Shown here in pieces: positions 1-64,000 of a stretch of 64,000 bases of DNA. The translations under genes and the position numbers were made by a program. The notes under the pieces were generated by a model. The model saw only the letters and a list, made by a program, of their open reading frames with translations, searched no databases and was not told where the DNA came from. The stretch lies in contig NZ_CH902583.1 of the NCBI RefSeq assembly GCF_000152965.1, forward strand, positions 1,055,002 to 1,119,001. Direction: 5' to 3'. Source of the DNA: Roseobacter sp. MED193 (GTDB lineage: Bacteria > Pseudomonadota > Alphaproteobacteria > Rhodobacterales > Rhodobacteraceae). The stretch's first letter is position 1. Each line of letters begins with the position of its first letter.

Positions 1-31
1 CGCGCCTGGGTTTTCAGAGCCCAGCCACGGC

Positions 32-778
32 TCACGCGGGGCTTTCCTCAGTCACATCCACCGCCAGCACATAGCCGACCCCCCGCGCAGTGCGCAGCAT
101 CTGGGGATCTTTGGGGTCGCTCTCAATCTTTGAACGCAGCCGCCCCACCAGCATATCAATCGCCCGCCCGGTTCCCTCGCTCTCCGCGCCGCTCGCAGCG
201 GCAAGCCTCTCCGAGAGAGCGGCCTGGATCTCCTCGCGTCTCAGAGGAATATGGGGGTTGGCGAGAAACACCTTGAGCAGGCCACTCTCCCGCTGGGACA
301 GCGCCACCTGAAACCCCTGCGGGGACAGAACCTCATCGCGCTTGCCGTCATAGCTCCAGCCGCCAAAGCGAAACAGTGCCAACTGGCGGCGATAGACAAG
401 GGAGGCGCTGCGGCTGGCCCGTTGCAACACCGCCCGCACCCGTGCCAACAACAAATCAGGGTTAAAGGGCTTGGCCACATAGTCGTCGGCCCCGACCTCA
501 TAACCTGCCATCCGCTGGTGGTCCTGTGACAGGGCAGAGACAAGAATGATCGGCACATCCTGTTCGCGCCGCAGTCGGGCGCAGATTTCAACGCCGCTCT
601 CGGATCCCAGCATCACGTCCAGCAGGATCAGATCCACCCGCCCCGCCTGCATGCGGTCCCGGATCTCTGCCTCGGTTTGGGCGCCATGGGCGATGAACCC
701 GTTCTGCTGCAAAAACTGCGTCAGCATGCTACGGGTTTCTTCGTCATCGTCCACCACCAGAAGTCGGGGTATCGTCAT
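32..778 (-). CDS. OmpR/PhoB-family response regulator
   Basis: A two-component DNA-binding response regulator of 248 residues. The receiver domain (about residues 5-118) shows the acidic pair D10-D11, phospho-acceptor D54 in LILLDVML, S81 in the switch position and K103 in DDYVAKPF. A winged-helix domain follows (about 140-240) and ends in the typical RGVGYVL wing. The frame stays open 33 codons further upstream, but that part does not look like a receiver; the ATG at 778 is preceded by GAGG and begins the domain cleanly. No sensor kinase is in the window; it may lie beyond the left edge, because only 31 bases remain after the stop. It is divergent from the sugar importer at 1085. The ligand and regulon cannot be read from sequence. 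Confidence 0.9.
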   Translation of the reverse strand: MTIPRLLVVDDDEETRSMLTQFLQQNGFIAHGAQTEAEIRDRMQAGRVDLILLDVMLGSESGVEICARLRREQDVPIILVSALSQDHQRMAGYEVGADDYVAKPFNPDLLLARVRAVLQRASRSASLVYRRQLALFRFGGWSYDGKRDEVLSPQGFQVALSQRESGLLKVFLANPHIPLRREEIQAALSERLAAASGAESEGTGRAIDMLVGRLRSKIESDPKDPQMLRTARGVGYVLAVDVTEESPA

Positions 779-1084
779 AGCCTCATTCTCTGCCTTTGTT
801 GTTTGCGCAGACCGCAGTGGAATTCTTGCCTGCAAGACTGCCCCATTTTTAGCGGCAAAGGTATCTCTAGGTAACAAGTTGTAACGGAAGCCGCAGTTTT
901 CTGCGTTTTGGCGGCTTTGACAGGTTTCTCAGCCATTGCGACATCCCCCTGTGTCGGCGCAGGCTAGCTCTCATAAGACCGTCGCCCAGCAGGCGACATC
1001 TGCGCCAATGCATCTTGGAGGAAGAGGCGGCGCAGTCCAAAGGGGGCTCATTGGGCTCTTTACGACTCTAGGGAGGACGACACT
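779..1084. promoter_or_regulatory. Divergent intergenic region with OmpR-like direct repeat
   Basis: This 306-bp stretch separates the response-regulator gene from the sugar-binding-protein gene and should hold both promoters. It contains a 10-bp-period direct repeat, GTAAC-AAGTT-GTAAC (871-885), the spacing typical of OmpR-family binding sites, about 95 bp upstream of the regulator start. A small hairpin (GTCGCC/GGCGAC) lies near 982-998. A strong ribosome-binding site AGGGAGG sits just upstream of the ATG at 1085. I could not assign convincing -35/-10 boxes. Confidence 0.45.
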
Positions 1085-2338
1085 ATGAAGAGATCCGTGT
1101 TTACGGCCGTATCCACGCTGGCGCTGGTCGCCGCATCCGTCACATCCATGGCCCAGGCTGGCCCCGAGGCAGAGGTTCTGCACTGGTGGACCTCAGGCGG
1201 GGAGGCCAAATCCGTCGCGGTGCTGCAGCAGGAGTTTTCTGCCAATGGCGGCACCTGGACCGATATGCCCGTGGCCGGCGGCGGTGGCGATGCAGCCATG
1301 ACCGCGTTGCGTGCGCGTGTTTTGTCTGGCAATGCCCCCACCGCCGTGCAGCTGAAAGGCCCCGCCATTCAAGAATGGTATGAAGAGGGCGTCTTGGCGG
1401 ATATCACCTCCGTCGCCGAAGCCGAGGGCTGGGACAAGGTACTGCCAGCCTCGATTGCGGCCCATATGAAATGTGAAGGCCAGTGGTGCGCGGCGCCGGT
1501 GAATGTGCACCGGGTGGATTGGCTCTGGGCCAATGCCGAAATCCTGGCCGCCAATGATATCGCGATGCCCAGCAGCTGGGAAGATTTCAATGCCGCTGCC
1601 GATAAGCTGATGGCCGCCGGAGTGATCCCCTTGGCCCATGGGGGGCAGGCCTGGCAGGATGCCACTGTGTTTGAGGTCGTCGCCCTAGGCATTCTGGGCG
1701 CTGAAGGCTTTGACAAGGCCTTTGTTGATCTGGATCCGGAAATGCTGGGCTCGGATAAGATGGTCGCAGTCTTTGATCAGATGCGTAAGATGCGCGGCTA
1801 TGTGGATCCCAATTTCCCCGGCCGCGACTGGAACCTCGCCACCTCTATGGTGATGAACGGCGAAGCGGCTTTTCAGATCATGGGCGACTGGGCCAAGGGC
1901 GAGTTCCTCGCCGCTGGCAAAGTGCCTGGGCAAGACTTCCTCTGCGCCTCTGCACCTGGGGCTGGTTTTCTCTATAATGTCGACAGTTTTGCCATGTTCG
2001 ACGTGGATGGCGACGACAAACAGCAGGGCCAGGACCTGTTGGCGAAACTGATCGTCGGTCAAAACTTCCAGAAGGTGTTTAACCTCAACAAAGGCTCGAT
2101 CCCTGCGCGGGTTGATGTCGCAATGGATGAGTTTGACTCCTGCGCACATCTGTCATCGGCAGAGATGACCACCAGCTCAAAAGAGGGCTCGCTGCTGCCC
2201 AGCTATGCCCATGGTATGGCCATGCGTGGCGCCCAATCTGGGGCAATCACCGATGTGGTCACAGCGCATTTCAATTCCGATATGTCCTCGGCAGATGCCG
2301 TAGAGATGTTGGTTGCCGCGGTGGCAAATTCGCTCTGA
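1085..2338 (+). CDS. gtsA: ABC sugar transporter, periplasmic binding protein (glucose type)
   Basis: Family 1 extracellular solute-binding protein of 417 residues. An N-terminal signal peptide appears to end at AQA (about residue 25), followed by VLHWWTSGGEAK, a sequence characteristic of the Pseudomonas GtsA glucose/mannose-binding proteins as I remember them. It would capture a hexose in the periplasm and deliver it to the two permeases encoded next. The glucokinase at the end of the same operon supports glucose as substrate, by inference. The start has a strong AGGGAGG ribosome-binding site. The gene is followed by a 93-bp gap with a hairpin before the first permease gene. The symbol rests on resemblance and context. 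Confidence 0.85.
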   Translation: MKRSVFTAVSTLALVAASVTSMAQAGPEAEVLHWWTSGGEAKSVAVLQQEFSANGGTWTDMPVAGGGGDAAMTALRARVLSGNAPTAVQLKGPAIQEWYEEGVLADITSVAEAEGWDKVLPASIAAHMKCEGQWCAAPVNVHRVDWLWANAEILAANDIAMPSSWEDFNAAADKLMAAGVIPLAHGGQAWQDATVFEVVALGILGAEGFDKAFVDLDPEMLGSDKMVAVFDQMRKMRGYVDPNFPGRDWNLATSMVMNGEAAFQIMGDWAKGEFLAAGKVPGQDFLCASAPGAGFLYNVDSFAMFDVDGDDKQQGQDLLAKLIVGQNFQKVFNLNKGSIPARVDVAMDEFDSCAHLSSAEMTTSSKEGSLLPSYAHGMAMRGAQSGAITDVVTAHFNSDMSSADAVEMLVAAVANSL

Positions 2339-2381
2339 GGCAGTTCTCTGGAACGACCTGCTCCACTCACCTATGAGCCGT

Positions 2382-2405
2382 TCCGTCCTGGACACCCAGG
2401 ACGGA
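2382..2405 (+). repeat. Intercistronic hairpin after gtsA
   Basis: Perfect 10-bp inverted repeat, TCCGTCCTGG - ACAC - CCAGGACGGA, between the binding-protein gene and the first permease gene. No T-tract follows, so it is more likely an mRNA 3'-end stabiliser or attenuator than a full terminator. The ugp, dpp and urt operons have a hairpin in the same place. Confidence 0.7.
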
Positions 2406-2431
2406 GCACCCTCTGAAAAAGGCCCGATCAA

Positions 2432-3304
2432 ATGCGCGCATGGCTGGAACGTCAGATCCCCAAGATGGTGCTGGCTCCCTCGTTCGTGGCGATCCTCATC
2501 TTTGTCTATGGCTTTATCGGCTGGACAGCCTGGATCTCCTTGACCCGATCAAAACTACTGCCCAAATACGACCTGCACGGGGTCATCCAGTATAAACGAC
2601 TGTTTGCAGCACCACGCTGGGACACCGCGATGGACAACCTGTTCCTGTTTGGCGCGCTGTTCATCTGTATTTCCATGGCCCTGGGATTGTTGCTGGCAAT
2701 CCTGCTGGACCAACGCATTCGCGTTGAAGGCGTACTGCGTACCATCTACCTCTACCCTATGGCCCTGTCGATGATCGTCACCGGCACCGCCTGGAAATGG
2801 ATCATGAACCCCGGCCTCGGGATCGAGGCCATGGTGCGGGGTTGGGGATTTGAGAACTTTACCTTCAACTGGGTGATTGATCCCGATATGGCCATTTATG
2901 CGGTGGTCATCGCCGGGGTCTGGCAGGCCTCGGGCTTTGTCATGGCGCTATTCCTGGCCGGGCTGCGCAGCGTCGATGGAGAGATCATCAAGGCCGCGCA
3001 GATCGATGGCATTCCTGGCTGGCGGATCTATTCGGCCATTATCCTGCCTTCAATGGCACCGATCTTTCTGTCCGCGTTTATCGTATTGGCCCATCTGGCG
3101 ATCAAGAGCTTTGATCTGGTGGTGGCCCTAACCGGCGGCGGGCCGGGTTATGCCACCGATCTGCCTGCCACCTATATGTATGCCATGGCCTTTTCGCGGG
3201 GCGACATTGGTCAGGCCGCAAGTTCCGCAATGGTGATGATGGGCGTCGTCTTTGCCATTGTCGTTCCCTATCTCTATTCCGAACTGAGGGCGAAACATGT
3301 CTGA
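2432..3304 (+). CDS. gtsB: ABC sugar transporter permease 1
   Basis: Inner-membrane permease of 290 residues (MalF/UgpA type) with about six hydrophobic segments, the first at residues 12-35. The EAA loop that contacts the ATPase is visible around IIKAAQIDGIPGWRIYS. It is the first of a permease pair and overlaps the next gene by 8 bases, so the two are probably translationally coupled. It is expected to pair with the permease at 3297 and two copies of the ATPase at 4198. The specificity assignment to glucose comes from the operon, not from this protein. Confidence 0.85.
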   Translation: MRAWLERQIPKMVLAPSFVAILIFVYGFIGWTAWISLTRSKLLPKYDLHGVIQYKRLFAAPRWDTAMDNLFLFGALFICISMALGLLLAILLDQRIRVEGVLRTIYLYPMALSMIVTGTAWKWIMNPGLGIEAMVRGWGFENFTFNWVIDPDMAIYAVVIAGVWQASGFVMALFLAGLRSVDGEIIKAAQIDGIPGWRIYSAIILPSMAPIFLSAFIVLAHLAIKSFDLVVALTGGGPGYATDLPATYMYAMAFSRGDIGQAASSAMVMMGVVFAIVVPYLYSELRAKHV

Positions 3305-4193
3305 TTTTTCTGCCACTCCGGCTGTGTCCCCGCCTGTACGCCCCGGCCAAATCGCCCTGCGCTGGCTGCTGTTTTCCTTGCTGGGATTATTCGCGCTATT
3401 TTACCTGATGCCGCTCTTTGTCATGCTGACCACCTCGCTCAAAAGCCTGGAGGAAATCCGCAGTGGCAGTCTGGTGGCCCTGCCGCGCGAGGTCACGTTT
3501 GACGCCTGGCGTACTGCCTGGTCCGAGGCCTGCACCGGCATTCAATGCGAAGGTCTGCGGCCCTATTTCTGGAACTCGGTGCTGTTGGCGGTGCCCGCAG
3601 TACTGATCTCAACCTTTCTGGGCGCGGCCAATGGCTATATCATCGCGCAGTGGAATTTTCGCGGTGCCAATCTGATCTTCTCGGCCATGCTCTTTGGGTG
3701 TTTCATCCCCTTCCAAGTCGTGCTGCTACCCATGGCACGGATGCTGGGGCTGATGGGGCTGGCAGGTACTATTCCGGGGCTGATCTTTGCCCATGTGATC
3801 TACGGTATCGGCTTTACCACGCTGTTTTTCCGCAATTTCTACGTCACCATCCCTGGTGATCTGGTCAAGGCGGCCAAGGTGGATGGCGCCGGGTTCTTTC
3901 GCATCTTTTGGTCGATATTTCTGCCGCTGAGCCTGCCAATCATCGTCGTTACAGTGATCTGGCAGTTCACCCAGATCTGGAACGATTTCCTGTTTGGCGT
4001 CAGCTTTAGCCAAGCGGGCACCCAGCCGGTGACTGTGGCGCTGAACAATATCGTCAACTCCACTACTGGCGTCAAAGAATACAATGTCGACATGGCCGCC
4101 GCCATCATCGCCGGCCTACCCACCCTGTTGGTCTATGTGGTTGCAGGAAAATACTTTATTCGCGGCCTCACCGCCGGTTCTGTAAAAGGCTAA
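3297..4193 (+). CDS. gtsC: ABC sugar transporter permease 2
   Basis: Second inner-membrane permease (298 residues, MalG/UgpE type). A hydrophobic segment at about residues 22-45 follows a short Pro-rich cytoplasmic N-terminus. The EAA-type loop VKAAKVDGAGFFRIFWSI is clear. The start codon lies inside the end of the preceding permease gene. The segment VWSEACTGIQCEGLRPYFWNS, here given only in part as EACTGIQCEGL, is an insertion typical of the glucose-type branch as I recall it. It forms the heterodimeric channel with the product of the upstream gene. Confidence 0.85.
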   Translation: MSDFSATPAVSPPVRPGQIALRWLLFSLLGLFALFYLMPLFVMLTTSLKSLEEIRSGSLVALPREVTFDAWRTAWSEACTGIQCEGLRPYFWNSVLLAVPAVLISTFLGAANGYIIAQWNFRGANLIFSAMLFGCFIPFQVVLLPMARMLGLMGLAGTIPGLIFAHVIYGIGFTTLFFRNFYVTIPGDLVKAAKVDGAGFFRIFWSIFLPLSLPIIVVTVIWQFTQIWNDFLFGVSFSQAGTQPVTVALNNIVNSTTGVKEYNVDMAAAIIAGLPTLLVYVVAGKYFIRGLTAGSVKG

Positions 4194-4197
4194 TGCT

Positions 4198-5295
4198 ATG
4201 TCTCCGATCCTGAACATCCAGTCCCTCAGCAAAAACTACGGCGCGGTGGAGATCCTCAAGGATGTGAATGTCGCCATCGATCCCGGTGATTTCCTGGTTC
4301 TTGTTGGCCCCTCCGGCTGCGGTAAATCCACCCTGCTGAACTGTATCGCTGGGCTGGAGCCGATCTCAGGTGGGTCGATCAGTATTGATGGGCGCGACAT
4401 GACCCAGGTGAGCCCCAAGGACCGCGATATTGCCATGGTGTTCCAGTCCTACGCGCTCTACCCGACCATGACGGTGGCCAAAAACATCACTTTTGGCATG
4501 AAAGTGCGCGGTGTAGATGCCGCCACCCAGGCCCGCAAACTGGCAGAGGTAGCGCGACAATTGCAGATCGAGCCGCTGCTGGATCGCCGCCCTGGCCAAT
4601 TGTCAGGCGGGCAACGCCAGCGGGTGGCTATGGGGCGCGCATTGGTGCGGGATCCAAAGCTGTTTCTGTTCGACGAGCCGCTATCAAACCTGGATGCCAA
4701 ACTGCGGGTCAGCATGCGTTCGGAAATCAAGAAGCTGCACCAGAACCTTGGCGCCACCATGGTCTATGTTACACATGATCAGATCGAAGCCATGACACTG
4801 GCCACCAAAATTGTGGTGATGAAGGGTGGCGTGGTACAGCAGATCGGCACGCCAGCGGAAATCTACAATCACCCGGCAAACCTCTTTGTCGCCGATTTCA
4901 TGGGCTCGCCTGCGATGAATCTTATCCCGGCGCGCACCCAACGGGCCGAGAGCGGCATTCAGATTGAAATCACTCGCCCCGAGGGGGCGCCAATGATCCT
5001 GCAAGGGCCGCAGGTGCAGGATCTGCCCGAGGATATTATCCTGGGGCTACGTCCCGAAGACATCATCGAGGCCGGAATGCGCAGCGGGGCCAATGTGCAG
5101 GCCGCAAAATGCCGTATCGATCTGGTAGAACCTGCAGGGGCGGATACCTATGTGGTCTCAGAGCTGGGCGGCAGACAGGTCACCGCGCGGCTCCATGCTG
5201 AGACCAAGGCCCAGCCCGGCGCCATGCTGGATCTGGCTTTTGATCTGGCAAAGGTTTCCTTTTTTGCGCCAGACACCGGGGAGCGGTTGAACTGA
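4198..5295 (+). CDS. gtsD: ABC sugar transporter ATP-binding protein
   Basis: ATPase of 365 residues in the MalK/UgpC/MsmK class. Visible motifs are Walker [10 protein letters not shown] (residues 37-45), the Q-loop in VFQSYALYP, signature [14 protein letters not shown], Walker B LFLFDEP and the switch His in VYVTHDQ. A C-terminal TOBE-like regulatory region follows (about 240-365). It energises the gts permeases. It starts 4 bases after the permease stop, and glucokinase follows after a single base, so the five genes from 1085 look like one transcription unit. It is a close paralogue of the UgpC-type ATPase at 20221. Confidence 0.9.
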   Translation: MSPILNIQSLSKNYGAVEILKDVNVAIDPGDFLVLVGPSGCGKSTLLNCIAGLEPISGGSISIDGRDMTQVSPKDRDIAMVFQSYALYPTMTVAKNITFGMKVRGVDAATQARKLAEVARQLQIEPLLDRRPGQLSGGQRQRVAMGRALVRDPKLFLFDEPLSNLDAKLRVSMRSEIKKLHQNLGATMVYVTHDQIEAMTLATKIVVMKGGVVQQIGTPAEIYNHPANLFVADFMGSPAMNLIPARTQRAESGIQIEITRPEGAPMILQGPQVQDLPEDIILGLRPEDIIEAGMRSGANVQAAKCRIDLVEPAGADTYVVSELGGRQVTARLHAETKAQPGAMLDLAFDLAKVSFFAPDTGERLN

Positions 5296-5296
5296 T

Positions 5297-6271
5297 ATGA
5301 CGCGTTTGGTTGCGGATCTTGGTGGCACCAATTGCCGTCTTGCCATTAGCACAGGCCTGGGGCGTCCCCTGGCAGCCATGCAGAGCTACCCAAATGCGGC
5401 CTTCGACAGTTTTCCTGATCTGCTTGGCCAGTATCTAATTGATGCTGGTCAGCCCCGATTTGCCGAAATAGTGATTGCTGTCGCCGGTCCTGTCACAGAC
5501 CGTGCAACGGGGCAAAGCGCGGAGTTGACCAATCGGGGCTGGCAGCTGGACTCGCAAGAACTGTCCCAATCAATGGGAGAGATCCCAGTTCATTTATTCA
5601 ATGACCTTAGTGCCCTGGGACACAGCCTTGCCGATCTGGAGACAGGCGATCTGGCCATAATCCAACCAGAGGACAGCACCGCGCCTTTGGCACAAAAACT
5701 GGTCATCGGGATTGGCACCGGGTTTAATGTCAGCCCTGTGAGTGCCACCCCCTTGGGCGTCAGCTGCCTGAAATCCGAATACGGCCATGTCGCCCTGCCG
5801 CTCGATCTACACCAGGCTCTAGTCGCGCAGATTGGCGAGAAGGCCCACGCCTTCAAAACCGTGGAATGCTGTTTTTCCGGCCGTGGCTTTGCGGCCCTTC
5901 ATGCGGCCTTTGCGCCCGAGGCCAAAGCACAATCTCCCGCTGATATCATAGCGGATTCTGATAGGGCGCAGACCAGGGCCTTTCTCCACTTTTATGCCGA
6001 TCTCCTGGGCCAGCTGAGCCGTAATCTGAGGAAGGGTTTTTTGCCCAGTGGCGGGCTCTATTTTGCCGGATCCGTTGCCCGTAACCTGCTGGTGGGGGGC
6101 GCTAAATCCGCGTTTCTACACTGCTACAACCAGCCTGATCCGCTCCTCCCCGATCTCACGCCGCCTGTCTATTGCATACTGGATGATGCCGCGGCTCTAA
6201 AGGGCTGTGCAAAATTCGCTTTCCGCTCCCCCCCGAAAAAAACCAGAGCTAGCCCCCTGCGCCAGCCCTGA
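5297..6271 (+). CDS. glk: Glucokinase
   Basis: Phosphorylates glucose to glucose-6-phosphate with ATP. The 324-residue protein shows the phosphate-binding motif DLGGTN (residues 7-12), the catalytic FNDLSALG region (D103, equivalent to the catalytic Asp of E. coli Glk) and the glycine-rich IGIGTGFNVS. One base separates it from the transporter ATPase stop, tying sugar entry to phosphorylation. Its last 23 bases overlap the 3' end of the convergent NRPS gene, and the C-terminal tail (SPPKKTRASPLRQP) is basic and unlike the rest, so the frame may have been extended into the neighbour. Confidence 0.88.
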   Translation: MTRLVADLGGTNCRLAISTGLGRPLAAMQSYPNAAFDSFPDLLGQYLIDAGQPRFAEIVIAVAGPVTDRATGQSAELTNRGWQLDSQELSQSMGEIPVHLFNDLSALGHSLADLETGDLAIIQPEDSTAPLAQKLVIGIGTGFNVSPVSATPLGVSCLKSEYGHVALPLDLHQALVAQIGEKAHAFKTVECCFSGRGFAALHAAFAPEAKAQSPADIIADSDRAQTRAFLHFYADLLGQLSRNLRKGFLPSGGLYFAGSVARNLLVGGAKSAFLHCYNQPDPLLPDLTPPVYCILDDAAALKGCAKFAFRSPPKKTRASPLRQP

Positions 6272-9200
6272 TGGCCTGCTGGGTTCTGTCGAACCAGTTC
6301 TGGATCTCTTCCGTGACCAGAGGACCTTTTACCGCCGCCTGCAACAGCGGAAATGCTCGGTGAAATTGCTCTTGTCTGGCGAAACAAAGGCCCAGGTAGG
6401 CCCAGATATCGGCCCGATAGCCACAGTGCTTTCCAACGTGTTGCAGCACTTCAATCGCTTTTGGGACGTGGCCCAGCTGTAACAGCCAATAGCCATAGCA
6501 GACCTCCAGATCCCGAATGAGCCCTGCAGTCGGGCGCGCAGCCGCGCGGGCGGCCTCGATCTCTGTCAGGGCAGCCGCTGGGTCATCCAAGCGCAACAAA
6601 GCCTGCGCCCGCGCCGCATGCCAGGCCAGCAGCGGCACGCCCTTTGGCTGCTCTGTGGGTTGACCCGCCAGCCAATCGGTCAGCACGCCTGTGCCTTCTT
6701 CCTCCAGATCTGTCGCCAGATTATCCGCAACCAAGGCAGACCAGGCATGAGTTGGATGCGCACGGCAACTGGCGCGCAATAGATCCAGTGCGGCTTTGGG
6801 CTGGTTTGTGGCCAAAAGATGCGAGACCCGGCGCCGCTCAGCCGCGCCTGGCTGCGGGGTCAAAACGCAATCGGGAGGGCGCTTGGTCAGCAGTGCCTGC
6901 ATGGTCAGGTCGGCGCGGCCATGCAAAAGCTCGTCGTGATGCCCCGGCAGCAGATAGACGTCGACCTCCCCCTCAACGAAGTCCTCCCAACCATAGCCAA
7001 TCATCGCCAGCGACAACAGATTGTAGCGGTCCCCGCGCAGCAGTCGCATATTGCCGTCCAAAGGTTCCAACAGGTGATCACGCCGCAATGCCTCTGCCTG
7101 CAGCCCCTGTTCTCCCCAGTTGGAATCCGGTGGCCCCAGCTTGCGAAATACCGGCCCGTTGTCGATCACACAGACACTCGCCGCGGGGCTGTTCAGCCCG
7201 GCAAGCTCGCGCGCGGTTTCAAAGGCTTCGGCCCCGCCATAGGAAAATCCGGCCAGATGCAGCTTTGTGTTCGGAAAGCCATGATCCAGAACCCTGGCAT
7301 AATACCGCGCCTGATCTGCAAAACTGCGCTGCCCACCTTCAGCCGCCGCCATTGGTCGCTGCAGGATAAAGCAACCTAGATCCTGTGGCGCCTGTTGCAT
7401 CATCATCGTCAGGTTTGGCCCGCTCGGCACCAAGCCCGGCAAAAAGATAACGGGCTCGCTCCCGCGCCCCTCTTTTGCGTTCACCAGCGCCTGGTGCAGA
7501 TCCTGCGGAGGCGTTTTCGCCAAGAGCGCCTGTAAACCGCGTGGCGTAGGATCGCCAAAGGCCGTTGCAACCGGCAAATGACAGCTGGTGCGCTCTCGAA
7601 TGCGGGCAAGCAACGCAATCAGCAAAAGTGAGTTGCCACCAGCGGTAAAAAAATCCTGATCCAGAGCGGCAGGCGCCTGCCCCAGAACCTGTCGCCAGCC
7701 GTCTAGGATAGCGGGAGCCAAATCGGGTTGCAGCGCCGCCTCCTGATCCGCGAGATTTTTGGAGCCTGCAAAGATCTGTTGGGCCCGCTGCACCAGCGCC
7801 CGACGGTCTATCTTGCCCGAGGCTGTCAAGGGCAAGGTCGCACAAGGAGCGATCAAGCCAGGAACCCAAGCTGAAGGCAGATTGCTCCGCAGGTAGCGGC
7901 GCACCTGTGGCTCTGAGCCCTGATCTTGCGGGATGTAAAAGGCAGCCAATATGGTCTTACCAGCGATCGGGGCCGCAAAGACAGCCGCGCCAAGGGTCAA
8001 TCCGCTGGTCAGTAGAAGGTTTTCAATCTCACCCGGTTCGATCCGTTGGCCACTGATTTTCACCTGATCATCCAACCGTCCGGCGCAGCTGGTGGTCCCA
8101 TCTCCGCCCATGCGACCCCGATCCCCTGTGCGATACCAGCGCTCTGTCTGATCAGGTTCTTTCTCCCAGAGAAAACTCTGCGCTGTCTGCTCTGGCGAGT
8201 TTAAATAGCCCAGGGCAAGCCCGGCGCCCGAAATCCAGATCTCCCCCAACATTCCCGGCCAGACCGGCTGCCCCAAAGGGTCCTTGATCGCAAGGCTATA
8301 GCCGGGAAAGGGCTGCCCGATCTGCGATCCCACGGGGCGTTTTGCCGCCTCATCGAACATCTGGGAGGGAATTTCCTGCCAGGTGGAAAACACCGTGGCC
8401 TCTGTTGGGCCATACACATTAAAAAGCCGTCCCACACGGGGCCGGATTTGGGCGACGAGCTCCGGGTGAACCGTCTCTCCGCCCACCAGCGCCTTGAGCT
8501 GGGGCATTTTGGGTAGCCCCGCTGCAATCAACATCCGCCAGAGCGACGGCGTAGCAAAGAAATGCTGCGGCGCTGTGGCCTCCATAAGCTGTACAATATG
8601 CCAGGGATCGCGCCGCAGCGCCTCTTCGACCAAGATCAGTTCGCCGCCAGTGACCAGCGGCGACAAAACCTCATAGATGATGCTGTCAAAGGTGGTGGCG
8701 CTGCACGACAGCATCCCCTCACCCGGGCGCAGTGCAAAGACCTGCCGCACCCCGGCCAAATGGTTCGCAAGCGCCCGATGCGGGACCGCCACGCCCTTGG
8801 GCGCTCCGCTGGAGCCGGAGGTGAACATCACATAGGCCAGATCATCAGGGGCCAAATCATCAGGGGCCAAATCGTCCGGGGTAAAATCGTCAGGAGTAAA
8901 ATACTCAGTGCCCGACGTCGCCCTAGGGACCCTGTTCCCTCTATCACCAAGTGTCAGTACCGGCATTTCCAACGCCTGTGCCAGATCATCTGGGGCGATC
9001 AGATGCTTTGGCCCGGCCTGTTGCAAGATACGCTTAATCCGCTCCGGTGGATCCAACACCGATAGCGGCACAAAAGCGCGCCCTGCCCGCAGGATACCAA
9101 TCAATGCCGCCACAAAACCAGCCCCACGCGGTAAGGCCAGGGCTATAAGATCCCCTGCGGCGCCCGGCGCCGCCAAAATTGCCTGCGTCCAGGCCGCACT

Positions 9201-10799
9201 TTCCCGCTCCAGATCAGCGTAGCTCCAGTGCAGATCGCCACAGCGTAGCGCGGGTTTCTCCCGGTACTGGGCAAAAGCCCTGGTCAGCAGGTCCCCCACC
9301 AAGGGGCTGGGCGTGACGGCGGGACAGGTCAACACCCCTTGGCTCTCTGCCGTCTCTGCCCCATTCTGCAACAAGGATTCAATCGCGGCTTTGGGCCGTT
9401 TCAATGCGCCTTTGAGTACCGCTATGAAGTGCTGGAATATCCGCGCGGCGGTGGCCGCGGTGAAGCGGTCAGCATTCCCGAGCAGCTCCCCCTCGACGCC
9501 CCCCTCGCAGCGCTCCAGATTCAAAGCCAGCGCAAAGGGGGTAGCGCGCCCAATCTGGGTCAAAGAGTGACTGGAGCACCCAGCAAAAGACAGGCTACGG
9601 GTTGAAAACCCGCGATGGTTCAACACCACCTGAAATGCTTCATGCGAGAGTGCTGTGTGACTGGCAGAAGCGTAAGAGGACTGGTTCAGTAAAGCACTCC
9701 CCTGTTCCAACCCCTTGGTCAATGCAACCTGTTCCGCCTGACAAACCTGTGCAAAACTCGCGCCCTGTATCAGGGCCGTGCGAATGGGGAGAGTCTGTAC
9801 AAAGGCACCTAGCACCCCTTGTAATCCCGGCCCATCGCGGGTCATCGCAGTGTTGCCGATACAGATCTCGCGCTGGCCTGAAATCGCACTCAACGACAGA
9901 CGAAAGGCCGCCAGAAGCACTGCGACAGGCGAGACATGCAGCCCCCCGGCCAGCGCCTCAATAGCGGACCAGGTTTTTGCGTCGATCTGCACTGGAGTGC
10001 TGTTACCTTCGAATGAGGGCGCTGTTGGCGCGGCGAAATCAAAGGGCAGCGCCAGTTCTTCCAGCGGCGACTGATCACGGCTGACCAACACCTCTTCCTT
10101 TGGCATAGCCAAGGGAGGCGCAGGCTGAGCCAAATCCAAGGCATGATCGGCAAAATCAAAAACAGGACGCTCTGGTGCTGAAGCCCCGGCTGTCCCCTCA
10201 ACAGCTGCCCCCCTCCCGGTTATGGCATCGTAGCATTCTCCCAGCTCTTGACAGAATTGCCTCAGGGACCAGGCATCCATGATTGCATGGTGATAGACCA
10301 GATGCAGCACCCAGGCCTGATCGGCGATCCGATAGACCCGCAGCCGCAACAAAGGGTCGCGACCCGTGTCAAAAGCACGCTGACCTTCGCATCCCAAGAT
10401 CGCCTCAATCGACAGATCAGAACAGGTACCTTGTACAGACTGTCGCAGGTCCATTTCGGCAAAATCTACCGCTTTCTCCTCTGAAACACACATCTGTAAG
10501 AGGCCCCGCTTCTCGTACAGGGCCATGCGCAGACAATCGTGCCGGTGGGTCAGCACCATCAGAGCCTGCCGACAGCCTTTGGGATCAAAATCCCCCTCAA
10601 TACGCCATGCGCGGCTAACATTTGCGATGCCTTTTTGCGGCGCCAATTGATCCAAGCACCAGAAATCCTGTTGAGCTTTTGGCGCAACCACCGTGACATC
10701 CCCAGCGGCGCGGCGCGTTTTGCCGTCCAGAGGGTCACGGCCCCTGCCCGCAAGCCGTCGGCGCAATCTGGCCCGCAAATCATTAACTGCAAAAACCAT
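6249..10799 (-). CDS. Non-ribosomal peptide synthetase, C-A-PCP-TE with TPR-like tail
   Basis: A single-module synthetase of 1516 residues. Order: condensation domain (about 35-470; active site HHAIMDAWS at 170-178), adenylation domain (about 500-1010; TSGSSGAPKG at 660-669, TFDS with D705, YGPTE at 796-800, SGKIDRR with K997), carrier domain (FFTAGGNSL, Ser1057), thioesterase (GFSYGG nucleophile Ser1186, candidate His1287/1288 and Asp1213), then about 200 residues of helical TPR-like repeats to the end. The C domain comes first, so the donor must arrive from another protein, most plausibly the carrier domain of the ligase at 12554. It directly abuts the TPP enzyme gene (TAGATG junction). An aligned A-domain code of roughly D-S-Y-F-L-G-V-V-F-K resembles codes for branched aliphatic residues such as Ile (inference). 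The product is unknown. Confidence 0.93.
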   Translation of the reverse strand: MVFAVNDLRARLRRRLAGRGRDPLDGKTRRAAGDVTVVAPKAQQDFWCLDQLAPQKGIANVSRAWRIEGDFDPKGCRQALMVLTHRHDCLRMALYEKRGLLQMCVSEEKAVDFAEMDLRQSVQGTCSDLSIEAILGCEGQRAFDTGRDPLLRLRVYRIADQAWVLHLVYHHAIMDAWSLRQFCQELGECYDAITGRGAAVEGTAGASAPERPVFDFADHALDLAQPAPPLAMPKEEVLVSRDQSPLEELALPFDFAAPTAPSFEGNSTPVQIDAKTWSAIEALAGGLHVSPVAVLLAAFRLSLSAISGQREICIGNTAMTRDGPGLQGVLGAFVQTLPIRTALIQGASFAQVCQAEQVALTKGLEQGSALLNQSSYASASHTALSHEAFQVVLNHRGFSTRSLSFAGCSSHSLTQIGRATPFALALNLERCEGGVEGELLGNADRFTAATAARIFQHFIAVLKGALKRPKAAIESLLQNGAETAESQGVLTCPAVTPSPLVGDLLTRAFAQYREKPALRCGDLHWSYADLERESAAWTQAILAAPGAAGDLIALALPRGAGFVAALIGILRAGRAFVPLSVLDPPERIKRILQQAGPKHLIAPDDLAQALEMPVLTLGDRGNRVPRATSGTEYFTPDDFTPDDLAPDDLAPDDLAYVMFTSGSSGAPKGVAVPHRALANHLAGVRQVFALRPGEGMLSCSATTFDSIIYEVLSPLVTGGELILVEEALRRDPWHIVQLMEATAPQHFFATPSLWRMLIAAGLPKMPQLKALVGGETVHPELVAQIRPRVGRLFNVYGPTEATVFSTWQEIPSQMFDEAAKRPVGSQIGQPFPGYSLAIKDPLGQPVWPGMLGEIWISGAGLALGYLNSPEQTAQSFLWEKEPDQTERWYRTGDRGRMGGDGTTSCAGRLDDQVKISGQRIEPGEIENLLLTSGLTLGAAVFAAPIAGKTILAAFYIPQDQGSEPQVRRYLRSNLPSAWVPGLIAPCATLPLTASGKIDRRALVQRAQQIFAGSKNLADQEAALQPDLAPAILDGWRQVLGQAPAALDQDFFTAGGNSLLLIALLARIRERTSCHLPVATAFGDPTPRGLQALLAKTPPQDLHQALVNAKEGRGSEPVIFLPGLVPSGPNLTMMMQQAPQDLGCFILQRPMAAAEGGQRSFADQARYYARVLDHGFPNTKLHLAGFSYGGAEAFETARELAGLNSPAASVCVIDNGPVFRKLGPPDSNWGEQGLQAEALRRDHLLEPLDGNMRLLRGDRYNLLSLAMIGYGWEDFVEGEVDVYLLPGHHDELLHGRADLTMQALLTKRPPDCVLTPQPGAAERRRVSHLLATNQPKAALDLLRASCRAHPTHAWSALVADNLATDLEEEGTGVLTDWLAGQPTEQPKGVPLLAWHAARAQALLRLDDPAAALTEIEAARAAARPTAGLIRDLEVCYGYWLLQLGHVPKAIEVLQHVGKHCGYRADIWAYLGLCFARQEQFHRAFPLLQAAVKGPLVTEEIQNWFDRTQQAIRAGAGG
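8835..8894. repeat. 15-bp minisatellite (4 copies) inside the NRPS A domain
   Basis: Four tandem copies of a 15-bp unit (GGCCARATCATCAGG-like), with a degenerate fifth to about 8909, encode repeated TPDDL/APDDL pentapeptides at residues about 634-655, immediately before the A3 nucleotide-binding loop. The unit is a multiple of three, so copy-number change would keep the frame. The two central copies are nearly identical, which suggests recent duplication. Confidence 0.85.
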
Positions 10800-12521
10800 C
10801 TAGGCCCCACTTTCGTCGGCTGGGGCCTTCCCAAAACAGTCGGCCAAAGAGACTGAAATGACGGTTGCCCCATCGTCCAACATGGCCGGTGTTAGCGCCT
10901 GGGACAAAGCCCGTTGCAGCGCCTCCGGGGAATGGACTCGCACCCCCCGCGCGCCCCACCCTCGGGCAACCTGCGCATAGTCCACGGTAGCACCATAACG
11001 GACGATATCCGGGCTTTGGGCCGGAAACCATTTATCCTGAAAGCTGGGGCCATTGATCCCGCCATTGTCGGCCACAACGACGATTAGCCTGGTCCCCAGC
11101 CGCTGGGCTGTCTCCAGTTCGCTGGCGGACAGGCCAAAGCCAACGTCTCCCACCAGCGCCACCACCCATTGCCGTTGCTCGACTGGGAGCTGAAGCTGCT
11201 GCATTGCAGCGCCCAGCGCAAAGGGAATCCCCACACCGATGGTCCCATTCTGGCCAGGCGTCACTCTTGAAAAGGGCCTGTGAACCGCCCAGAGGTTATG
11301 GCCGCTGGCTAGGCCAAGCCCACTGTCGATGATTGTCACGGCATTCTCTGGCCCCCAGCGCGCCAGCGCCTCACAGAGCAGGTTCATCTGCCTGGCCTCG
11401 ACATCTGCCTCGGCCTGCTGCCGCAAATTCACAAGGGTCTGCGCGTGGGTCCGGGCTAGGCAATCTACCCACTCTGTACGGCGCGGCTCTGGGCTGGCCG
11501 CTGCAAGTTGGGTCAACAGATCCTCAAACTCAAGGGGAAGCGGATCAATTGGCACCTCTGGGCCCAGCAGGCTGCGGGCGCTAAAGCGCCAATCCAGATC
11601 AGCGCCACAGAGCAGTACATGATCGCAGTTCTGCAACGCCTCTTCCTTTGCCAGGAAAACGCTCAGCCGATGGCCATCAGGCAATATACCGCGCCCCATG
11701 TCGGTGGCCAAAACCGGCAAATCCAGCTCCTCAAGCAGAGCCCGAAACTGGCAGAGCTCATCTGGCGTCGGGGCACCGCCCCAGCGCAGATCCTCGCCAA
11801 GGATCAAAATGGGGCGATGTGAACCGCTCAGCCACTGCGCCGACCCCCTTGGTTTGGGGAGCGGTTTGGGGAGCGATTTCGGGCTCAATTTCGGAATCGG
11901 CGCAGGCAGAGCATCTGGGTGACGCGCGTTCAGAACGCTCAGCCCCACCTCAACAAAAACCGGGCCGCGCGGCCTGCTTCTGGCCTGCTCCAGGGCCAGA
12001 TGGATGCTGGCGGTAAGCGCGGCGCGATCCTGCAGCTGCATCACCGCCTTGCAGCAGGGCGCTGCGGCTCTGGCGCCATCAAAACTCTGAAACAGCGGTG
12101 CGGTCCCTTGGTCCTTCTGCCCTGGCTCTGGCGGCTCGACAACGCCGGCAATCAGGACCATGGGCCACTGGTTACTCATTGCGTCAGACAGAGCCGTGAC
12201 GGAATTGGTCACCCCCGGCGCAGGCGAGCACAGGGCCAGGGCACAAAACCGCCCCGCTTGATAATTATGCGCCATGGCCGCACTCAGGGCGCCGGATTGG
12301 CTGCGACAGCCGACGACCACCAACCCAATTTCGACACAGGCAGCCAGGGTGGCATAAACCGGGTTTCCGGGCAGCGAGTAGACATGGGTGATGCCCCCTG
12401 TTTTAAGAGCCTGCGCAATGGCTTGGTGCCCATTAGGGGCAAGGCGGCGCGCCAGTTTTCTGCGCAATACGGATGGGCGGTTCTTTGGCGCTCCTGTGCC
12501 TGTGGTCGCGTCAATCTTCAT
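10800..12521 (-). CDS. Thiamine-diphosphate-dependent enzyme, oxalyl-CoA decarboxylase/acetolactate synthase-like
   Basis: A 573-residue TPP enzyme with the usual PYR, central and PP domains. The PP domain has the cofactor motif GDVGF (458-462) with DNGG (485-488) about 25 residues later. The spacing and the NGGI context look most like oxalyl-CoA decarboxylases. In the PYR domain the aligned family motif R-H-E-Q reads R73-S74-Q75-S76, so the Glu that activates thiamine appears to be Gln. A Pro/Lys-rich linker lies at about 207-225. I chose the ATG at 12521 because GGGAGA precedes it, rather than a GTG 10 codons upstream. It sits between the ligase-carrier gene (32 bases) and the NRPS gene (0 bases), so it should act in the same pathway. 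The reaction is not known. Confidence 0.85.
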   Translation of the reverse strand: MKIDATTGTGAPKNRPSVLRRKLARRLAPNGHQAIAQALKTGGITHVYSLPGNPVYATLAACVEIGLVVVGCRSQSGALSAAMAHNYQAGRFCALALCSPAPGVTNSVTALSDAMSNQWPMVLIAGVVEPPEPGQKDQGTAPLFQSFDGARAAAPCCKAVMQLQDRAALTASIHLALEQARSRPRGPVFVEVGLSVLNARHPDALPAPIPKLSPKSLPKPLPKPRGSAQWLSGSHRPILILGEDLRWGGAPTPDELCQFRALLEELDLPVLATDMGRGILPDGHRLSVFLAKEEALQNCDHVLLCGADLDWRFSARSLLGPEVPIDPLPLEFEDLLTQLAAASPEPRRTEWVDCLARTHAQTLVNLRQQAEADVEARQMNLLCEALARWGPENAVTIIDSGLGLASGHNLWAVHRPFSRVTPGQNGTIGVGIPFALGAAMQQLQLPVEQRQWVVALVGDVGFGLSASELETAQRLGTRLIVVVADNGGINGPSFQDKWFPAQSPDIVRYGATVDYAQVARGWGARGVRVHSPEALQRALSQALTPAMLDDGATVISVSLADCFGKAPADESGA

Positions 12522-12553
12522 GGTTCTCCCTGCCGCCCAAGCGATGCACACCT

Positions 12554-14425
12554 TCAGACCAAAGCAACTGCTTCAGACCCGACCAAATCCTTCACAGCCT
12601 GTTCCAACTGCTCCACGTCCTGCTCCGACAAAAGGCCCAGCACATAGTGCGACAGCGCAAGCGGCGTTGGATGACGAAAGATCACCGTTGGCGGAATATA
12701 GCAGCCCAGCAGCTCTCCCAAGGTGATCGAGAGCTGAACCCCCAGAATGGAGTTGCCACCACAGTTGAAGAAATTGTCATCCAGCCCAATGCGCTCCAGA
12801 TCAAGCACCTCAGCGGTGAATTCGCACAGGATGATCTCAACGGCGGTTCTTGGCGCGCGAAAAGAGGTGGCGAAATGCGGTTTCAGGCTCTCCCACATCT
12901 GAAGACGCTGGCGCTTTCCAGTGGCGCCCACTGGAATTGCATCCACGATGATGATCTGACTGGGCACCTTGTAATCTATCAGCCGGGTGAAAAGCTGGCT
13001 ACGAATTGCCTCCACCGTCAGCCCGGTCTCACGGTCCAGGCAGACCGCAGCCACAAGATCATCGCCCAGGCTTTGATGCGGCTGCGCAAAAGCCACCGCA
13101 TCCGTGATACCGTCAATGTCCAGCAGGGCCTCATCAATCTCACGCGGGGAGATCTTTTGCCCGCCGCGATTGACGATCTCTTTGCGCCGCCCGGTGAGGG
13201 TCAGATAGCCCTCGGCGTCCACCATACCCAAATCACCAGTCCAAAAGCCGCCCTGCCGGAAGGCCTCGCTATTGGCCTCTGGGTTTTGCAGATATCCCGG
13301 CGTGACAGCGCCGCCCTGTATAACAACGTTGCCGACAGCGTCGGCGCCAATTGGGCGGCCCGCATCATCAAGAATGGAAATGCTGGTGCCCCGTGCTTGG
13401 CCCACGGTGCCCGGTTTGCGCCGCGCGGGCGGCAGCGGGTTCGCCGCAATCTGATGGCTGGCCTCAGTCATGCCGTAGGCTTCGATCACTGGCGCACCAA
13501 AATAGCGTTCAATCCGGGCAATCACTGATGCCGGTAAAGGGGCTGAGGAGGAGCGGATAAAGCGCAGGTTATGCGGCAGCGGCTCTGCGCGCTTTTCCAG
13601 GTGCTGGATCAACACCAAGTGCATGGTTGGCACCGCCGAGAACCAGGTGACTTTGTGGTGTTGTAGACTGTCGACGAACCCATGGGGCTGGAATTTACCC
13701 GCCAGGACCACAGCCCCGCCAGCAACCAAGGCTGCGCCCAGACAGGCCATCAACCCGTGGATATGGAACAGCGGCATGGCGCAGAGCGAGACATCCTGAT
13801 CGCTCAGTTCAAGAGACCCTGCGATATTACGCGCTGAAACCGCGAGGTTCTGCTGGGTCAGCTGCACCATCTTGGGGCGCGCTGTGGTGCCAGAGGTATG
13901 CAGGATCAGCCCAGGCGCAGAAGCGGCCGACTGGGCAGGCAGCGCCACAGGCTGCGGTACCGCGTCTAATAGCCCGTCGTCGATGACCAAACTGGCAACA
14001 CCTGCCGCCGCAATAGCCGCATGAGCGGAAGCGCTAGCGCCCGCCCCCACCAGAACCAAGCCCGGTTGCAGATCCCTGAGGTAGAATAGGAACTCTTCGG
14101 TGCTGTAGTCCGGGTTTAAGGGGGCTGCGACATGTCCATGCAAACAGGCCAGAAAGCCCAGTACAGCATGACGGGCCTGTGGGGCAATGACCGCGATCGG
14201 GGCACCGGGCTCCACCTTGGATGCGTAGATCTCTAGAATGAGCTGGTCCAGGGCGGCAAGGCAACGCGCCCCCGTCAATGGCCCGACCTCTTCACAAATC
14301 AGCGCTGGTTGGTCCAACCGCTGTTTAAGGCCCGCGCGTAACTGTGCGCCAAAATGTACCAACGGCCTCTCCCAATCAAACGAACTGCTGCGGTCAAACG
14401 CCGCGAAAAAGTGAATAAAATTCAA
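12554..14425 (-). CDS. Acyl-CoA-synthetase-like ligase fused to a carrier protein domain
   Basis: A 623-residue fusion. The adenylating part (to about 515) has LHTSGTTARPK (A3), YGMTEASHQ (A5), FWTGDLG, GRRKEIVNRGG and ATGKRQR with Lys504. The segments AAPLNPDYSTEEFLFYL and MTEASHQIAANPLP resemble plant AAE3/yeast Pcs60 oxalyl-CoA synthetases. A carrier domain follows, with DNFFNCGGNSI and Ser559 as phosphopantetheine site. It probably activates a carboxylic acid and loads its own carrier, making the acyl donor for the NRPS C domain (inference). The start is uncertain: no ATG is available, a stop lies immediately upstream, and the first possible codon is the TTG at 14425 with a poor ribosome-binding site. 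The 114-bp gap to the SDR gene is relatively AT-rich and may hold a promoter. Confidence 0.88.
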   Translation of the reverse strand: MNFIHFFAAFDRSSSFDWERPLVHFGAQLRAGLKQRLDQPALICEEVGPLTGARCLAALDQLILEIYASKVEPGAPIAVIAPQARHAVLGFLACLHGHVAAPLNPDYSTEEFLFYLRDLQPGLVLVGAGASASAHAAIAAAGVASLVIDDGLLDAVPQPVALPAQSAASAPGLILHTSGTTARPKMVQLTQQNLAVSARNIAGSLELSDQDVSLCAMPLFHIHGLMACLGAALVAGGAVVLAGKFQPHGFVDSLQHHKVTWFSAVPTMHLVLIQHLEKRAEPLPHNLRFIRSSSAPLPASVIARIERYFGAPVIEAYGMTEASHQIAANPLPPARRKPGTVGQARGTSISILDDAGRPIGADAVGNVVIQGGAVTPGYLQNPEANSEAFRQGGFWTGDLGMVDAEGYLTLTGRRKEIVNRGGQKISPREIDEALLDIDGITDAVAFAQPHQSLGDDLVAAVCLDRETGLTVEAIRSQLFTRLIDYKVPSQIIIVDAIPVGATGKRQRLQMWESLKPHFATSFRAPRTAVEIILCEFTAEVLDLERIGLDDNFFNCGGNSILGVQLSITLGELLGCYIPPTVIFRHPTPLALSHYVLGLLSEQDVEQLEQAVKDLVGSEAVALV

Positions 14426-14539
14426 CTATTCGCCGAGAATTAGGAAATCAAGCGCTCCGTTTGGAAACGCGCCTTTTGCGTTCGAATTGGTTAACAAATC
14501 AGCGCGAATGGGATTAAGCCCGGACCATAGGTTCGCAAG

Positions 14540-15337
14540 TCATCTTTTGCCCGTCGCGTTGATATTGCGCTCCATCAGTGTAGCAAACAGGCCCGGCGAC
14601 AGGCGGTTGAGGATCCAGGAGATCCAGGCAATGCGCCCCACAGGGATAAAGTCCCGGCGCCGGTGCACCCCTTTTAGGATCGCCTGTGCCGCTCTATCGG
14701 GGGTCATGTAATCCACCCCATCCCCGGCAGATCCCGGCCGGGCAATCCCGTTTTCCTGGGCCTCAGACCGACCGATATTGGTGGCGACAAAACTAGGTGC
14801 GGCAATCACAACGCTGACGCCGTGTTGTTTTTCTTCCGAGCGCAGCGATTTAAAGAACCCCTCCAACGCATGTTTGCTGGCGGCATAGGCTGTGCGATGA
14901 AACAGCGGGCTGAACCCGGCAACAGAGGATATCGCCAGATGGGTTCCCTTGCTTCGACGTAGATCGTCCTGCAACGCCTGAGCCATCTCAGTGGCCGCAA
15001 AGTAGTTGATGTCAAAGACTTTGCGATGGGCGACTGGGCTCAGCTCTGCACAGGCCCCAATCCAGGTAATGCCAGCATTATAGATCACCAGATCAATCGA
15101 ATCCTGCTCTTGCCGGATCCGTTGACACAGCGCTGCCAGGGCACTTTGTTCGGTCAGATCACAGCCATAGATCTTCCGTCCCGCCACATCTGGCAGCCCA
15201 TCGAGTACGGGGCCAGGCAGATCTATCAATACGGTTGACCAGCCCGCCTGCCGCAGGCCAGCGTCCAGAGCCAACCCCAGCCCACCTGCACCACCGGTGA
15301 TAATTGCCGTCTTTTTGTGGCTCCTATTTTCGCTCAT
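14540..15337 (-). CDS. Short-chain dehydrogenase/reductase
   Basis: Classical SDR of 265 residues. It shows the nucleotide-binding TGGAGGLG (14-21), NAG (87-89) and the catalytic Ser138, Tyr151 and Lys155 in SSVAGF and YAASK. It is expected to oxidise or reduce an alcohol/ketone with NAD(P)(H). The C-terminal part carries a hydrophobic stretch (IAWISWILNRLSPGLFATL) that may associate with membrane. The ATG at 15337 overlaps the stop of the upstream epimerase gene (ATGA), so it is the last gene of a four-gene coupled operon with FMO, BASS transporter and epimerase. The substrate is unknown. Confidence 0.85.
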   Translation of the reverse strand: MSENRSHKKTAIITGGAGGLGLALDAGLRQAGWSTVLIDLPGPVLDGLPDVAGRKIYGCDLTEQSALAALCQRIRQEQDSIDLVIYNAGITWIGACAELSPVAHRKVFDINYFAATEMAQALQDDLRRSKGTHLAISSVAGFSPLFHRTAYAASKHALEGFFKSLRSEEKQHGVSVVIAAPSFVATNIGRSEAQENGIARPGSAGDGVDYMTPDRAAQAILKGVHRRRDFIPVGRIAWISWILNRLSPGLFATLMERNINATGKR

Positions 15338-16272
15338 AGCCCCGCCGCCTTTTGCCACAGCGCAAAGACCTCAGCGCTGGTCAGATCCGGCACATAGCCA
15401 AACTGTTCCTTCAAGGCACGATTATCCAACACCGGGCGATATTGCAGAAACCGTACTTGATTGGGTCCATAGCGTGATAGCTTCAGCGGATGGGCGATGC
15501 CAAGCGCCAGCTTGAGCAGCCAGACCGGCAGCCGTAGCACTGGTTTGCCCAAAGCCCCTGCCAAATCCGTCACGCCTAGGGCACCGTCTCCGGCAACGTT
15601 GTAAATCCCCTCTGGGCCTTGGGAAATTGCGCGTTGCAGAATACGCGCCAGATCTCGGGTCCAAATAAAAACAAAGGGGCTTTCGCAACCTGCAAGGGCC
15701 AAGAGACGCGGCTTGTGAAAAAGCGCAGTAATCTGGTTTTCCAGCCCTGCGCCTAGCACCGTGCCAACCCGCAGCACCACCTGTTCAAGCTCCGGCACCT
15801 CGGCGCGGGCTTTGGCCAGCATCTCTTCCACCTGACGTTTGTGATCCGAATAGGCGAACTCTGGGTTGCCACGCATCGGATCGCTCTCGACCAGGGGAAT
15901 GGCGTTATCGGCGTGATAGCCATAGGCCGCCCCAGAGGAGGTCACCACCAGGCGCTTGACCCCATGGGCAATGCAGGCGGTCAATACATTGCGCGAGCCA
16001 ATAACATCTACCGCATGAGCAAAGTCGCGCGTCGTTGGCGCAACGATTGAGGCCAGGTGGATCACCACATCCGGACGTTCGCGTCCGATCACCTGATCGG
16101 GATCATCCCCGCGTACATCCAAGGTTTCAAACCGAATACCAGTCGGCAGATCGGCTGGGGGTCGGATATCTGTTGCCACCACCTCATAAGCGCTGTCCTC
16201 AGACTGGGCGAGTTCGCGCAGCAGGGCAGATCCCACATCGCCTGCGGCCCCTGTGATCAGGATTTTTATCAT
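15334..16272 (-). CDS. NAD-dependent epimerase/dehydratase family protein
   Basis: Extended-SDR protein of 312 residues with the GAAGDVG dinucleotide motif (8-14) and a YSDHK active-site pair downstream of an SSGAAYG segment. Members act on nucleotide sugars or on sterol-, flavonoid- or lipid-type ketones and alcohols. Start at the ATG 16272, which overlaps the BASS transporter stop (ATGA) and directly begins the Rossmann fold. Two redox enzymes, a monooxygenase and a solute carrier in one coupled operon suggest uptake and stepwise oxidation of a lipophilic acid or terpenoid-like compound; this is inference. Confidence 0.82.
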   Translation of the reverse strand: MIKILITGAAGDVGSALLRELAQSEDSAYEVVATDIRPPADLPTGIRFETLDVRGDDPDQVIGRERPDVVIHLASIVAPTTRDFAHAVDVIGSRNVLTACIAHGVKRLVVTSSGAAYGYHADNAIPLVESDPMRGNPEFAYSDHKRQVEEMLAKARAEVPELEQVVLRVGTVLGAGLENQITALFHKPRLLALAGCESPFVFIWTRDLARILQRAISQGPEGIYNVAGDGALGVTDLAGALGKPVLRLPVWLLKLALGIAHPLKLSRYGPNQVRFLQYRPVLDNRALKEQFGYVPDLTSAEVFALWQKAAGL

Positions 16273-17171
16273 CGCTTCGCCTCCCGACGGGACATGATCT
16301 GCGCCAGGCAGAGGCCCGAAATCGCATGCCATATGCCCCAGAGCGCTGCGACCACAGCCATGCCGCCCAGCCCGTCAAAAAAGCCAAAGATCAGCACCAA
16401 CCCAAGGCCAGAGTTCTGAATGCCCGTTTCAATGGTGACGGCCCGACGGTCATAGTCAGACAGGCCGGCCAGGCTGGCACAGCCATAGCCGGCGGCCAAT
16501 GCAATGGCATTATGCACCACCACCAGCCCGCCCACATAGGGGGCAAACTGTAAAAAGAAGCTCCAGTTTGCCGCAAGCGCCAGCACCACAAAGGCCAGAA
16601 AGATCAGCATCGAGAGGTTTTGCATCGGCCTACGCACCCGGTCAGCCAATGTCGGCTGACGGCTGTTGAGGTAAATCCCCAGGATCAGCGGCAGCACCAA
16701 CATCAAGGACACGGTGATCGCGATCTGAACCGGATCAATCTCCACCCGGTTCAAGATCTCCCGCGTAGGCGCATAGAGCTGCCCCCAAAAGGCAATATTG
16801 AGCGGGGTGATCAGGATGGCGCCGACGGTGGCAAAGGCGGTCATCGAAACAGACAGCGCCGCATTCCCGCCGGCACGGTGGGTGATAAAGTTTGAGATAT
16901 TGCCGCCCGGACAGGCGGCAACCAGGATCAGACCCAGCGCAATTGAGGCCCGAGGTTCGACCAGAAGCACCAAACAAAAGCTGAGCGCGGGTAGCACCAA
17001 GAACTGCGAAATCAGTCCGGTCAGAACCGGTTTAGGGGCCCGCGCCAGCCGGGCAAAATCGCTGAGCTTCAGATCCAGCGCGATGGAAAACATCACAATG
17101 GCCAAAATGGCATTCATGACCAGCAGGCTGGAGCCGCTGAAGTTGAGAACAACCCGGTCCAGATCGGTCAT
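16269..17171 (-). CDS. Bile acid:sodium symporter (BASS) family transporter
   Basis: Inner-membrane protein of 300 residues with about nine or ten hydrophobic segments. It contains the BASS-type motif CPGGNISNFITHRAGGN and, later, ETGIQNSGLGL, both hallmarks of the family. Members usually take up organic anions such as bile acids, pantoate or other carboxylates with sodium. It overlaps both neighbours by four bases (ATGA), showing tight coupling to the FMO upstream and epimerase downstream. The substrate is probably whatever the operon enzymes modify. Confidence 0.87.
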   Translation of the reverse strand: MTDLDRVVLNFSGSSLLVMNAILAIVMFSIALDLKLSDFARLARAPKPVLTGLISQFLVLPALSFCLVLLVEPRASIALGLILVAACPGGNISNFITHRAGGNAALSVSMTAFATVGAILITPLNIAFWGQLYAPTREILNRVEIDPVQIAITVSLMLVLPLILGIYLNSRQPTLADRVRRPMQNLSMLIFLAFVVLALAANWSFFLQFAPYVGGLVVVHNAIALAAGYGCASLAGLSDYDRRAVTIETGIQNSGLGLVLIFGFFDGLGGMAVVAALWGIWHAISGLCLAQIMSRREAKR

Positions 17172-18514
17172 TTGCGACCTCCTGTCAGGGCCCTTATCCA
17201 GCCAGTCACGGCTTTGCGGTAGGTGGCCTTGTCAACATAATAGGCCATGCGCGCCAATTTGAGGTAGTTCATGCCCCCGGTGGCCCGCTCAAAACCCGCA
17301 GATTTCTCCTGTTTTAGCCGCGCTGCGCCAGCATTGCCCTCCTGCAACCCATTGATATAGCGGGCGACCATTTCTGCCTGCTCGTGACGTCCCTGCCAGC
17401 CCAGGCCGGAAGCCTCAACCATGCCCAGCACAAAGAGATCATCGCGGCTGGGATGCATGCAGTTGAGGTAGAGATGCGGTGCAGCGCCCTGCCAGTTCAA
17501 CAGCTCCTGATCGATAAAGGGATAGTGCAGCAAATAGCCTGTGGCGGTCAGTATCATGTCATACTCGGCTTTCGCCCCGTCGGTGAAATACACCGTTTTA
17601 CCATCGATATGATCAATATCCGGTCGCACCTTCAGGTCGCCGTGGCCCGCGTGGAACAGGATCAGCGAGTTGACGACCGGATGGCTCTCATAGAGCGCGT
17701 AATCCGGCTTGGGGAAGCCGTATTTCTGCGGCTCCCCCACGAACCATTTCAAAATCATGCCATCGACCCGGCGCTTTAGCCACATGGGAAGGCGAATGGC
17801 GCCGCCCATGGTATCGGCCGGTTTGCCAAAAACATATTTGGGCACAAAGTAATATCCGCGCCGCATGGAGATGTCGCAGCTCACCCCGTGGTGAATGGCA
17901 TCCACTGCGATATCGCAGCCCGAATTGCCTGCTCCCACGATCAACACCCGCTTATCGGCAAATTGCCGGGGGTCGCGGTATTGAGCTGCATGGATCATAT
18001 CGCCGTCAAACTGGCCCTTGAAGCTGGGCATATTGGGCTCCGCCAGGGTGCCATTGGCGATCAACACACCTGCAAAGACTTGGCTCTGTTCCTGCCCCTC
18101 GCCGTCGCGCCAGGTCAGACGCCAACCCGCGCCGCTGTCGCCAAGGGGTTCACAAGACAGCACCTCACAGTTGAAGGCGTAATCTTGGTAGAGGTCATAA
18201 TGCCGGGCAAAATCGCGAAAATAGCGCCGCATCTCCCGGTGCGAAGGGTACTCCGCAACCTCCTCTCTCATGGGAAAGTCGTCAAATTGAGTCATCTTTT
18301 TGGACGAAATCAAATGCGCGCTTTCATACATCGTCGAATGGGGCGCATCGATATCCCACAACCCACCCACATCGGAATGCAGCTCAAACCCCTGAAAGGG
18401 AATACCCTGCTCTTTCAGAACCTTCGCCATAGCCAGCCCCATGGGCCCCGCGCCAATCAATGCAAAGCTCCCCGCCGCGGCGCCGTTGAGCGCCCCGCTT
18501 GCCTGTGCCGTCAT
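17168..18514 (-). CDS. Flavin-containing monooxygenase (FMO/BVMO family)
   Basis: A 448-residue FAD- and NADPH-dependent class B monooxygenase. Visible: FAD motif GAGPMG (21-26), the FMO fingerprint FKGQFDGDMIHAAQYRD, and the NADPH-binding VLIVGAGNSGCDIA. It would oxygenate a soft nucleophile (N or S) or a ketone. The ATG at 18514 was chosen because GGAGG lies just upstream; an in-frame ATG-rich stretch 7 codons earlier lacks that. It is first in its operon and divergent from the TetR gene at 18594, across a 79-bp promoter region. Confidence 0.88.
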   Translation of the reverse strand: MTAQASGALNGAAAGSFALIGAGPMGLAMAKVLKEQGIPFQGFELHSDVGGLWDIDAPHSTMYESAHLISSKKMTQFDDFPMREEVAEYPSHREMRRYFRDFARHYDLYQDYAFNCEVLSCEPLGDSGAGWRLTWRDGEGQEQSQVFAGVLIANGTLAEPNMPSFKGQFDGDMIHAAQYRDPRQFADKRVLIVGAGNSGCDIAVDAIHHGVSCDISMRRGYYFVPKYVFGKPADTMGGAIRLPMWLKRRVDGMILKWFVGEPQKYGFPKPDYALYESHPVVNSLILFHAGHGDLKVRPDIDHIDGKTVYFTDGAKAEYDMILTATGYLLHYPFIDQELLNWQGAAPHLYLNCMHPSRDDLFVLGMVEASGLGWQGRHEQAEMVARYINGLQEGNAGAARLKQEKSAGFERATGGMNYLKLARMAYYVDKATYRKAVTGWIRALTGGRK

Positions 18515-18593
18515 TATCTTTCCTCCCATGTGCACCCTGGGGGTGCGCTTTTAGATTGAACGACTGTTAAAAATAGGGCAAGCTGTTTCTGAA

Positions 18594-19238
18594 ATGACTG
18601 GTAAAGTGCAAGAAAATCAAAGGCAACGCGCGCCCAGCAAGCGCTCCCTGGCCACCCGCGAGCGCATTTTCGATGCCGCAGAACAGCTGTTTTCTGAGCG
18701 AGGATTCGAAGGAGCTTCGGTGCGGGACATCGCCAAGGCCGCTGGCGTGCAGGGGGCGCTGGTCAATCATCACGGTGGCAGCAAGGAAACGCTGTTTGCC
18801 ACTGTAGTTGCACGGCGGGCGGATGAGCTGGCCCAACTGCGTCAGCAGGCCCTGGCGCAGGCGAAGGCCGCCGGACCGCTGACTCTGCGCCAGATTCTGA
18901 CCTGCTTTATTGAACCCTTTATCGACAAGACCCGCAACGGAGGCCCCAGCTGGGCCGCCTATGGACGGCTGATCGCCCATGTCTCGTCGGATAGACGCTG
19001 GCAGCACATTGCCCAAAGCTGCTTTGACCCAACCGTGAAGTTGTTCCTGGCAGAGATTTCAGCGGTATTGCCAGGAGCCTCGCAGCAAAAGATCAGCGCG
19101 CATCTGGTCTTTATGGTCTCTGCCATGTTGGCGCTCTGCACCTCGCGCTGGCGTATTGCCGGCCTCGCCGATGGCGAGACCGCAGAAGATCTAACGGAGG
19201 AACTGCTGGCCTTTTGCGAGGCAGGTTTCAGGTCCTAG
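18594..19238 (+). CDS. TetR-family transcriptional regulator
   Basis: 214 residues. The N-terminal helix-turn-helix is clear: RERIFDAAEQLFSERGFEGASVRDIAKAAGV (quoted in part, with ASVRDIAKAAGV as recognition region), then LVNHHGGSKETLF. The C-terminal ligand-binding half is helical. It is divergent from the FMO operon with 79 bp between the starts, so it most likely represses that operon and itself until a substrate is present. The gap contains AAC-GACT-GTT near 18560-18570 as a weak candidate half-symmetric site. It is convergent with ugpQ, 26 bp away. Confidence 0.88.
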   Translation: MTGKVQENQRQRAPSKRSLATRERIFDAAEQLFSERGFEGASVRDIAKAAGVQGALVNHHGGSKETLFATVVARRADELAQLRQQALAQAKAAGPLTLRQILTCFIEPFIDKTRNGGPSWAAYGRLIAHVSSDRRWQHIAQSCFDPTVKLFLAEISAVLPGASQQKISAHLVFMVSAMLALCTSRWRIAGLADGETAEDLTEELLAFCEAGFRS

Positions 19239-19264
19239 GCCCGGCTGGCGAGCCAGGTCGTTCC

Positions 19265-20224
19265 CTATTGGGCGGGCGCGTCCTGTTCAGACCAGACAAA
19301 GCCCTGGGCCAGCAACCTGCGCTGCACCCTGCCGGGATAATCCGTGACGATGGCATCGACCCCCAGACCAATCATGCGGTCGATGTCGGCGACTTCGTTC
19401 ACCGTCCAGACCGCAACGCGCAGGCCCAATTCCCGCGCCCGTGCCACCTGGATTGCCGTGACATCCAGGTAATAGGGGCACCAGAGCGCGCCAGCTTCCT
19501 GTGCCACCAGGTCGGGCACACTGACGCCCGCCACGGTCAAGTCGGGGCTCGCTGGTGCTGCATGGTCCTCGCCGATATCAGCGGCGTTTTCTGGCAGCTG
19601 CGTGAGGTAAGAGGTTGGCATTTCTGGCGCTTGTTTTTTGCACTCGGCCAAAAGCGCCCAGTCAAAACTATGCATCAAGGTGCGTTGAGTAAGCCCCAGC
19701 GCACGCACCTCTGCCACCACGGCGGCCACCACATCGGCGCGCGCCGTCGCATCTTTGAGCTTGTCTGGGTCTGATTTGATCTCCAGCATCAGATGCACAT
19801 CCTGATAGACTGGTTGCGCAATCAAGGCACAGAGATCGCTCAGACGCGGGATGCGAACCCCATAAAGAAAGGCCTGGTCAGGGAAACGCTGCCCATAGTC
19901 GCTGCGCCCGTCCAGGCCGCCAACATCCAGATGAGCCAGATCAGCCCAATCCAGGTCAGAGACTTTGGGCTCCTCCCCCTGCAACCAATTGCCCGACCGA
20001 TCCCGCACAATCGAGTTGGTCAAGCTGTGGTTATGGGTGATCACTGGCACCCCATCGCGGGTCATCACAACGTCGAATTCCAGCAGGCGCACGCCGCAGT
20101 CCAATGTAAAGGCAAAACCCTCCATCGTGTTTTCCGGCATAATGCCGCGCGCGCCCCGATGCCCAACCACCCGGATAAGACCTTCACGACCCGAAAAGGC
20201 CGCCACCTGCGGGAATTGCTTCAT
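19265..20224 (-). CDS. ugpQ: Glycerophosphodiester phosphodiesterase
   Basis: 319-residue GDPD-family enzyme that hydrolyses glycerophosphodiesters to glycerol-3-phosphate plus an alcohol. It shows the signature [18 protein letters not shown] (substrate/metal residues H, R, E, N) near residue 20 and [21 protein letters not shown], with metal-binding E, D and catalytic H. No signal peptide is visible, so it acts in the cytoplasm on imported diesters. It overlaps the ugpC stop/start by 4 bases (ATGA) and is the last gene of the ugp operon. Confidence 0.92.
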
Positions 20225-21276
20225 GCTTCCAGCCGTTTTTCTGTCGCAGGATCAAACAGATGTAACAGCTCTGACGCAACCGAGAACCGGTGCTGCGCAC
20301 CGGTCTCAGTGCTCACATGACCCGGAACAGAGGCCACCATCTCATGGTCACTTCCATTGAGCTTACCATGCAGCAGGGTATTGGCGCCCAACTGCTCCAC
20401 CATGTCCACATCAATCGCGATAGGGCCGTTTTCATCCGGTGTCAGATGCTCAGGGCGAATACCCAGCAGCGCGGCCCCGCGATAGGAAGAGATCGCGGGC
20501 AGTTTGGCTTGGGTCGACAGGACCATCGTGTCCCCCTCAACCATCGCCGGGATAAAGTTCATCGCCGGGCTGCCGATGAACCCTGCAACGAAAACCGAGG
20601 CAGGCCGGTCATAAAGCTCAATCGGCGTGCCAAACTGCTCCACATAGCCGCCGTTCAGCACCATCAGGCGGTCGCCCAATGTCATGGCCTCCACCTGATC
20701 ATGGGTGACATAGATCGAGGTCACCCCAAGGCGCTGTTGCAGCTTGCGGATCTCCAGACGCATTTGCACCCGCAGCTTGGCATCCAAATTTGACAGCGGT
20801 TCGTCAAACAGGAAGACCTGCGGATCGCGCACGATGGCGCGCCCCATGGCCACCCGCTGACGCTGGCCACCCGACAATTGCCGTGGCTTGCGGTCAAGAT
20901 ACTGGCGGATTTCCAAAATATCCGCCGCCTCTTCGACGCGTTTGTTAATCTCCGCCTTGGAGAGTTTGCGGATCTTCAGCCCATAGGCCATGTTTTCGCG
21001 CACCGACATATGCGGGTAGAGCGCGTAGTTCTGAAACACCATGGCGATATCGCGCGCCGAAGGCTCCAGTTCATTCACCCGACGGCCCGCAATTGCGATC
21101 TCGCCAGATGTGACGGTCTCAAGCCCTGCAACCATGCGCAAAAGGGTCGATTTACCGCAACCAGAGGGTCCAACGATGACGATAAATTCGCCATCTTTGA
21201 TTTCGCCCTCAACATGGTGCAGCACTTCGGTAGGACCATAGGATTTGGTCAGGTCGGTTAGTTTGATTTCAGCCAT
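20221..21276 (-). CDS. ugpC: sn-glycerol-3-phosphate/glycerophosphodiester ABC transporter ATPase
   Basis: 351-residue ATPase with Walker [11 protein letters not shown]-loop VFQNYALYP, signature [14 protein letters not shown], Walker B VFLFDEP, switch-His VYVTHDQ and a C-terminal TOBE-type region. It drives uptake through the UgpA/UgpE pair. It starts 12 bases after the ugpE stop, and ugpQ is coupled downstream. It is paralogous to the ATPase at 4198; the distinction rests on operon context. Confidence 0.92.
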
Positions 21277-21288
21277 TTGCGGGGCGTC

Positions 21289-22140
21289 CTATTTATCAGT
21301 TTCCGTCAAGCCCTGCACAAAGAGCTTTTGCATCGAGATGACGACAAAGATCGGCGGGATCATTGCCAGAAGGGCAGTCGTCATGATGATATTCCATTGC
21401 GGGCTTTGCTCGGCCGCCTCCAGCATCTGCTTGATCGACATGACGATGGTGGTCATCGAGGTGTCAGTGGTGATCAACAGTGGCCAGAGGTACTGGTTCC
21501 AGCCAAAGATGAAGAGGATCACAAAGAGTGCCGCGATATTGGTCCGCGACAGCGGCAAGAGGATATCCCAGAAGAACCGCATTGGCCCTGCCCCATCAAT
21601 CCGCGCGCTTTCCAGCATCTCGTCTGGCACCGTCAGGAACACCTGCCGGAACATGAAGGTCGCCGTGGCCGAGGCAATCAGCGGGATCGACAGGCCCCAG
21701 TAGCTGTTCAGCATGCCGAGGTTGGCGACGACCTCAAAGGTGGGCAGGATCCGCACCTCGACCGGCAGCATCAGGGTGATGAAGATCATCCAGAAGCAGG
21801 TCATGCGGAAGGGAAAGCGGAAATAGACGATGGCAAAGGCCGAAAGCAGCGAGATGGCAATCTTGCCCAGCGAGATCATCAGCGCCATGGCCAGACTGTT
21901 GAACAGCATCAACCAAACGGGGGCGCCTTCCGTACCGCTGAGGCCCGCGCCAAACAGGGTCTGGCTCAGATTATCCCACAGATGGGTGCCCGGCCAAAGC
22001 GGCAGTGGCACCTGGTTCATGCGGTATTGATCATGAGTGGCCGCGACAAAGGTGATCCAGATTGGCAGGGCAATGGCAATGACGCCAAGCACCAGCACAA
22101 AATGGGTGAGCAGCGAGGTGAGTGGACGACGTTCAACCAT
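21289..22140 (-). CDS. ugpE: sn-glycerol-3-phosphate ABC transporter permease UgpE
   Basis: 283-residue MalG-type permease with about six membrane segments. Its EAA loop is LESARIDGAGPMRFFWDI. The N-terminal hydrophobic segment (LLTHFVLVLGVIAIALPIWI, residues about 9-28) and the following VAATHDQ match UgpE proteins as remembered. Start and upstream stop share one base with ugpA (coupled). It is the partner of UgpA in the inner membrane. Confidence 0.9.
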   Translation of the reverse strand: MVERRPLTSLLTHFVLVLGVIAIALPIWITFVAATHDQYRMNQVPLPLWPGTHLWDNLSQTLFGAGLSGTEGAPVWLMLFNSLAMALMISLGKIAISLLSAFAIVYFRFPFRMTCFWMIFITLMLPVEVRILPTFEVVANLGMLNSYWGLSIPLIASATATFMFRQVFLTVPDEMLESARIDGAGPMRFFWDILLPLSRTNIAALFVILFIFGWNQYLWPLLITTDTSMTTIVMSIKQMLEAAEQSPQWNIIMTTALLAMIPPIFVVISMQKLFVQGLTETDK

Positions 22141-23021
22141 CAGTATTCCACCTTTCTTTCAACATAGCGGAATTGGACAACGGTCATGGCAATGACCAGA
22201 ACCATCAGTACCACGGACTGTGCCGCTGAGCCGCCAAGATCCAGGCCCACAAAGCCATCATTAAACACTTTGTAGACCAGGATGGTGGTCGAGGTGCCCG
22301 GCCCGCCCTGGGTCACGGCATGGATGATGCCGAAGGTTTCAAAGAAAGCGTAGACCATGTTGATGACCAACAGGAAAAACGTCGTCGGAGAGATCAGCGG
22401 CAGGATGATATTAAAGAACCTCCGCCCTGGGCCCGCGCCGTCGATCGCCGCGGCCTCAATCACACTATTGGGTATCGACTGCATGGCGGCGAGATAGAAT
22501 AAAAAGTTATAGGCGACCTGTTTCCAGGCCGCGGCCATAACCACCAGCGCCATGGCCTGATTGCCATTCAGATAGTGATTCCAATCGATGCCGACAAAAT
22601 CGAGGAAATAAGGAAAGATCCCAAGCGTCGGGTTGAACATGAATACCCACAGCGCCCCTGCCAGAACCGGGGCAACCGCATAGGGCCAGATCAACAGGGT
22701 TCGGTAGGCCATTGCACCGCGCACCACCCGCTGGGCAAACCCAGCCAACACAAGGGCAAACCCCATGGAGAGCGCCGCCACCAAAAGCGAGAAAATGGCC
22801 GTACGCCAAAAGGCATCCAGATAATGCTGGTCCTCCCAAAGAACCTCGAAGTTCTCAAACCAGACAAATTCGGAGCCAAGGCCAAAGGCGTCTTCGATCA
22901 GAAAGGACTGATACATCGCCTGACTGGCGGGCCAGATAAAAAACACCAGCGTAATCGCCAGCTGCGGTGCCACCAGCAGATAGGGCAGTGGCGAAGAAGG
23001 AAAGTGGACGCGTTTCAGCAT
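22140..23021 (-). CDS. ugpA: sn-glycerol-3-phosphate ABC transporter permease UgpA
   Basis: 293-residue MalF-type permease beginning [17 protein letters not shown]. The first membrane segment follows (about residues 12-35) and the EAA loop [17 protein letters not shown] lies near the middle. A 31-codon upstream extension of the frame reads through the ugpB-ugpA hairpin and is unlikely to be coding, so I use the ATG at 23021. Its ribosome-binding site is weak, which agrees with lower output than ugpB. Confidence 0.88.
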
Positions 23022-23091
23022 AGAGTGCCCCGTATTGTGCCCTGTGTAGTACCCTGCAAACCCCGCCGGTCTAACGGCAGGTAAAACGAGA

Positions 23092-23116
23092 CCATGCCGC
23101 CCTAGGGGCGGCATGG
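23092..23116 (-). repeat. Intercistronic hairpin between ugpB and ugpA
   Basis: Perfect 11-bp inverted repeat with a 3-nt loop: CCATGCCGCCC - TAG - GGGCGGCATGG. It lies 20 bases past the ugpB stop. On the transcript it is followed by TCTCGTTTTAC, a short T-rich stretch, so partial termination is possible. This strong element probably keeps binding-protein mRNA in excess over permease mRNA. Confidence 0.82.
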
Positions 23117-23136
23117 CTCAGATCATTAAGCAGTGC

Positions 23137-24438
23137 TTATTTGGCGGAGCGTTCGAACTTGCGCAGTAGGGTGTTGCCACGCTCGGCCGCTGCATTCAGC
23201 GCGTCGGTTGCAGACTTGTCGCCTGCCCAGACAGCTTCCAGCTCTTCGTTGATCACGTCACGCACCTGAACAAAGTTGCCAAAGCGCAGGCCACGGCTGT
23301 TCGGGGTTGGGGTGTTCAGGCTCAGCTGCTGGATCGCAGTGTCGGTGCCAGGGTTGCTCTCGTAAAAGCCCTGTTCTTTGGACAGCTCATAAGCGGCAGT
23401 GGTGATCGGCACATAGCCGGTTTCCTGGTGCCACCAGGCTTGAACCTCAGGCGAAGACAGATAGGTCAGGAACTGTGCAGTGCCCTTATACTCTTCCTCG
23501 TCGTGTCCAGCGAGAACCCAGAGAGTCGCGCCGCCAATGATCGAGTTTTGCGGAGCATCAGCCACGGAGGTATCCAGCGGCAGCATGGTCTGACCAAACT
23601 CAAACTCGGCCTGGCTCTTGATCGAACCGTAATAGGCAGAAGAGTTCATCCACATGCCACATTCGCCATTGGTAAACATGGGCAGACTGTCACCACGACG
23701 GCCACCATATTTGAACAGGTTGCCTTCGGACATGGCAGCGATGCCATCCAGACGGGCCGCAACCGCTTCGTTGTTGAAGGAGAACTCAGTGTCGAAACCG
23801 GCAAAGCCGTTTTCTTTGGTGCCCATGCCGATGTTGTGCCAAGCCGAGAAGTTCTCAACCATGACCCAGGACTGCCAGCCAAAGGACACACCGCAATCCA
23901 TACCGTTGTCGACCAGCTTCTGCGCGGTTTCCTTCACCTCATCCCAGGTGGTTGGCACAGAGGCGCCGGCCGCGTCCAATGCAGTTTTGTTGTACCACAT
24001 CACAGGGGTAGAGCTGTTGAATGGCATCGACAGCAGCTCACCCTCTGGGGTCTCGTAGTAGGAGACAACAGCGGGCAGGAATGCGTCACCGTCAAAGGCC
24101 TCGCCTGCGTCATTCATCAGTTTCTCAACAGGGTAGATTGCGCCTTTGGCAGCCATCATGGTGGCGGTGCCAACTTCAAAGACCTGCACAATCTGCGGGT
24201 GCTCTTTGGCACGGAAGGCTGCAATCGCAGCTGTCATGGTTTCTGTATAGTTGCCCTTGTAAACAGGAACGACCTTGTACTCGCTCTGCGTGGCATTGAA
24301 ATCTTCGGCGATTTTGTTGACGCGTTCGCCATTGGCGCCGCCCATAGCATGCCACCACTGAACCTCGGTTTCAGCAAAGGCAACACCCGCGGTTGAGGCC
24401 AGAATGGCCGACGTGCAAAGAAGTGATTTGATAGACAT
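23137..24438 (-). CDS. ugpB: sn-glycerol-3-phosphate-binding periplasmic protein
   Basis: 433-residue family 1 solute-binding protein. The signal peptide ends near VAFA-ETEVQWWHAMGG (about residue 22), and the WWHAMGG sequence matches UgpB. It captures glycerol-3-phosphate and glycerophosphodiesters in the periplasm. The start ATG has a GGGGAGAA ribosome-binding site. It is the first gene of ugpBAECQ and divergent from a LysR regulator. I saw no obvious Pho box upstream, so control by phosphate starvation is not supported by sequence here. Confidence 0.92.
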   Translation of the reverse strand: MSIKSLLCTSAILASTAGVAFAETEVQWWHAMGGANGERVNKIAEDFNATQSEYKVVPVYKGNYTETMTAAIAAFRAKEHPQIVQVFEVGTATMMAAKGAIYPVEKLMNDAGEAFDGDAFLPAVVSYYETPEGELLSMPFNSSTPVMWYNKTALDAAGASVPTTWDEVKETAQKLVDNGMDCGVSFGWQSWVMVENFSAWHNIGMGTKENGFAGFDTEFSFNNEAVAARLDGIAAMSEGNLFKYGGRRGDSLPMFTNGECGMWMNSSAYYGSIKSQAEFEFGQTMLPLDTSVADAPQNSIIGGATLWVLAGHDEEEYKGTAQFLTYLSSPEVQAWWHQETGYVPITTAAYELSKEQGFYESNPGTDTAIQQLSLNTPTPNSRGLRFGNFVQVRDVINEELEAVWAGDKSATDALNAAAERGNTLLRKFERSAK

Positions 24439-24507
24439 ATGAGTTCTCCCCGTTCATCTGATGCCCAAAGAGTGAGCAGAATTGACCATAATGCAAGTGA
24501 AAGTTTT

Positions 24508-24537
24508 TTGACATCAGACATAATAAAATGTTATGTT
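24508..24537 (+). promoter_or_regulatory. Promoter and LysR-type dyad in the ugpB/lysR divergent region
   Basis: On the plus strand TTGACA (24508-24513) and TATGTT (24532-24537) are separated by 18 bp, a plausible promoter for the LysR gene. An inverted repeat ACATAA-N7-TTATGT (24518-24536) lies over the spacer and -10 box. Its symmetric arms and spacing fit a LysR-type operator, and its position would allow autoregulation together with control of ugpB. Confidence 0.5.
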
Positions 24538-24573
24538 CATGCAAAATACCGCTACCAATTTGGAGCTAAGCCA

Positions 24574-25482
24574 TTGAAATTCAAGCTGAGGCAGTTAGAG
24601 GCCTTTCAAGCCGTAGCTCAGACCGGATCGGTCACGCGCGCTGCAAAAACTTTGGGCATTTCACAACCCGCCACCAGCCGCCTCTTGTCAGACTTTTCAA
24701 ACTCGGTCGCAATCGAGCTCTTTCAGCGCAAAGACGGCATGCTGATTCCAACCAGCGAGGCCCGCTATCTTTTGTCCGAGGTCGGTCGGGTGTTTGACAG
24801 CCTCCGTCATCTAGAGGAACTCAACCGTGACTTGACGGATCGTACGGCCGGGCATCTGCGTATTGCCTGCCTGCCGGGGTTTGCCAGCTCCCATTTGCCA
24901 CAGCTGCTGGCCACGTTTTTGCAGCAGCGTCCCGGGGTGAATCTCACGCTTGAGCCGGACCGCCCGGAACGGATCCTGGAATGGATCATAGGGGAGCAAT
25001 ATGACTGTGGCATAACAGATGGGTTTTCGGGGCATCCGGCGGTTGAACATATTGATATCGCTATCAAAACCGTATGTATCTTCCCACGAGGGCACCGGCT
25101 GGCCAAACTGGAGCGGATCTCGCCGCTGGATCTGGTGGACGAAAAAATCATCCACACCCGCAAGAGCAGTACCTTTTACAAAAGCCTATCGCAGGTCTTT
25201 TCAGACCACGGAGTCTTGCTGAATTCCTGGGTCGAGGTGCGCCAGTTTTCCACCGCTTGCCTCATGGTGGCTGAGGGTCAGGGTGTTTCGGTTGTCAGCG
25301 CGCTGGATGCGGATCAGTTCAAATCAAAAAACGTCGAAAGCCGCCCCTTTGAGCCTGAGCTCTATCACTGGCTTTCGATCCTGCGCCCCGCCTCTGGCAG
25401 CAGGTCCCTGCTCTCACTGGATTTTGTGGATACTTTCTTGGACAGCCTACAGCCCTATACCGTTGACACCTCATCCAAATAG
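24574..25482 (+). CDS. LysR-family regulator, probable regulator of ugp
   Basis: 302 residues. The N-terminal winged HTH reads FKLRQLEAFQAVAQTGSVTRAAKTLGISQPATSRLLSDF (quoted in part: SVTRAAKTLGISQPATSRL), followed by a periplasmic-binding-like effector domain. I chose the TTG at 24574 because the HTH starts right there and GGAG lies about 12 bases upstream; the 45 codons before it do not look like protein and cross the promoter region. It is divergent from ugpB, hence likely its regulator. It is convergent with a second LysR gene 18 bp beyond its end. Confidence 0.87.
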   Translation: MKFKLRQLEAFQAVAQTGSVTRAAKTLGISQPATSRLLSDFSNSVAIELFQRKDGMLIPTSEARYLLSEVGRVFDSLRHLEELNRDLTDRTAGHLRIACLPGFASSHLPQLLATFLQQRPGVNLTLEPDRPERILEWIIGEQYDCGITDGFSGHPAVEHIDIAIKTVCIFPRGHRLAKLERISPLDLVDEKIIHTRKSSTFYKSLSQVFSDHGVLLNSWVEVRQFSTACLMVAEGQGVSVVSALDADQFKSKNVESRPFEPELYHWLSILRPASGSRSLLSLDFVDTFLDSLQPYTVDTSSK

Positions 25483-25500
25483 GCCGGGACCGCCAAGCGC

Positions 25501-26424
25501 CTACTGTCCCGTCCTGGAAGACAACGCCTGCATATCGCGCCAGAGGCGATCCAATGTAGGTTTGTCGTTGTCTTTGTCACGGTAGAGCCGGATCTCCAGT
25601 GGGTGGCGCTGCGCGGCACCGCCCACGATCTGCATCCGGCCCGCCGCCAGCTCGTCCTTGCACAGCTCTTGCGGCAACCAGCCTAGACCAAATCCCTCCA
25701 TCACCATCGCCTTTACCGAACTGGCCAACGCGCTTTGGTTCACCACCAACATCTTTGGTCCGTCAGTGTTTTGGCGCAGGGCATGTTCCACCACCGAACG
25801 CAGCGCCGAAACCGTGCCGTAGGACAGCAGGGAGACCGGCTTTTTGGACGTGCTTTCAAACCGATGCAGCGGGCCATCAGGGCCCGTTTTTGATACCGGG
25901 ACAAAAACATCATCAGTCAGGGTGATATAGTCACAATTGCCCAGGGCAAGCGGCGCCAAAGCATCCATGGAAGGATGCCAATAGGTCAGGATCACATCGC
26001 AGTAGCGTTGCTGCAAAGCGGAAACAAACTGATCCGCCGCCCAGCCGGTAGAGTTCAGGTCGATTTCCAACCCGCCTTCGTCGACCATCGGGGCAATGTG
26101 GGTCTTGTAGTGGGTCATATAAAGCGACTGCGAGGTGGCAAAGCGAATGACGTTTTCCCCCGCCGCATCAATGATCTGGCAGCGCTCCAGCGTCTCATCA
26201 TAGGTGCGCAGCATCACCCGCGACTGGGCCAGGAACACCTCCCCCGCCGGCGTCAGCGACAAGGGCAAGGTTTGGCGGTTGATCAGTTTGACGCCAAACT
26301 CCTCTTCAAGCGCACGAATGCGCCGAGAGAAAGCCGGCTGGCTGACATTGCGCTCCTCGGCCGCGCGCGAGAAATTCTTTTGCGCAACGAGGGCTTCAAA
26401 ATCTCTGAGCCAGGCTATGTCCAC
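25501..26424 (-). CDS. LysR-family regulator at the end of the dpp operon
   Basis: 307 residues with an N-terminal HTH (WLRDFEALVAQKNFSRAAEE, NVSQPAFSRRIRALE) and a C-terminal effector-binding domain. It starts 30 bases after the dppF stop on the same strand, so it is probably cotranscribed with the peptide importer and may regulate it. LysR genes are more often divergent from their target, so this arrangement is unusual. The sequence is not close to the neighbouring LysR beyond the HTH. Confidence 0.87.
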   Translation of the reverse strand: MDIAWLRDFEALVAQKNFSRAAEERNVSQPAFSRRIRALEEEFGVKLINRQTLPLSLTPAGEVFLAQSRVMLRTYDETLERCQIIDAAGENVIRFATSQSLYMTHYKTHIAPMVDEGGLEIDLNSTGWAADQFVSALQQRYCDVILTYWHPSMDALAPLALGNCDYITLTDDVFVPVSKTGPDGPLHRFESTSKKPVSLLSYGTVSALRSVVEHALRQNTDGPKMLVVNQSALASSVKAMVMEGFGLGWLPQELCKDELAAGRMQIVGGAAQRHPLEIRLYRDKDNDKPTLDRLWRDMQALSSRTGQ

Positions 26425-26454
26425 TGTGTCATCCCGTTTATCATGTCCGGGGCC

Positions 26455-27477
26455 CTACCCGTCCAGCCGACCTTCTTCGACAGCGTGACAGGCCACCAGC
26501 GCACCGTCGGGGTGCAGTTGCGGGCGGGGTTTTTCACTCTGGCACCGGCTATTGGCATGGGCACAGCGGCTTTCAAACGGACATCCCTGTGGCAGGTTGA
26601 TCGGTGTCGGAATTTCGCCACGCAATCTGATGTGGTTGGGATGGTCATCTTTTAACTGCGGAACCGCCGAAAGCAAAGCACGGGTATAGGGATGCTTTGG
26701 GTTCTCAAACAACGTGGCCGTATCCGACAGCTCACAGACCGAGCCCAGATAGAGCACCGCCACCTTGGTGCCAAAGTGCTGCACCACGCTCAGGTCATGG
26801 GTGATGAACAAATAGGTAAGGCCGCGCTCGTCCTTGGCCTCTAGCATCAGGTTCAGCACCTGCGCCTGAATCGACACATCCAACGCCGAGATCGGCTCAT
26901 CCGCGATAATGAATTCAGGATCCACCGTCAAAGCCCGCGCAATGGCAATCCGCTGCCGCTGACCGCCAGAGAACTCATGCGGGTAGCGCCCGGCCCAGCT
27001 GGGATCGACCCCAACCGACCGCATCACTTCTGCCACCTTGTCGCGCACTTCTCCTTTGGACAGGCCAGGATTGTGATAGCGCACCGGTTCTTCCAACGCC
27101 TGCTGGATGGTCATACGTGGGTTCAGCGAGGCATAGGGGTTCTGAAAGATCATCTGCATCTTCTTGCGCAGCGGCATCAGCGCACGACGCGAACGGTTGT
27201 CGATCCGTTCCCCATCGTAGTGGATTTCACCGGCACTGGGGGTCAACAACCCCGCGATCAGCCGGGCCACGGTGGATTTGCCACAGCCACTTTCCCCCAC
27301 CACACAAAGCGCCTCTCCCGGGGCAACCTCCAGCGAGATATTGTTCACGGCATGCACTTCGCGCTTTTCCTGCACCAGCTTGCCGCGCTTGAACTTCAGG
27401 GTTTCCAGGAAACCACGGTCCAGCTCAAAGCGTTTTTCCAGGTTGTGAATTTTCAACAGAGGCCGAGAAATCGTCAT
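26455..27477 (-). CDS. dppF: Oligopeptide/dipeptide ABC transporter ATPase (DppF/OppF type)
   Basis: 340-residue ATPase. Walker A GESGCGKST, signature FSGGQRQRIAIARAL, Walker B FIIADEP and FITHDLSVV are visible. The C-terminal OppF-type region holds a cysteine cluster (CPFESRCAHANSRC) as in proteins of this class that carry an iron-sulfur site. It shares one base with the dppD stop (TGATG). It pairs with the DppD ATPase to power a peptide-type importer. Confidence 0.9.
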   Translation of the reverse strand: MTISRPLLKIHNLEKRFELDRGFLETLKFKRGKLVQEKREVHAVNNISLEVAPGEALCVVGESGCGKSTVARLIAGLLTPSAGEIHYDGERIDNRSRRALMPLRKKMQMIFQNPYASLNPRMTIQQALEEPVRYHNPGLSKGEVRDKVAEVMRSVGVDPSWAGRYPHEFSGGQRQRIAIARALTVDPEFIIADEPISALDVSIQAQVLNLMLEAKDERGLTYLFITHDLSVVQHFGTKVAVLYLGSVCELSDTATLFENPKHPYTRALLSAVPQLKDDHPNHIRLRGEIPTPINLPQGCPFESRCAHANSRCQSEKPRPQLHPDGALVACHAVEEGRLDG

Positions 27478-28466
27478 CAGTTCATCTCCTCGGCTTTGTC
27501 GCTGTGCAGCCGGTTCACCTCGTGGCAGGCAACCTCGACATGGGTGTATTGCACCGGTTTAGGCGCCTCGGTGAGGCAATGGTCCTGCACGTATTCGCAG
27601 CGCGGACTAAAGGGGCATCCCTTAGGGATCGAGGTTAGCGAGGGCATATTGCCCGGGATCTGTTTCAGCCGCTGCCCCGGTTTGGTCTGCTGCGGCAGCG
27701 CGTTGATCAACCCCTGAGTATAGGGATGCTGCGGGTCGTTGATGATCTCGCGGGTGCGGCCAGATTCAATGATGCGCCCGGCATACATTACCAGCGTGCG
27801 CTCAGTCATCTGACTCACGACGCCCAGATCATGGGTGATCAGGATTAGGCCCACCTTGTTGGATTCACAGAGCTCGAGCAGGAGCTCCATAATATCGGCC
27901 TGAATGGTCACATCCAGCGCCGTTGTTGGCTCATCCGCGATGATCAACTGCGGGTCCAGCAGCAGGGCAATGGCGATAATGATCCGCTGGCGCATACCGC
28001 CCGACAGCTCATGCGGGTATTGGTCCAGCCGCTCCTCTGGCGACGGGATATAGACCTCGCGCAGTTTGACGATGGCGATCTGCTCCGCCTCTGCCTTGCT
28101 GAGTTTGCGGTGGGCCATCAGAGTTTCCACCATCTGTTGGCCAATGGTCAGCACCGGATTCAGCGTCACCATCGGATCCTGAAAGATCATCGCCATCTCG
28201 TTGCCGCGGATGTTGCGCATCTTGGCCTCAGGCATCTGGGTGATGTCATCTCCCAGAAACTGGATCTTGCCACTGTCGATATAGCCCGGGCGGCTCAGCA
28301 GGTTCATCAGGGCAAATCCGGTGATGGATTTGCCAGCGCCGGATTCCCCGACGATGCCCAGACGTTCGCCTTTGCACAGATCAAAGCTGATCTGGTTGAG
28401 GGCGGTTACGGTGTTGTCGCGCATGGCGAATTTCACGCTCAGATCGCGTACGGAAAGCAAGGACAT
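27477..28466 (-). CDS. dppD: Oligopeptide/dipeptide ABC transporter ATPase (DppD/OppD type)
   Basis: 329-residue ATPase with Walker A GESGAGKS, signature [15 protein letters not shown], Walker [26 protein letters not shown], and the C-terminal cysteine motif [14 protein letters not shown]. The GMRQR signature is typical of the D-type ATPases. It lies 5 bases after dppC and is coupled to dppF. Specificity (dipeptide, oligopeptide, nickel or other) cannot be fixed from the ATPase. Confidence 0.9.
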
Positions 28467-28471
28467 CGCGC

Positions 28472-29416
28472 TTATCCCTTATACAGTTTTGGGTTCAAGG
28501 CATCACGCAGCCAGTCGCCCAAGAGATTGATCACCAGCACCAGAACCACCAGCACGATGCCGGGAATGGCGGTAATCCACCAACTTCCCGAAAAGATATA
28601 GTCAAAGCCAGAAGAGATCAGCGATCCCAACGAGGGTTGACTGGGCGGCATGCCCAGTCCCAAAAAGGACAAAGAGGCCTCAGAGATGATCGCATTGGCC
28701 ACCTGAACGGTGGAGATCACAAAGATCGGCGACAGTGAATTGGGCAGGATATGGCGCACCATGATGCGGATAGGGCCAAAGCCCAGCACCCGGGCGCTGT
28801 CGACATATTCCTTTTTCTTTTCTGCCAGCACGGTGGCACGTACGGTGCGGGCATATTGCGGCCATTCCGCCACGCCGATCACCGCAATGAGGAAATAGAT
28901 CGCATATTGGTTGAAGGTTTCAGAACCAAACATCGCCTGGGTCACCGCCAGGAAGATGATTGCCACCATCAGGGTGGAAAACGACAGCTGGATATCAGCC
29001 AGGCGCATCAGTAGACTGTCGACCCGCCCGCCGACATAGCCAGCAATCAACCCGATCGAAATCCCGAGGAAAGCCTGCAGGCCAACGGCGCAGATGCCAA
29101 TCAGCAGCGACAGCCGAGTGCCATAAAGGATTGTAGACCACAGATCGCGGCCCTGATCATCGGTGCCCAACATGAATTGCGGATCAGCTCCAGTGACCCA
29201 AACGGGGGGGTATTCGCTGTTCATGATGTCCATCTGTGCCGGATCATAGGGATCAAATGGGGCAATCAGCGGCGCCAGAAAGGACATCACCGTGATCACC
29301 CCAAAGACCAGTAGCGACACAACGGCCACCGGATTGCGCCGGAAGCTATAGGCGATGTTGGAGTTCCAGATCTGCGCCCAGCGCGATGGTTCGGCGGTGG
29401 TATTCAGGCTGCTCAT
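28472..29416 (-). CDS. dppC: Peptide ABC transporter permease (DppC type)
   Basis: 314-residue inner-membrane permease. An N-terminal cytoplasmic tail is followed by a membrane segment (about 32-55), a periplasmic loop with the family's GTDDQGRDLWSTILYGTRLSL motif, and the EAA loop VDSARVLGFGPIRIMVRHILPN (in part VDSARVLGFGP). It overlaps dppB by 4 bases (ATGA). Confidence 0.9.
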   Translation of the reverse strand: MSSLNTTAEPSRWAQIWNSNIAYSFRRNPVAVVSLLVFGVITVMSFLAPLIAPFDPYDPAQMDIMNSEYPPVWVTGADPQFMLGTDDQGRDLWSTILYGTRLSLLIGICAVGLQAFLGISIGLIAGYVGGRVDSLLMRLADIQLSFSTLMVAIIFLAVTQAMFGSETFNQYAIYFLIAVIGVAEWPQYARTVRATVLAEKKKEYVDSARVLGFGPIRIMVRHILPNSLSPIFVISTVQVANAIISEASLSFLGLGMPPSQPSLGSLISSGFDYIFSGSWWITAIPGIVLVVLVLVINLLGDWLRDALNPKLYKG

Positions 29417-30393
29417 GCGCCCATCCTCGCAAGATTGACGGTGGGATTGACCAGCCCGTAGATCAGGTCAACGATTGTATTGGTGACAACAAAGATAAAG
29501 CCAACCACGATGAGATAGGCGACGATCAGCGGGGTATCGACGCGGTTCACCGCCTCGAGAAACATGAAGCCCATGCCGGGCCACTGGAACACAGTCTCGG
29601 TCAGGATCGTATAGGCCACCATGGTACCAATCTGCACGCCACCCACGGTGATCACCGGCAGCAGAGTATTCTTCAATGCATGGACAAAATAGATGCGCCA
29701 GGGTCGGATGCCCTTGGCCTTGGCATATTTCACATATTCGCTCTGCAACACTTCCATCATCTCAGCGCGGATCAGGCGGACAAAGAGTGGCAGCATGATC
29801 GAGGCCAGCGCGATAGAGGGCAGCAGGATATGCTGCCAGCCGTCCAGACTGGCAAAATTGGTGTCCCAAAATCCAAAGACATGCACGACGTCGCCACGTC
29901 CATAGGAGGGGAACCAGCCCAATTCGACCGCAAAGACAAAGATCATCAGGATCGCCGTCAAAAACACCGGGATCGAAATACCAATGATCGAAATACCCAT
30001 GATCAGGCGGCTCAGGATCGTATTGGGGTAGATTGCTGTATAGACGCCCAGCGGGATCGACAGGCCGATGATGATGATCGAGGCGCCCATGACCAGTTCC
30101 AGCGTTGCGGGTAGTTTTTTCAGGATCACATCCAGAGCCGGCTCTTTGAAGAAATAGCTGGTGCCCAGATCCCCCTGCAACGCGTTACCGGCAAAGCGCA
30201 GATACTGGGTGAGAAAACTGTCATTCAGCCCCAACTCATCGCGCAGCTCCTGCCGGACCTCTTCGCTCACGGATTGTCCGACCAGCTCGCGGAGCGGATC
30301 TCCGAGGTTGTCCTGAATAGCAAAACCGATCAGCGAGATGACAAACATCACCGCGATGGCCTGGAACACGCGTTTCACAAGGTAAGCAAACAT
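29413..30393 (-). CDS. dppB: Peptide ABC transporter permease (DppB type)
   Basis: 326-residue permease starting MFAYLVKRVFQAIAVMFVIS, the standard DppB N-terminus with its first membrane segment. The EAA loop YVKYAKAKGIRPWRIYFVHALKN (in part YAKAKGIRPWRI) and terminal membrane segments are present. It is separated from the binding-protein gene by 205 bp that hold hairpins, so its expression may be lower than that of dppA. Confidence 0.9.
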   Translation of the reverse strand: MFAYLVKRVFQAIAVMFVISLIGFAIQDNLGDPLRELVGQSVSEEVRQELRDELGLNDSFLTQYLRFAGNALQGDLGTSYFFKEPALDVILKKLPATLELVMGASIIIIGLSIPLGVYTAIYPNTILSRLIMGISIIGISIPVFLTAILMIFVFAVELGWFPSYGRGDVVHVFGFWDTNFASLDGWQHILLPSIALASIMLPLFVRLIRAEMMEVLQSEYVKYAKAKGIRPWRIYFVHALKNTLLPVITVGGVQIGTMVAYTILTETVFQWPGMGFMFLEAVNRVDTPLIVAYLIVVGFIFVVTNTIVDLIYGLVNPTVNLARMGA

Positions 30394-30551
30394 GCTTTTA
30401 CACCTTCTTCCTGGGATAGTGGGGCCTGGGGTCGTAGGGCCTGGAACAAATATGGCCTAGAACAATTGGCAAAGGGCATCAAACCTTGTCTCCCGGCGCA
30501 GTCGGGAAGCATACCCTTGGCAAATTGTCCTGGAAATTGCCTGAGATGATG

Positions 30552-30580
30552 CCGGAGCAGATCGCGCTGACCTGCTCCGG
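30552..30580 (-). repeat. Intercistronic hairpin after dppA
   Basis: Perfect 9-bp inverted repeat CCGGAGCAG / CTGCTCCGG with an 11-nt loop, 18 bases past the dppA stop. A second, larger imperfect inverted repeat spans about 30462-30526 (ACAATTGGCAAAGGG against CCCTTGGCAAATTGT). Together they fill most of the 205-bp gap between binding-protein and permease genes. Confidence 0.7.
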
Positions 30581-30598
30581 TCTTTGATTGTGCTGACC

Positions 30599-32155
30599 TT
30601 AGTCGACGACGAGGTCACCGAAGTAAGGGAAGTTCAGCGCGTTCACGATCTTGTCGGCGTGAACGCCTTTGCGTGCGCCCCAGGCGAGGTTCTGCCAGTG
30701 CAGCGGAATGAAAGCGGCTTCATTATAGAGGATGGTTTCCATCTGCTGCAGCATCTCGGCGCGCTTAGCCGCATCCGTCTCTGCATTGGCTTTGGCCATC
30801 AGCATATCGGCTTCTGCATTACAGAAGTTGCCCGAGTTATACTGACCATTGCCCGTTGCCTCATCAAAGCAATGGCTCAGGAACTGATGGAAGTTCGCCG
30901 AGTCCTCGGTATCCGAATGCCAACCGATCATCATCATGTCTGCTGCGCGCTCATCAAAAGCAGGCCAGTACTGGGCCTTTGGCATGGTTTGCAGGTCAAC
31001 CTTGATGTTGATCTTTGCCAGCATGGAGGCAACCGCCTGGGCGATCTTGTCGTCGTTCACATAGCGGTTGTTGGGCGCCATCATGGAGATCTCAAACCCA
31101 TCGGCATAGCCTGCTTCGGCCATCAGTTCCTTGGCTTTTGCCAGGTCGAAACGCGGGGTCAGATCTGGGTTATGCCCCAGATAGCCAGCGGGGCTGGACT
31201 GTGCCCCGACGGTGCCAAAGCCGCGCATGATGCGATCCACGATACCGGCGTTGTTAACGGCATAGTCGATAGCCTGACGCACGCGCGCATCTTTGAAGGC
31301 CTCAACACGGTTCTGGTTCATCTGGAAAGTGATGATCCGGGTGCCTGCCATGGTGATCAGATTGGTGTCATCATTGTCTTCGACACGGGCCAGATCGGTT
31401 GGGGGAACTGGTGCGATGAAATCAACATCACCAGACAAAAGCGCAGCCACACGGGTGGGGCTTTCCTTGATCGGGGTCAGGATGATCTGATCCACATTGC
31501 CTGCGGTTTCAGTGTCCCAGTAGTCGTCAAAACGGTCAAAGACCATCTTCACGCCCTGCTCCCGAGAGGTCACCACAAAGGGGCCGGTGCCGGAAACATT
31601 GCGCGAGGCAAAGCTGTCGCCATGTTTCACCAGCTCCGCGCGATCCTTGCCGTCGTCAGTGGTGCCGGAATAGAACTTGCTGTCCATCGGGAAGATATAG
31701 GTCACCGTGTGCAGCACCAGCGGATAGGGCTCAGAGGTGATCAGGTCAAAGGTGTGATCATCGATCACTTTGACATCGGTAAACAGGCTGAAGATACCCT
31801 TGAAATCGGGGCTTTCTTTCAGACGATCAAAGGTCCAGTCAACATCAGCGGCAGTCAACACGTTGCCAGAGTGGAACTTGACGCCGCTGCGCAGATGAAA
31901 CCGTGTGGTGTTTTCGTCGATCTGCTCCCAGCTTTTTGCCAGGCGGGGCTCAAACTGCAGGTCCTGGGTCCAGCGCACCAGCGGATCAAAGGACATATGC
32001 GAGAATTGCAGCGTGCCGCCAGACAGCTGCTCATGTGGGTCCAGGGACACCGGGTCGGCGTCATAGGCGACTTTGACTGTGACTTCGGCCTGAGCCACGG
32101 CGCCAAAGGCGAGCGACATCACACCAGCCGCAGCAATGCGGATAAATTTGTTCAT
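30599..32155 (-). CDS. dppA: Peptide-type ABC transporter substrate-binding protein (family 5)
   Basis: 518-residue periplasmic binding protein. The signal peptide MNKFIRIAAAGVMSLAFGAVAQA is followed by VKVAYDADPVSLDPHEQLSGG, the standard family 5 opening, and RFHLRSGVKFHSGN. I chose the ATG at 32155 because GGAGGG lies a few bases upstream and it begins the signal peptide. It captures peptides or a similar solute for DppBCDF. Family 5 also includes proteins for opines, nickel and oligosaccharides, so substrate is open. Confidence 0.9.
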   Translation of the reverse strand: MNKFIRIAAAGVMSLAFGAVAQAEVTVKVAYDADPVSLDPHEQLSGGTLQFSHMSFDPLVRWTQDLQFEPRLAKSWEQIDENTTRFHLRSGVKFHSGNVLTAADVDWTFDRLKESPDFKGIFSLFTDVKVIDDHTFDLITSEPYPLVLHTVTYIFPMDSKFYSGTTDDGKDRAELVKHGDSFASRNVSGTGPFVVTSREQGVKMVFDRFDDYWDTETAGNVDQIILTPIKESPTRVAALLSGDVDFIAPVPPTDLARVEDNDDTNLITMAGTRIITFQMNQNRVEAFKDARVRQAIDYAVNNAGIVDRIMRGFGTVGAQSSPAGYLGHNPDLTPRFDLAKAKELMAEAGYADGFEISMMAPNNRYVNDDKIAQAVASMLAKINIKVDLQTMPKAQYWPAFDERAADMMMIGWHSDTEDSANFHQFLSHCFDEATGNGQYNSGNFCNAEADMLMAKANAETDAAKRAEMLQQMETILYNEAAFIPLHWQNLAWGARKGVHADKIVNALNFPYFGDLVVD

Positions 32156-32355
32156 TCTTCCCTCCATGTCGGTGGCCTTGGTTGGCCTCCTGAAACAGTG
32201 GCACCTACCTAAGCCATGGCGTCGACCAGCGGCCAATGCCAATTTCAAATCACCCATGCAAATCGGGAATAGAGCGCATATCGCGCAGACCTCAGACACG
32301 ACAACGCCCCGCAGAGTGACCCGCAAGGCGCTGTTTTAGTATATTTAAATGGCCC

Positions 32356-32393
32356 TTCGAAATCTCGCACCTGTCGGGGAGGTGATTTTCGAA
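32356..32393 (-). terminator. Hairpin downstream of urtE
   Basis: Interrupted inverted repeat TTCGAAA...CACCT - GTCGGGG - AGGTG...TTTCGAA, starting 16 bases after the urtE stop. On the urt transcript it is followed by GGGCCATTTAAATATAC rather than a T-run, so it is a possible terminator only. The remaining 32156-32408 sequence should also hold the dppA promoter. Confidence 0.45.
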
Positions 32394-32408
32394 TAAGCTA
32401 ATCTTTGA

Positions 32409-33104
32409 TTAAACGGAAACCTTTGGCAGCACCTCTTCGCGGCTGGTGCTGGCCCTATCGCCGTCAAAGATCACCTCTCCACGACGCAAAACAACGATAT
32501 GATCCGCCAGATCATAGGCAAAATCGAAATACTGCTCCACCAGCACAATCGCCATGTCGCCCCGTCCCCGCAACAGACGGATCACTTCACCGATCTGCTG
32601 GATCACATTGGGCTGAATGCCCTCAGTAGGCTCATCCAATAGCAAGAGTTTTGGCCGGGTGATCAGCGCCCGCGCAATCGCCAGCTGCTGCTGTTGCCCC
32701 CCCGACAGATCGCCCCCGCGCCGATCAATGAAATCCTTCAGGATCGGGAACAGGTCAAACACCTCATCCGGGATCTGGTGTTCCGATTTGGGCAGGCAGG
32801 AAAAACCGGTTTCCATGTTTTCGCGCACAGTGAGCTGCGGAAAGATCTCGCGCCCCTGTGGCACCACTGCGACGCCCTTTTGCGCCAGCCGATGTGCAGG
32901 CATAGGTGGCAGCTCTTCGCCATCCAGAACCATACGCCCGCCTGAGCGCTGATGCTGGCCGCAGATCGCCCGGATCAGGCTGGTTTTGCCCACCCCATTG
33001 GTGCCCATCACACAGGTCACCGCGCCCGCCTTCGCCTCCAGCGAGACTCCGTGCAATATTTGCGAATGACCATAGTGCAGGGTGAAGTCGTCGAGTGTCA
33101 GCAT
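32409..33104 (-). CDS. urtE: Urea ABC transporter ATPase UrtE
   Basis: 231-residue LivF-type ATPase: Walker A GTNGVGKTS, signature LSGGQQQQLAIARAL, Walker B LLLLDEPTEGIQPNVIQQI. The phrase TEGIQPNVIQ is characteristic of UrtE as I recall. It powers urea import with UrtD and is the last gene of urtABCDE, 3 bases after urtD. Confidence 0.92.
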   Translation of the reverse strand: MLTLDDFTLHYGHSQILHGVSLEAKAGAVTCVMGTNGVGKTSLIRAICGQHQRSGGRMVLDGEELPPMPAHRLAQKGVAVVPQGREIFPQLTVRENMETGFSCLPKSEHQIPDEVFDLFPILKDFIDRRGGDLSGGQQQQLAIARALITRPKLLLLDEPTEGIQPNVIQQIGEVIRLLRGRGDMAIVLVEQYFDFAYDLADHIVVLRRGEVIFDGDRASTSREEVLPKVSV

Positions 33105-33107
33105 CTG

Positions 33108-33848
33108 TTAGCGCCCCAGATAAACGTCAATGACCTGGCTGTTGGTGGTCACGTGATCCAAAGAGCCCTCAGCCAGAACGGCCCCCTCGTGCAGCACGGT
33201 GACACGGCAATCCAACCGCCGCACAAACTCCATGTCATGTTCCACCACCACCACCGCGCGGGTTTTGGCCGCCTCGACTAAAATAGCGGTGGTATGCTCA
33301 CGCTCAGCCGGGGTCATCCCCGCCGCGGGTTCATCCACCAAGAGCAGCCGTGGTTCCTGTGCCAGCAACATGCCGATCTCCAGCCATTGCTTCTGCCCAT
33401 GGCTCAGCTCGCCGGATTTGCGCCCCAGGGAGTCCAGCAGGCCAATCTCACCCGCCAGTTCCTCGACCCGATCCAGATCAGCCCGGTTCGAGCGATAAAA
33501 CATCACCGCAAAGGGGCTGCGATTGGACCGCAGCGCCATCAACAGGTTTTCCAGCACCGTTTGATCTTCAAACACCGTTGGTTTCTGGAACTTGCGCCCG
33601 ACGCCTTCGCGGGCAATGCGCGCTTCGCTCATTCCCAAAAGCGAGACATTGCGCTCGCCCCAGGTCACCCGCCCCTCATCCGGCTTCGTCTTGCCGGTGA
33701 CGATATCCATGAAGGTGGTTTTTCCCGCCCCGTTGGGTCCAATAATGGCGCGCATCTCGGCCGGGCCAATGGCAAAGCTGAGGTTATTGATCGCCTTGAA
33801 CCCGTCAAAGCTGACTGAAACGCCGGAGACTTCTAGCAGCATACTCAT
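33108..33848 (-). CDS. urtD: Urea ABC transporter ATPase UrtD
   Basis: 246-residue LivG-type ATPase: Walker A GPNGAGKTT, GRKFQKPTVFE, signature LSHGQKQWLEIGMLL and Walker B LLLVDEPAAGMTPAE. The ELSHGQKQWLEIGM form of the signature is typical of UrtD. The ATG at 33848 overlaps the urtC stop (ATGA); an upstream extension of the frame falls inside urtC and is not coding. Confidence 0.92.
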   Translation of the reverse strand: MSMLLEVSGVSVSFDGFKAINNLSFAIGPAEMRAIIGPNGAGKTTFMDIVTGKTKPDEGRVTWGERNVSLLGMSEARIAREGVGRKFQKPTVFEDQTVLENLLMALRSNRSPFAVMFYRSNRADLDRVEELAGEIGLLDSLGRKSGELSHGQKQWLEIGMLLAQEPRLLLVDEPAAGMTPAEREHTTAILVEAAKTRAVVVVEHDMEFVRRLDCRVTVLHEGAVLAEGSLDHVTTNSQVIDVYLGR

Positions 33849-35077
33849 TTGCTGGCCTCCTTCTCGCGTAGGGCCCCTGCCCCCGGTCCCAGATCGGCAC
33901 CATGGCGGTCGGGCTGGCGCCGCTCGCTCCACAGATCAACAAGGCCGCCAATGCCGCGGGGCGCAAACAGCGTCACCAGAACAAAGCTGAGCCCCAGCAC
34001 AATCAGCCACCAATCGACCCATTTCAATGTGTAAAAGCCCAGGTCCAGGTCCGGGGCTTGCCCGCCGGTAAACCAGGACGACACCAGGCTGACAAACACG
34101 GCACCTATAACCGCGCCGTACAGCCGCCCGCGGCCACCAATGGCGACCCAGACCGCCAGATAGATCGAAGCCACCGGCGCGATCTCAGCCGGGTTGATGA
34201 TCCCCGCCTGCGGGTAATAAAGCGCGCCGGCGATACCTGCGATGATGGCTGTGACAGTGAAAATGAACAGCTTGTAGCCCTCGACCGAGTAGCCAAGAAA
34301 GCGCACGCGCGCCTCGTTGTCGCGAATGCCGCGCAACACCGAGCCAAACTTGCCCGAGACAATCCAGGCGGCAAACAGATAGCCCAGCGCCAGAGCCGCC
34401 GCCGAGGCCCAGAAAAACCAGATCGACATGGTGGCCTGTGGCACATGATCTAGCCCTGGCAGGTTCTGCAGGCCTGACAGCCCGTTGTTGCCGCGCAAGC
34501 CGCTGTCGTTTTGAAACAGATAGAGCGCCAGCCCCAGGGTCATCGCCTGGGTTAGAATTGACAGGTAAACACCTGTGACACGCGAACGGAAGGCCAGCCA
34601 GCCAAAAACCAGCGCCAAGATCCCCGGCACCGCCACCACCAACACCAGCTGCAACACCAGACTATCCGCAAACATCCAGATCAGGGGGAACTCTCTGGAT
34701 CCCACCACGCCAAAGATCTGATTGCCAATGGCATCGACGATCTCGCTCTCGGTGGCGGGGATGGGTGCTTCAGCCAGGGATGAGACCACAATGGCCTGGG
34801 TGCGGGCATACATCAGCCACATGCCGATCATATAGCCGCCAAGGCCAAAGAAGGCGAAATGCCCCAACGAAAGGATCCCCGTGTAGCCCCAGACCAGATC
34901 CATCGCCACGGCGATCAAGGCCAGACAGAGCGTCTTGCCCAGGGTTTTGACAAAGCTGGTGGAGATTACTCCGGCGCCAGCGCCCTCGGCCAGCAGGGTC
35001 ACGCCCAGCACAAACAGCGCCAGAACCGCCAGAAAAATCAGGACCGAGGGGTTCCGTTTGAGAAAAGTGTCGGACAT
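33845..35077 (-). CDS. urtC: Urea ABC transporter permease UrtC
   Basis: 410-residue LivM-type inner-membrane permease with about ten hydrophobic segments, including the family sequences LVWGYTGILSLGHFAFFGLGGYMIGMW (in part GYTGILSLGHFAFFGLGGY) and GRGRLYGAVIGA. Length is on the long side because of the insertion around residues 95-125. It forms the membrane channel with UrtB and is coupled to urtD by a 4-base overlap. Confidence 0.92.
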   Translation of the reverse strand: MSDTFLKRNPSVLIFLAVLALFVLGVTLLAEGAGAGVISTSFVKTLGKTLCLALIAVAMDLVWGYTGILSLGHFAFFGLGGYMIGMWLMYARTQAIVVSSLAEAPIPATESEIVDAIGNQIFGVVGSREFPLIWMFADSLVLQLVLVVAVPGILALVFGWLAFRSRVTGVYLSILTQAMTLGLALYLFQNDSGLRGNNGLSGLQNLPGLDHVPQATMSIWFFWASAAALALGYLFAAWIVSGKFGSVLRGIRDNEARVRFLGYSVEGYKLFIFTVTAIIAGIAGALYYPQAGIINPAEIAPVASIYLAVWVAIGGRGRLYGAVIGAVFVSLVSSWFTGGQAPDLDLGFYTLKWVDWWLIVLGLSFVLVTLFAPRGIGGLVDLWSERRQPDRHGADLGPGAGALREKEASK

Positions 35078-35080
35078 CGC

Positions 35081-37066
35081 TTAGTCTCCCGCCGCCCGGC
35101 CTTTGAGAGCGATGATCCCTCTTGGGCGAAATTGAATGAAGACGATGATGAAAAGGATCATATAGGTCTGCGCCGCGAGGGTGTTTGATGGGTTCAGCCA
35201 CTCGACGCCCTTTTGGAAGAAGCCAATCATGGTCGCCCCCGCCAGGGTGCCCCAGATATTGCCAACGCCGCCAACAACCACGGTCATGAAGCTTTGCACG
35301 ATATAATCAGAACCCAGTTCCGATGTGACCTTAGCGAACAGCCCGATGGCGACCCCTGCGATGCCAGCGATGCCGGACCCCAGCCCAAAGGTGAGCATAT
35401 TCACCCGCTCCGGGTTGATCCCCATGGATCCGGCCATAGCACGGTTCTGCGTTACGGCACGGGTCTCCAGCCCCAGCCGGGTACGGCGCATAATGAACAG
35501 GAAGACACCCAGAAAAATCAGTGCCAGCATAAAGATGGCGATGCGAATATAGCTGATCGAGACCACGTCGTTGATGATCCAGGCGCCATCCAGCCAGCCC
35601 GGCGCGGTCAAGGGACGGGCCTGGGTGCCAAAGATATTCTTGGCCAGTTGTTGCAGCGCAATCGAGATACCAAAGGTGGCCAGCAGGGTCTCCAGCGGCC
35701 GATTGTACAGCCAGCGAATGACCAACCGCTCCATTGCCACGCCTGCGGCGAAGGTCACGGCAAAGGCCAGCGGCACCGCCACCAGGATTGAAACAGTGTG
35801 GTTCGGGATCACCTGCTGCACCACATAGCCAGTATAGGCGCCCATCATGATAAACTCACCATGGGCCATATTAATCACCCCCATGACGCCAAAGGTGATG
35901 GCCAGACCAATGGCAGCCAGAAAGTAGATCGAGGCGAGCGAAAGCGCATCCAATGTCAAATCCACCGTCTGGCCAATGGCCACCTGGGTGTCAATGGATG
36001 TGAGGGCCGCCTCAGCTGCGGTAGTAATCGCCTGCGATGGCTCTTGATAGACCTCGGCAAAGATATGGTCATTCAAGCTTTGGGTGACTTCGGCCTCGGT
36101 GATTTGCGCCGGAGCCCTTTCCGCTGCAACCAGGGCCGCATAGGCGCGCGCACGAGCCTCATCAGTGTTCAATTGCGCGATCGGCACACCGCCGACCTTA
36201 CCGCCCTCAATATGACCGGCCAGCGTGGTGCGAATTTCATCCTTTGAGATCAGAGGCGGAGCGAGTTTGGCCCCGACCAGAAGGCCGTAGGCGGCATCGC
36301 GGGACAGCGCATCATCGCCGGGCATCACCTCGCGAGCGATGTTCAGCGCCTCTGGCACAGCCCCGCCAAAGGCCTGCAACTGGGTCGCCACCAGCGGATT
36401 AAGCGTGGCACGCACATCCAATCCCAGATCGCCGGACATGGCGTTGATGGTCTCGACGCGGCGCGCCTCATCCGCGTCATGGGCAATGGTCAATAGCTGC
36501 GCAATGCGTGTTTTGCGCGCCTTAATTCCTGCGTCAGGTTCAGTCTCAATCGAGGCTCGCAAAGGGGCCAAAAGCGCCGCAGCAGGGGCGCGTTCGATCG
36601 CCAGCAGGGCCTCATGGCGTCGCGCAGGATCCGGGTCCGACAGTTGAAACTGCACCAGCGCCGTGGCGATCATAGCGCGGATGCCGCTGTTGGGTTTGAT
36701 CTGTTTCAGATCGGATTTGGGGAATTCACCAATCACCGCGCCACTGTCAAAATCAAACAGGCGGTAACTTTTGCTTTCCAGCTTCTCGCCGCGAAAGAAC
36801 AGGCCATCCGATTTGCGCATCCACAGCGCCTTGGCCTGCCAGGCCTGCAGCACCGCCTGCGCCTGGGGCAGCTCGCTACCCGCGATCGCAGCAATCGCCG
36901 GGGCAATGGTCTTGCGGGAACTCTTCAGGATGACAGCGCTCTGCTCTTGCAGCAGGCTCTGCATTGGTGCTGGGTCATCCACAGCTGTCTGTGCAGAGGC
37001 CTGCTGCGCCAGGGCAGCAAGACTTGTAAGAAGGACCATGAGGCCCGCCAATAGGGAAATTCGCAT
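35081..37066 (-). CDS. urtB: Urea ABC transporter permease UrtB with long N-terminal domain
   Basis: 661-residue LivH-type permease. Residues about 1-22 form a signal-like segment. About 350 residues of Ala-rich helical, solenoid-like sequence follow (APAAALLAPLRASIETEPD and similar), then the membrane permease from about residue 370 (LDALSLASIYFLAAIGLAIT, MGVINMAHGEFIMMGAYTGY). An N-terminal periplasmic domain is common in proteobacterial UrtB, but here it is long. Start at the ATG 37066; a TTG six codons earlier lies in the intercistronic hairpin. Confidence 0.9.
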   Translation of the reverse strand: MRISLLAGLMVLLTSLAALAQQASAQTAVDDPAPMQSLLQEQSAVILKSSRKTIAPAIAAIAGSELPQAQAVLQAWQAKALWMRKSDGLFFRGEKLESKSYRLFDFDSGAVIGEFPKSDLKQIKPNSGIRAMIATALVQFQLSDPDPARRHEALLAIERAPAAALLAPLRASIETEPDAGIKARKTRIAQLLTIAHDADEARRVETINAMSGDLGLDVRATLNPLVATQLQAFGGAVPEALNIAREVMPGDDALSRDAAYGLLVGAKLAPPLISKDEIRTTLAGHIEGGKVGGVPIAQLNTDEARARAYAALVAAERAPAQITEAEVTQSLNDHIFAEVYQEPSQAITTAAEAALTSIDTQVAIGQTVDLTLDALSLASIYFLAAIGLAITFGVMGVINMAHGEFIMMGAYTGYVVQQVIPNHTVSILVAVPLAFAVTFAAGVAMERLVIRWLYNRPLETLLATFGISIALQQLAKNIFGTQARPLTAPGWLDGAWIINDVVSISYIRIAIFMLALIFLGVFLFIMRRTRLGLETRAVTQNRAMAGSMGINPERVNMLTFGLGSGIAGIAGVAIGLFAKVTSELGSDYIVQSFMTVVVGGVGNIWGTLAGATMIGFFQKGVEWLNPSNTLAAQTYMILFIIVFIQFRPRGIIALKGRAAGD

Positions 37067-37085
37067 GGGATATGGTGCCTTCAAT

Positions 37086-37115
37086 GTCCCGCAGAGCCGA
37101 GGGGCCCTGCGGGAC
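37086..37115 (-). repeat. Intercistronic hairpin between urtA and urtB
   Basis: Perfect 9-bp inverted repeat GTCCCGCAG / CTGCGGGAC around a 12-nt GC-rich loop, 9 bases past the urtA stop. It sits where the gts, ugp and dpp operons also carry hairpins, directly after the binding-protein gene. Confidence 0.75.
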
Positions 37116-37123
37116 TGTTACGA

Positions 37124-38404
37124 TCAGTAGTTTGAGTTCAGCTGAACGCAGGATTTGGTTTCGGTGTTATACATACCGCAACCGATGTCTTTCCAATCGG
37201 ACATAAGGACAGCGCTGGCTGGCAGGAAGTCGGTCCAGGCGTCGCCGGGAACTTCGGTCGTCTGGCTGATAATGTCAAACTGGCCGTCTTCCTGGATTTC
37301 GCCAATCAGCACTGGCTTGGCCAGATGGTGGTTTGGCAGCATCACGGCAGTCCCGCCTGTCAGGTTAGGGAATTCCTGACCATACATGGCAGTCCGCACC
37401 GCATCCACATCCGCAGTTTTGGCCGCTTCAACTGCGTTCACCCACATGTTGAAGCCAATGTAGTGGGCCTCCATGGGATCATTGGTCACGCGCTCATCGC
37501 CCATGGTTGTTTTCCAGGCGTCAATAAAGGCGGTGTTGGCGTCGCTCTCGGCCGACTGAAAGTAGTTCCAAGCCGCCAGGTGACCCACCAGGTTGGATGT
37601 ATCCAGACCGGACAGTTCTTCTTCACCTACCGAGAAGGCCACAACAGGGATATCATCGGCAGAGATGCCCGCAGCGGCCAGTTCTTTGTAGAACCCGATG
37701 TTGGCATCGCCATTGATTGTGGAAATCACGCCGACCTTTTTGCCGTCCGCGGCCAGGGCCACGACATCGGCCACGATCTTAGACCAGTCAGAATGACCAA
37801 AGGGCGTGTAGTTCACAAAGATATCTTCACCCGCGATGCCCTTGGACTGCAGGTAGCTTTCCAGAATATTGTTGGTGGTGCGGGGGTAGACATAGTCGGT
37901 GCCCAGCAACGCAAACTTCTCAACGCCCAGTTCTTCGAGGAAATAATCCGTCGCCGGGATTGCCTGCTGGTTGGGCGCGGCACCGGTATAGAATACGTTT
38001 TTAGAGCTTTCTTCGCCCTCATATTGCACGGGGTAGAACAGCAGACCGTTCAACTCTTCGATCACAGGCAGCACAGATTTGCGGCTTACGCTGGTCCAGT
38101 TGCCAAAGATCACGTCGACATCGTGCACGGTCAGCAATTCGCGGGCTTTTTCCGCAAACAGAGGCCAGTCAGAGGCCGGGTCGACAACAACCGCTTCCAG
38201 CTCACAGCCCATGACGCCACCGGCAGCGTTTTGCTGGTCGATCAGCATCAGCATGGTGTCTTTCAGCGTGGTCTCAGAAATCGCCATGGTCCCGGACAGG
38301 GAATGCAAAACGCCGACCTTGATGGAACAGTCTTCGGCAGAGGCCGCAGTGCTCAACGCGGCAACGGCAGCCGTGGCGGCCAGTGTGGATTTAAGATTGA
38401 TCAT
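37124..38404 (-). CDS. urtA: Urea ABC transporter substrate-binding protein UrtA
   Basis: 426-residue periplasmic binding protein. Signal peptide MINLKSTLAATAAVAALSTA.. is followed by IKVGVLHSLSGTMAISETTLKD, the hallmark UrtA/AmiC opening, and later FYPVQYEGEESSKNVFYTGA (in part). It binds urea (some relatives bind short amides). I chose the ATG at 38404 because GGGAGA precedes it and it begins the signal peptide. First gene of urtABCDE, divergent from the urease operon. Confidence 0.93.
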   Translation of the reverse strand: MINLKSTLAATAAVAALSTAASAEDCSIKVGVLHSLSGTMAISETTLKDTMLMLIDQQNAAGGVMGCELEAVVVDPASDWPLFAEKARELLTVHDVDVIFGNWTSVSRKSVLPVIEELNGLLFYPVQYEGEESSKNVFYTGAAPNQQAIPATDYFLEELGVEKFALLGTDYVYPRTTNNILESYLQSKGIAGEDIFVNYTPFGHSDWSKIVADVVALAADGKKVGVISTINGDANIGFYKELAAAGISADDIPVVAFSVGEEELSGLDTSNLVGHLAAWNYFQSAESDANTAFIDAWKTTMGDERVTNDPMEAHYIGFNMWVNAVEAAKTADVDAVRTAMYGQEFPNLTGGTAVMLPNHHLAKPVLIGEIQEDGQFDIISQTTEVPGDAWTDFLPASAVLMSDWKDIGCGMYNTETKSCVQLNSNY

Positions 38405-38719
38405 GTTTATCTCCCGGCGGAGGGGGTCGGGGGTGCTTGCGTCAACGCGCATCTTTCCGTACCCAGTCCCCGCAACCTTTGTTGCACCCGTGTGGCGGCC
38501 ATTCAGAGCTGCAATTCGTCTGGTCGTCACACACCCTTTGGAAATCATCCTCTCCCATCAGGCCCCTATAGTGGTTCTGCATTGCAGCAAACCGCGCAAC
38601 AAACCTTGCCGCGTTTTCGTCGCTGATGCTGCAACTTGCCCAAAAGTTACGCAGTCCCGCCCGTTGCACGCCAAAAAATAGGCAAAGATGTTTTCAAAAC
38701 CTGAATTTAGCGAGTTTTT
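38405..38719. promoter_or_regulatory. Divergent urtA/ureD control region
   Basis: This 315-bp gap must hold the promoters of the urea importer and urease operons. I looked for a sigma-54 site (TGGCAC-N5-TTGCA) and found only TGGTTCTGCATTGCA near 38570, which has one base too few between the GG and GC elements. No convincing -35/-10 pair or binding site was seen. Confidence 0.5.
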
Positions 38720-39682
38720 GTGGAGCTCTCAGGCTGGTTTGCCGAAAAAAGTGGCAACGAAATTGCGGCCTACCTCGGACGTTGGTCGCTCTTGGATAAG
38801 GATCCGGCCATTACCCTGACCGCCAACATATCGCAGCAAAAGGCACTTTCTGTCTTGCCCTTGCGGCCCGCCGCGAAGGCTCCTGTGCAGCCCCGCGCGG
38901 TGGGGACAGTTAAGCTCTCGGTCAAACAGACCCCCCGAGGCACAGCACTGCAGGGACTGCGTCAGTCCGGCTCTTATAGATGCCTGTTTCCGCGGCCCAA
39001 GTCGGGCGCGTTGGAGGCGGTTTTGATCAATACGGCCGGTGGCATTACTGGTGGCGATGACATGCAAATCGCAGCACAGGTTGGCAAGGGGGCGAACCTC
39101 ACGCTCACCAGTCAGACGGCAGAGCGCGCCTACCGGGCCCAACCGGGCGAGGTGGGCAAATTGCAGACAAAGCTGACCGTAGCAGCGGCAGGGCATGTGA
39201 ACTGGCTGCCGCAAGAAACCATATTGTTTCAAAGCTGTGCCCTGCGGCGCAGGCTGGAAGTCGATCTGGCGCCAGAGGCCAGCGCCTTGGTGGTCGAACC
39301 GCTTGTCTTTGGCCGCAAAGCCATGGGCGAAGTGGTCACACAGGGGCTGTTTCAGGATCAGATCTTGCTGCGCCGCGATGGGCAGGTCCTGTACCGCGAC
39401 GCCATGCGCTTTGACGGTGATATGCAGGCCCAGCTCGACCGCCCCCATGTGGCGGCAGGGGCCCGCGCGCTTGTCTCATTGATCTATATCGCCCCGGATG
39501 CGCCGGGACAGCTGGCACAACTGCGCGCCATGCTGCCCGATCAGGCCGGGGCCTCATTGATCGGCGAGGACCTGTTGGTGCTGCGCATTTTGGCCACAGA
39601 CGCCCATGATCTGCGCCGCAGCCTGCTGCCTATTCTCAACCGCTTAACCCGCGACACCCTTCCCCGATGCTGGATGATCTGA
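38720..39682 (+). CDS. ureD: Urease accessory protein UreD
   Basis: Up to 320 residues; UreD/UreH acts as a scaffold for nickel insertion with UreF and UreG. Motifs include [34 protein letters not shown] and DVDLAPEA-like LEVDLAPEA. The first possible start is the GTG at 38720; there is no ATG before the conserved core (about residue 60), so the true start could be a later GTG/TTG. It is the first gene of ureDABCEFG and ends 1 base before ureA. Confidence 0.9.
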
Positions 39683-39683
39683 C

Positions 39684-39986
39684 ATGAACCTCACGCCCCG
39701 AGAAAAAGACAAATTGCTGATTGCCATGGCCGCCGAGGTCGCCCGCCGCCGTCTGGCGCGGGGCGTCAAGCTGAACCACCCCGAGGCCATTGCCCTGATC
39801 ACTGACGCCGTGGTCGAAGGTGCCCGCGATGGGCGCTCGGTCGCGGATATGATGGAAGCCGGGGCCGAAGTCGTCAGCCGCGACCAATGCATGGAAGGCA
39901 TCGCAGAGATGATCCATGACGTCCAGGTCGAAGCCACCTTTCCGGACGGCACCAAACTGGTGACCGTCCACAACCCGATCCGCTAA
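39684..39986 (+). CDS. ureA: Urease gamma subunit
   Basis: 100-residue small subunit of the nickel urease that hydrolyses urea to ammonia and carbamate. The sequence opens [20 protein letters not shown] and includes [13 protein letters not shown] and the terminal VTVHNPI, all standard for UreA. It follows ureD by one base. Confidence 0.97.
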
Positions 39987-40015
39987 ACGCTTCTCCTCTG
40001 TAAAGGAATTCACCG

Positions 40016-40180
40016 ATGAAGAACCTGTCTCTCGGCCTCGTTGCAAGCCTTGCCGCCTCTCCTGCCCTGGCCCATGGGTCTACAGATATTCATACCCACC
40101 CTGAAGAGATGGTCGGGCTGGCAGCCCTTGTCGCCCTGGTGGTCGTGGGCGGTTACCTGGCCTGGAAGAAGCGCACATGA
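40016..40180 (+). CDS. Small His-rich membrane peptide within the urease operon
   Basis: A 54-codon gene starting at the ATG 40016, preceded by AAAGGAATT, and ending in the TGA at 40178-40180. It overlaps the ureB start (ATGA). The product has an N-terminal signal-like segment ([19 protein letters not shown]), a short His-rich loop ([12 protein letters not shown] with three His) and a C-terminal membrane segment ending in WKKRT. Translational coupling and the clean ribosome-binding site argue that it is real. Function unknown; a role in nickel or urea handling at the periplasmic face is only an inference from the His residues and operon. Confidence 0.8.
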
Positions 40181-40482
40181 TCCCCGGAGAGCTGCTGCCC
40201 GCTGCTGGCGCACTGACCCTGAATGCCGGGGCCGCGCAGATCACTCTGATGGTGGCCAATACCGGGGATCGCCCGGTCCAGGTCGGCTCCCACTACCATT
40301 TTGCCGAAGCCAACCCAGCGCTGGAGTTCACCCGCGCGGCAGCCCATGGCTACCGCCTGGACATTGCCGCCGGTACTGCCGTGCGGTTTGAGCCCGGGCA
40401 ACGCCGCGAAGTGAATTTGGTGCCGATTTCAGGCAACCGCCATGTCTATGGTTTCAATCAAAAGGTCATGGGGGCGCTCTGA
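40177..40482 (+). CDS. ureB: Urease beta subunit
   Basis: 101 residues. MIPGELLPA at the start, [19 protein letters not shown] and [14 protein letters not shown] are diagnostic of UreB. The start codon overlaps the stop of the small His-rich peptide gene. It assembles with UreA and UreC into the urease holoenzyme. A 77-bp gap follows before ureC. Confidence 0.97.
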
Positions 40483-40559
40483 GGCTCCCTTGATGTCGCT
40501 GGGTCACGCCGCCGTGCCGATGACCTGATACGAATATGCTACGCAGAGGTTTCGCGATC

Positions 40560-42302
40560 ATGCCCACCCAGATTTCACGCGCCGATTACGCCGCCATGTT
40601 TGGCCCTACCACCGGTGACAGGCTGCGCCTGGCCGATACTGATCTGATCATCGAGGTCGAGCGCGACCTGACCGCCGAGCGCGCGGCTGGATCGGCCAAT
40701 GCGCCACTCTATGGAGAAGAGGTCAAGTTTGGCGGCGGCAAAGTGATCCGCGATGGCATGGGTCAATCACAGGCGACACGGGCCGCAGGTGCGGTGGATA
40801 CGGTGATCACCAATGCGCTGATTGTCGACCACTCTGGCATTTACAAGGCCGACGTGGGCCTGCGCGATGGGCGCATTGCCAAGATCGGCAAAGCAGGCAA
40901 TCCAGATACTCAGCCCGGCGTTGATGTGATCGTTGGCCCCGGCACCGAGGTGATAGCAGGCGAGGGCCGCATCCTGACGGCGGGGGGCTTTGACAGCCAT
41001 ATCCATTTCATCTGCCCGCAACAAATCGAAGATGCGCTGCATTCTGGCCTCACCACCATGCTGGGCGGAGGCACCGGGCCGGCCCATGGGACATTGGCCA
41101 CCACCTGCACCCCCGGTGCCTGGCACCTTGGCCGCATGTTGCAATCGGCAGACGCCTTTCCCATGAACCTTGCCTTTGCCGGCAAGGGCAACGCCTCGCT
41201 GCCCGCCGCCCTGGAGGAACAGGTTCTGGCGGGCGCCTGCGCGCTGAAACTGCACGAGGACTGGGGCTCCACGCCCGCGGCGATTGACTGCTGCCTCTCG
41301 GTGGCAGACGCCATGGATGTTCAGGTGATGATCCACACGGATACCTTGAACGAGAGTGGTTTTGTCGAACACACGGTCGGTACCATCAAGGGCCGTACGA
41401 TCCATGCGTTTCACACCGAAGGCGCAGGTGGCGGCCACGCACCGGATATCATCAAGATCTGCGGCGAAGACCATGTCCTCCCCTCATCGACCAATCCCAC
41501 CCGCCCCTTTACCGTGAACACCCTAGAAGAGCATCTGGACATGTTGATGGTCTGCCATCACCTGGACAAATCCATCCCAGAGGATGTCGCCTTTGCCGAA
41601 AGCCGCATCCGCCGCGAGACAATTGCCGCCGAAGATATCCTGCATGACATGGGCGCCTTCAGCATCATCGCCTCTGATAGCCAGGCCATGGGGCGCGTCG
41701 GCGAGGTCCTAATCCGCACCTGGCAAACCGCCGATAAGATGAAGAAACAACGTGGTCGCCTGGCGGAGGAAACCGGCGACAACGACAACTACCGGGTGCG
41801 CCGTTACATTGCAAAGTACACCATCAACCCCGCCATCGCCCATGGCTTGAGCCATGAAATCGGCAGTCTGGCCGAGGGCAAGCGCGCCGATCTGGTACTT
41901 TGGGATCCGGCCTTCTTTGGTGTCAAACCGGAAATGGTCCTGCTGGGCGGCTCTATCGTGATGGCTCAGATGGGAGACCCCAATGCTTCGATCCCGACGC
42001 CTCAGCCAGTCTACTCGCGCCCGATGTTTGGAGCCTTTGGCCGTTCGGTTGAAAACTCCGCTGTGACCTTTGTCTCCGAAGCGGCGCAGCAGGCTGGGAT
42101 CGGCGATAAACTGGGTCTGGCGAAACAGACGCTGGCGGTGAAAAACACCCGCAACATCGGCAAAAAGGATCTGCTCCTGAATGACGCCACCCCGGTGATG
42201 GAAGTGAACCCTGAAACCTATGAGGTGCGCGCCGATGGTGAGCTGCTGACCTGCCAGCCCGCCGAGGTCCTGCCCATGGCACAACGTTATTTTATGTTCT
42301 GA
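40560..42302 (+). CDS. ureC: Urease alpha (catalytic) subunit
   Basis: 580-residue catalytic subunit. Seen: [12 protein letters not shown] (nickel-binding His pair), [10 protein letters not shown] (Lys that is carbamylated and bridges both nickels), [29 protein letters not shown] and the mobile-flap [22 protein letters not shown] (in part, catalytic His). All key residues are present. I chose the ATG at 40560 (AGAGG upstream, [17 protein letters not shown]) over an ATG 8 codons earlier. Confidence 0.97.
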
Positions 42303-42312
42303 GGAGCCGAAG

Positions 42313-42750
42313 ATGGAGCTACCAACTGCCCGCGAAGTGATCCACAGCCACCATGGCGACGATGAGGTCACTCTCACCTATGATGCGCGTTTCCTGCGGC
42401 GCAAAGTGCTGACCACCAGTGGAGGAACGCAGTTCCTGGTGGATCTGGCGCAGACCTCCTCTGTGGGGCAAGGCGATGCCTTCAAGCTGTCAGATGGCCG
42501 ACTGATTGATGTGATCCCCGCCAGCGAGACCCTCTTGGAGGTGACAGGCGATCTGCCCCGGCTCGCCTGGCATATCGGAAATCGCCACACCCCCTGCCAG
42601 GTGGAACAGGACCGCCTGTTGATCCAGGCGGACCATGTCCTGCGTGATATGTTGCAAAAACTTGGTGCAACTCTGCGGGAGGTAGAGGCCCCCTTTACAC
42701 CGGAAGGCGGGGCCTATGGCCACGGACGCACCCATGGCCACAGCCATTAG
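42313..42750 (+). CDS. ureE: Urease accessory protein UreE (nickel chaperone)
   Basis: 145-residue metallochaperone delivering nickel to the urease apoenzyme. The middle shows LAWHIGNRHTPCQVEQDRLLI (in part), the conserved metal-binding region, and the protein ends in a His-rich tail [10 protein letters not shown] as many UreE proteins do. It overlaps ureF by 35 bases in another frame. Confidence 0.93.
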   Translation: MELPTAREVIHSHHGDDEVTLTYDARFLRRKVLTTSGGTQFLVDLAQTSSVGQGDAFKLSDGRLIDVIPASETLLEVTGDLPRLAWHIGNRHTPCQVEQDRLLIQADHVLRDMLQKLGATLREVEAPFTPEGGAYGHGRTHGHSH

Positions 42751-43399
42751 CACAGCCACAAACAACCAGATCCTGACGTTAAGCCAATGGCTGACCCCCA
42801 GCTATCCGGTTGGCGCCTTTGCCTATAGCCACGGGCTGGAAGCCGCAGCAGATCAAGGCTGGGTCACCCACGGCCCCAGTCTGGAGGACTGGCTCGGCGA
42901 GGTCTTGGAGCTTGGCGCAGGACGTTCGGATGCACTCTTTCTGGCAGCGGCCTGGCACGCACAGACTGCGCAAGAGCTGGAAGAGGTCGACGCCAACGCC
43001 CGCGCCTTTGCAGCCAGCAAGGAACGGCTGTTTGAAACGAGCCAGCAAGGTCAAAGCTTTGGCCTGGTTACCGAAACGATCTGGGGGGGCAGGCTCACCG
43101 GCCTGACCTACCCAGTGGCATTGGGAGCGGCTGCAGCCGCGCAAAACCTGCCACTGGATCTGACACAGGTGATGTATCTTCAGGCCTTTGTCTCCAACCT
43201 GATCGCAGCAGGCCAGCGCTTGCTGCCGGTGGGCCAGACTGAAGGGCAACAGATCCTGCAGCGCCTCAGCGCCCGTCTGCCCAAGATCGCCGCCGAGACA
43301 GCTTCTGGCGATCTCACCCGGCTTTCCGCCACCGCCTTTCTGGCAGATATCGCCGCAATGAAACACGAAACACAACGCTCAAGGATTTTTCGCACATGA
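42716..43399 (+). CDS. ureF: Urease accessory protein UreF
   Basis: 227 residues or slightly fewer. [21 protein letters not shown] is the classical UreF opening. UreF joins UreD and UreG in the activation complex and gates GTP hydrolysis. The start lies inside the His-tail coding region of ureE; the ATG at 42734 (six codons later) is an equally possible start. Coupled to ureG by ATGA. Confidence 0.92.
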
Positions 43400-44019
43400 G
43401 TAGCCCCAATGGCCCCCTTCGTATTGGCATCGGCGGCCCGGTCGGTGCCGGCAAGACGACACTGACTGCTGCCCTGGCAGAAACCCTGCGGGACAAACAT
43501 TCCATCGGTGTCATCACCAATGACATCTACACCCAGGAAGACGCCGAGGCCCTCGTGCGCATGCAGGTCTTGCCCTCAGAACGGATCATAGGGGTTGAAA
43601 CCGGCGGCTGCCCCCATACGGCGATCCGCGAAGATGCCTCAATCAATCTGGCAGCGGTTGCGGAAATGGTTGACCGGCACCCTGAGGTCGAAATCGTTCT
43701 GATCGAGAGCGGCGGGGACAACCTATCAGCCACCTTCAGTCCTGAGCTGGCTGACCTGACCATCTATGTGATCGATGTGGCGGCGGGCGAAGAAATCCCC
43801 CGCAAGGGCGGCCCAGCCGTGACACGTTCGGATATTTTGGTGATCAATAAAACCGACCTCGCTCCCCATGTAGGAGCAAGCCTGGACGTGATGGCGCAGG
43901 ATGCCGCGCGTATGCGCAAGGGCCTGCCAACCTATTTCACCAACCTCAAAGCCCGCGTCGGAGTGGCAGAGGTCTGGGCCGAAATCCGCCAGATTGGCGG
44001 CCTGCCCTCGACGGGCTGA
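43396..44019 (+). CDS. ureG: Urease accessory GTPase UreG
   Basis: 207-residue SIMIBI-class GTPase that powers nickel insertion. P-loop [10 protein letters not shown] (about 14-23), the Cys-Pro-His metal motif in [17 protein letters not shown] and the guanine-specificity VINKTDLAP are present. Last urease gene of the run; a small inverted repeat (CTTCGC/GCGAAG, 44058-44091) follows. Confidence 0.97.
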
Positions 44020-44120
44020 AGATACCACCTTCTCCGTGACCCAACGTGACTCTGGCGCTTCGCAGCAAAGGGCGACACCCTCTGTGCGAAGACAGGGAAA
44101 GACCGGGTCAGGAGGCCTCA

Positions 44121-44741
44121 ATGTATACCGTACATCACCTCAACAATTCTCGCTCACAGCGCATCCTCTGGCTGATGGAGGAGCTGGGCCTGCCCTATGA
44201 AATAGTTCACCATCAACGCGATGCGGTGACAAATTTGGCGCCTCCCTCCCTGATCGCCAAACACCCATTGGGAAAATCCCCGATGATCGAGGTGGACGGG
44301 CGCGTGATCACAGAAAGTGGGGCAATTGTTGAATATCTCTGCGCCAACCATGGGCCGCATCTGCTGCCAGCCCGCGACACCGATGCCTATATCAGCCATC
44401 TGGAACTGATGCATTTTGCCGAAGGCTCTGCCATGACGCCCATCCTGTTGCAGCTCTATGTTGGCAAACTGGGCGAGGCAGGCGCGCCGCTGGCGCCGCG
44501 CATCACCCAGCAACTGCAGAGCCATTTTGCCTATATGGAGCAGATACTGCGGCCCTCTGGCCATTTTGTGCTGGATGATCTGTCTGCAGCAGACATCATG
44601 CTGAGCTTCCCGGCTGAAATCGCAATGCGGCAGGGCCAGGCAAAGAGCCTGCCAAAACTGGCAGATTTTGTGGCCAGTATTCAGTCCCGCCCAGCCTATA
44701 AGTGGGCCCTGGAAAAAGGCGGCGACTACGCCTTTGCGTAA
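44121..44741 (+). CDS. Glutathione S-transferase family protein
   Basis: 206 residues. An N-terminal thioredoxin-like domain (YTVHHLNNSRSQRILWLMEEL, in part; MIEVDGRVITESGAIVEYL with the glutathione-binding ESGAI) precedes an all-helical C-terminal domain. The ATG at 44121 has a strong AGGAGG site; upstream codons in the same frame overlap a hairpin and are not coding. It lies 101 bp after ureG and may be a separate unit. Substrate unknown. Confidence 0.88.
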   Translation: MYTVHHLNNSRSQRILWLMEELGLPYEIVHHQRDAVTNLAPPSLIAKHPLGKSPMIEVDGRVITESGAIVEYLCANHGPHLLPARDTDAYISHLELMHFAEGSAMTPILLQLYVGKLGEAGAPLAPRITQQLQSHFAYMEQILRPSGHFVLDDLSAADIMLSFPAEIAMRQGQAKSLPKLADFVASIQSRPAYKWALEKGGDYAFA

Positions 44742-44773
44742 ACCTCAGCCTCCAATCCGCCTGTCAGGCGCAT

Positions 44774-44813
44774 CACAGCTCACAGCTCACAGCTCACAGC
44801 TCACAGCTCACAG
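44774..44813. repeat. Heptamer tandem repeat (CACAGCT)x5.7
   Basis: Five perfect copies of CACAGCT plus a partial CACAG, lying between the GST stop and the TonB-receptor terminator. Perfect copies imply recent slippage expansion. It is outside any gene I can support, so effects on reading frames are not expected. Confidence 0.95.
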
Positions 44814-44938
44814 GAAGGCTCAGATAAATATCGTGAGAAGGGCAAGAGAAAGGCCAGAGAAGGACTGACCCCGGGCCTTTGAAACTCTGCGCCTTCACCA
44901 GAGCCAGCCCCCAACGATTGTTTTAGAATTAAAAAGAC

Positions 44939-44960
44939 GGCCCCAACACATGTTGGGGCC
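44939..44960 (-). terminator. Rho-independent terminator of the TonB receptor gene
   Basis: Perfect 10-bp inverted repeat GGCCCCAACA / TGTTGGGGCC with a minimal loop. On the minus strand it is followed by GTCTTTTTAATT. It lies 27 bases past the stop of the receptor gene at 44988. Confidence 0.88.
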
Positions 44961-44987
44961 GCTGCGTTCTCACTTAGGAGCTCTGGA

Positions 44988-46946
44988 TCAGAAGGCCAGT
45001 GTCGCATAAAGCGCAAAGCTGCGCCCCGGCTCGCTGAACGGGAGGACTCTGCTGTTGTCGCTGCCCTGAGTCGCCCGCGAGACATAGTAGCTGTCAAACA
45101 GGTTGTTGATCTCTGCACGCACCGTAAGCCCCTCAACCTTTGAAGGTTTATACTCTGCAAAGAGATTGACCACCTCATAGGCTGGAAGCCTGCTCGCCGC
45201 GAGATCAAGCGACAGGGCAGCTTCGGCGGTGCCCCCAACTTTCCAGTCTGTCGCCACATCAAAGGCCCCCTGCAGCGCCAGGATATGACCAACCGGTTGC
45301 GCAGAATAATAGTTGGTGGTGCTCGATGTTTGACCATCTTCGGTGACATCCGCATAGGTATAGGTTCCGCGCAGATACCCCGTTGCAAAGCTATAGCCTA
45401 GCGATGCATCAATCCCCTCGCTGACAATATTGCTGGCCTGCGCCTGATCGGCGCTGTTACGGGCGCGCACATTTTCTGCATCCGTGCGGAACAGCGCAAA
45501 ATGGGCGTCCCAGTTGCCTGTATTGACCGTCACCCCGATCCGCATATTCTCAGTCTCTTGCGCCCGCATGCCTTGGTAATTCACCCAAGGGAAACTGTAG
45601 TTGATGATCCCAGTCTCCCCCAGTTCATAGCCGCCCCAAACCTGAGAATAGGCGGCCTCCAGCGTCACCGCATTGCTGACAGCGTAGCTACCCGCGACAT
45701 TGTAGGAAATACCTTCATCAGAGATCTTGGTGCCATCCCAGCCCGTGAAACTCTGATAATCCGCCCGCAGTCCATAAGACATTGAAAAGACATCACTGAA
45801 CTCTGATCGCATTTGGGCAAAGATCCCAAGATTGCGGGTTTTCTCGGTATAGGGGCCAAAGGAGCCGCTCAGTGTGAGCGGATCAGTATAGGTCCCCGCA
45901 ATCGCACCGCCGGTTCCTTCTTGGTTAAAGAAATCGATACCCGCTGTCAGGCTGTGTTTGCCAAAGAGGAATTCATTCTGGACCTTGCCGTTCCAGGTCT
46001 CCACTTCACCGCCCCAGAGCGCTCTGGTGTAGCTCGGGTCGCTCGGGTTCCCCTGATTGAGGAAGCTGGACGAAAAGCCAAGGTGAAATTCAGGGGAAAA
46101 GCCCCCCGCAGCATTTTCATTCTTCAGGGACAGGGCGTAGTTGCTCTGCTTTACTTCAGTATCAAACAGCGGGAAGACGGCGCCCGTCAGATCACCAAAA
46201 TTTGGCCGTGCCTGGCGCCAGCCATCATCGCGGCTTTCGGAACCCGAAAACTCCAGGCGGTAGCCATTGTCCCATTGATAGGCAATTTTTCCCAGGAAAG
46301 AGGTCAGGTCCGCAGCAGAACCACGGTAGGTAGTCCCAGAGCCATCTTTGTAGTTATCCCCTGTCGCCCGATCACCATAGACCAAATATTCAAAGCCTCC
46401 CTGACGACCAAACAGAGCAAGGTTGCTACGAAAGGTCTTGCTGTTGCTGTCAAAGGACATGCCAGCCAGTCCGCCAAAGTTGTCCCCTACCTCAAGCAGG
46501 TCTGCGGCGTCTTTGGTTTCATAGGAAATGGAGCCGGCATTGGCCCGTGGCCCATCGTCGGCCGCGACAACCCCTGGCTTAACAGTGGCGGCCTTGAACA
46601 GTGCCGGATTGAACATACCCGTTGTAGCATGGTGGAAAACACCGTCAGACTGCAAGGTGCCGTCAACAGTGACGTTCATCATCGAACTGTCCAGACCATT
46701 GACATAGGTCTTGTTTCCGGTGGGAATTACCGAACTCATGACCGAGGATTCACCCGCAAAGAGCCTGCTCATTTCTTTTGGCGCAAGGTCCTCCAGGGCC
46801 TCACCAGACACAGAGAGCGTGCCGTGCTGCGCTTCGGTTTCACCACTGACATTGATGGGATCAAGAAGGATTTCTTCGGCAGATGCCAACCCTGGCACAA
46901 GTGCCATGCTCATCAACAATAATACGGATAGTTTTTTAGCGGCCAT
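44988..46946 (-). CDS. TonB-dependent outer-membrane receptor (iron/siderophore type)
   Basis: 652-residue outer-membrane receptor. Signal peptide ends near LASA-EEI; the plug domain includes KTYVNGLDSSMMNVTVDGTLQ (in part) and ANAGSISYETKDA; the C-terminus ends in Phe (YATLAF), as in outer-membrane barrels. The ATG at 46946 has a TAGGAGG site. It lies 166 bp downstream of the ABC importer ATPase on the same strand and likely belongs to the same iron regulon. It is related to the receptor at 51516 (shared FHH, PGVxxAD and GPRAxAG plug motifs). Confidence 0.9.
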   Translation of the reverse strand: MAAKKLSVLLLMSMALVPGLASAEEILLDPINVSGETEAQHGTLSVSGEALEDLAPKEMSRLFAGESSVMSSVIPTGNKTYVNGLDSSMMNVTVDGTLQSDGVFHHATTGMFNPALFKAATVKPGVVAADDGPRANAGSISYETKDAADLLEVGDNFGGLAGMSFDSNSKTFRSNLALFGRQGGFEYLVYGDRATGDNYKDGSGTTYRGSAADLTSFLGKIAYQWDNGYRLEFSGSESRDDGWRQARPNFGDLTGAVFPLFDTEVKQSNYALSLKNENAAGGFSPEFHLGFSSSFLNQGNPSDPSYTRALWGGEVETWNGKVQNEFLFGKHSLTAGIDFFNQEGTGGAIAGTYTDPLTLSGSFGPYTEKTRNLGIFAQMRSEFSDVFSMSYGLRADYQSFTGWDGTKISDEGISYNVAGSYAVSNAVTLEAAYSQVWGGYELGETGIINYSFPWVNYQGMRAQETENMRIGVTVNTGNWDAHFALFRTDAENVRARNSADQAQASNIVSEGIDASLGYSFATGYLRGTYTYADVTEDGQTSSTTNYYSAQPVGHILALQGAFDVATDWKVGGTAEAALSLDLAASRLPAYEVVNLFAEYKPSKVEGLTVRAEINNLFDSYYVSRATQGSDNSRVLPFSEPGRSFALYATLAF

Positions 46947-47112
46947 TTTCGCCTCCTAAAGGGTGGGGTCAATGGCTACATCCGTGCGGGGTTGGCTACG
47001 ATAGGCTGCTAAGGTAGCGGCTCTGGATCTTCAAGGTGAAGCTGTTCTTTCTTTGGGAAGAAAATGAAAAAATGCCACACTACAGCGCCCTGGTCACAGT
47101 CCCTGAAAGAGA

Positions 47113-47865
47113 TCATACAACAACGAGAGGCCGACCCGCGACATGGGTCACCTGGGCCTCAGTGTCAAAGACACGGCTAAGAAACGCCTCCGTGACAATC
47201 GCCTCCGGCGCCCCTGCCTCGACAATCTCTCCGGCCTTCATGGCAACAATGTGGTCCGCATAGCCCGCCGCATAGTTGATATCATGCAAGACAATGACAA
47301 TTGTGCGGCGCTCTTGCTCTGCCAGCCGTTTGAGCCGCGCCATCAGGCTGCGCGAGGCGGCGATATCCAGGTTGTTAAGAGGCTCATCCAGCAGCAGATA
47401 TTCTGTGTCCTGTGCCCAGGCCATGGCCGTATAGGCGCGCTGTCTTTGCCCCCCCGACAGGGTGTCAAGAAACCGATGGCGAATGCCCTCGAGCTCAAAA
47501 CTCGCCAGCACCTGTTCGATCACCTGCCGATCCTTTGAGGTCAGTCGGCCGTGGCTATAGGGGTAGCGGCCAAACCCCACCAGATCCTGAACGCTGATGC
47601 GATGAGTGCTGGTCAGAACCTGCGGCAGGATCGCCAAAAGCTGCGCCAGATCGCCATGGCTGATCTTTTTCAGGTCCAGACCGTTTATCTCTATCGCCCC
47701 TGATTGCGTCGCTGCGAGTCGGGCCACCAGAGATAAGAGCGTCGATTTGCCAGCGCCGTTTGGCCCCACAAGCGCCGTTAGCCCGCCCTTGGAAAGGTCG
47801 AGATCCACATTCCGCAGAATGTCATGGCCAGCAATCTGATGGCTAAGGTTGCGAATACGGATCAT
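47113..47865 (-). CDS. Iron-siderophore ABC transporter ATPase (FepC/YclP type)
   Basis: 250 residues beginning MIRIRNLSHQIAGHDIL. Walker A GPNGAGKST, signature [19 protein letters not shown], Walker B YLLLDEPLNNLDI and the switch-His VLHDINYA are visible. The PLNNLDI and AWAQDTEYLLLDEP wording fits the YclP/FatE-like branch. The ATG overlaps the permease stop (ATGA). It powers siderophore import with the two permeases upstream in the operon. Confidence 0.9.
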   Translation of the reverse strand: MIRIRNLSHQIAGHDILRNVDLDLSKGGLTALVGPNGAGKSTLLSLVARLAATQSGAIEINGLDLKKISHGDLAQLLAILPQVLTSTHRISVQDLVGFGRYPYSHGRLTSKDRQVIEQVLASFELEGIRHRFLDTLSGGQRQRAYTAMAWAQDTEYLLLDEPLNNLDIAASRSLMARLKRLAEQERRTIVIVLHDINYAAGYADHIVAMKAGEIVEAGAPEAIVTEAFLSRVFDTEAQVTHVAGRPLVVV

Positions 47866-48806
47866 GTGCTGCCCTTTCGCAGTATCAAGAACAAAAAGAC
47901 CAGACCACCAAGACATTCCACCACCACAGCAAGCGGCGTTTCCAAGTGCAGGATGCGCTCAAGCACCAGCTGCCCGCCCACCAGAGTTATGCCGCCAATC
48001 AAGACCGCGGCAGGCAGGATATGGCCATGGTGCCAACTTGGGATCAAACGGTAGGTCAGACTGCTGACCAAAAGGCCCAAAAAGGCCACCGGTCCCACCA
48101 AGGCGGTAGAGACCGACACCAAAACCGAAATAAACATCAAAATCACAAGCTGCCCGCGTTTGGGATCGGCCCCAAGGCTAACGGGCAGCACCTCTCCCAG
48201 CGCGAGGATGTCTAACCGATGGCGCATGGTCCACAGGCAGATCCAGGTTACCAGGACCAAGCCCGTGCTTAGCAATAACAGATCCGCATCAACCCGGTTG
48301 AACCGTGCAAAAGACGCCGACTGCAAGACGGCAAATTCACTGGGATCAATCAGTCGCTGGATCAGCGATGACAGAGAGCGAAACATCACCCCCAAAATTA
48401 TGCCCGTCAAAACCATGCGCATCAAATCACTGCTCTGATCTTTCAGCAGCAGTGCAAACAGCCCCACAGAGGCGAGCGTCAACACCCCGAGGTTCAAGAA
48501 GAACAGCCAGACTTTGGGTAGTTGCGTATAGCCCCCCGCCCCCAGTCCAAAAACCATCACCGTCAAGATCAGAAGAAACAGCGCGTCAAACCCCATGATC
48601 GAAGGAGTCAGGATACGGTTATGGGTGATGGTCTGAAACAGGATCGTCGCGGTAGAGATCGCTCCGCCTATCAACAGCAGGCTGGCGAGTTTTTGACCAC
48701 GAAACCACAGGGTAAAGCCCCAACTTCCCTTGGCCCCCAGGGTCAAAAACAACACCGAGACAACCACCAGAACCAGGAGCAGCCAGAAAAAGCGCCGCCT
48801 AAGCAT
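47862..48806 (-). CDS. Iron-siderophore ABC transporter permease (FecCD family, second)
   Basis: 314-residue FecCD-type permease with about nine membrane segments, including LLIGGAISTATILFQTITHNRILTPSIMGFDALF (in part TILFQTITHNRILTPS), which marks the YclO/FatC branch, and GPVAFLGLLVSSL. Start ATG 48806 lies 8 bases inside the end of the preceding permease gene. Confidence 0.9.
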   Translation of the reverse strand: MLRRRFFWLLLVLVVVSVLFLTLGAKGSWGFTLWFRGQKLASLLLIGGAISTATILFQTITHNRILTPSIMGFDALFLLILTVMVFGLGAGGYTQLPKVWLFFLNLGVLTLASVGLFALLLKDQSSDLMRMVLTGIILGVMFRSLSSLIQRLIDPSEFAVLQSASFARFNRVDADLLLLSTGLVLVTWICLWTMRHRLDILALGEVLPVSLGADPKRGQLVILMFISVLVSVSTALVGPVAFLGLLVSSLTYRLIPSWHHGHILPAAVLIGGITLVGGQLVLERILHLETPLAVVVECLGGLVFLFLILRKGST

Positions 48807-49755
48807 GACGTGGCCTCGCATAGATCAGCCACAAAAAGGCAAGGGTTCCCAGAACTCCAAAAACCGTTCCAACCGGCACCTCATACGGATGGCGTATCAC
48901 GCGGGCCAGAATGTCACATGCCAAGACAAAGACTCCGCCCAGCAATGCCGTCACCGGTAGGGTCACGCGCAGGTTGTCGCCCAGCCGGCGGCTGATCAGA
49001 TTGGGAACCACCAGCCCAATAAAGGGCAACATGCCCACCGTGACCACGGTCAGCGCCGAAACCACCGAGACACAGAGCAGTCCCAGCGCCATGACCTGTC
49101 GATGATTAAGCCCAAGGCTCAGGCTCATATCGCGACCCAGTCCCAAAATGGCAAACTGATCGGCAATCAGATAGCTGACAAGAGCAGCGATCCCGGCAAT
49201 CCAAAGCAGTTCATAACGTCCTCGCATGACACCGGAGAACTCGCCCAGCATCCAGACATCAACATATTGAAGCAGATCCGCCTGATAGGCGATAAACACC
49301 ATCACGGCCCCCAGAATACCGCCATAGACCAACCCAACCAGTGGGACCAACAGGGGCTCGGTCGGGGGAAGGCGCTGCACCAAGGCCAAAAACCCCATGG
49401 TGCCTAGCAGCGCCGTGGCAGCAGCGAGGCTCATCTTGATTGCCAGCCCTGCCGCAGGGAACAGCAAGACAGACAGTAGTATCCCCAGCGCCGCGGCCTG
49501 GCCGGTGCCTGCACTGATGGGTTCGACAAATTTGTTGCGCACCAGGATCTGCATGATCTGGCCACTCACAGCCATGGAGCATCCGGTCAAAACCGCTGCC
49601 GCCGTGCGTGGCAACCGGCTCACCGCAAGCAGCTGCAACGCCTCCGGGTCCTGAAACAAGTCGAGAGGTGACAGCGCAATCACCCCAACAAAGATCGAGA
49701 CAACTGAAAGGGCTATTATCAATCCCAGACAGGTCAAAAGCCAGAGACGTGGCAT
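48799..49755 (-). CDS. Iron-siderophore ABC transporter permease (FecCD family, first)
   Basis: 318-residue FecCD permease with signal-like first membrane segment (LWLLTCLGLIIALSVVSIFV). The sequences SRLPRTAAAVLTGCSMAVSGQIMQILVRNKFVEP (in part GCSMAVSGQIMQILVRNKF) and PFIGLVVPNLISRRLGD are typical. It forms the heterodimeric channel with the permease encoded at 47862 and starts 3 bases after the binding-protein gene. Confidence 0.9.
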   Translation of the reverse strand: MPRLWLLTCLGLIIALSVVSIFVGVIALSPLDLFQDPEALQLLAVSRLPRTAAAVLTGCSMAVSGQIMQILVRNKFVEPISAGTGQAAALGILLSVLLFPAAGLAIKMSLAAATALLGTMGFLALVQRLPPTEPLLVPLVGLVYGGILGAVMVFIAYQADLLQYVDVWMLGEFSGVMRGRYELLWIAGIAALVSYLIADQFAILGLGRDMSLSLGLNHRQVMALGLLCVSVVSALTVVTVGMLPFIGLVVPNLISRRLGDNLRVTLPVTALLGGVFVLACDILARVIRHPYEVPVGTVFGVLGTLAFLWLIYARPRHA

Positions 49756-49758
49756 GGC

Positions 49759-50658
49759 TTATCCATTGCCCTCATAGGCCGAGATCAGTTGATCCAGAAC
49801 CCGGTTCATCGACTGGATGCCGCCACCAGCGATATAGAGGCTCGCAGCGTCCAGATAGATCACATGACCATTTTTCCAGGCGGAGGTCTGGCGCACCAGA
49901 TCATTGTCGAGTGTCGCCTTGGCGTCTTCCCCCCCCTGCCCGATTGCCGATAGCCGATCGACCACGAAAAGGTAATCTGGGTTGGCATCCCGGATAAACT
50001 CTGACGAGATCGCCTCGCCATGAGAATTCTCCCCCAAGCCCTCCGCGGCCTGAGGCACCTCCAGCTTTGAATGCAGCCAGCCAAAACGTCCCATGGCGCC
50101 AAAGGCAGATATCTTGGGGCCATTGGTCATGATCAGCAGCGCTGTACCCTTGCCCCGGGCGAGCGATTTGGTCGCCTCAAGCTTGGTCAGAAAACTGTCA
50201 CGCAGGGCTGTTGCTTCGGCCTCCTTGCCAAACAGATGACCATAGTCTTCCAGGCGATGCAGCGCGATTTGCACCAGATCGTCGCCGTCGATGGTCATGT
50301 CCAGAGTCGGTGCAAAATCTGCAAGGGCCTCTGCCTGATCGGAGGAGCGCCCGCCAACAAGGATCAGATCCGGCTGCAGCGCATAGATGCTCTCAAAATC
50401 GGGCTCAAACAATGAACCCACGACTTCCGCGCCCTCAACCCCCTTATCCAGATAATCTACATAAAGATTACCAATCACACCGGCGGGTTTCACCCCCAGT
50501 GCAACAAGGGTATCCAAAGCAGCCAGATCAAAAACAGCAACCTTTTCAGGTTGTGCCTCTGCCTGCTGCAGACCTCTGAAGGTACGAACCTCAACTGTTT
50601 GTGCCACAGCTGCAGATCCACAGACGAGGGCCGCAATGAGAGTCAGCGATTTCAACAT
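49759..50658 (-). CDS. Siderophore ABC transporter binding protein (petrobactin/CeuE-YclQ type)
   Basis: 299-residue periplasmic FepB-class binding protein with a signal peptide ending at AVAQ (about residue 20). The wording VFDLAALDTLVALGVKPAG, VGSLFEPDFESIYALQPDLI and FAPTLDM resembles YclQ, CeuE and FatB, which bind catecholate siderophores such as petrobactin. Start ATG 50658 has GGAG seven bases upstream. Unlike the four other binding-protein genes here, no hairpin separates it from the permease. Confidence 0.9.
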   Translation of the reverse strand: MLKSLTLIAALVCGSAAVAQTVEVRTFRGLQQAEAQPEKVAVFDLAALDTLVALGVKPAGVIGNLYVDYLDKGVEGAEVVGSLFEPDFESIYALQPDLILVGGRSSDQAEALADFAPTLDMTIDGDDLVQIALHRLEDYGHLFGKEAEATALRDSFLTKLEATKSLARGKGTALLIMTNGPKISAFGAMGRFGWLHSKLEVPQAAEGLGENSHGEAISSEFIRDANPDYLFVVDRLSAIGQGGEDAKATLDNDLVRQTSAWKNGHVIYLDAASLYIAGGGIQSMNRVLDQLISAYEGNG

Positions 50659-51001
50659 TGATTTCTCCATCAATATTGCATGGCTGACCGAAGCTGGCTC
50701 TGCGGGGGTGGGTGGCCCCGTCAGTATTCAATTGTCTTTGCCCTGTCCAGCGCTTCTGTGGTGGGGGGGGATCTAGACCTCTTCGGCAGGGTCACCGCCA
50801 ATAGCTAGAGAGCCTTGTCGCTTCTCAACGAACCAAGCCCAGAGTGAAACCCGGCCACCGCCCTCAGCACTTCGGCTCAGACCCCTTTGGCCTCACATCC
50901 TGCTAACATTTTGGCTTTTCGTTGTTTTTTCCAGCAGTAGTGTTGCACTCACATCTCACCGCCGACTAGAATGGGTCTGGTACAACCAGGTAGGTTCCCC
51001 C
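50659..51001. promoter_or_regulatory. Divergent region between siderophore importer and marR
   Basis: 343 bp with no gene I can support. For marR, TTGCAC (50943-50948) and TAGAAT (50967-50972) are separated by 18 bp and make a plausible promoter about 30 bp before the ATG. Towards the importer I saw no clear promoter or iron box. A run of eight G lies at 50763-50770. Confidence 0.5.
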
Positions 51002-51511
51002 ATGACAGCCAGAGATGAGCGCTCCAGCGACGCAGAGTTTTTCGCAGACGACACCCCTGTCGTGTCCTACAACCGTGTGTGGTTCAATATCATGCGCGCC
51101 CAGCGTAAGTTCCTGCCGCGTATCGCCAAGGCTCTCAAGGCTTGCGGGATCAATGATCCAATCTGGTATGAGATCCTGTTGGAGGTCGAATTGGCAGGCA
51201 AAGATGGCCAGCCCATGGCCGCGCTAGAGGACAAACTCTTTGTCGCCCAATATGCGCTTTCGCGCCATATTTCCCGGATGGAGCAAAAAGGCCTGCTGCG
51301 CCGTCAATTCATCAGCGACGGACGGCGCAAGCAGATCCTGTTTCTGACCGACAAAGGCAAAGGGCTGCACGGCGAAATCTGGCCGGTCTACTGGGACGCC
51401 ATGCAGGCCGAGATCGGCCCCCATATGACAACGGACGAAGCCTACCAGCTGTCCCGGCTCTTGATCAAACTGCTGCCCGGAGGCGCCCAGAAAGCGGGGC
51501 CTCCGGGCTAG
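51002..51511 (+). CDS. MarR-family transcriptional regulator
   Basis: 169 residues. A winged helix shows KLFVAQYALSRHISRMEQKGLLRRQFISDGRRKQILFLTDKG, quoted in part: ALSRHISRMEQKGLLRR, the recognition helix and wing (DGRRKQ). Helices either side would make the dimer. It sits between the siderophore importer and the second TonB receptor, so it may regulate one or both; this is inferred from position. A strong hairpin overlaps its last codons. Confidence 0.9.
   Translation: MTARDERSSDAEFFADDTPVVSYNRVWFNIMRAQRKFLPRIAKALKACGINDPIWYEILLEVELAGKDGQPMAALEDKLFVAQYALSRHISRMEQKGLLRRQFISDGRRKQILFLTDKGKGLHGEIWPVYWDAMQAEIGPHMTTDEAYQLSRLLIKLLPGGAQKAGPPG
51475..51508. terminator. Convergent hairpin overlapping the marR 3' end
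   Basis: Perfect 10-bp inverted repeat GCCCGGAGGC / GCCTCCGGGC around a 14-nt spacer, encoded within the last codons of marR (residues PGGAQKAGPPG). The opposing TonB-receptor gene ends 5 bases beyond marR, leaving no room for a separate terminator. No T-run follows on either strand. Confidence 0.6.
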
Positions 51512-51515
51512 GCTA

Positions 51516-53486
51516 CTAGAAACGGGCGACGGCCTCGATCAGCAGGGTACGGCCAGGCTCGTTCATCGTGCTAAAGCCTGTAAACTCACCGCCATAGGTT
51601 GCTCGGTCTGCATAGTTTTCATTGAACAGGTTATTGATGCTGCCGCGAATAGTCACCCCATTCAAGGACGGGGGAGAATATTCTGCAAAAAGATTGACGA
51701 CCTGATAGCCTGGGATGGCTTGCCCGGCATAAGAGCCTTGTGGGTCATAGGAGGCCGCTGCTTGCAGGCTGCCGCCGACCAGCATGTTATACTGCTGCAG
51801 CTCCTGTTGCACTTCCAAGGCGATAATATGCCCAAGCGGAGCACCAAAATCCCGCAGATCGTAGTTGCTGGAGGGCACGCCATTCAGTTCGGCTTCGCTA
51901 TAGGAATATGTCAGGCGCGCAAAACCACTTGCCCAGCCATAGGTTGCCCCTAGGTTCACGCCCTGACTTTTGAAATCGACTGTCGTCGTGCCATCGCGCG
52001 CATCGTCAAATTCGGTCTGGAACACCTCCCCGCTGACCGTCCAGGCGCCCGGCGTCCAGTCTGCCCCGATAATGATGTTCTGAGCCCTAGAAGCGCGCAA
52101 GCCGGAATAGTCTCGCGTGAGCCAAAACTCAAAACTGTCGCCCAGATCTATGCCGCCAAACACATTCGAATACCCGGCGCGAACCGAAAAGTCGTCGGTC
52201 AGATCATAGGCCAAAGACAGGTTTCCACTGGCGCCACTATGGGAAGAGTTATGAACCGCATCTGTGCTAAGCCACTGATAGCCGGTGAAATCCTGCCAAT
52301 CATAGCGCGCCCCGGCAGAGAGGCTCAGCCGGTTCGTCGGCTCGAGACGCGCCTGCGCAAAGAGACCAATGTTATCAGACTTTTCGCGGGCCCTATCTGG
52401 GGCAACCCAGCTCCCCTCGATGGAGGTTTCCCGGTTCTGAAAATCGACACCGGCAGTGATGGTATTGTTCTGCGAAAGATGGAATTCGTTCTGCAAGACA
52501 ACCGAATAGGTGCGCGAGGTCGAAAAGGTGGAGCTGCCATAGGCATCGTCTGGCCGGTCAATATCTGTGACAGAATAGCCAAGTGTCGCCGATGGATCCC
52601 AGAGTCCTGTATTGTTCACGTTTTCATAGCGCAGAGAAAAGTTGCTGCGCGTGGTCAGGTACGCGTATTCTCCGCTAACGCTGGGCCCAAAGTTTGGCCG
52701 CATATTGCGGATCTCGTTGTCTTCGATCTGTTGTGCTGAGAATTCAACGCGATGTCCCTGCAGAGATTCATAGGCCAATTTCAGCAGACCCGTAGTTAGG
52801 TTTGCCGCGGTGCCGGTCATTTCAACACCGCTACCGTCTTTGTAATTATCACCGGTGGCACGTTTGCCATAGGCGAGGATCTCGAAACCGTTGCTTTCTC
52901 CTGCCAGGGTCAAGGATCCCTGTGCTGTGTCGCCGTTGTCTGAATAGCTCAGGCGGGCGACCCCGCCGATGCTCTGACCTTCGGTAAGGACATCCTCAGC
53001 GTCAACAGTCTCCATCACCACGCGACCAGCCATTGCACGCGGCCCTGCATCCGCCGGTGCAACACCAGGATCGACCCGGACAGATTTCATCAAGCCGGGG
53101 TCAAAGGCATTGGCGCTTACATGGTGGAATACGCGGTTGTTTTGCGACACGCCATCCACCTGGATGGCGAGGTTCAACATATCCACACCATTCACAAAGA
53201 TCTTTTGTGCCAACGGAATAGCTCCGCCGACAGAAACGCTGGCGATCCCGGCAAAGAGATCCTTCACGTCCCCCATACGAGAGCGTTCCAGTTCAGCGTC
53301 CGCGACGTAGACCGAAGAAGCACGATCAGCGGCGTTGCCCCTGTCGTCTTGCTGACGCACATAAATCGGATCCAACGAGAAAACTTCGTCTTCCAGATCC
53401 TGCCCGGCAACAGGTAGTGCGATCCAGACAGACAGAGCGGTCCCACACAAAAGACGAGCGCGAAGCACAGCGGTTTTAGCAGCCAT
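51516..53486 (-). CDS. TonB-dependent outer-membrane receptor (second, iron type)
   Basis: 656 residues. Signal peptide ends near VAGQ; the plug has KIFVNGVDMLNLAIQVDGVSQ (in part), PGVAPADAGPRAMAGRVV; the barrel ends in EAVARF with terminal Phe. Start at the ATG 53486 with GGGGA upstream. It is related to the receptor at 44988 and faces the MarR gene tail to tail. It should import a ferric siderophore or haem-like ligand using TonB energy; the ligand is not readable from sequence. Confidence 0.9.
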   Translation of the reverse strand: MAAKTAVLRARLLCGTALSVWIALPVAGQDLEDEVFSLDPIYVRQQDDRGNAADRASSVYVADAELERSRMGDVKDLFAGIASVSVGGAIPLAQKIFVNGVDMLNLAIQVDGVSQNNRVFHHVSANAFDPGLMKSVRVDPGVAPADAGPRAMAGRVVMETVDAEDVLTEGQSIGGVARLSYSDNGDTAQGSLTLAGESNGFEILAYGKRATGDNYKDGSGVEMTGTAANLTTGLLKLAYESLQGHRVEFSAQQIEDNEIRNMRPNFGPSVSGEYAYLTTRSNFSLRYENVNNTGLWDPSATLGYSVTDIDRPDDAYGSSTFSTSRTYSVVLQNEFHLSQNNTITAGVDFQNRETSIEGSWVAPDRAREKSDNIGLFAQARLEPTNRLSLSAGARYDWQDFTGYQWLSTDAVHNSSHSGASGNLSLAYDLTDDFSVRAGYSNVFGGIDLGDSFEFWLTRDYSGLRASRAQNIIIGADWTPGAWTVSGEVFQTEFDDARDGTTTVDFKSQGVNLGATYGWASGFARLTYSYSEAELNGVPSSNYDLRDFGAPLGHIIALEVQQELQQYNMLVGGSLQAAASYDPQGSYAGQAIPGYQVVNLFAEYSPPSLNGVTIRGSINNLFNENYADRATYGGEFTGFSTMNEPGRTLLIEAVARF

Positions 53487-53923
53487 AATATTCCCCAAGA
53501 TTCAGGTTCGTGCTGGGCTTGCCCTGAATCGGGGCTGGCGAGGCGTTTGGATAGCGTGTCTAAATCGCACGCCCAAAACATGCAAGTGCATGTCAAGGTT
53601 TCCATGAGATTTTATTTAACTGAGCCATGACACAGCGTCATTTCCCGGCGAGTTAAAACAATTTTAAAGCTAAAATGTGTGCTTAGCCCCCAAAGGGAGC
53701 ACCGCTGAACGATTGACGGGCTTGATCACCAGGCACCCAACAGGCAACACTTACTCTAGGTGAAATTGGGGAGAACTCGCTCTGCATCCCTGGGCAGGAT
53801 CACCTTGGTTAAGGGACCACACACTTTTATGCGGTAAGCTATGCAAAAATTGGTGAATGGTTGTTATCGGCGTTTGGTTGGCCAAGAAGGAACGATGTGA
53901 AGGACGCCGCAAGGATAATGCGA
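53487..53923. promoter_or_regulatory. Divergent region between TonB receptor and hybrid kinase
   Basis: 437 bp without a supported gene. Near the receptor start lies the 16-bp palindrome ACATGCAAGTGCATGT (53578-53593), annotated separately. On the kinase side the DNA is AT-rich (53620-53680), and the only clear ribosome-binding signals are GAAGGA at about 53886 and AAGGAT at 53912. I could not place firm promoters. Confidence 0.45.
53578..53593. promoter_or_regulatory. 16-bp palindromic operator candidate upstream of TonB receptor
   Basis: ACATGCA-AG-TGCATGT is a perfect 7-bp inverted repeat about 92 bp upstream of the receptor start. Its right arm overlaps a minus-strand TTGACA (53591-53596) that could be a -35 box, although no good -10 follows at 16-18 bp. 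It does not match the alphaproteobacterial iron-box consensus I remember. The regulator is unknown. Confidence 0.45.
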
Positions 53924-55723
53924 ATGTTGATTTTATCACCAGACCTTAAGGCTTCGGTGTCGGCTCAGAACAGGCTGGTCCGCGAAGACCTGCCCTCTCG
54001 CTTTGCCTCAATCACAGTCGTTGCATTGCTGTCGCTTTACTATCTTCCGCTTCAGATCATTTGCCTACTCTACCTCGGGATCGCCTTTATCGAGCTCGTC
54101 GGCCTCGTTGTATATCGCTCGTTGGAACGCAAAGTCACAATGGCGGGGGTGACACTGTTCATTACATCTGCGTTCTTTGGCATCTTGCTATTCAACAGCA
54201 TCCCCCTTCTGCTCTTCTTGCAGCCTGAGGCCTTTCCAAAGCTGGCTGGCACCATGCTCTTGGTGATTGCGCTTAACCACAGTGTAGTTGCCCGTGCAGA
54301 ATGGATGCTTTTTGGCCTGGTGACCGCGTTACCTATCATTTGCGCTGTCGCGTTTATGATCGTCAGTTTTCTGCACTCCTTTGCCACCCCGGTAGAGATC
54401 GGCATCGCCGTGGTCATACTGGTGCTCGGAGCGGGATACCTGGCCCATAGCATGTGGTCGCTCAATCAAATGACCGACCGGCTGCGTGATGCCCTAAGCG
54501 CCGCGGAGGCCGGGAGCCGCGCCAAGAGCCGTTTTCTCGCCTCTATGAGCCATGAGATCAGGACCCCTCTCAATGCCATTTGCGGCATGGCTGAACTCAT
54601 GGACGAAGAAGATGCCGACCCCGAAACCCGGAGGGAGCGCAGCCAGCTATTGCAACAATCCGCCCAGGCTCTCACCGGTATTTTGAACGATATCCTGGAC
54701 CACGCCAAAGTGGAATCCGGGCATATAGAGGTCAACCTAGCCCCGGCGACACCGCGGGCTGAAATCACCAGCGCAGTAGAGATGTTTCGGGCCCCAGCTG
54801 AACAAAAGGGGCTGCTGTTTGATCTCAGTTTCGACGACTCTGTGCCTTCCTATGCCCAGTTTGACGCTCAGCGGCTCAGGCAGGTGATTGGCAACCTTGT
54901 CTCCAATGCCGTCAAATTTACTGAATCAGGGCAGGTCAAGATCCATGTGTCCGCTCAACCCGACGAAGACCTCACAACCTTGACCATCCAAGTTTCGGAT
55001 ACTGGACGCGGCATTGCCGCCGAGCAGGTGCCGCATCTTTTCACCGAGTTCTACCGGGTTGAGGATAAGAATGCGCCGACGGTTCCGGGGACGGGCCTGG
55101 GGCTCGCCATTGCGCGGCGGTTCGCAAAGATGATGGGCGGTGATATCACTGTCAGCACTATTCCCATGTTGGGCAGCTGTTTCACATTCAATTGTAAGAT
55201 CAAGGTCCTCAGCCAGCCCGAAACCGCCCAGCCTGCCACGGCACCAATTCAGAGCACTGTTCATGCCCTCCCTCTGGACCAAGACCAGGATCTTGGGGTC
55301 AAATCCATCCTTCTGGTCGATGACACCCAGTCCAATCGGATGGTGGTCCGCTCCTTTCTGAAGAAAAGCAATGTCGAGATCATCGAAGCCGAGAATGGTG
55401 CAGAGGCACTGGAGTGTCTGGAACAGCGCCCTGTAGATATGGTTTTGCTGGACATGAAGATGCCAGTCATGGATGGTGAGGAAACCCTGGTAGAGATGGC
55501 CCGCCGGGGGGGACAGATTGCTGCAACACCCGTGGTCATGCTGACGGCCAACGCCGCACCTGAAGACCGAGATCGCTTTATGGCACTTGGCGCACAGAGC
55601 TATATCGCCAAGCCCGTGAAGAAAGCGGTGCTCTTGTCTGAGATCCGTAGCGTTGCCGCAATGAGCCAAGAGACCGCTTTGATCTCTCAGCCAGACATAC
55701 CTCCAGCGCGTTCAGCCCAGTAG
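53924..55723 (+). CDS. Hybrid sensor histidine kinase with receiver domain
   Basis: About 599 residues. Roughly six membrane segments (to about residue 178) form an integral sensor region. HisKA follows with SHEIRTPLN (phospho-His about 210), then HATPase motifs NLVSNAVKFT, DTGRGI and GTGLGLAIA. A C-terminal receiver has VDDTQSN, phospho-Asp in LLDMKMP and Lys in YIAKPVK. I chose the ATG at 53924 because AAGGA lies 8 bases upstream; GTG 53897 and ATG 53918 are alternatives. With no output domain, it presumably passes phosphate to a separate partner. It is followed by luxI after 130 bp on the same strand. Confidence 0.9.
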   Translation: MLILSPDLKASVSAQNRLVREDLPSRFASITVVALLSLYYLPLQIICLLYLGIAFIELVGLVVYRSLERKVTMAGVTLFITSAFFGILLFNSIPLLLFLQPEAFPKLAGTMLLVIALNHSVVARAEWMLFGLVTALPIICAVAFMIVSFLHSFATPVEIGIAVVILVLGAGYLAHSMWSLNQMTDRLRDALSAAEAGSRAKSRFLASMSHEIRTPLNAICGMAELMDEEDADPETRRERSQLLQQSAQALTGILNDILDHAKVESGHIEVNLAPATPRAEITSAVEMFRAPAEQKGLLFDLSFDDSVPSYAQFDAQRLRQVIGNLVSNAVKFTESGQVKIHVSAQPDEDLTTLTIQVSDTGRGIAAEQVPHLFTEFYRVEDKNAPTVPGTGLGLAIARRFAKMMGGDITVSTIPMLGSCFTFNCKIKVLSQPETAQPATAPIQSTVHALPLDQDQDLGVKSILLVDDTQSNRMVVRSFLKKSNVEIIEAENGAEALECLEQRPVDMVLLDMKMPVMDGEETLVEMARRGGQIAATPVVMLTANAAPEDRDRFMALGAQSYIAKPVKKAVLLSEIRSVAAMSQETALISQPDIPPARSAQ

Positions 55724-55754
55724 ACGACCCTGGTACAAACGCTGTTAAGTTAAT

Positions 55755-55765
55755 GTAAAATTTAC
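55755..55765. promoter_or_regulatory. AT-rich luxI upstream region with GTAAA-A-TTTAC palindrome
   Basis: The 130-bp gap between kinase and luxI is AT-rich, unlike its surroundings, and contains an 11-bp palindrome GTAAAATTTAC, followed by TGTAAAAGTTGATTTAAACTC. It probably contains a luxI promoter separate from the kinase. No canonical lux box was found. Confidence 0.35.
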
Positions 55766-55853
55766 GATTGCCTGTAAAAGTTGATTTAAACTCAATCGAA
55801 TCCCTCACGGCACTGTCTTGATCGATTCAAACAACAAGTGGGTAGGCACCCCA

Positions 55854-56456
55854 ATGCAATCGACAGAAATCACCTTTGACAACTTGGGACAAACCGGAAC
55901 GTTGTTCACCGCGTTGCTACGCGCCAGGTATCACCACTTCATTGAGACCCGTGGCTGGAAACTGCCCAACACGCGTGGGTTGGAGTTTGACCAATATGAC
56001 ACCCCAGAAAGCATATATAGCGTCATACACGACGGGCTAACGGTCTATGGTGGCCTGCGTGTGACCCCGACAACTGCCCATAATTTCAACGCTAGCTACA
56101 TGCTGCGCGATGCCCAGCTAGGGCTATTGCCAGACATGCCTGAGAACATTTTAGACGAAACAGCGCCGCAAGATTCCGGTATATGGGAAGTCAGCAGGGT
56201 TTTTGTGACGGATACGCTGAGCAGCCGCGACCGGCTGCGCATTAGAGCTGAAATCGGCTTGACCCTGGCGCGCCTGGCAGAAACCTGGAACATCAAGGCC
56301 TATATCTGCCTGACCTCAGTTACCGCCGGATTGCTTATGCGCCGCACTGGTCTGACGATCTCTCCGGCAGGGCCCCGCCTCGAAGTGGGTGGTGAAACAT
56401 GCCAAGCCTATCATCTGACCGTGGATGCCGAAAACGTTCGCAGCCACGCGGCCTGA
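55854..56456 (+). CDS. LuxI-type acyl-homoserine-lactone synthase
   Basis: 200 residues. The family's N-terminal conserved block is recognisable: LLRARYHHFIETRGWKLP (Arg, Phe, Trp), then LEFDQYDTPES (the two Asp), GGLRVTPTT (Arg) and IWEVSRVFV (Glu-x-Ser-Arg). It should acylate S-adenosylmethionine with a fatty acyl-ACP to form an AHL. The ATG at 55854 starts the domain; an upstream TTG is less likely. No LuxR gene is adjacent: the neighbour is a hybrid histidine kinase. Confidence 0.85.
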   Translation: MQSTEITFDNLGQTGTLFTALLRARYHHFIETRGWKLPNTRGLEFDQYDTPESIYSVIHDGLTVYGGLRVTPTTAHNFNASYMLRDAQLGLLPDMPENILDETAPQDSGIWEVSRVFVTDTLSSRDRLRIRAEIGLTLARLAETWNIKAYICLTSVTAGLLMRRTGLTISPAGPRLEVGGETCQAYHLTVDAENVRSHAA

Positions 56457-56550
56457 TTTCGCTCATGCCCCCAATATGGGTCTCGCGAAGGGGCTATTCC
56501 CTGTCTTCCCTGGATCAAGCATCACAGCCAGTTCCGGGAGAGATGCAGGA

Positions 56551-57426
56551 TTACGGAGCGATCATTGTGACACCCGGGATGCGCTGCACAGTCTCCATAT
56601 CCTCTTCATAGAGCCGCGTCACCGCCTCGACGGTTTCTTCGTTCCAACCGGGGAGGTCAATTTCCTCTTCCAACTGGTCTTCGCGGACATATTTGTCCAG
56701 GAAGGCCGCAAAAACACGGCGCCGGTGCATTTCTGACATCTCAGGGTGTTGGGCCAGATACTGGCGCAGCCTGCGCATTCCTTCGCGGCTCATGATGGCC
56801 GCGAGTAGATCCATGCCCCCGTCCAGACGCTCATTCATCTCCAAGCCGGACATGTCGCGGATGATCTGCGCCCAGATCAACGGCATATCTTCAAAACACC
56901 AAACATTGAGAGCCACCTCAGGAACCGCTTGCCGCAGGCGCGCCAGCAGATCCGACCAACGCAACCTATAGGGATCAAGTTCACTCAGCACACGGGTTTT
57001 GCGGTCTGGATGCGCGTTTTCCAAAAGCCCAGGCAAAAGAGTCGCCGGGTTTCGCAAACCAATGAACAGCTCCAGTTGGTCCTGTGCGAACAGTTGCTGC
57101 AGGGCCAAAAGCCGCTCTTCAGCTTCTGGATAAAACTGGCTCCCGTTGAGCGATTGACGTTGGGAGCCAAAGAAATTGGCGTTGGACAACAAAACTCTGT
57201 CTGCCTGCTCCTCTTCCAGGATCGCATCCCATAGCACATCACGGGCTTCAGCGGTGGCCTGCCCCTCTTGCAAAGCAGCGATGCAGTCCTTGAGAAGGTA
57301 GCGATATTTGCCTGGGCCCGGCACGACGGTTCCATGAAGGCGAAAGCGGTCTTTGTTACGGAGCAATGTCTTGAGGAGGCGATCTTCTTCGGTTCCATGT
57401 GCGCCGCAATGAAAAATGACCTGCAT
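56551..57426 (-). CDS. Conserved-looking hypothetical protein, possibly sulfotransferase-like
   Basis: 291 residues that I do not recognise with confidence. The opening MQVIFHCGAHGTEEDRLLKTLLRN and later ELFIGLRNPATLLPGLLE and LNVWCFEDMPLIWAQII follow the order of segments in sulfotransferase-fold proteins (beta-strand, P-loop-like turn, then a second phosphosulfate-binding segment), but the standard GTGTT loop is missing. No signal peptide or membrane segment. It is convergent with luxI (94 bp apart) and downstream of the DUF3833 operon by about 136 bp. Confidence 0.65.
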   Translation of the reverse strand: MQVIFHCGAHGTEEDRLLKTLLRNKDRFRLHGTVVPGPGKYRYLLKDCIAALQEGQATAEARDVLWDAILEEEQADRVLLSNANFFGSQRQSLNGSQFYPEAEERLLALQQLFAQDQLELFIGLRNPATLLPGLLENAHPDRKTRVLSELDPYRLRWSDLLARLRQAVPEVALNVWCFEDMPLIWAQIIRDMSGLEMNERLDGGMDLLAAIMSREGMRRLRQYLAQHPEMSEMHRRRVFAAFLDKYVREDQLEEEIDLPGWNEETVEAVTRLYEEDMETVQRIPGVTMIAP

Positions 57427-57562
57427 CGGGTCGCGTAGCTCCTGTCATCCTGAATTGCCTCAGGCTTACTCTCATGGGCTCAGCAGGTCAAATGCTCTGC
57501 GCCCAAAGGGCCGTACAGAGGGTGCAAATCCCACATTGGGGCGTCTGCCATGTGAGATAAAT

Positions 57563-58108
57563 TCACATCGGCCGCATTGTTGCGATGAGTTCGGCGACCT
57601 TCAGGCCGAATTTGCGCATCTCGGATTTGTTAATAATCGCACCATCTGCTGTTAGGTACATCCAGTCTGTGGCCTGCAGGGTGTGCCCTCCAGACTCTGC
57701 AGGGAGAATGATCTCATAGCTCAAACGTACAGTTGACCCGGAGACAACGCCCTGCGCCTCCCCCACCAGGTCATCAGCCTTGGCCGTAAAGGTGTTGTCG
57801 GGGCCGAGGGTAAGATACCATTTCCGGCTTTGTGTTTTGCCATTTGAATAGGTGAACTCTTCGCTCAGCGTGCCGGTATCCCCCTGCCAGGACCCGACCA
57901 TTTTGGCAGTGAAACTATTGGTCATTTTGCCATTTGGGCCAAAGATCAATCCTTCGGACAGGATCTCCCCTGACAGATGTGTCTTAAGATCGAACGCGGG
58001 CCCGGTTTGCGCATAGTCCCGCGGGGACTGAAAGCGGAAACTGAACAGATAGGTTTTGGCAATCACAGCGATAAGCAAGATCACGAGACAGGCAGCAAGC
58101 AATTTCAT
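57563..58108 (-). CDS. DUF3833-family lipoprotein-like/periplasmic protein
   Basis: 181 residues. An N-terminal hydrophobic segment (residues 2-22) would export or anchor it. The body has HLSGEILSEGLIFGPNGK, SWQGDTGTLSEEFTYSNG, RKWYL, DDLVGEAQGVVSG and DWMYLTADG, matching the DUF3833 pattern of a small beta-barrel-like protein. The ATG at 58108 shares its A with the MFS gene stop. Last gene of the operon headed by the FAD oxidoreductase. Family function is not established. Confidence 0.78.
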   Translation of the reverse strand: MKLLAACLVILLIAVIAKTYLFSFRFQSPRDYAQTGPAFDLKTHLSGEILSEGLIFGPNGKMTNSFTAKMVGSWQGDTGTLSEEFTYSNGKTQSRKWYLTLGPDNTFTAKADDLVGEAQGVVSGSTVRLSYEIILPAESGGHTLQATDWMYLTADGAIINKSEMRKFGLKVAELIATMRPM

Positions 58109-59334
58109 CACGACGAACTTTCGGTAGGCAGCCTCAGCGCATAGCAGAAGGCCACAGTTTTCAGGATACAGGGAAGGATGGCATAGGCGGTGACCAGCGC
58201 CGCCAGCGCGGTCTCTGTATTAGCTCTTCCAGGGGTGAACCCCCGGGACTCCAGCAGGGGCAAAGCGATTGCAGCCGCAAGGGCGAGGGCAAGTTTGCCG
58301 GCAAAGGACCAGATCCCAAAGGCAGCCCCCGCGCTGAGACCAGCTTTGGTTAAGGCGATGCTGAACAGCGCCGGCAACAGCAGCATGTCCGCGCCAAGCG
58401 CCGCGCCGGAGGCCAGGCAGATCAGAGTGAAACCCACCGCATCCCCTGGTTCCAGAAACGCAGCCCCTACAAAGCTGGTAAGCGCCAAAGGCATGGCAAT
58501 TAGCAGCGTCGGCTTTGCACCAATCCTGCGGCTGAGCAGGGTCCACAGCGGCACGCTAAGCCCCGCAGACAGAAAGAACAGCACCAGGAGGGGGCCCGCC
58601 AGCTGCGGCAGTGCCAGATAGTCTTGCACAAAAAACAAAAACAAGGTGGAGGTCAGCGCCACCGGCAGACTATTTAGCACAGCCAGGACCAGTAGGTTTG
58701 TCGCACCGGACTGCCACAGATTGGCGAACCGAAGAGGCTGCCCCACCATGGCCTGACGTCTCCAGATCGGCCTGGTCAATAAGGCGGCAATAACAGCGAG
58801 GCCTCCTAAGAAAAGACCAAAGGCCGCATACCCCTGCCCCTGAGCACCCAGCCCAACCAGAAACGCAGGGGCAATGGCCGCCAGGATGACGCCGACCAGC
58901 ATGCCACTTTCGCGAAAGGCGGCAAGTGTCATCAAATCTCGCGGTTTCGTTGAAACGCTCAATGTTGCACTGCGCCCATAGAGCAAGATCATGCCAAGAC
59001 TATAGGCCGAAAACAGCAGCACCAGGACCAAGATCATTTTGGCCAGCAAATAGGGCCCCTGCTGCAAGCCAAACAACAGCGGGAAACCCACCGCCAAGCC
59101 GAGAGCTGCTGCCCAGCCAAATCTGGATTGGTATTCTGGCCATCGATCCACCGCCCATCCGATCAAAGGATCCTGCACAAGATCAAAGGCTCGTATCGCC
59201 AGCAGAACGGTCCCTAAAGTGCCAAGCCCGAGACCCAGATCGGTTGCCGCAAACTGCGGGAGATGAATGTACAATGGGATCCCTGCACTGGCCAAAACCA
59301 GGGCATAGAGGCTGACCCTCGGATAATGCGTCAT
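58108..59334 (-). CDS. MFS transporter, GPH/MelB-like
   Basis: 408 residues with about twelve membrane segments. AFDLVQDPLIGWAVDRWPEY is the MelB-type motif 2-3 loop with the conserved Asp residues; AFRESGMLVGVILAA is another hallmark. Such proteins co-transport solutes with Na+ or H+, but here the operon is lipid-related. I chose the ATG at 59334, which overlaps the chalcone-isomerase-like stop (ATGA). Confidence 0.85.
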   Translation of the reverse strand: MTHYPRVSLYALVLASAGIPLYIHLPQFAATDLGLGLGTLGTVLLAIRAFDLVQDPLIGWAVDRWPEYQSRFGWAAALGLAVGFPLLFGLQQGPYLLAKMILVLVLLFSAYSLGMILLYGRSATLSVSTKPRDLMTLAAFRESGMLVGVILAAIAPAFLVGLGAQGQGYAAFGLFLGGLAVIAALLTRPIWRRQAMVGQPLRFANLWQSGATNLLVLAVLNSLPVALTSTLFLFFVQDYLALPQLAGPLLVLFFLSAGLSVPLWTLLSRRIGAKPTLLIAMPLALTSFVGAAFLEPGDAVGFTLICLASGAALGADMLLLPALFSIALTKAGLSAGAAFGIWSFAGKLALALAAAIALPLLESRGFTPGRANTETALAALVTAYAILPCILKTVAFCYALRLPTESSS

Positions 59335-59825
59335 TGGCCTAAGAGTGCCCGCGTAAACCGTGCTGACCGGCTGTCTTCGCCCAGAAAAATCTCCATAAAG
59401 CGGGTTCTTATGTCGGTTTGGGTCAAGGTGCAGACCGCAATCCCATTGCGCCAAAAGGTCAACCGGTCTGGTCCGTCACTGACCGCGAGATAGCTGTCTC
59501 CGGGCGCAACAGGCTGGTAGCATTGCTCCAACTGGCCCCGAATGGGCAAAGCATTGCCCATGCGGGCCATTTCTCGCAGCGTTGCCTCCACCAGATCAGA
59601 TTGGCTCAATCGGCGCTGATAGGTGAGCTCAAGCCCAAAATCCTGAGACCAATCCAGCGGCTGACCGCCCTGCGTAAACAGGCGGGCCTTATAGATCTGA
59701 AACCCCAAGAAACTGAACGCCGCTTCGCCGCGCTGCTCTGCCCCGCGTGGCAGGTTACTTGGCTGCGAAGCCCCCGCAACAATGGGTGCCAGGCACAGGC
59801 AGGTCCAAAGCAACAGGCTACGCAT
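59331..59825 (-). CDS. Chalcone-isomerase-like domain protein, exported
   Basis: 164 residues: a signal peptide (MRSLLLWTCLCLAPIVAGAS) and a CHI-like domain (AAFSFLGFQIYKARLF, LELTYQRRLSQSDLVEATLREM). CHI-fold proteins of this bacterial type are often encoded beside CFA-synthase-like genes and are thought to bind fatty acids; this is from family knowledge. The ATG at 59825 overlaps the end of the methyltransferase gene by 8 bases. Confidence 0.8.
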   Translation of the reverse strand: MRSLLLWTCLCLAPIVAGASQPSNLPRGAEQRGEAAFSFLGFQIYKARLFTQGGQPLDWSQDFGLELTYQRRLSQSDLVEATLREMARMGNALPIRGQLEQCYQPVAPGDSYLAVSDGPDRLTFWRNGIAVCTLTQTDIRTRFMEIFLGEDSRSARFTRALLGQ

Positions 59826-60975
59826 GTGCCAGCTCGACCTGGACGACATTGGTATGTCCAATCGCAAAGGAGGCTGCACAGATTTCTAGGTAGTACTGCC
59901 AGTTGCGGAAAAATCCTTCATCATAGCCCTGCTCTTTGATTTTACGTTTCTGCGCCACCAGACGCTGGGCCCAAATTCGGCAGGTCTTGCCGTAGTCCTC
60001 ACCGAAGGCAAAGTTGTTTTTCACCTGTAATCCGGCCTGCTTGGCCTGGTCTGCGATCACTTGATCGGACAAGAGCATGCCACCTGGAAACACATATTGC
60101 CGGATATAGTCCGAAGAGGTTCGGTAGGTCTCAAAGAAACTGTCGGGCACCGTAATGGCCTGCAGCATGATGCGACCACCCGCCGACAGGTTTTGCTTGA
60201 GCGCAGAAAAATAGCTCGGCCAGTACTTTTCTCCAACGGCTTCGATCATCTCGATAGAGACGATATTGTCGAATTGTCCCTGGACATCACGGTAGTCCCG
60301 CAACTGGATATCTGCGCGCCCATCCAGGCGGCAATCCGCATAGGCATGTTGATTGCGCGAAATCGTCACGCCTGTGACATCGCGCCCCTCGGCGCTCGCC
60401 TGTTCAGCAAAGCCGCCCCAGCCGCAGCCAATTTCCAGCACCCGCTCCCCCTGATTGAGCCGGGAAAGGACGCGCTCATTTTTTCGGGTCTGCGCCTGGG
60501 CGAGGTCATCGCCCGAATCGCCAAAAATACCAGAGGAATAGGTCATGCCCTCATCCAGCCAGAGCTGGTAGAATTCATTCCCAACATCATAATGCGCGCG
60601 GATATTCTTGCGTGATCCGCGTTTGGAATTGGCCCGCAGGATGCGGTCAACAATGCGAAATTTTGCGCGGTTGAAACGGCTGGCGTGATCATAGTTACCC
60701 AGATGTTCACGATTCACCATGGCAAGTGACATCAGCCCCTCTATCGAAGGCGTGTCCCAAAGCCCCTGAACATAGGCCTCGCCCAATCCGACTTGCCCGT
60801 GGGCTGCCATGGCCGAGACCGCTGCCCAGTCACGAATTTCCATTTCTGCTTCTGGGCCGTGATCGCCAAACTGATACCGCGCTCCGTCCGGGGTGCGCAG
60901 GGTAAGGCGTCCCTCACGCAGTTGCGCGCAGGTCTCCAGGAATTGCGTTTTCATCGCTTGGTTCGTCAATGTCAT
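59818..60975 (-). CDS. Cyclopropane-fatty-acid-synthase-family SAM methyltransferase
   Basis: 385 residues. SAM motif VLEIGCGWGGFAEQA, the CFA-family stretch RKNIRAHYDVGNEFYQLWLDEGMTYSSGIF (in part AHYDVGNEFYQLWLDEGMTY) and MLQAITV are present. The enzyme should methylate or cyclopropanate the double bond of phospholipid acyl chains. Pairing with an FAD amine-oxidase-like protein recalls UfaM/UfaD, which make methylated furan fatty acids in R. sphaeroides (recalled, not checked). It overlaps the upstream oxidoreductase gene by 62 bases, unusually much. Confidence 0.85.
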   Translation of the reverse strand: MTLTNQAMKTQFLETCAQLREGRLTLRTPDGARYQFGDHGPEAEMEIRDWAAVSAMAAHGQVGLGEAYVQGLWDTPSIEGLMSLAMVNREHLGNYDHASRFNRAKFRIVDRILRANSKRGSRKNIRAHYDVGNEFYQLWLDEGMTYSSGIFGDSGDDLAQAQTRKNERVLSRLNQGERVLEIGCGWGGFAEQASAEGRDVTGVTISRNQHAYADCRLDGRADIQLRDYRDVQGQFDNIVSIEMIEAVGEKYWPSYFSALKQNLSAGGRIMLQAITVPDSFFETYRTSSDYIRQYVFPGGMLLSDQVIADQAKQAGLQVKNNFAFGEDYGKTCRIWAQRLVAQKRKIKEQGYDEGFFRNWQYYLEICAASFAIGHTNVVQVELAHA

Positions 60976-62263
60976 ATTGGGATCCTTTTGCGGTCATAGA
61001 GGTAGAGGCGTTCATCATGCGGACAATCCGCATCGCGCTGGCAATTCCGTCTTCATGGAAGCCATGGCGATTGTAAGCGCCCGCAAACCATGTGTGGTTT
61101 TGTCCCTGCATGGCCCGGAGTTCACGTTGAGCCTGCAACGCCCCCTGGTCAAAGACAGGATGGGCAAACTCGACCTTATCATAGATCTTGGTCGCGGGGA
61201 TCTCTCGGGTTGGATTGAGCGTCACAAACAGCGGGTCGCTTTCAGGAATATTCTGCAGCCGGTTCATCCAATAGGTGACACCGACGCCACCATCCTGGCT
61301 GCGATAGGCCCAGCTCGACCAACAGCTGCGGCGCTTCGGCATCTGCCCTTCGTCACAATGTAGTACGGCTGTATTGGATTGGTAGCGGATGCCCCCCAAT
61401 GCCGCAATTTCCGCACCGGTCGCGCTCTGTCCCAGGATTTTAAGTGCCTGATCAGAATGGCAGGCAAAAACCACCTCGTCAAAGTCTTGCCTCCCCTGGC
61501 CCTGAACCAACAGAGAAACGCCGCGATTGTCTCTGGTCACCTGTTCAATCGGAGCACCGGTACGAAGAGTGCAGCCCCGTGCAATGAGGGCGGTTTCCAG
61601 ACGGCTCACATATTCGATGCTGCCGCCTTTGACGGTCCACCACTGATGTTTGCCAGTTCCAGCCAACAAAGCATGGTTGCGGAAAAACGAAATCAGCGAT
61701 TTTGCCGGGAAGCTGTCCACGTCGGTCACTGGAGTGGACCAGATCGCTCCGCACATAGGCAGAAGGTAATTGTCGCGAAACCACGACCCAAGCTTCAGCT
61801 CTTCCACCAATTCGCCAATGGTCTTGCTGTCATCTGTTGCTGCGGCCTCGGCCTCTTTGCCAAAGCGCAGGATATCGGCGATCATCTTGTAAAATTGCGG
61901 CCTGATCAGATTTCGCTTCTGTGCGCTCAATGCAGCAAAGCTGTTCAGCCCATATTCGATTTCACCGCTTTCAATGCTGGCACAGAAACTCATTTCGCTT
62001 TTGATCACCGGAACGTCCAGTTCCCGGAACAGTCGCGTCAGATAGGGGTAAGTCGCATAATTAAAGACGATAAAACCCGTATCCACCGGTTGATTGCCAT
62101 CTTTCCCTGCAAGAACGGTCCGTGCATGCCCCCCCAACCTTGGCGCGGCCTCATAGAGGGTCACGTCGGAAGTGGCCGAAAGGTAATAGGCTGCGGATAG
62201 TCCAGAAATGCCGCCTCCGATGATCGCGACCTTGCGGCGCGGGCCTTGGGTTTGATCAAGCAT
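60914..62263 (-). CDS. FAD-dependent amine-oxidase-like oxidoreductase (UfaD-like)
   Basis: 449 residues. FAD-binding motif GGGISGLSAAYYL near the start, LYEAAPRLGGHARTV, and a C-terminal WFAGAYNRHGFHEDGI segment typical of the NAD/FAD proteins next to CFA-like genes. Such enzymes desaturate or dehydrogenate acyl chains in the furan-fatty-acid pathway as I recall. I chose the ATG at 62263 (GAGGA upstream). It heads the five-gene minus-strand operon and has an RpoE/ChrR-like promoter 23-30 bases upstream. Confidence 0.83.
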   Translation of the reverse strand: MLDQTQGPRRKVAIIGGGISGLSAAYYLSATSDVTLYEAAPRLGGHARTVLAGKDGNQPVDTGFIVFNYATYPYLTRLFRELDVPVIKSEMSFCASIESGEIEYGLNSFAALSAQKRNLIRPQFYKMIADILRFGKEAEAAATDDSKTIGELVEELKLGSWFRDNYLLPMCGAIWSTPVTDVDSFPAKSLISFFRNHALLAGTGKHQWWTVKGGSIEYVSRLETALIARGCTLRTGAPIEQVTRDNRGVSLLVQGQGRQDFDEVVFACHSDQALKILGQSATGAEIAALGGIRYQSNTAVLHCDEGQMPKRRSCWSSWAYRSQDGGVGVTYWMNRLQNIPESDPLFVTLNPTREIPATKIYDKVEFAHPVFDQGALQAQRELRAMQGQNHTWFAGAYNRHGFHEDGIASAMRIVRMMNASTSMTAKGSQYDIDEPSDENAIPGDLRATA

Positions 62264-62292
62264 GCTGTCCTCGTTTATACCAGATAATGAAG

Positions 62293-62322
62293 GCATTACG
62301 CCTGGGCTGAAGACACGGATCA
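62293..62322 (-). promoter_or_regulatory. Minus-strand ECF-type promoter TGATCC-N18-TAATGC
   Basis: TGATCC lies at 62317-62322 and TAATGC at 62293-62298, read on the minus strand and separated by exactly 18 bp. The expected transcript start is about 62286, giving a leader of about 23 bases before the ATG at 62263. The -35 TGATCC and the spacing match the singlet-oxygen sigma factor RpoE (ChrR-controlled) promoters of R. sphaeroides as I recall them. Confidence 0.75.
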
Positions 62323-62351
62323 CTTTTGACTTACAAAAAATGGTCGCGCAG

Positions 62352-62381
62352 TGATCCAGCCGCCAACTCTTTGCGTAACTG
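62352..62381 (+). promoter_or_regulatory. Plus-strand ECF-type promoter TGATCC-N18-TAACTG
   Basis: TGATCC (62352-62357) and TAACTG (62376-62381) are separated by exactly 18 bp, and the last bases before both -10 boxes are GCG on each strand. The ATG of the DUF1365 gene begins only 4 bases after the -10, so transcription should start at or next to the start codon: a leaderless mRNA. No other ribosome-binding site fits. Confidence 0.75.
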
Positions 62382-62385
62382 AGGT

Positions 62386-63153
62386 ATGATTGAACTTGTC
62401 TCAGCCCAAACCTACCACGCCCGCCGTGGCAGTCTGAAAAACGCCTTTCGTTATGGTGTCGATTACGTATTGACCGATTTAACGGAAGGCCTGGCGCCGC
62501 TCCTGTCGCGTAACCGCTTTAACCTGTTCTCGCTGAATGATCGCCACCACGGTGGGCAGCGGGGCCAAGGCTCGGGCGTTGCCTGGTTTCGAAAAGAGCT
62601 GGTTAAGCGCGGGTTTCCAGCTGATCGGGCCCAGCTTCTACTTCTGACGCAACCTAGCTTTTTGTGGTTCCATTTCAATCCTGTGAGCTTTTGGATTGCT
62701 GTGATTGACGGATCACCATGTGCCTTTATTGCCGAGGTGAATAACACCTTTGGTCACCGGCACTGCTATTTCTGTGCGCATGAGGGTTTTCTTCCCATCC
62801 AGCGTACTGACCAAATTGAAGCTGAGAAGATGATGCATGTCTCTCCGTTTCAGCAGGTAGAAGGCCTCTATCGCTTCAACTTTGAAATGACCGAGCGCGC
62901 CTTTAACATCCGCATCTCTTATGAGAATGGCGACCAGGGCGTCTTGGCGACGCTAAATGGGTTGCGCCGCCCTGCCACTACAGCGAATTTGGCCAAGGTG
63001 GCTTTGCGCCGACCCTTGGGCGCCATTCGGGTTGTGGCACTGATCTATTGGCAGGCGTTGAAGCTCTGGATCAAAGGGGCACCATTCATGCGCAAACCAA
63101 AGCCCCCAAAGCCGCTGGTCACGGACTCCACAGCCTCACGGGTCGGGTCATGA
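62386..63153 (+). CDS. DUF1365 family protein
   Basis: 255 residues. The pattern RRGSLKNAFRYGVDYVLTDL, FWFHFNPVSFWI and EVNNTFGHRHCYF is diagnostic of DUF1365, whose genes usually neighbour CFA-synthase and FAD-oxidoreductase genes. A role in unusual fatty-acid synthesis or transfer is likely but unproven. The start fits the domain, and GAGG one base before the ATG is too close to act as a ribosome-binding site. Ends in an ATGA overlap with the SDR gene. Confidence 0.88.
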   Translation: MIELVSAQTYHARRGSLKNAFRYGVDYVLTDLTEGLAPLLSRNRFNLFSLNDRHHGGQRGQGSGVAWFRKELVKRGFPADRAQLLLLTQPSFLWFHFNPVSFWIAVIDGSPCAFIAEVNNTFGHRHCYFCAHEGFLPIQRTDQIEAEKMMHVSPFQQVEGLYRFNFEMTERAFNIRISYENGDQGVLATLNGLRRPATTANLAKVALRRPLGAIRVVALIYWQALKLWIKGAPFMRKPKPPKPLVTDSTASRVGS

Positions 63154-63875
63154 GTGCGCTGAAAGGTCAGACCTTTTGGGTAATCGGTGCCAGTGAGGGT
63201 CTGGGGCGGGAGATTGCCAGAGGTTTGGTGGGGGCCGAGGCCCATGTCATTTTGTCCGCCAGATCACAGGAACGATTGCAACAGCTGAGCTGGGCGCTTG
63301 GCGCGGCGACGCCGCTGGCCATGGATGTCACAGATGACAGCTCTGTCGCTGCTGCAGCAAAAGACCTGGGTCAGATCGACGGGGTTATCTACAATGCCGG
63401 AGCCTATGTTCCGATGCGAAGCCAGGATTTTGACAGCGCCCAGGCCCAGGCGATGATGGATGTGAATTATGCCGGCGCTCTGCGGGTTCTGGGGCATGTC
63501 TTGCCTCAGTTCATCGCCAAAGGCACAGGCAGCATTACCCTGGTTGGCTCACTGGCAGGATACCACGGTTTGCCGGCTGCAGTTGGATACGCCGCCAGCA
63601 AGGCCGCGCTGATCAGCCTGGCTGAAACCATGCGACACGACCTGAGAGGAACAGGCATTACTGTGCGCATCGTCAATCCAGGCTTCATCAAGACACGCCT
63701 GACGGACAAGAACGATTTTGCGATGCCACAGCTGATGTCACCTGAAACGGCCGCCGATCATGTGCTCAAAGCCATGGAGTATCGCCGCTTTCGGACCGAT
63801 TTCCCGCGCCCCTTTTCCTGGGCCATAAAGGCCTTGGCGCTTTTGCCTGATTGGTTAGTCTACCGTTTCAAATAG
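63150..63875 (+). CDS. Short-chain dehydrogenase/reductase
   Basis: 241 residues. Nucleotide-binding GASEGLG (about 12-18), NAG in IYNAGAY, and the catalytic Ser (GSLAGYHG) with YAASKAAL are present. Coupled to DUF1365 by ATGA, so it should act in the same lipid pathway, probably on an oxidised acyl chain. It ends 37 bases before the convergent fasciclin gene. Confidence 0.87.
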   Translation: MSALKGQTFWVIGASEGLGREIARGLVGAEAHVILSARSQERLQQLSWALGAATPLAMDVTDDSSVAAAAKDLGQIDGVIYNAGAYVPMRSQDFDSAQAQAMMDVNYAGALRVLGHVLPQFIAKGTGSITLVGSLAGYHGLPAAVGYAASKAALISLAETMRHDLRGTGITVRIVNPGFIKTRLTDKNDFAMPQLMSPETAADHVLKAMEYRRFRTDFPRPFSWAIKALALLPDWLVYRFK

Positions 63876-63876
63876 A

Positions 63877-63902
63877 CAGGCCCCGCCACAAAACGGGGCC
63901 TG
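63877..63902. terminator. Convergent terminator hairpin between SDR and fasciclin genes
   Basis: 9-bp perfect inverted repeat CAGGCCCCG / CGGGGCCTG with an 8-nt loop, just after the SDR stop. On the minus strand it is followed by TCTATTTG, a weak T-rich tail; on the plus strand no T-run follows. It fits the narrow gap between two convergent genes. Confidence 0.65.
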
Positions 63903-63911
63903 CCTGTGCGC

Positions 63912-64000
63912 CTAGTGGCAGGCTGGCCGTTTTCCAGGCAGCAAGACCTTGTCAATCACATGGATCACGCCGTTGTCAGCCTGAATATCAGCGATAACGA
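63912..64000 (-). CDS. Fasciclin (FAS1) domain protein, 3' fragment
   Basis: The last 28 codons plus stop (TAG at 63912-63914) of a gene cut by the window edge. The peptide VIADIQADNGVIHVIDKVLL is the conserved FAS1 C-terminal motif; LPGKRPACH follows. FAS1 proteins are secreted or surface proteins. I recall a fasciclin gene in the R. sphaeroides RpoE regulon, which would fit its place beside this lipid-stress locus. Confidence 0.85.
   Translation of the reverse strand, partial: VIADIQADNGVIHVIDKVLLPGKRPACH

Follow-up and report, generated by a model that had tools for sequence, protein, structure and literature searches.

A Glu-less ThDP-fold protein encoded between a ligase–carrier fusion and a C-A-PCP-TE synthetase in Roseobacter sp. 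MED193: a possible minimal line for N-acyl amino acids

In the enterobactin system, stand-alone activation of an acid on a carrier by EntE and EntB-ArCP is followed by a C-A-PCP-TE module, EntF. AAE3 and OXC are a pair of enzymes that handle oxalate. In grass pea, AAE3 works with BOS, a BAHD protein, and activated oxalate is placed on the amine of an amino acid for beta-ODAP, as described in an excerpt of PMC9935904; neither carriers nor a ThDP protein belong to that pair. Nearly every ThDP enzyme is said to make its reactive ylide via one Glu (excerpts of PMC3534367 and of PMC13327070, section 4). This activating Glu is present in 94% of the ThDP superfamily, and the glyoxylate carboligases, with Val at its position, are named as the exception family (excerpts of PMC3534367).

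In this study, a window of 64,000 nt from Roseobacter sp. MED193 was analyzed (NZ_CH902583.1, positions 1,055,002 to 1,119,001, forward strand; the window is this whole stretch). The first-pass annotation had placed three adjacent minus-strand genes at 6249-14425, and the open reading frames and Pfam domains bear this out. The three frames are separated by 0-2 bases, and all of their domains lie above the Pfam cut-offs.

12554-14425, minus strand: ligase–carrier fusion P0003; AMP-binding, AMP-binding_C and PP-binding (Pfam)
10800-12551, minus strand: ThDP-fold protein P0002, 583 aa, related to HACL and OXC; TPP_enzyme N, M and C (Pfam)
6249-10799, minus strand: NRPS P0001, 1516 aa; Condensation, AMP-binding, AMP-binding_C, PP-binding and Thioesterase (Pfam)

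A search of the open-licence PMC literature turned up no described system with this combination of genes, in line with the earlier statement that none was known. Chance arrangement is not at issue, because the gene set recurs in synteny. The reading put forward here, with somewhat less than even confidence, is that the trio would be an EntE/EntB/EntF-like minimal two-carrier line for an N-acyl amino acid, with a Glu-less partner of the ThDP family. P0003, which has the necessary domains, would adenylate a small carboxylate, presumed from sequence, and load its own carrier. P0002 would act on or chaperone the ligase-bound acyl group ahead of condensation, the C domain of P0001 would move this group onto an amino acid activated by the A domain of P0001, and the TE would release the N-acyl amino acid. 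As in EntE/EntB/EntF, an acid ligase and a carrier feed a C-A-PCP-TE module, and P0001 partially matches the EntF and MxcG models (257.9 and 334.7 bits; equivalog cut-offs 2400 and 2300, respectively). Unlike in that system, the ligase resembles oxalyl-CoA synthetases and is fused to its carrier, and a ThDP-fold protein is encoded in between. A catechol siderophore line (EntE/B/F proper) was rejected because the best matches of P0003 are not DHB ligases; the 16 ORFs translated in the window included no siderophore genes.

Among solved structures, the sequence of P0003 is nearest to oxalyl-CoA synthetases, as first proposed. Its top PDB matches are the oxalyl-CoA ligases 5ie0, 6qjz and 8aff (1.1e-95 to 2.2e-92), compared with 5.9e-56 for the first malonyl-CoA synthetase among the PDB matches. 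The 5ie0 match covers residues 49-508, and the motifs HIHGL, AVPTMH, RSSS and EAYGMTEASH resemble those of 5ie0 by eye. The likeness to AAE3/Pcs60 consists of these best matches; unlike those enzymes, P0003 has a fused carrier and belongs to an NRPS unit, and oxalate is a putative substrate. Oxalate or a close analogue is a first guess for the acid, based on overall similarity, and stand-alone homologous ligases, which are common in Alphaproteobacteria (mostly 42-50% identity), count against it. The fused PCP (residues 534-595, about 12826-12641) had been regarded as the natural acyl donor for the synthetase, a role that the analysis supports. The tail of P0003 is acidic (-4 to -5), a charge reached by 5.0% of 602 background proteins. 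Homology starts at residue 24, and the true start is probably TTG 14362 behind GGGAGAGG and not TTG 14425.

The PYR, central and PP domains of the ThDP decarboxylase superfamily were all found in P0002, and the Mg-diphosphate motif GD...N, as GDx(25)N, is kept in the ThDP proteins of all five trios compared (the window, G003, G008, G010 and G314, the last from another genus). In PDB and Foldseek matches, P0002 is nearer to 2-hydroxyacyl-CoA lyase (HACL) than to oxalyl-CoA decarboxylase (OXC): HACL 6xn8 is both the best PDB match (1.3e-47) and rank 1 for the Foldseek search. The structure model from a 20-sequence input was good (pLDDT 82.7), whereas a 3-sequence input gave a useless one (pLDDT 37.6). 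In a tree of 20 sequences, P0002 and the ThDP protein of G314 are grouped (support 0.988) as sister to the OXCs. P0002 falls below the curated cut-off in each of the 25 NCBIfam models listed, of 49 matched; it scores 151.3 bits against the OXC model TIGR03254 (cut-off 739.4) and 154.8 bits against the HACL model NF058623 (cut-off 600). The early assignment as a TPP enzyme holds for the fold and the motif, with HACL rather than oxalyl-CoA decarboxylase as the nearer match.

The position of the cofactor-activating Glu is occupied in P0002 by Gln85 (about 12299-12297). Gln is also found in G003, G008 and G314, and Arg in G010, so that Glu occurs in none of the five, while it is present in 16/16 other homologues compared. 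The CRSQSGA stretch of P0002 corresponds to CRTQTGA in G314. Judged by sequence, the Glu-less ThDP proteins of the trio form a subfamily of their own, most members having Gln at the Glu position. Any ThDP chemistry of P0002 must therefore run without Glu, as in the glyoxylate carboligases, although P0002 differs from these in having Gln instead of Val and resembles them more weakly (1.7e-19 to about 3e-17). At the OXC-specific Glu position, P0002 has Gln155, where four OXC-like homologues (L008-L011) have Glu; OXC E121 occupies the position of AcHACL-Q128 (PMC13327070, Table 1), and F154-Q155 of P0002 match the Phe-Gln pair of HACL (ApbHACL 116-117). The ADP-binding R156/R276 of HACL, named in PMC11271303, correspond to P194 and D318 in P0002 (the latter is Gly or Pro in G003/G008), and the acyl-CoA-binding R260/R400 of HACL to K302 and H418, which are basic but not Arg. 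In G314, an Arg aligns with H418, and the other acyl-CoA-binding position is ambiguous in the alignment.

A canonical OXC or HACL was rejected for P0002, given the missing activating Glu and scores below both equivalog cut-offs. The same residues weigh on an alternative along the lines of the first-pass model, in which an OXC-like P0002 would convert oxalyl-S-carrier to formyl-S-carrier, or an HACL-like one would join formyl to a carbonyl compound, for the NRPS to make an N-formyl or N-2-hydroxyacyl amino acid. The ligase and ThDP protein do mirror the AAE3 and OXC pair, and the fold, the Mg-diphosphate motif and the HACL-type Gln155 are kept; however, with the activating Glu absent from 5/5 proteins (four Gln, one Arg), the ADP-binding Arg lost and both equivalog cut-offs failed, we judge this alternative unlikely. 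Oxalyl-CoA-decarboxylase-type chemistry is not supported as originally written, with Gln at both the activating-Glu and the OXC-specific Glu positions and the HACL ADP-binding Arg pair missing. In sum of likeness, P0002 shares the fold, three domains and motif with HACL/HACS and OXC and has the HACL-type Gln155; unlike them it lacks the activating Glu and the ADP-binding Arg pair, is encoded with carriers and, in this genus, has a basic N-terminal extension.

This extension carries a basic helix (residues 28-36) that is common to P0002 and the NRPS P0001; the strict motif, defined from these two proteins, recovers exactly the same two among 602 background proteins. The motif is absent from G010, and inspection by eye did not reveal it in the trio of G314. 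A shared helix would also suit a catalytically dead P0002, serving as a scaffold or gatekeeper that presents the carrier of the ligase to the C domain, the product being an N-oxalyl amino acid or one with a comparable N-acyl group, as with plant AAE3 and BOS for beta-ODAP. Gln or Arg in place of Glu fits such a role, and in G010 the ThDP frame is open (dN/dS 0.23-0.32 against the three others) despite the missing central domain; this loss, together with Arg at the Glu position, is what one would predict were catalysis unimportant. The excerpt of PMC9935904 also provides a precedent for moving an oxalyl group onto an amine. The Mg-diphosphate motif kept in 5/5 proteins would be unneeded for a pure scaffold, and we regard this explanation as rather unlikely. 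It is conceivable, though doubtful, that a previously undescribed subfamily (CR[ST]Q.GA) was recruited to NRPS initiation, performing Glu-less carbanion chemistry on the acyl group tethered to the ligase carrier and docking, in this genus, via the NRPS-type N-terminal helix.

The C-A-PCP-TE make-up attributed to P0001 is confirmed by its signature residues HHAIMDA, FDSIIYE, GGNS, GFSYGG, D1213 and H1288: the catalytic His of C, the A core, the PCP Ser and the TE Ser/Asp/His were all found.

About 10679-9372, minus strand: C domain, residues 41-476 (Pfam)
About 9281-7812, minus strand: A domain, residues 507-996 (Pfam)
About 7709-7533, minus strand: PCP, residues 1031-1089 (Pfam)
About 7469-6900, minus strand: TE, residues about 1111-1300 (limits by eye)
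About 6872-6252, minus strand: C-terminal tail, residues 1310-1516 (weak TPR_14 match)

The A-domain code was read as DSYFLGVVFK, which we take to be Ile/Leu-like, and varies at one of ten positions among five genomes. The roughly 200 residues after the TE do not match the post-TE tail of the G314 synthetase. In addition to an ACPS-matching ORF of 177 aa, the genome has a second PPTase-like ORF, of 253 aa, which occurs throughout the genus whether or not the trio is there.

The cluster had been delimited as the trio, which stands as stated, but four further co-directional genes upstream and a divergent TetR gene had been missed.

14452-14470, minus strand: weak terminator-like hairpin between the SDR and ligase genes
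14540-15358, minus strand: SDR oxidoreductase
15334-16332, minus strand: NAD-dependent epimerase/3-beta-HSD-like
16269-17171, minus strand: SBF/BASS-family transporter
17168-18535, minus strand: flavin-containing monooxygenase (FMO)
18594-19238, plus strand: TetR regulator, divergent from this cassette; C-terminal PF17939, best NCBIfam match PsrA-like (below cut-off)

Two terminator-like sites were found in 14300-14800 (0.7 +/- 0.8 expected), the other within the SDR gene, and a sigma-70 scan of the same region gave no site. With the hairpin in between, the trio alone may form a transcription unit. If all seven genes were instead one pathway, the FMO, epimerase, SDR and transporter would make or tailor and export the NRPS product. 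The genes are contiguous on one strand, and the trio adjoins the cassette at a common position in four genomes. However, the hairpin separates the two, and the cassette, whose FMO has matches at E<=1e-60 in 33 of 295 family genomes, occurs with no visible trio beside it in 20/20 inspected loci of other genera (in one, L060, the contig stops 241 bases past the SDR) and without the trio in G001, G007 and G009. Conversely, the FMO search gave no match at that threshold in G314, which has the trio and was presumably covered, given the same draw of 295. A single seven-gene pathway is accordingly very unlikely.

Of 12 genomes in the genus, three have an intact trio, four an altered one and five none. 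G004 has an in-frame deletion fusion, G006 and G011 have remnants, G010 has lost a domain and G007 shows clean absence. This record might suggest a relic that is being lost in the genus and does nothing in the strain of the window, but in the trios of the window, G003, G008 and G010 the frames are open and the motifs intact, with dN/dS between 0.12 and 0.34, and we give this explanation hardly any weight. By gene, the pairwise values, many with dS above 1, are 0.12-0.18 (ligase), 0.20-0.32 (ThDP protein) and 0.22-0.34 (NRPS). Under the preferred two-carrier reading, the trio would be optional in the genus, standing beside the FMO/transporter cassette and lost or damaged several times.

Restriction of the trio to this genus was considered and dropped: earlier searches reported only E<=1e-60, and the ligase of G314 was found later. 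G314 (L175), from another genus of the family, has a similar trio in the same order and strand (42/29/26% identity), with a ligase–carrier of 616 aa, a ThDP protein of 526 aa and a C-A-PCP-TE synthetase of 1529 aa in overlapping ORFs. It was found via the ligase only, on a contig that stops 379 bases upstream of that gene. The trio genes thus travel together, and separate inheritance, which would have spoken against the original proposal, was not what the second genus showed. Ligase–carrier fusions in G662, G615, G643 and G301 have no ThDP gene alongside (tblastn with P0002), and those on Gemmobacter plasmid H22, Sphingobium plasmid H60 and Roseomonas plasmid H65 have no adjoining annotated ThDP gene. 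In G662 a single protein combines two A, two PCP and two C stretches; G615 shows a weak GDSL-like match below cut-off, G643 a TE and G301 a P450 alongside. A Rhizobium match, H25, is annotated as malonyl-CoA synthase. Plasmid records matched by P0002 (825) or the G314 ThDP protein (11) include none at 60% identity or more.

If the proposed reading is true, the trio would hold a second natural Glu-less ThDP subfamily, with Gln and linked to carriers, and would offer a direct test of the reach of the Glu rule. It would also extend the starter-unit chemistry of small NRPS lines. The three species with an intact trio and close relatives that have lost it already lend themselves to comparison in the search for the product.

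The three genes lie in a window (positions 1055002-1119001 of a 4.1-Mb contig; whole genome 4.67 Mb) in which the coordinates assigned to them by the first-pass annotation were borne out by the open reading frames and domains:

6249-10799, minus strand, C-A-PCP-TE synthetase (P0001, the NRPS)
10800-12551, minus strand, ThDP-fold protein (P0002)
12554-14425, minus strand, ligase-carrier fusion (P0003)
14540-19238, upstream of the trio, cassette of TetR, FMO, transporter, epimerase and SDR genes

The trio closes a series of seven consecutive minus-strand genes, after those for the FMO, an SBF/BASS transporter, an NAD-epimerase and an SDR, and the TetR gene is divergent from this run. The genome has a single Condensation match, the C domain of P0001. 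Within 14330-14570, TTG 14362, with GGGAGAGG immediately upstream, is a likelier ligase start than TTG 14425.

The best matches of P0003 are oxalyl-CoA ligases (5ie0, 1.1e-95; 6qjz, 1.2e-93; 8aff, 2.2e-92), the first malonyl-CoA synthetase following at 5.9e-56, and its top NCBIfam model is FadD7-type, with 361.6 bits against a cut-off of 650. At E ≤ 1e-70, 97 of 385 genomes from the class gave a match, and so did 66 of 295 from the family at E ≤ 1e-85, the window's own genome being included in both counts. Because stand-alone ligases, mostly 42-50% identical to P0003, are common, resemblance is not by itself proof that oxalate is the substrate. The A-domain code of P0001 is D-S-Y-F-L-G-V-V-F-K, which we take, in GrsA numbering, to be Ile/Leu-like; across five genomes, one of its ten positions varies (His for Tyr in the congener G010).

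With phmmer against the PDB, P0002 matched the 2-hydroxyacyl-CoA lyase (HACL) RuHACL 6xn8 first (1.3e-47), followed by other HACL/S entries and oxalyl-CoA decarboxylases (OXCs). An AlphaFold2 model from 20 sequences (mean pLDDT 82.7, pTM 0.85) placed the HACLs 6xn8 and 8vzi on top in Foldseek, with OXCs from rank 11 (TM ~0.7, 21-26% identity). The position of the cofactor-activating Glu is occupied by Gln85. This Glu is kept in almost all ThDP enzymes according to PMC13327070, and PMC3534367 gives Glu 94% and Val 3% for the superfamily, Val being characteristic of glyoxylate carboligases. At the position of AcHACL-Q128, where OXCs alone are described as having Glu and HACLs Gln (PMC13327070), P0002 has Gln155. 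In ApbHACL/S, R156/R276 bind ADP and R260/R400 bind acyl-CoA (PMC11271303); with chain numbering shifted by 3, as judged from Q117 being chain residue 120, R156, R276, R260 and R400 align with P194, D318, K302 and H418 of P0002, respectively. Among 17 homologous loci (L006-L021 and L081), the frame was usable in 16, with L019 left out; all 16 carry Glu at the activating position, and four (L008-L011) have the OXC pattern of both Glu and all four Arg. A scan of genome contigs confirmed two loci, L080 and L081, the latter a 22% match with Glu at the activating position.

The family search with the ligase gave two further matches running through the carrier, in the genomes G301 and G314 of other genera. 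In G301 the ligase-carrier adjoins a P450. G314 (4.8 Mb, 100% complete) encodes a ligase-carrier, a ThDP protein and a C-A-PCP-TE synthetase in overlapping ORFs, in the order and strand seen in the window, the three proteins being 42% (447 columns), 29% (548 columns) and 26% (1271 columns) identical, respectively, to those of the window. The ThDP-alignment searches (295 family and 398 phylum genomes) reported E ≤ 1e-60 only and could not have shown this locus. Its ThDP protein has CRTQTGA at the Glu position and joins the window's group in the ThDP tree (support 0.988), sister to the OXCs. The Gln is therefore common to both sides of a deep divergence, and decay alone does not account for it. 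Furthermore, G314 was not among the FMO matches in 295 family genomes at E ≤ 1e-60 (its inclusion is presumed, both searches using one draw of 295), so the trio seems able to do without the cassette, the contig ending 379 bases upstream of the G314 ligase.

A second type of ligase-carrier fusion, of 873-912 aa, was also observed in Alphaproteobacteria.

Ligase-carrier fusions of 873-912 aa
L176:7413-11356, P450 adjoining
L138:7122-10983, TE inside, ATP-grasp gene adjoining
L164:9908-12529, adjoining genes unnamed

Twelve genomes of the genus were searched. FMO orthologues occur in ten, and three, the window, G003 and G008, carry an intact trio. The ThDP gene of G010 (L024:9053-10105) is missing its central domain (P0002 residues ~182-416) through an in-frame loss, leaving an open frame with Arg instead of Gln85; this is a natural two-domain ThDP-fold protein. 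G004 (L135:6541-11373) has a single 1610-aa frame in which the ligase to ~residue 312 is fused to the NRPS from ~residue 211, an in-frame deletion that removed the carrier, the ThDP gene and the His motif of the C domain; its A, PCP and TE portions appear to be under constraint. The sister species G006 and G011 (L158:7280-9479 and L159:7787-10439) retain the ligase and NRPS as broken pieces only, with no ThDP remnant at E ≤ 1e-4. G007, G001 and G009 have the cassette without the trio, and in G002 and G005 there was neither an FMO match at E ≤ 1e-60 nor a Condensation match, and the ligase matches were of only 32-34%. A tree of four cassette proteins unites G000 (the window's genome), G003, G008, G006, G011, G004 and G007 with support 1.0; G010 joins next with support of only 0.53, and G001 and G009 fall outside. 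One gain followed by several losses is the simplest reading of this history, although it is not proven.

Pairwise dN/dS (NG86), rough figures given that dS is often >1, was 0.12-0.18 for the ligase, 0.20-0.32 for the ThDP protein and 0.22-0.34 for the NRPS; in the cassette it was 0.05-0.09 for the FMO (three genomes), 0.06-0.17 for the transporter, 0.09-0.16 for the epimerase and 0.15-0.24 for the SDR.

The NRPS and ThDP protein both carry a basic N-terminal helix (LRARLRRRL and LRRKLARRL). Among 602 predicted proteins (ATG starts, at least 150 aa) from 37 stretches, a search of the first 45 residues for the strict motif LR..L.[RH][RH]L retrieved two, the same NRPS/ThDP pair from which it was derived, and a looser motif four. 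The motif recurs in G003 and G008 and is absent from G010, and none was seen by eye in the G314 trio. The ligase tail has a charge of -5, -4, -4 and -4 in four genomes, -4 being reached by 5.0% of the 602. Docking through the N-terminal helix is hypothesized.

When each genus of the family was represented by one genome (295 in all), 37 had an FMO match at E ≤ 1e-60 (33, including the window, of at least 72% identity and four of at most 42%) and the remainder had none. In all 20 loci inspected, of the 32 other orthologous FMO loci, TetR, FMO, transporter, epimerase and SDR genes stand in one order, the epimerase of L078 being in two frames. At E ≤ 1e-15 neither a ligase-carrier nor a ThDP gene turned up in any of the 20, the downstream side of L060 not being visible because its contig stops 241 bases past the SDR; L064 has a 25% NRPS-like match on the far side of TetR. 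In a 21st cassette locus (G174, another genus; L177:6-6567), a 46% ligase fragment faces the SDR end. This ligase is oxalyl-CoA-synthetase-like and is cut by the contig end, the match stopping before any carrier.

In the open-licence PMC literature, no system with the make-up of the trio was found among the matches listed, nor any paper on the cassette, nor one that brings together oxalyl-CoA, a condensation domain and nonribosomal peptide synthetase; any novelty in print would hold for this literature only. The grass pea offers a precedent for activated oxalate being put on an amino acid (PMC9935904).

The domains and their signature residues, a gene order common to two genera and the missing Glu are direct observations. 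In the mechanism proposed here, a carboxylic acid would be loaded on the ligase's own carrier, the acyl group would be condensed with an aliphatic amino acid and the product would be released by the TE. The ThDP protein may contribute through Glu-less catalysis or through scaffolding.
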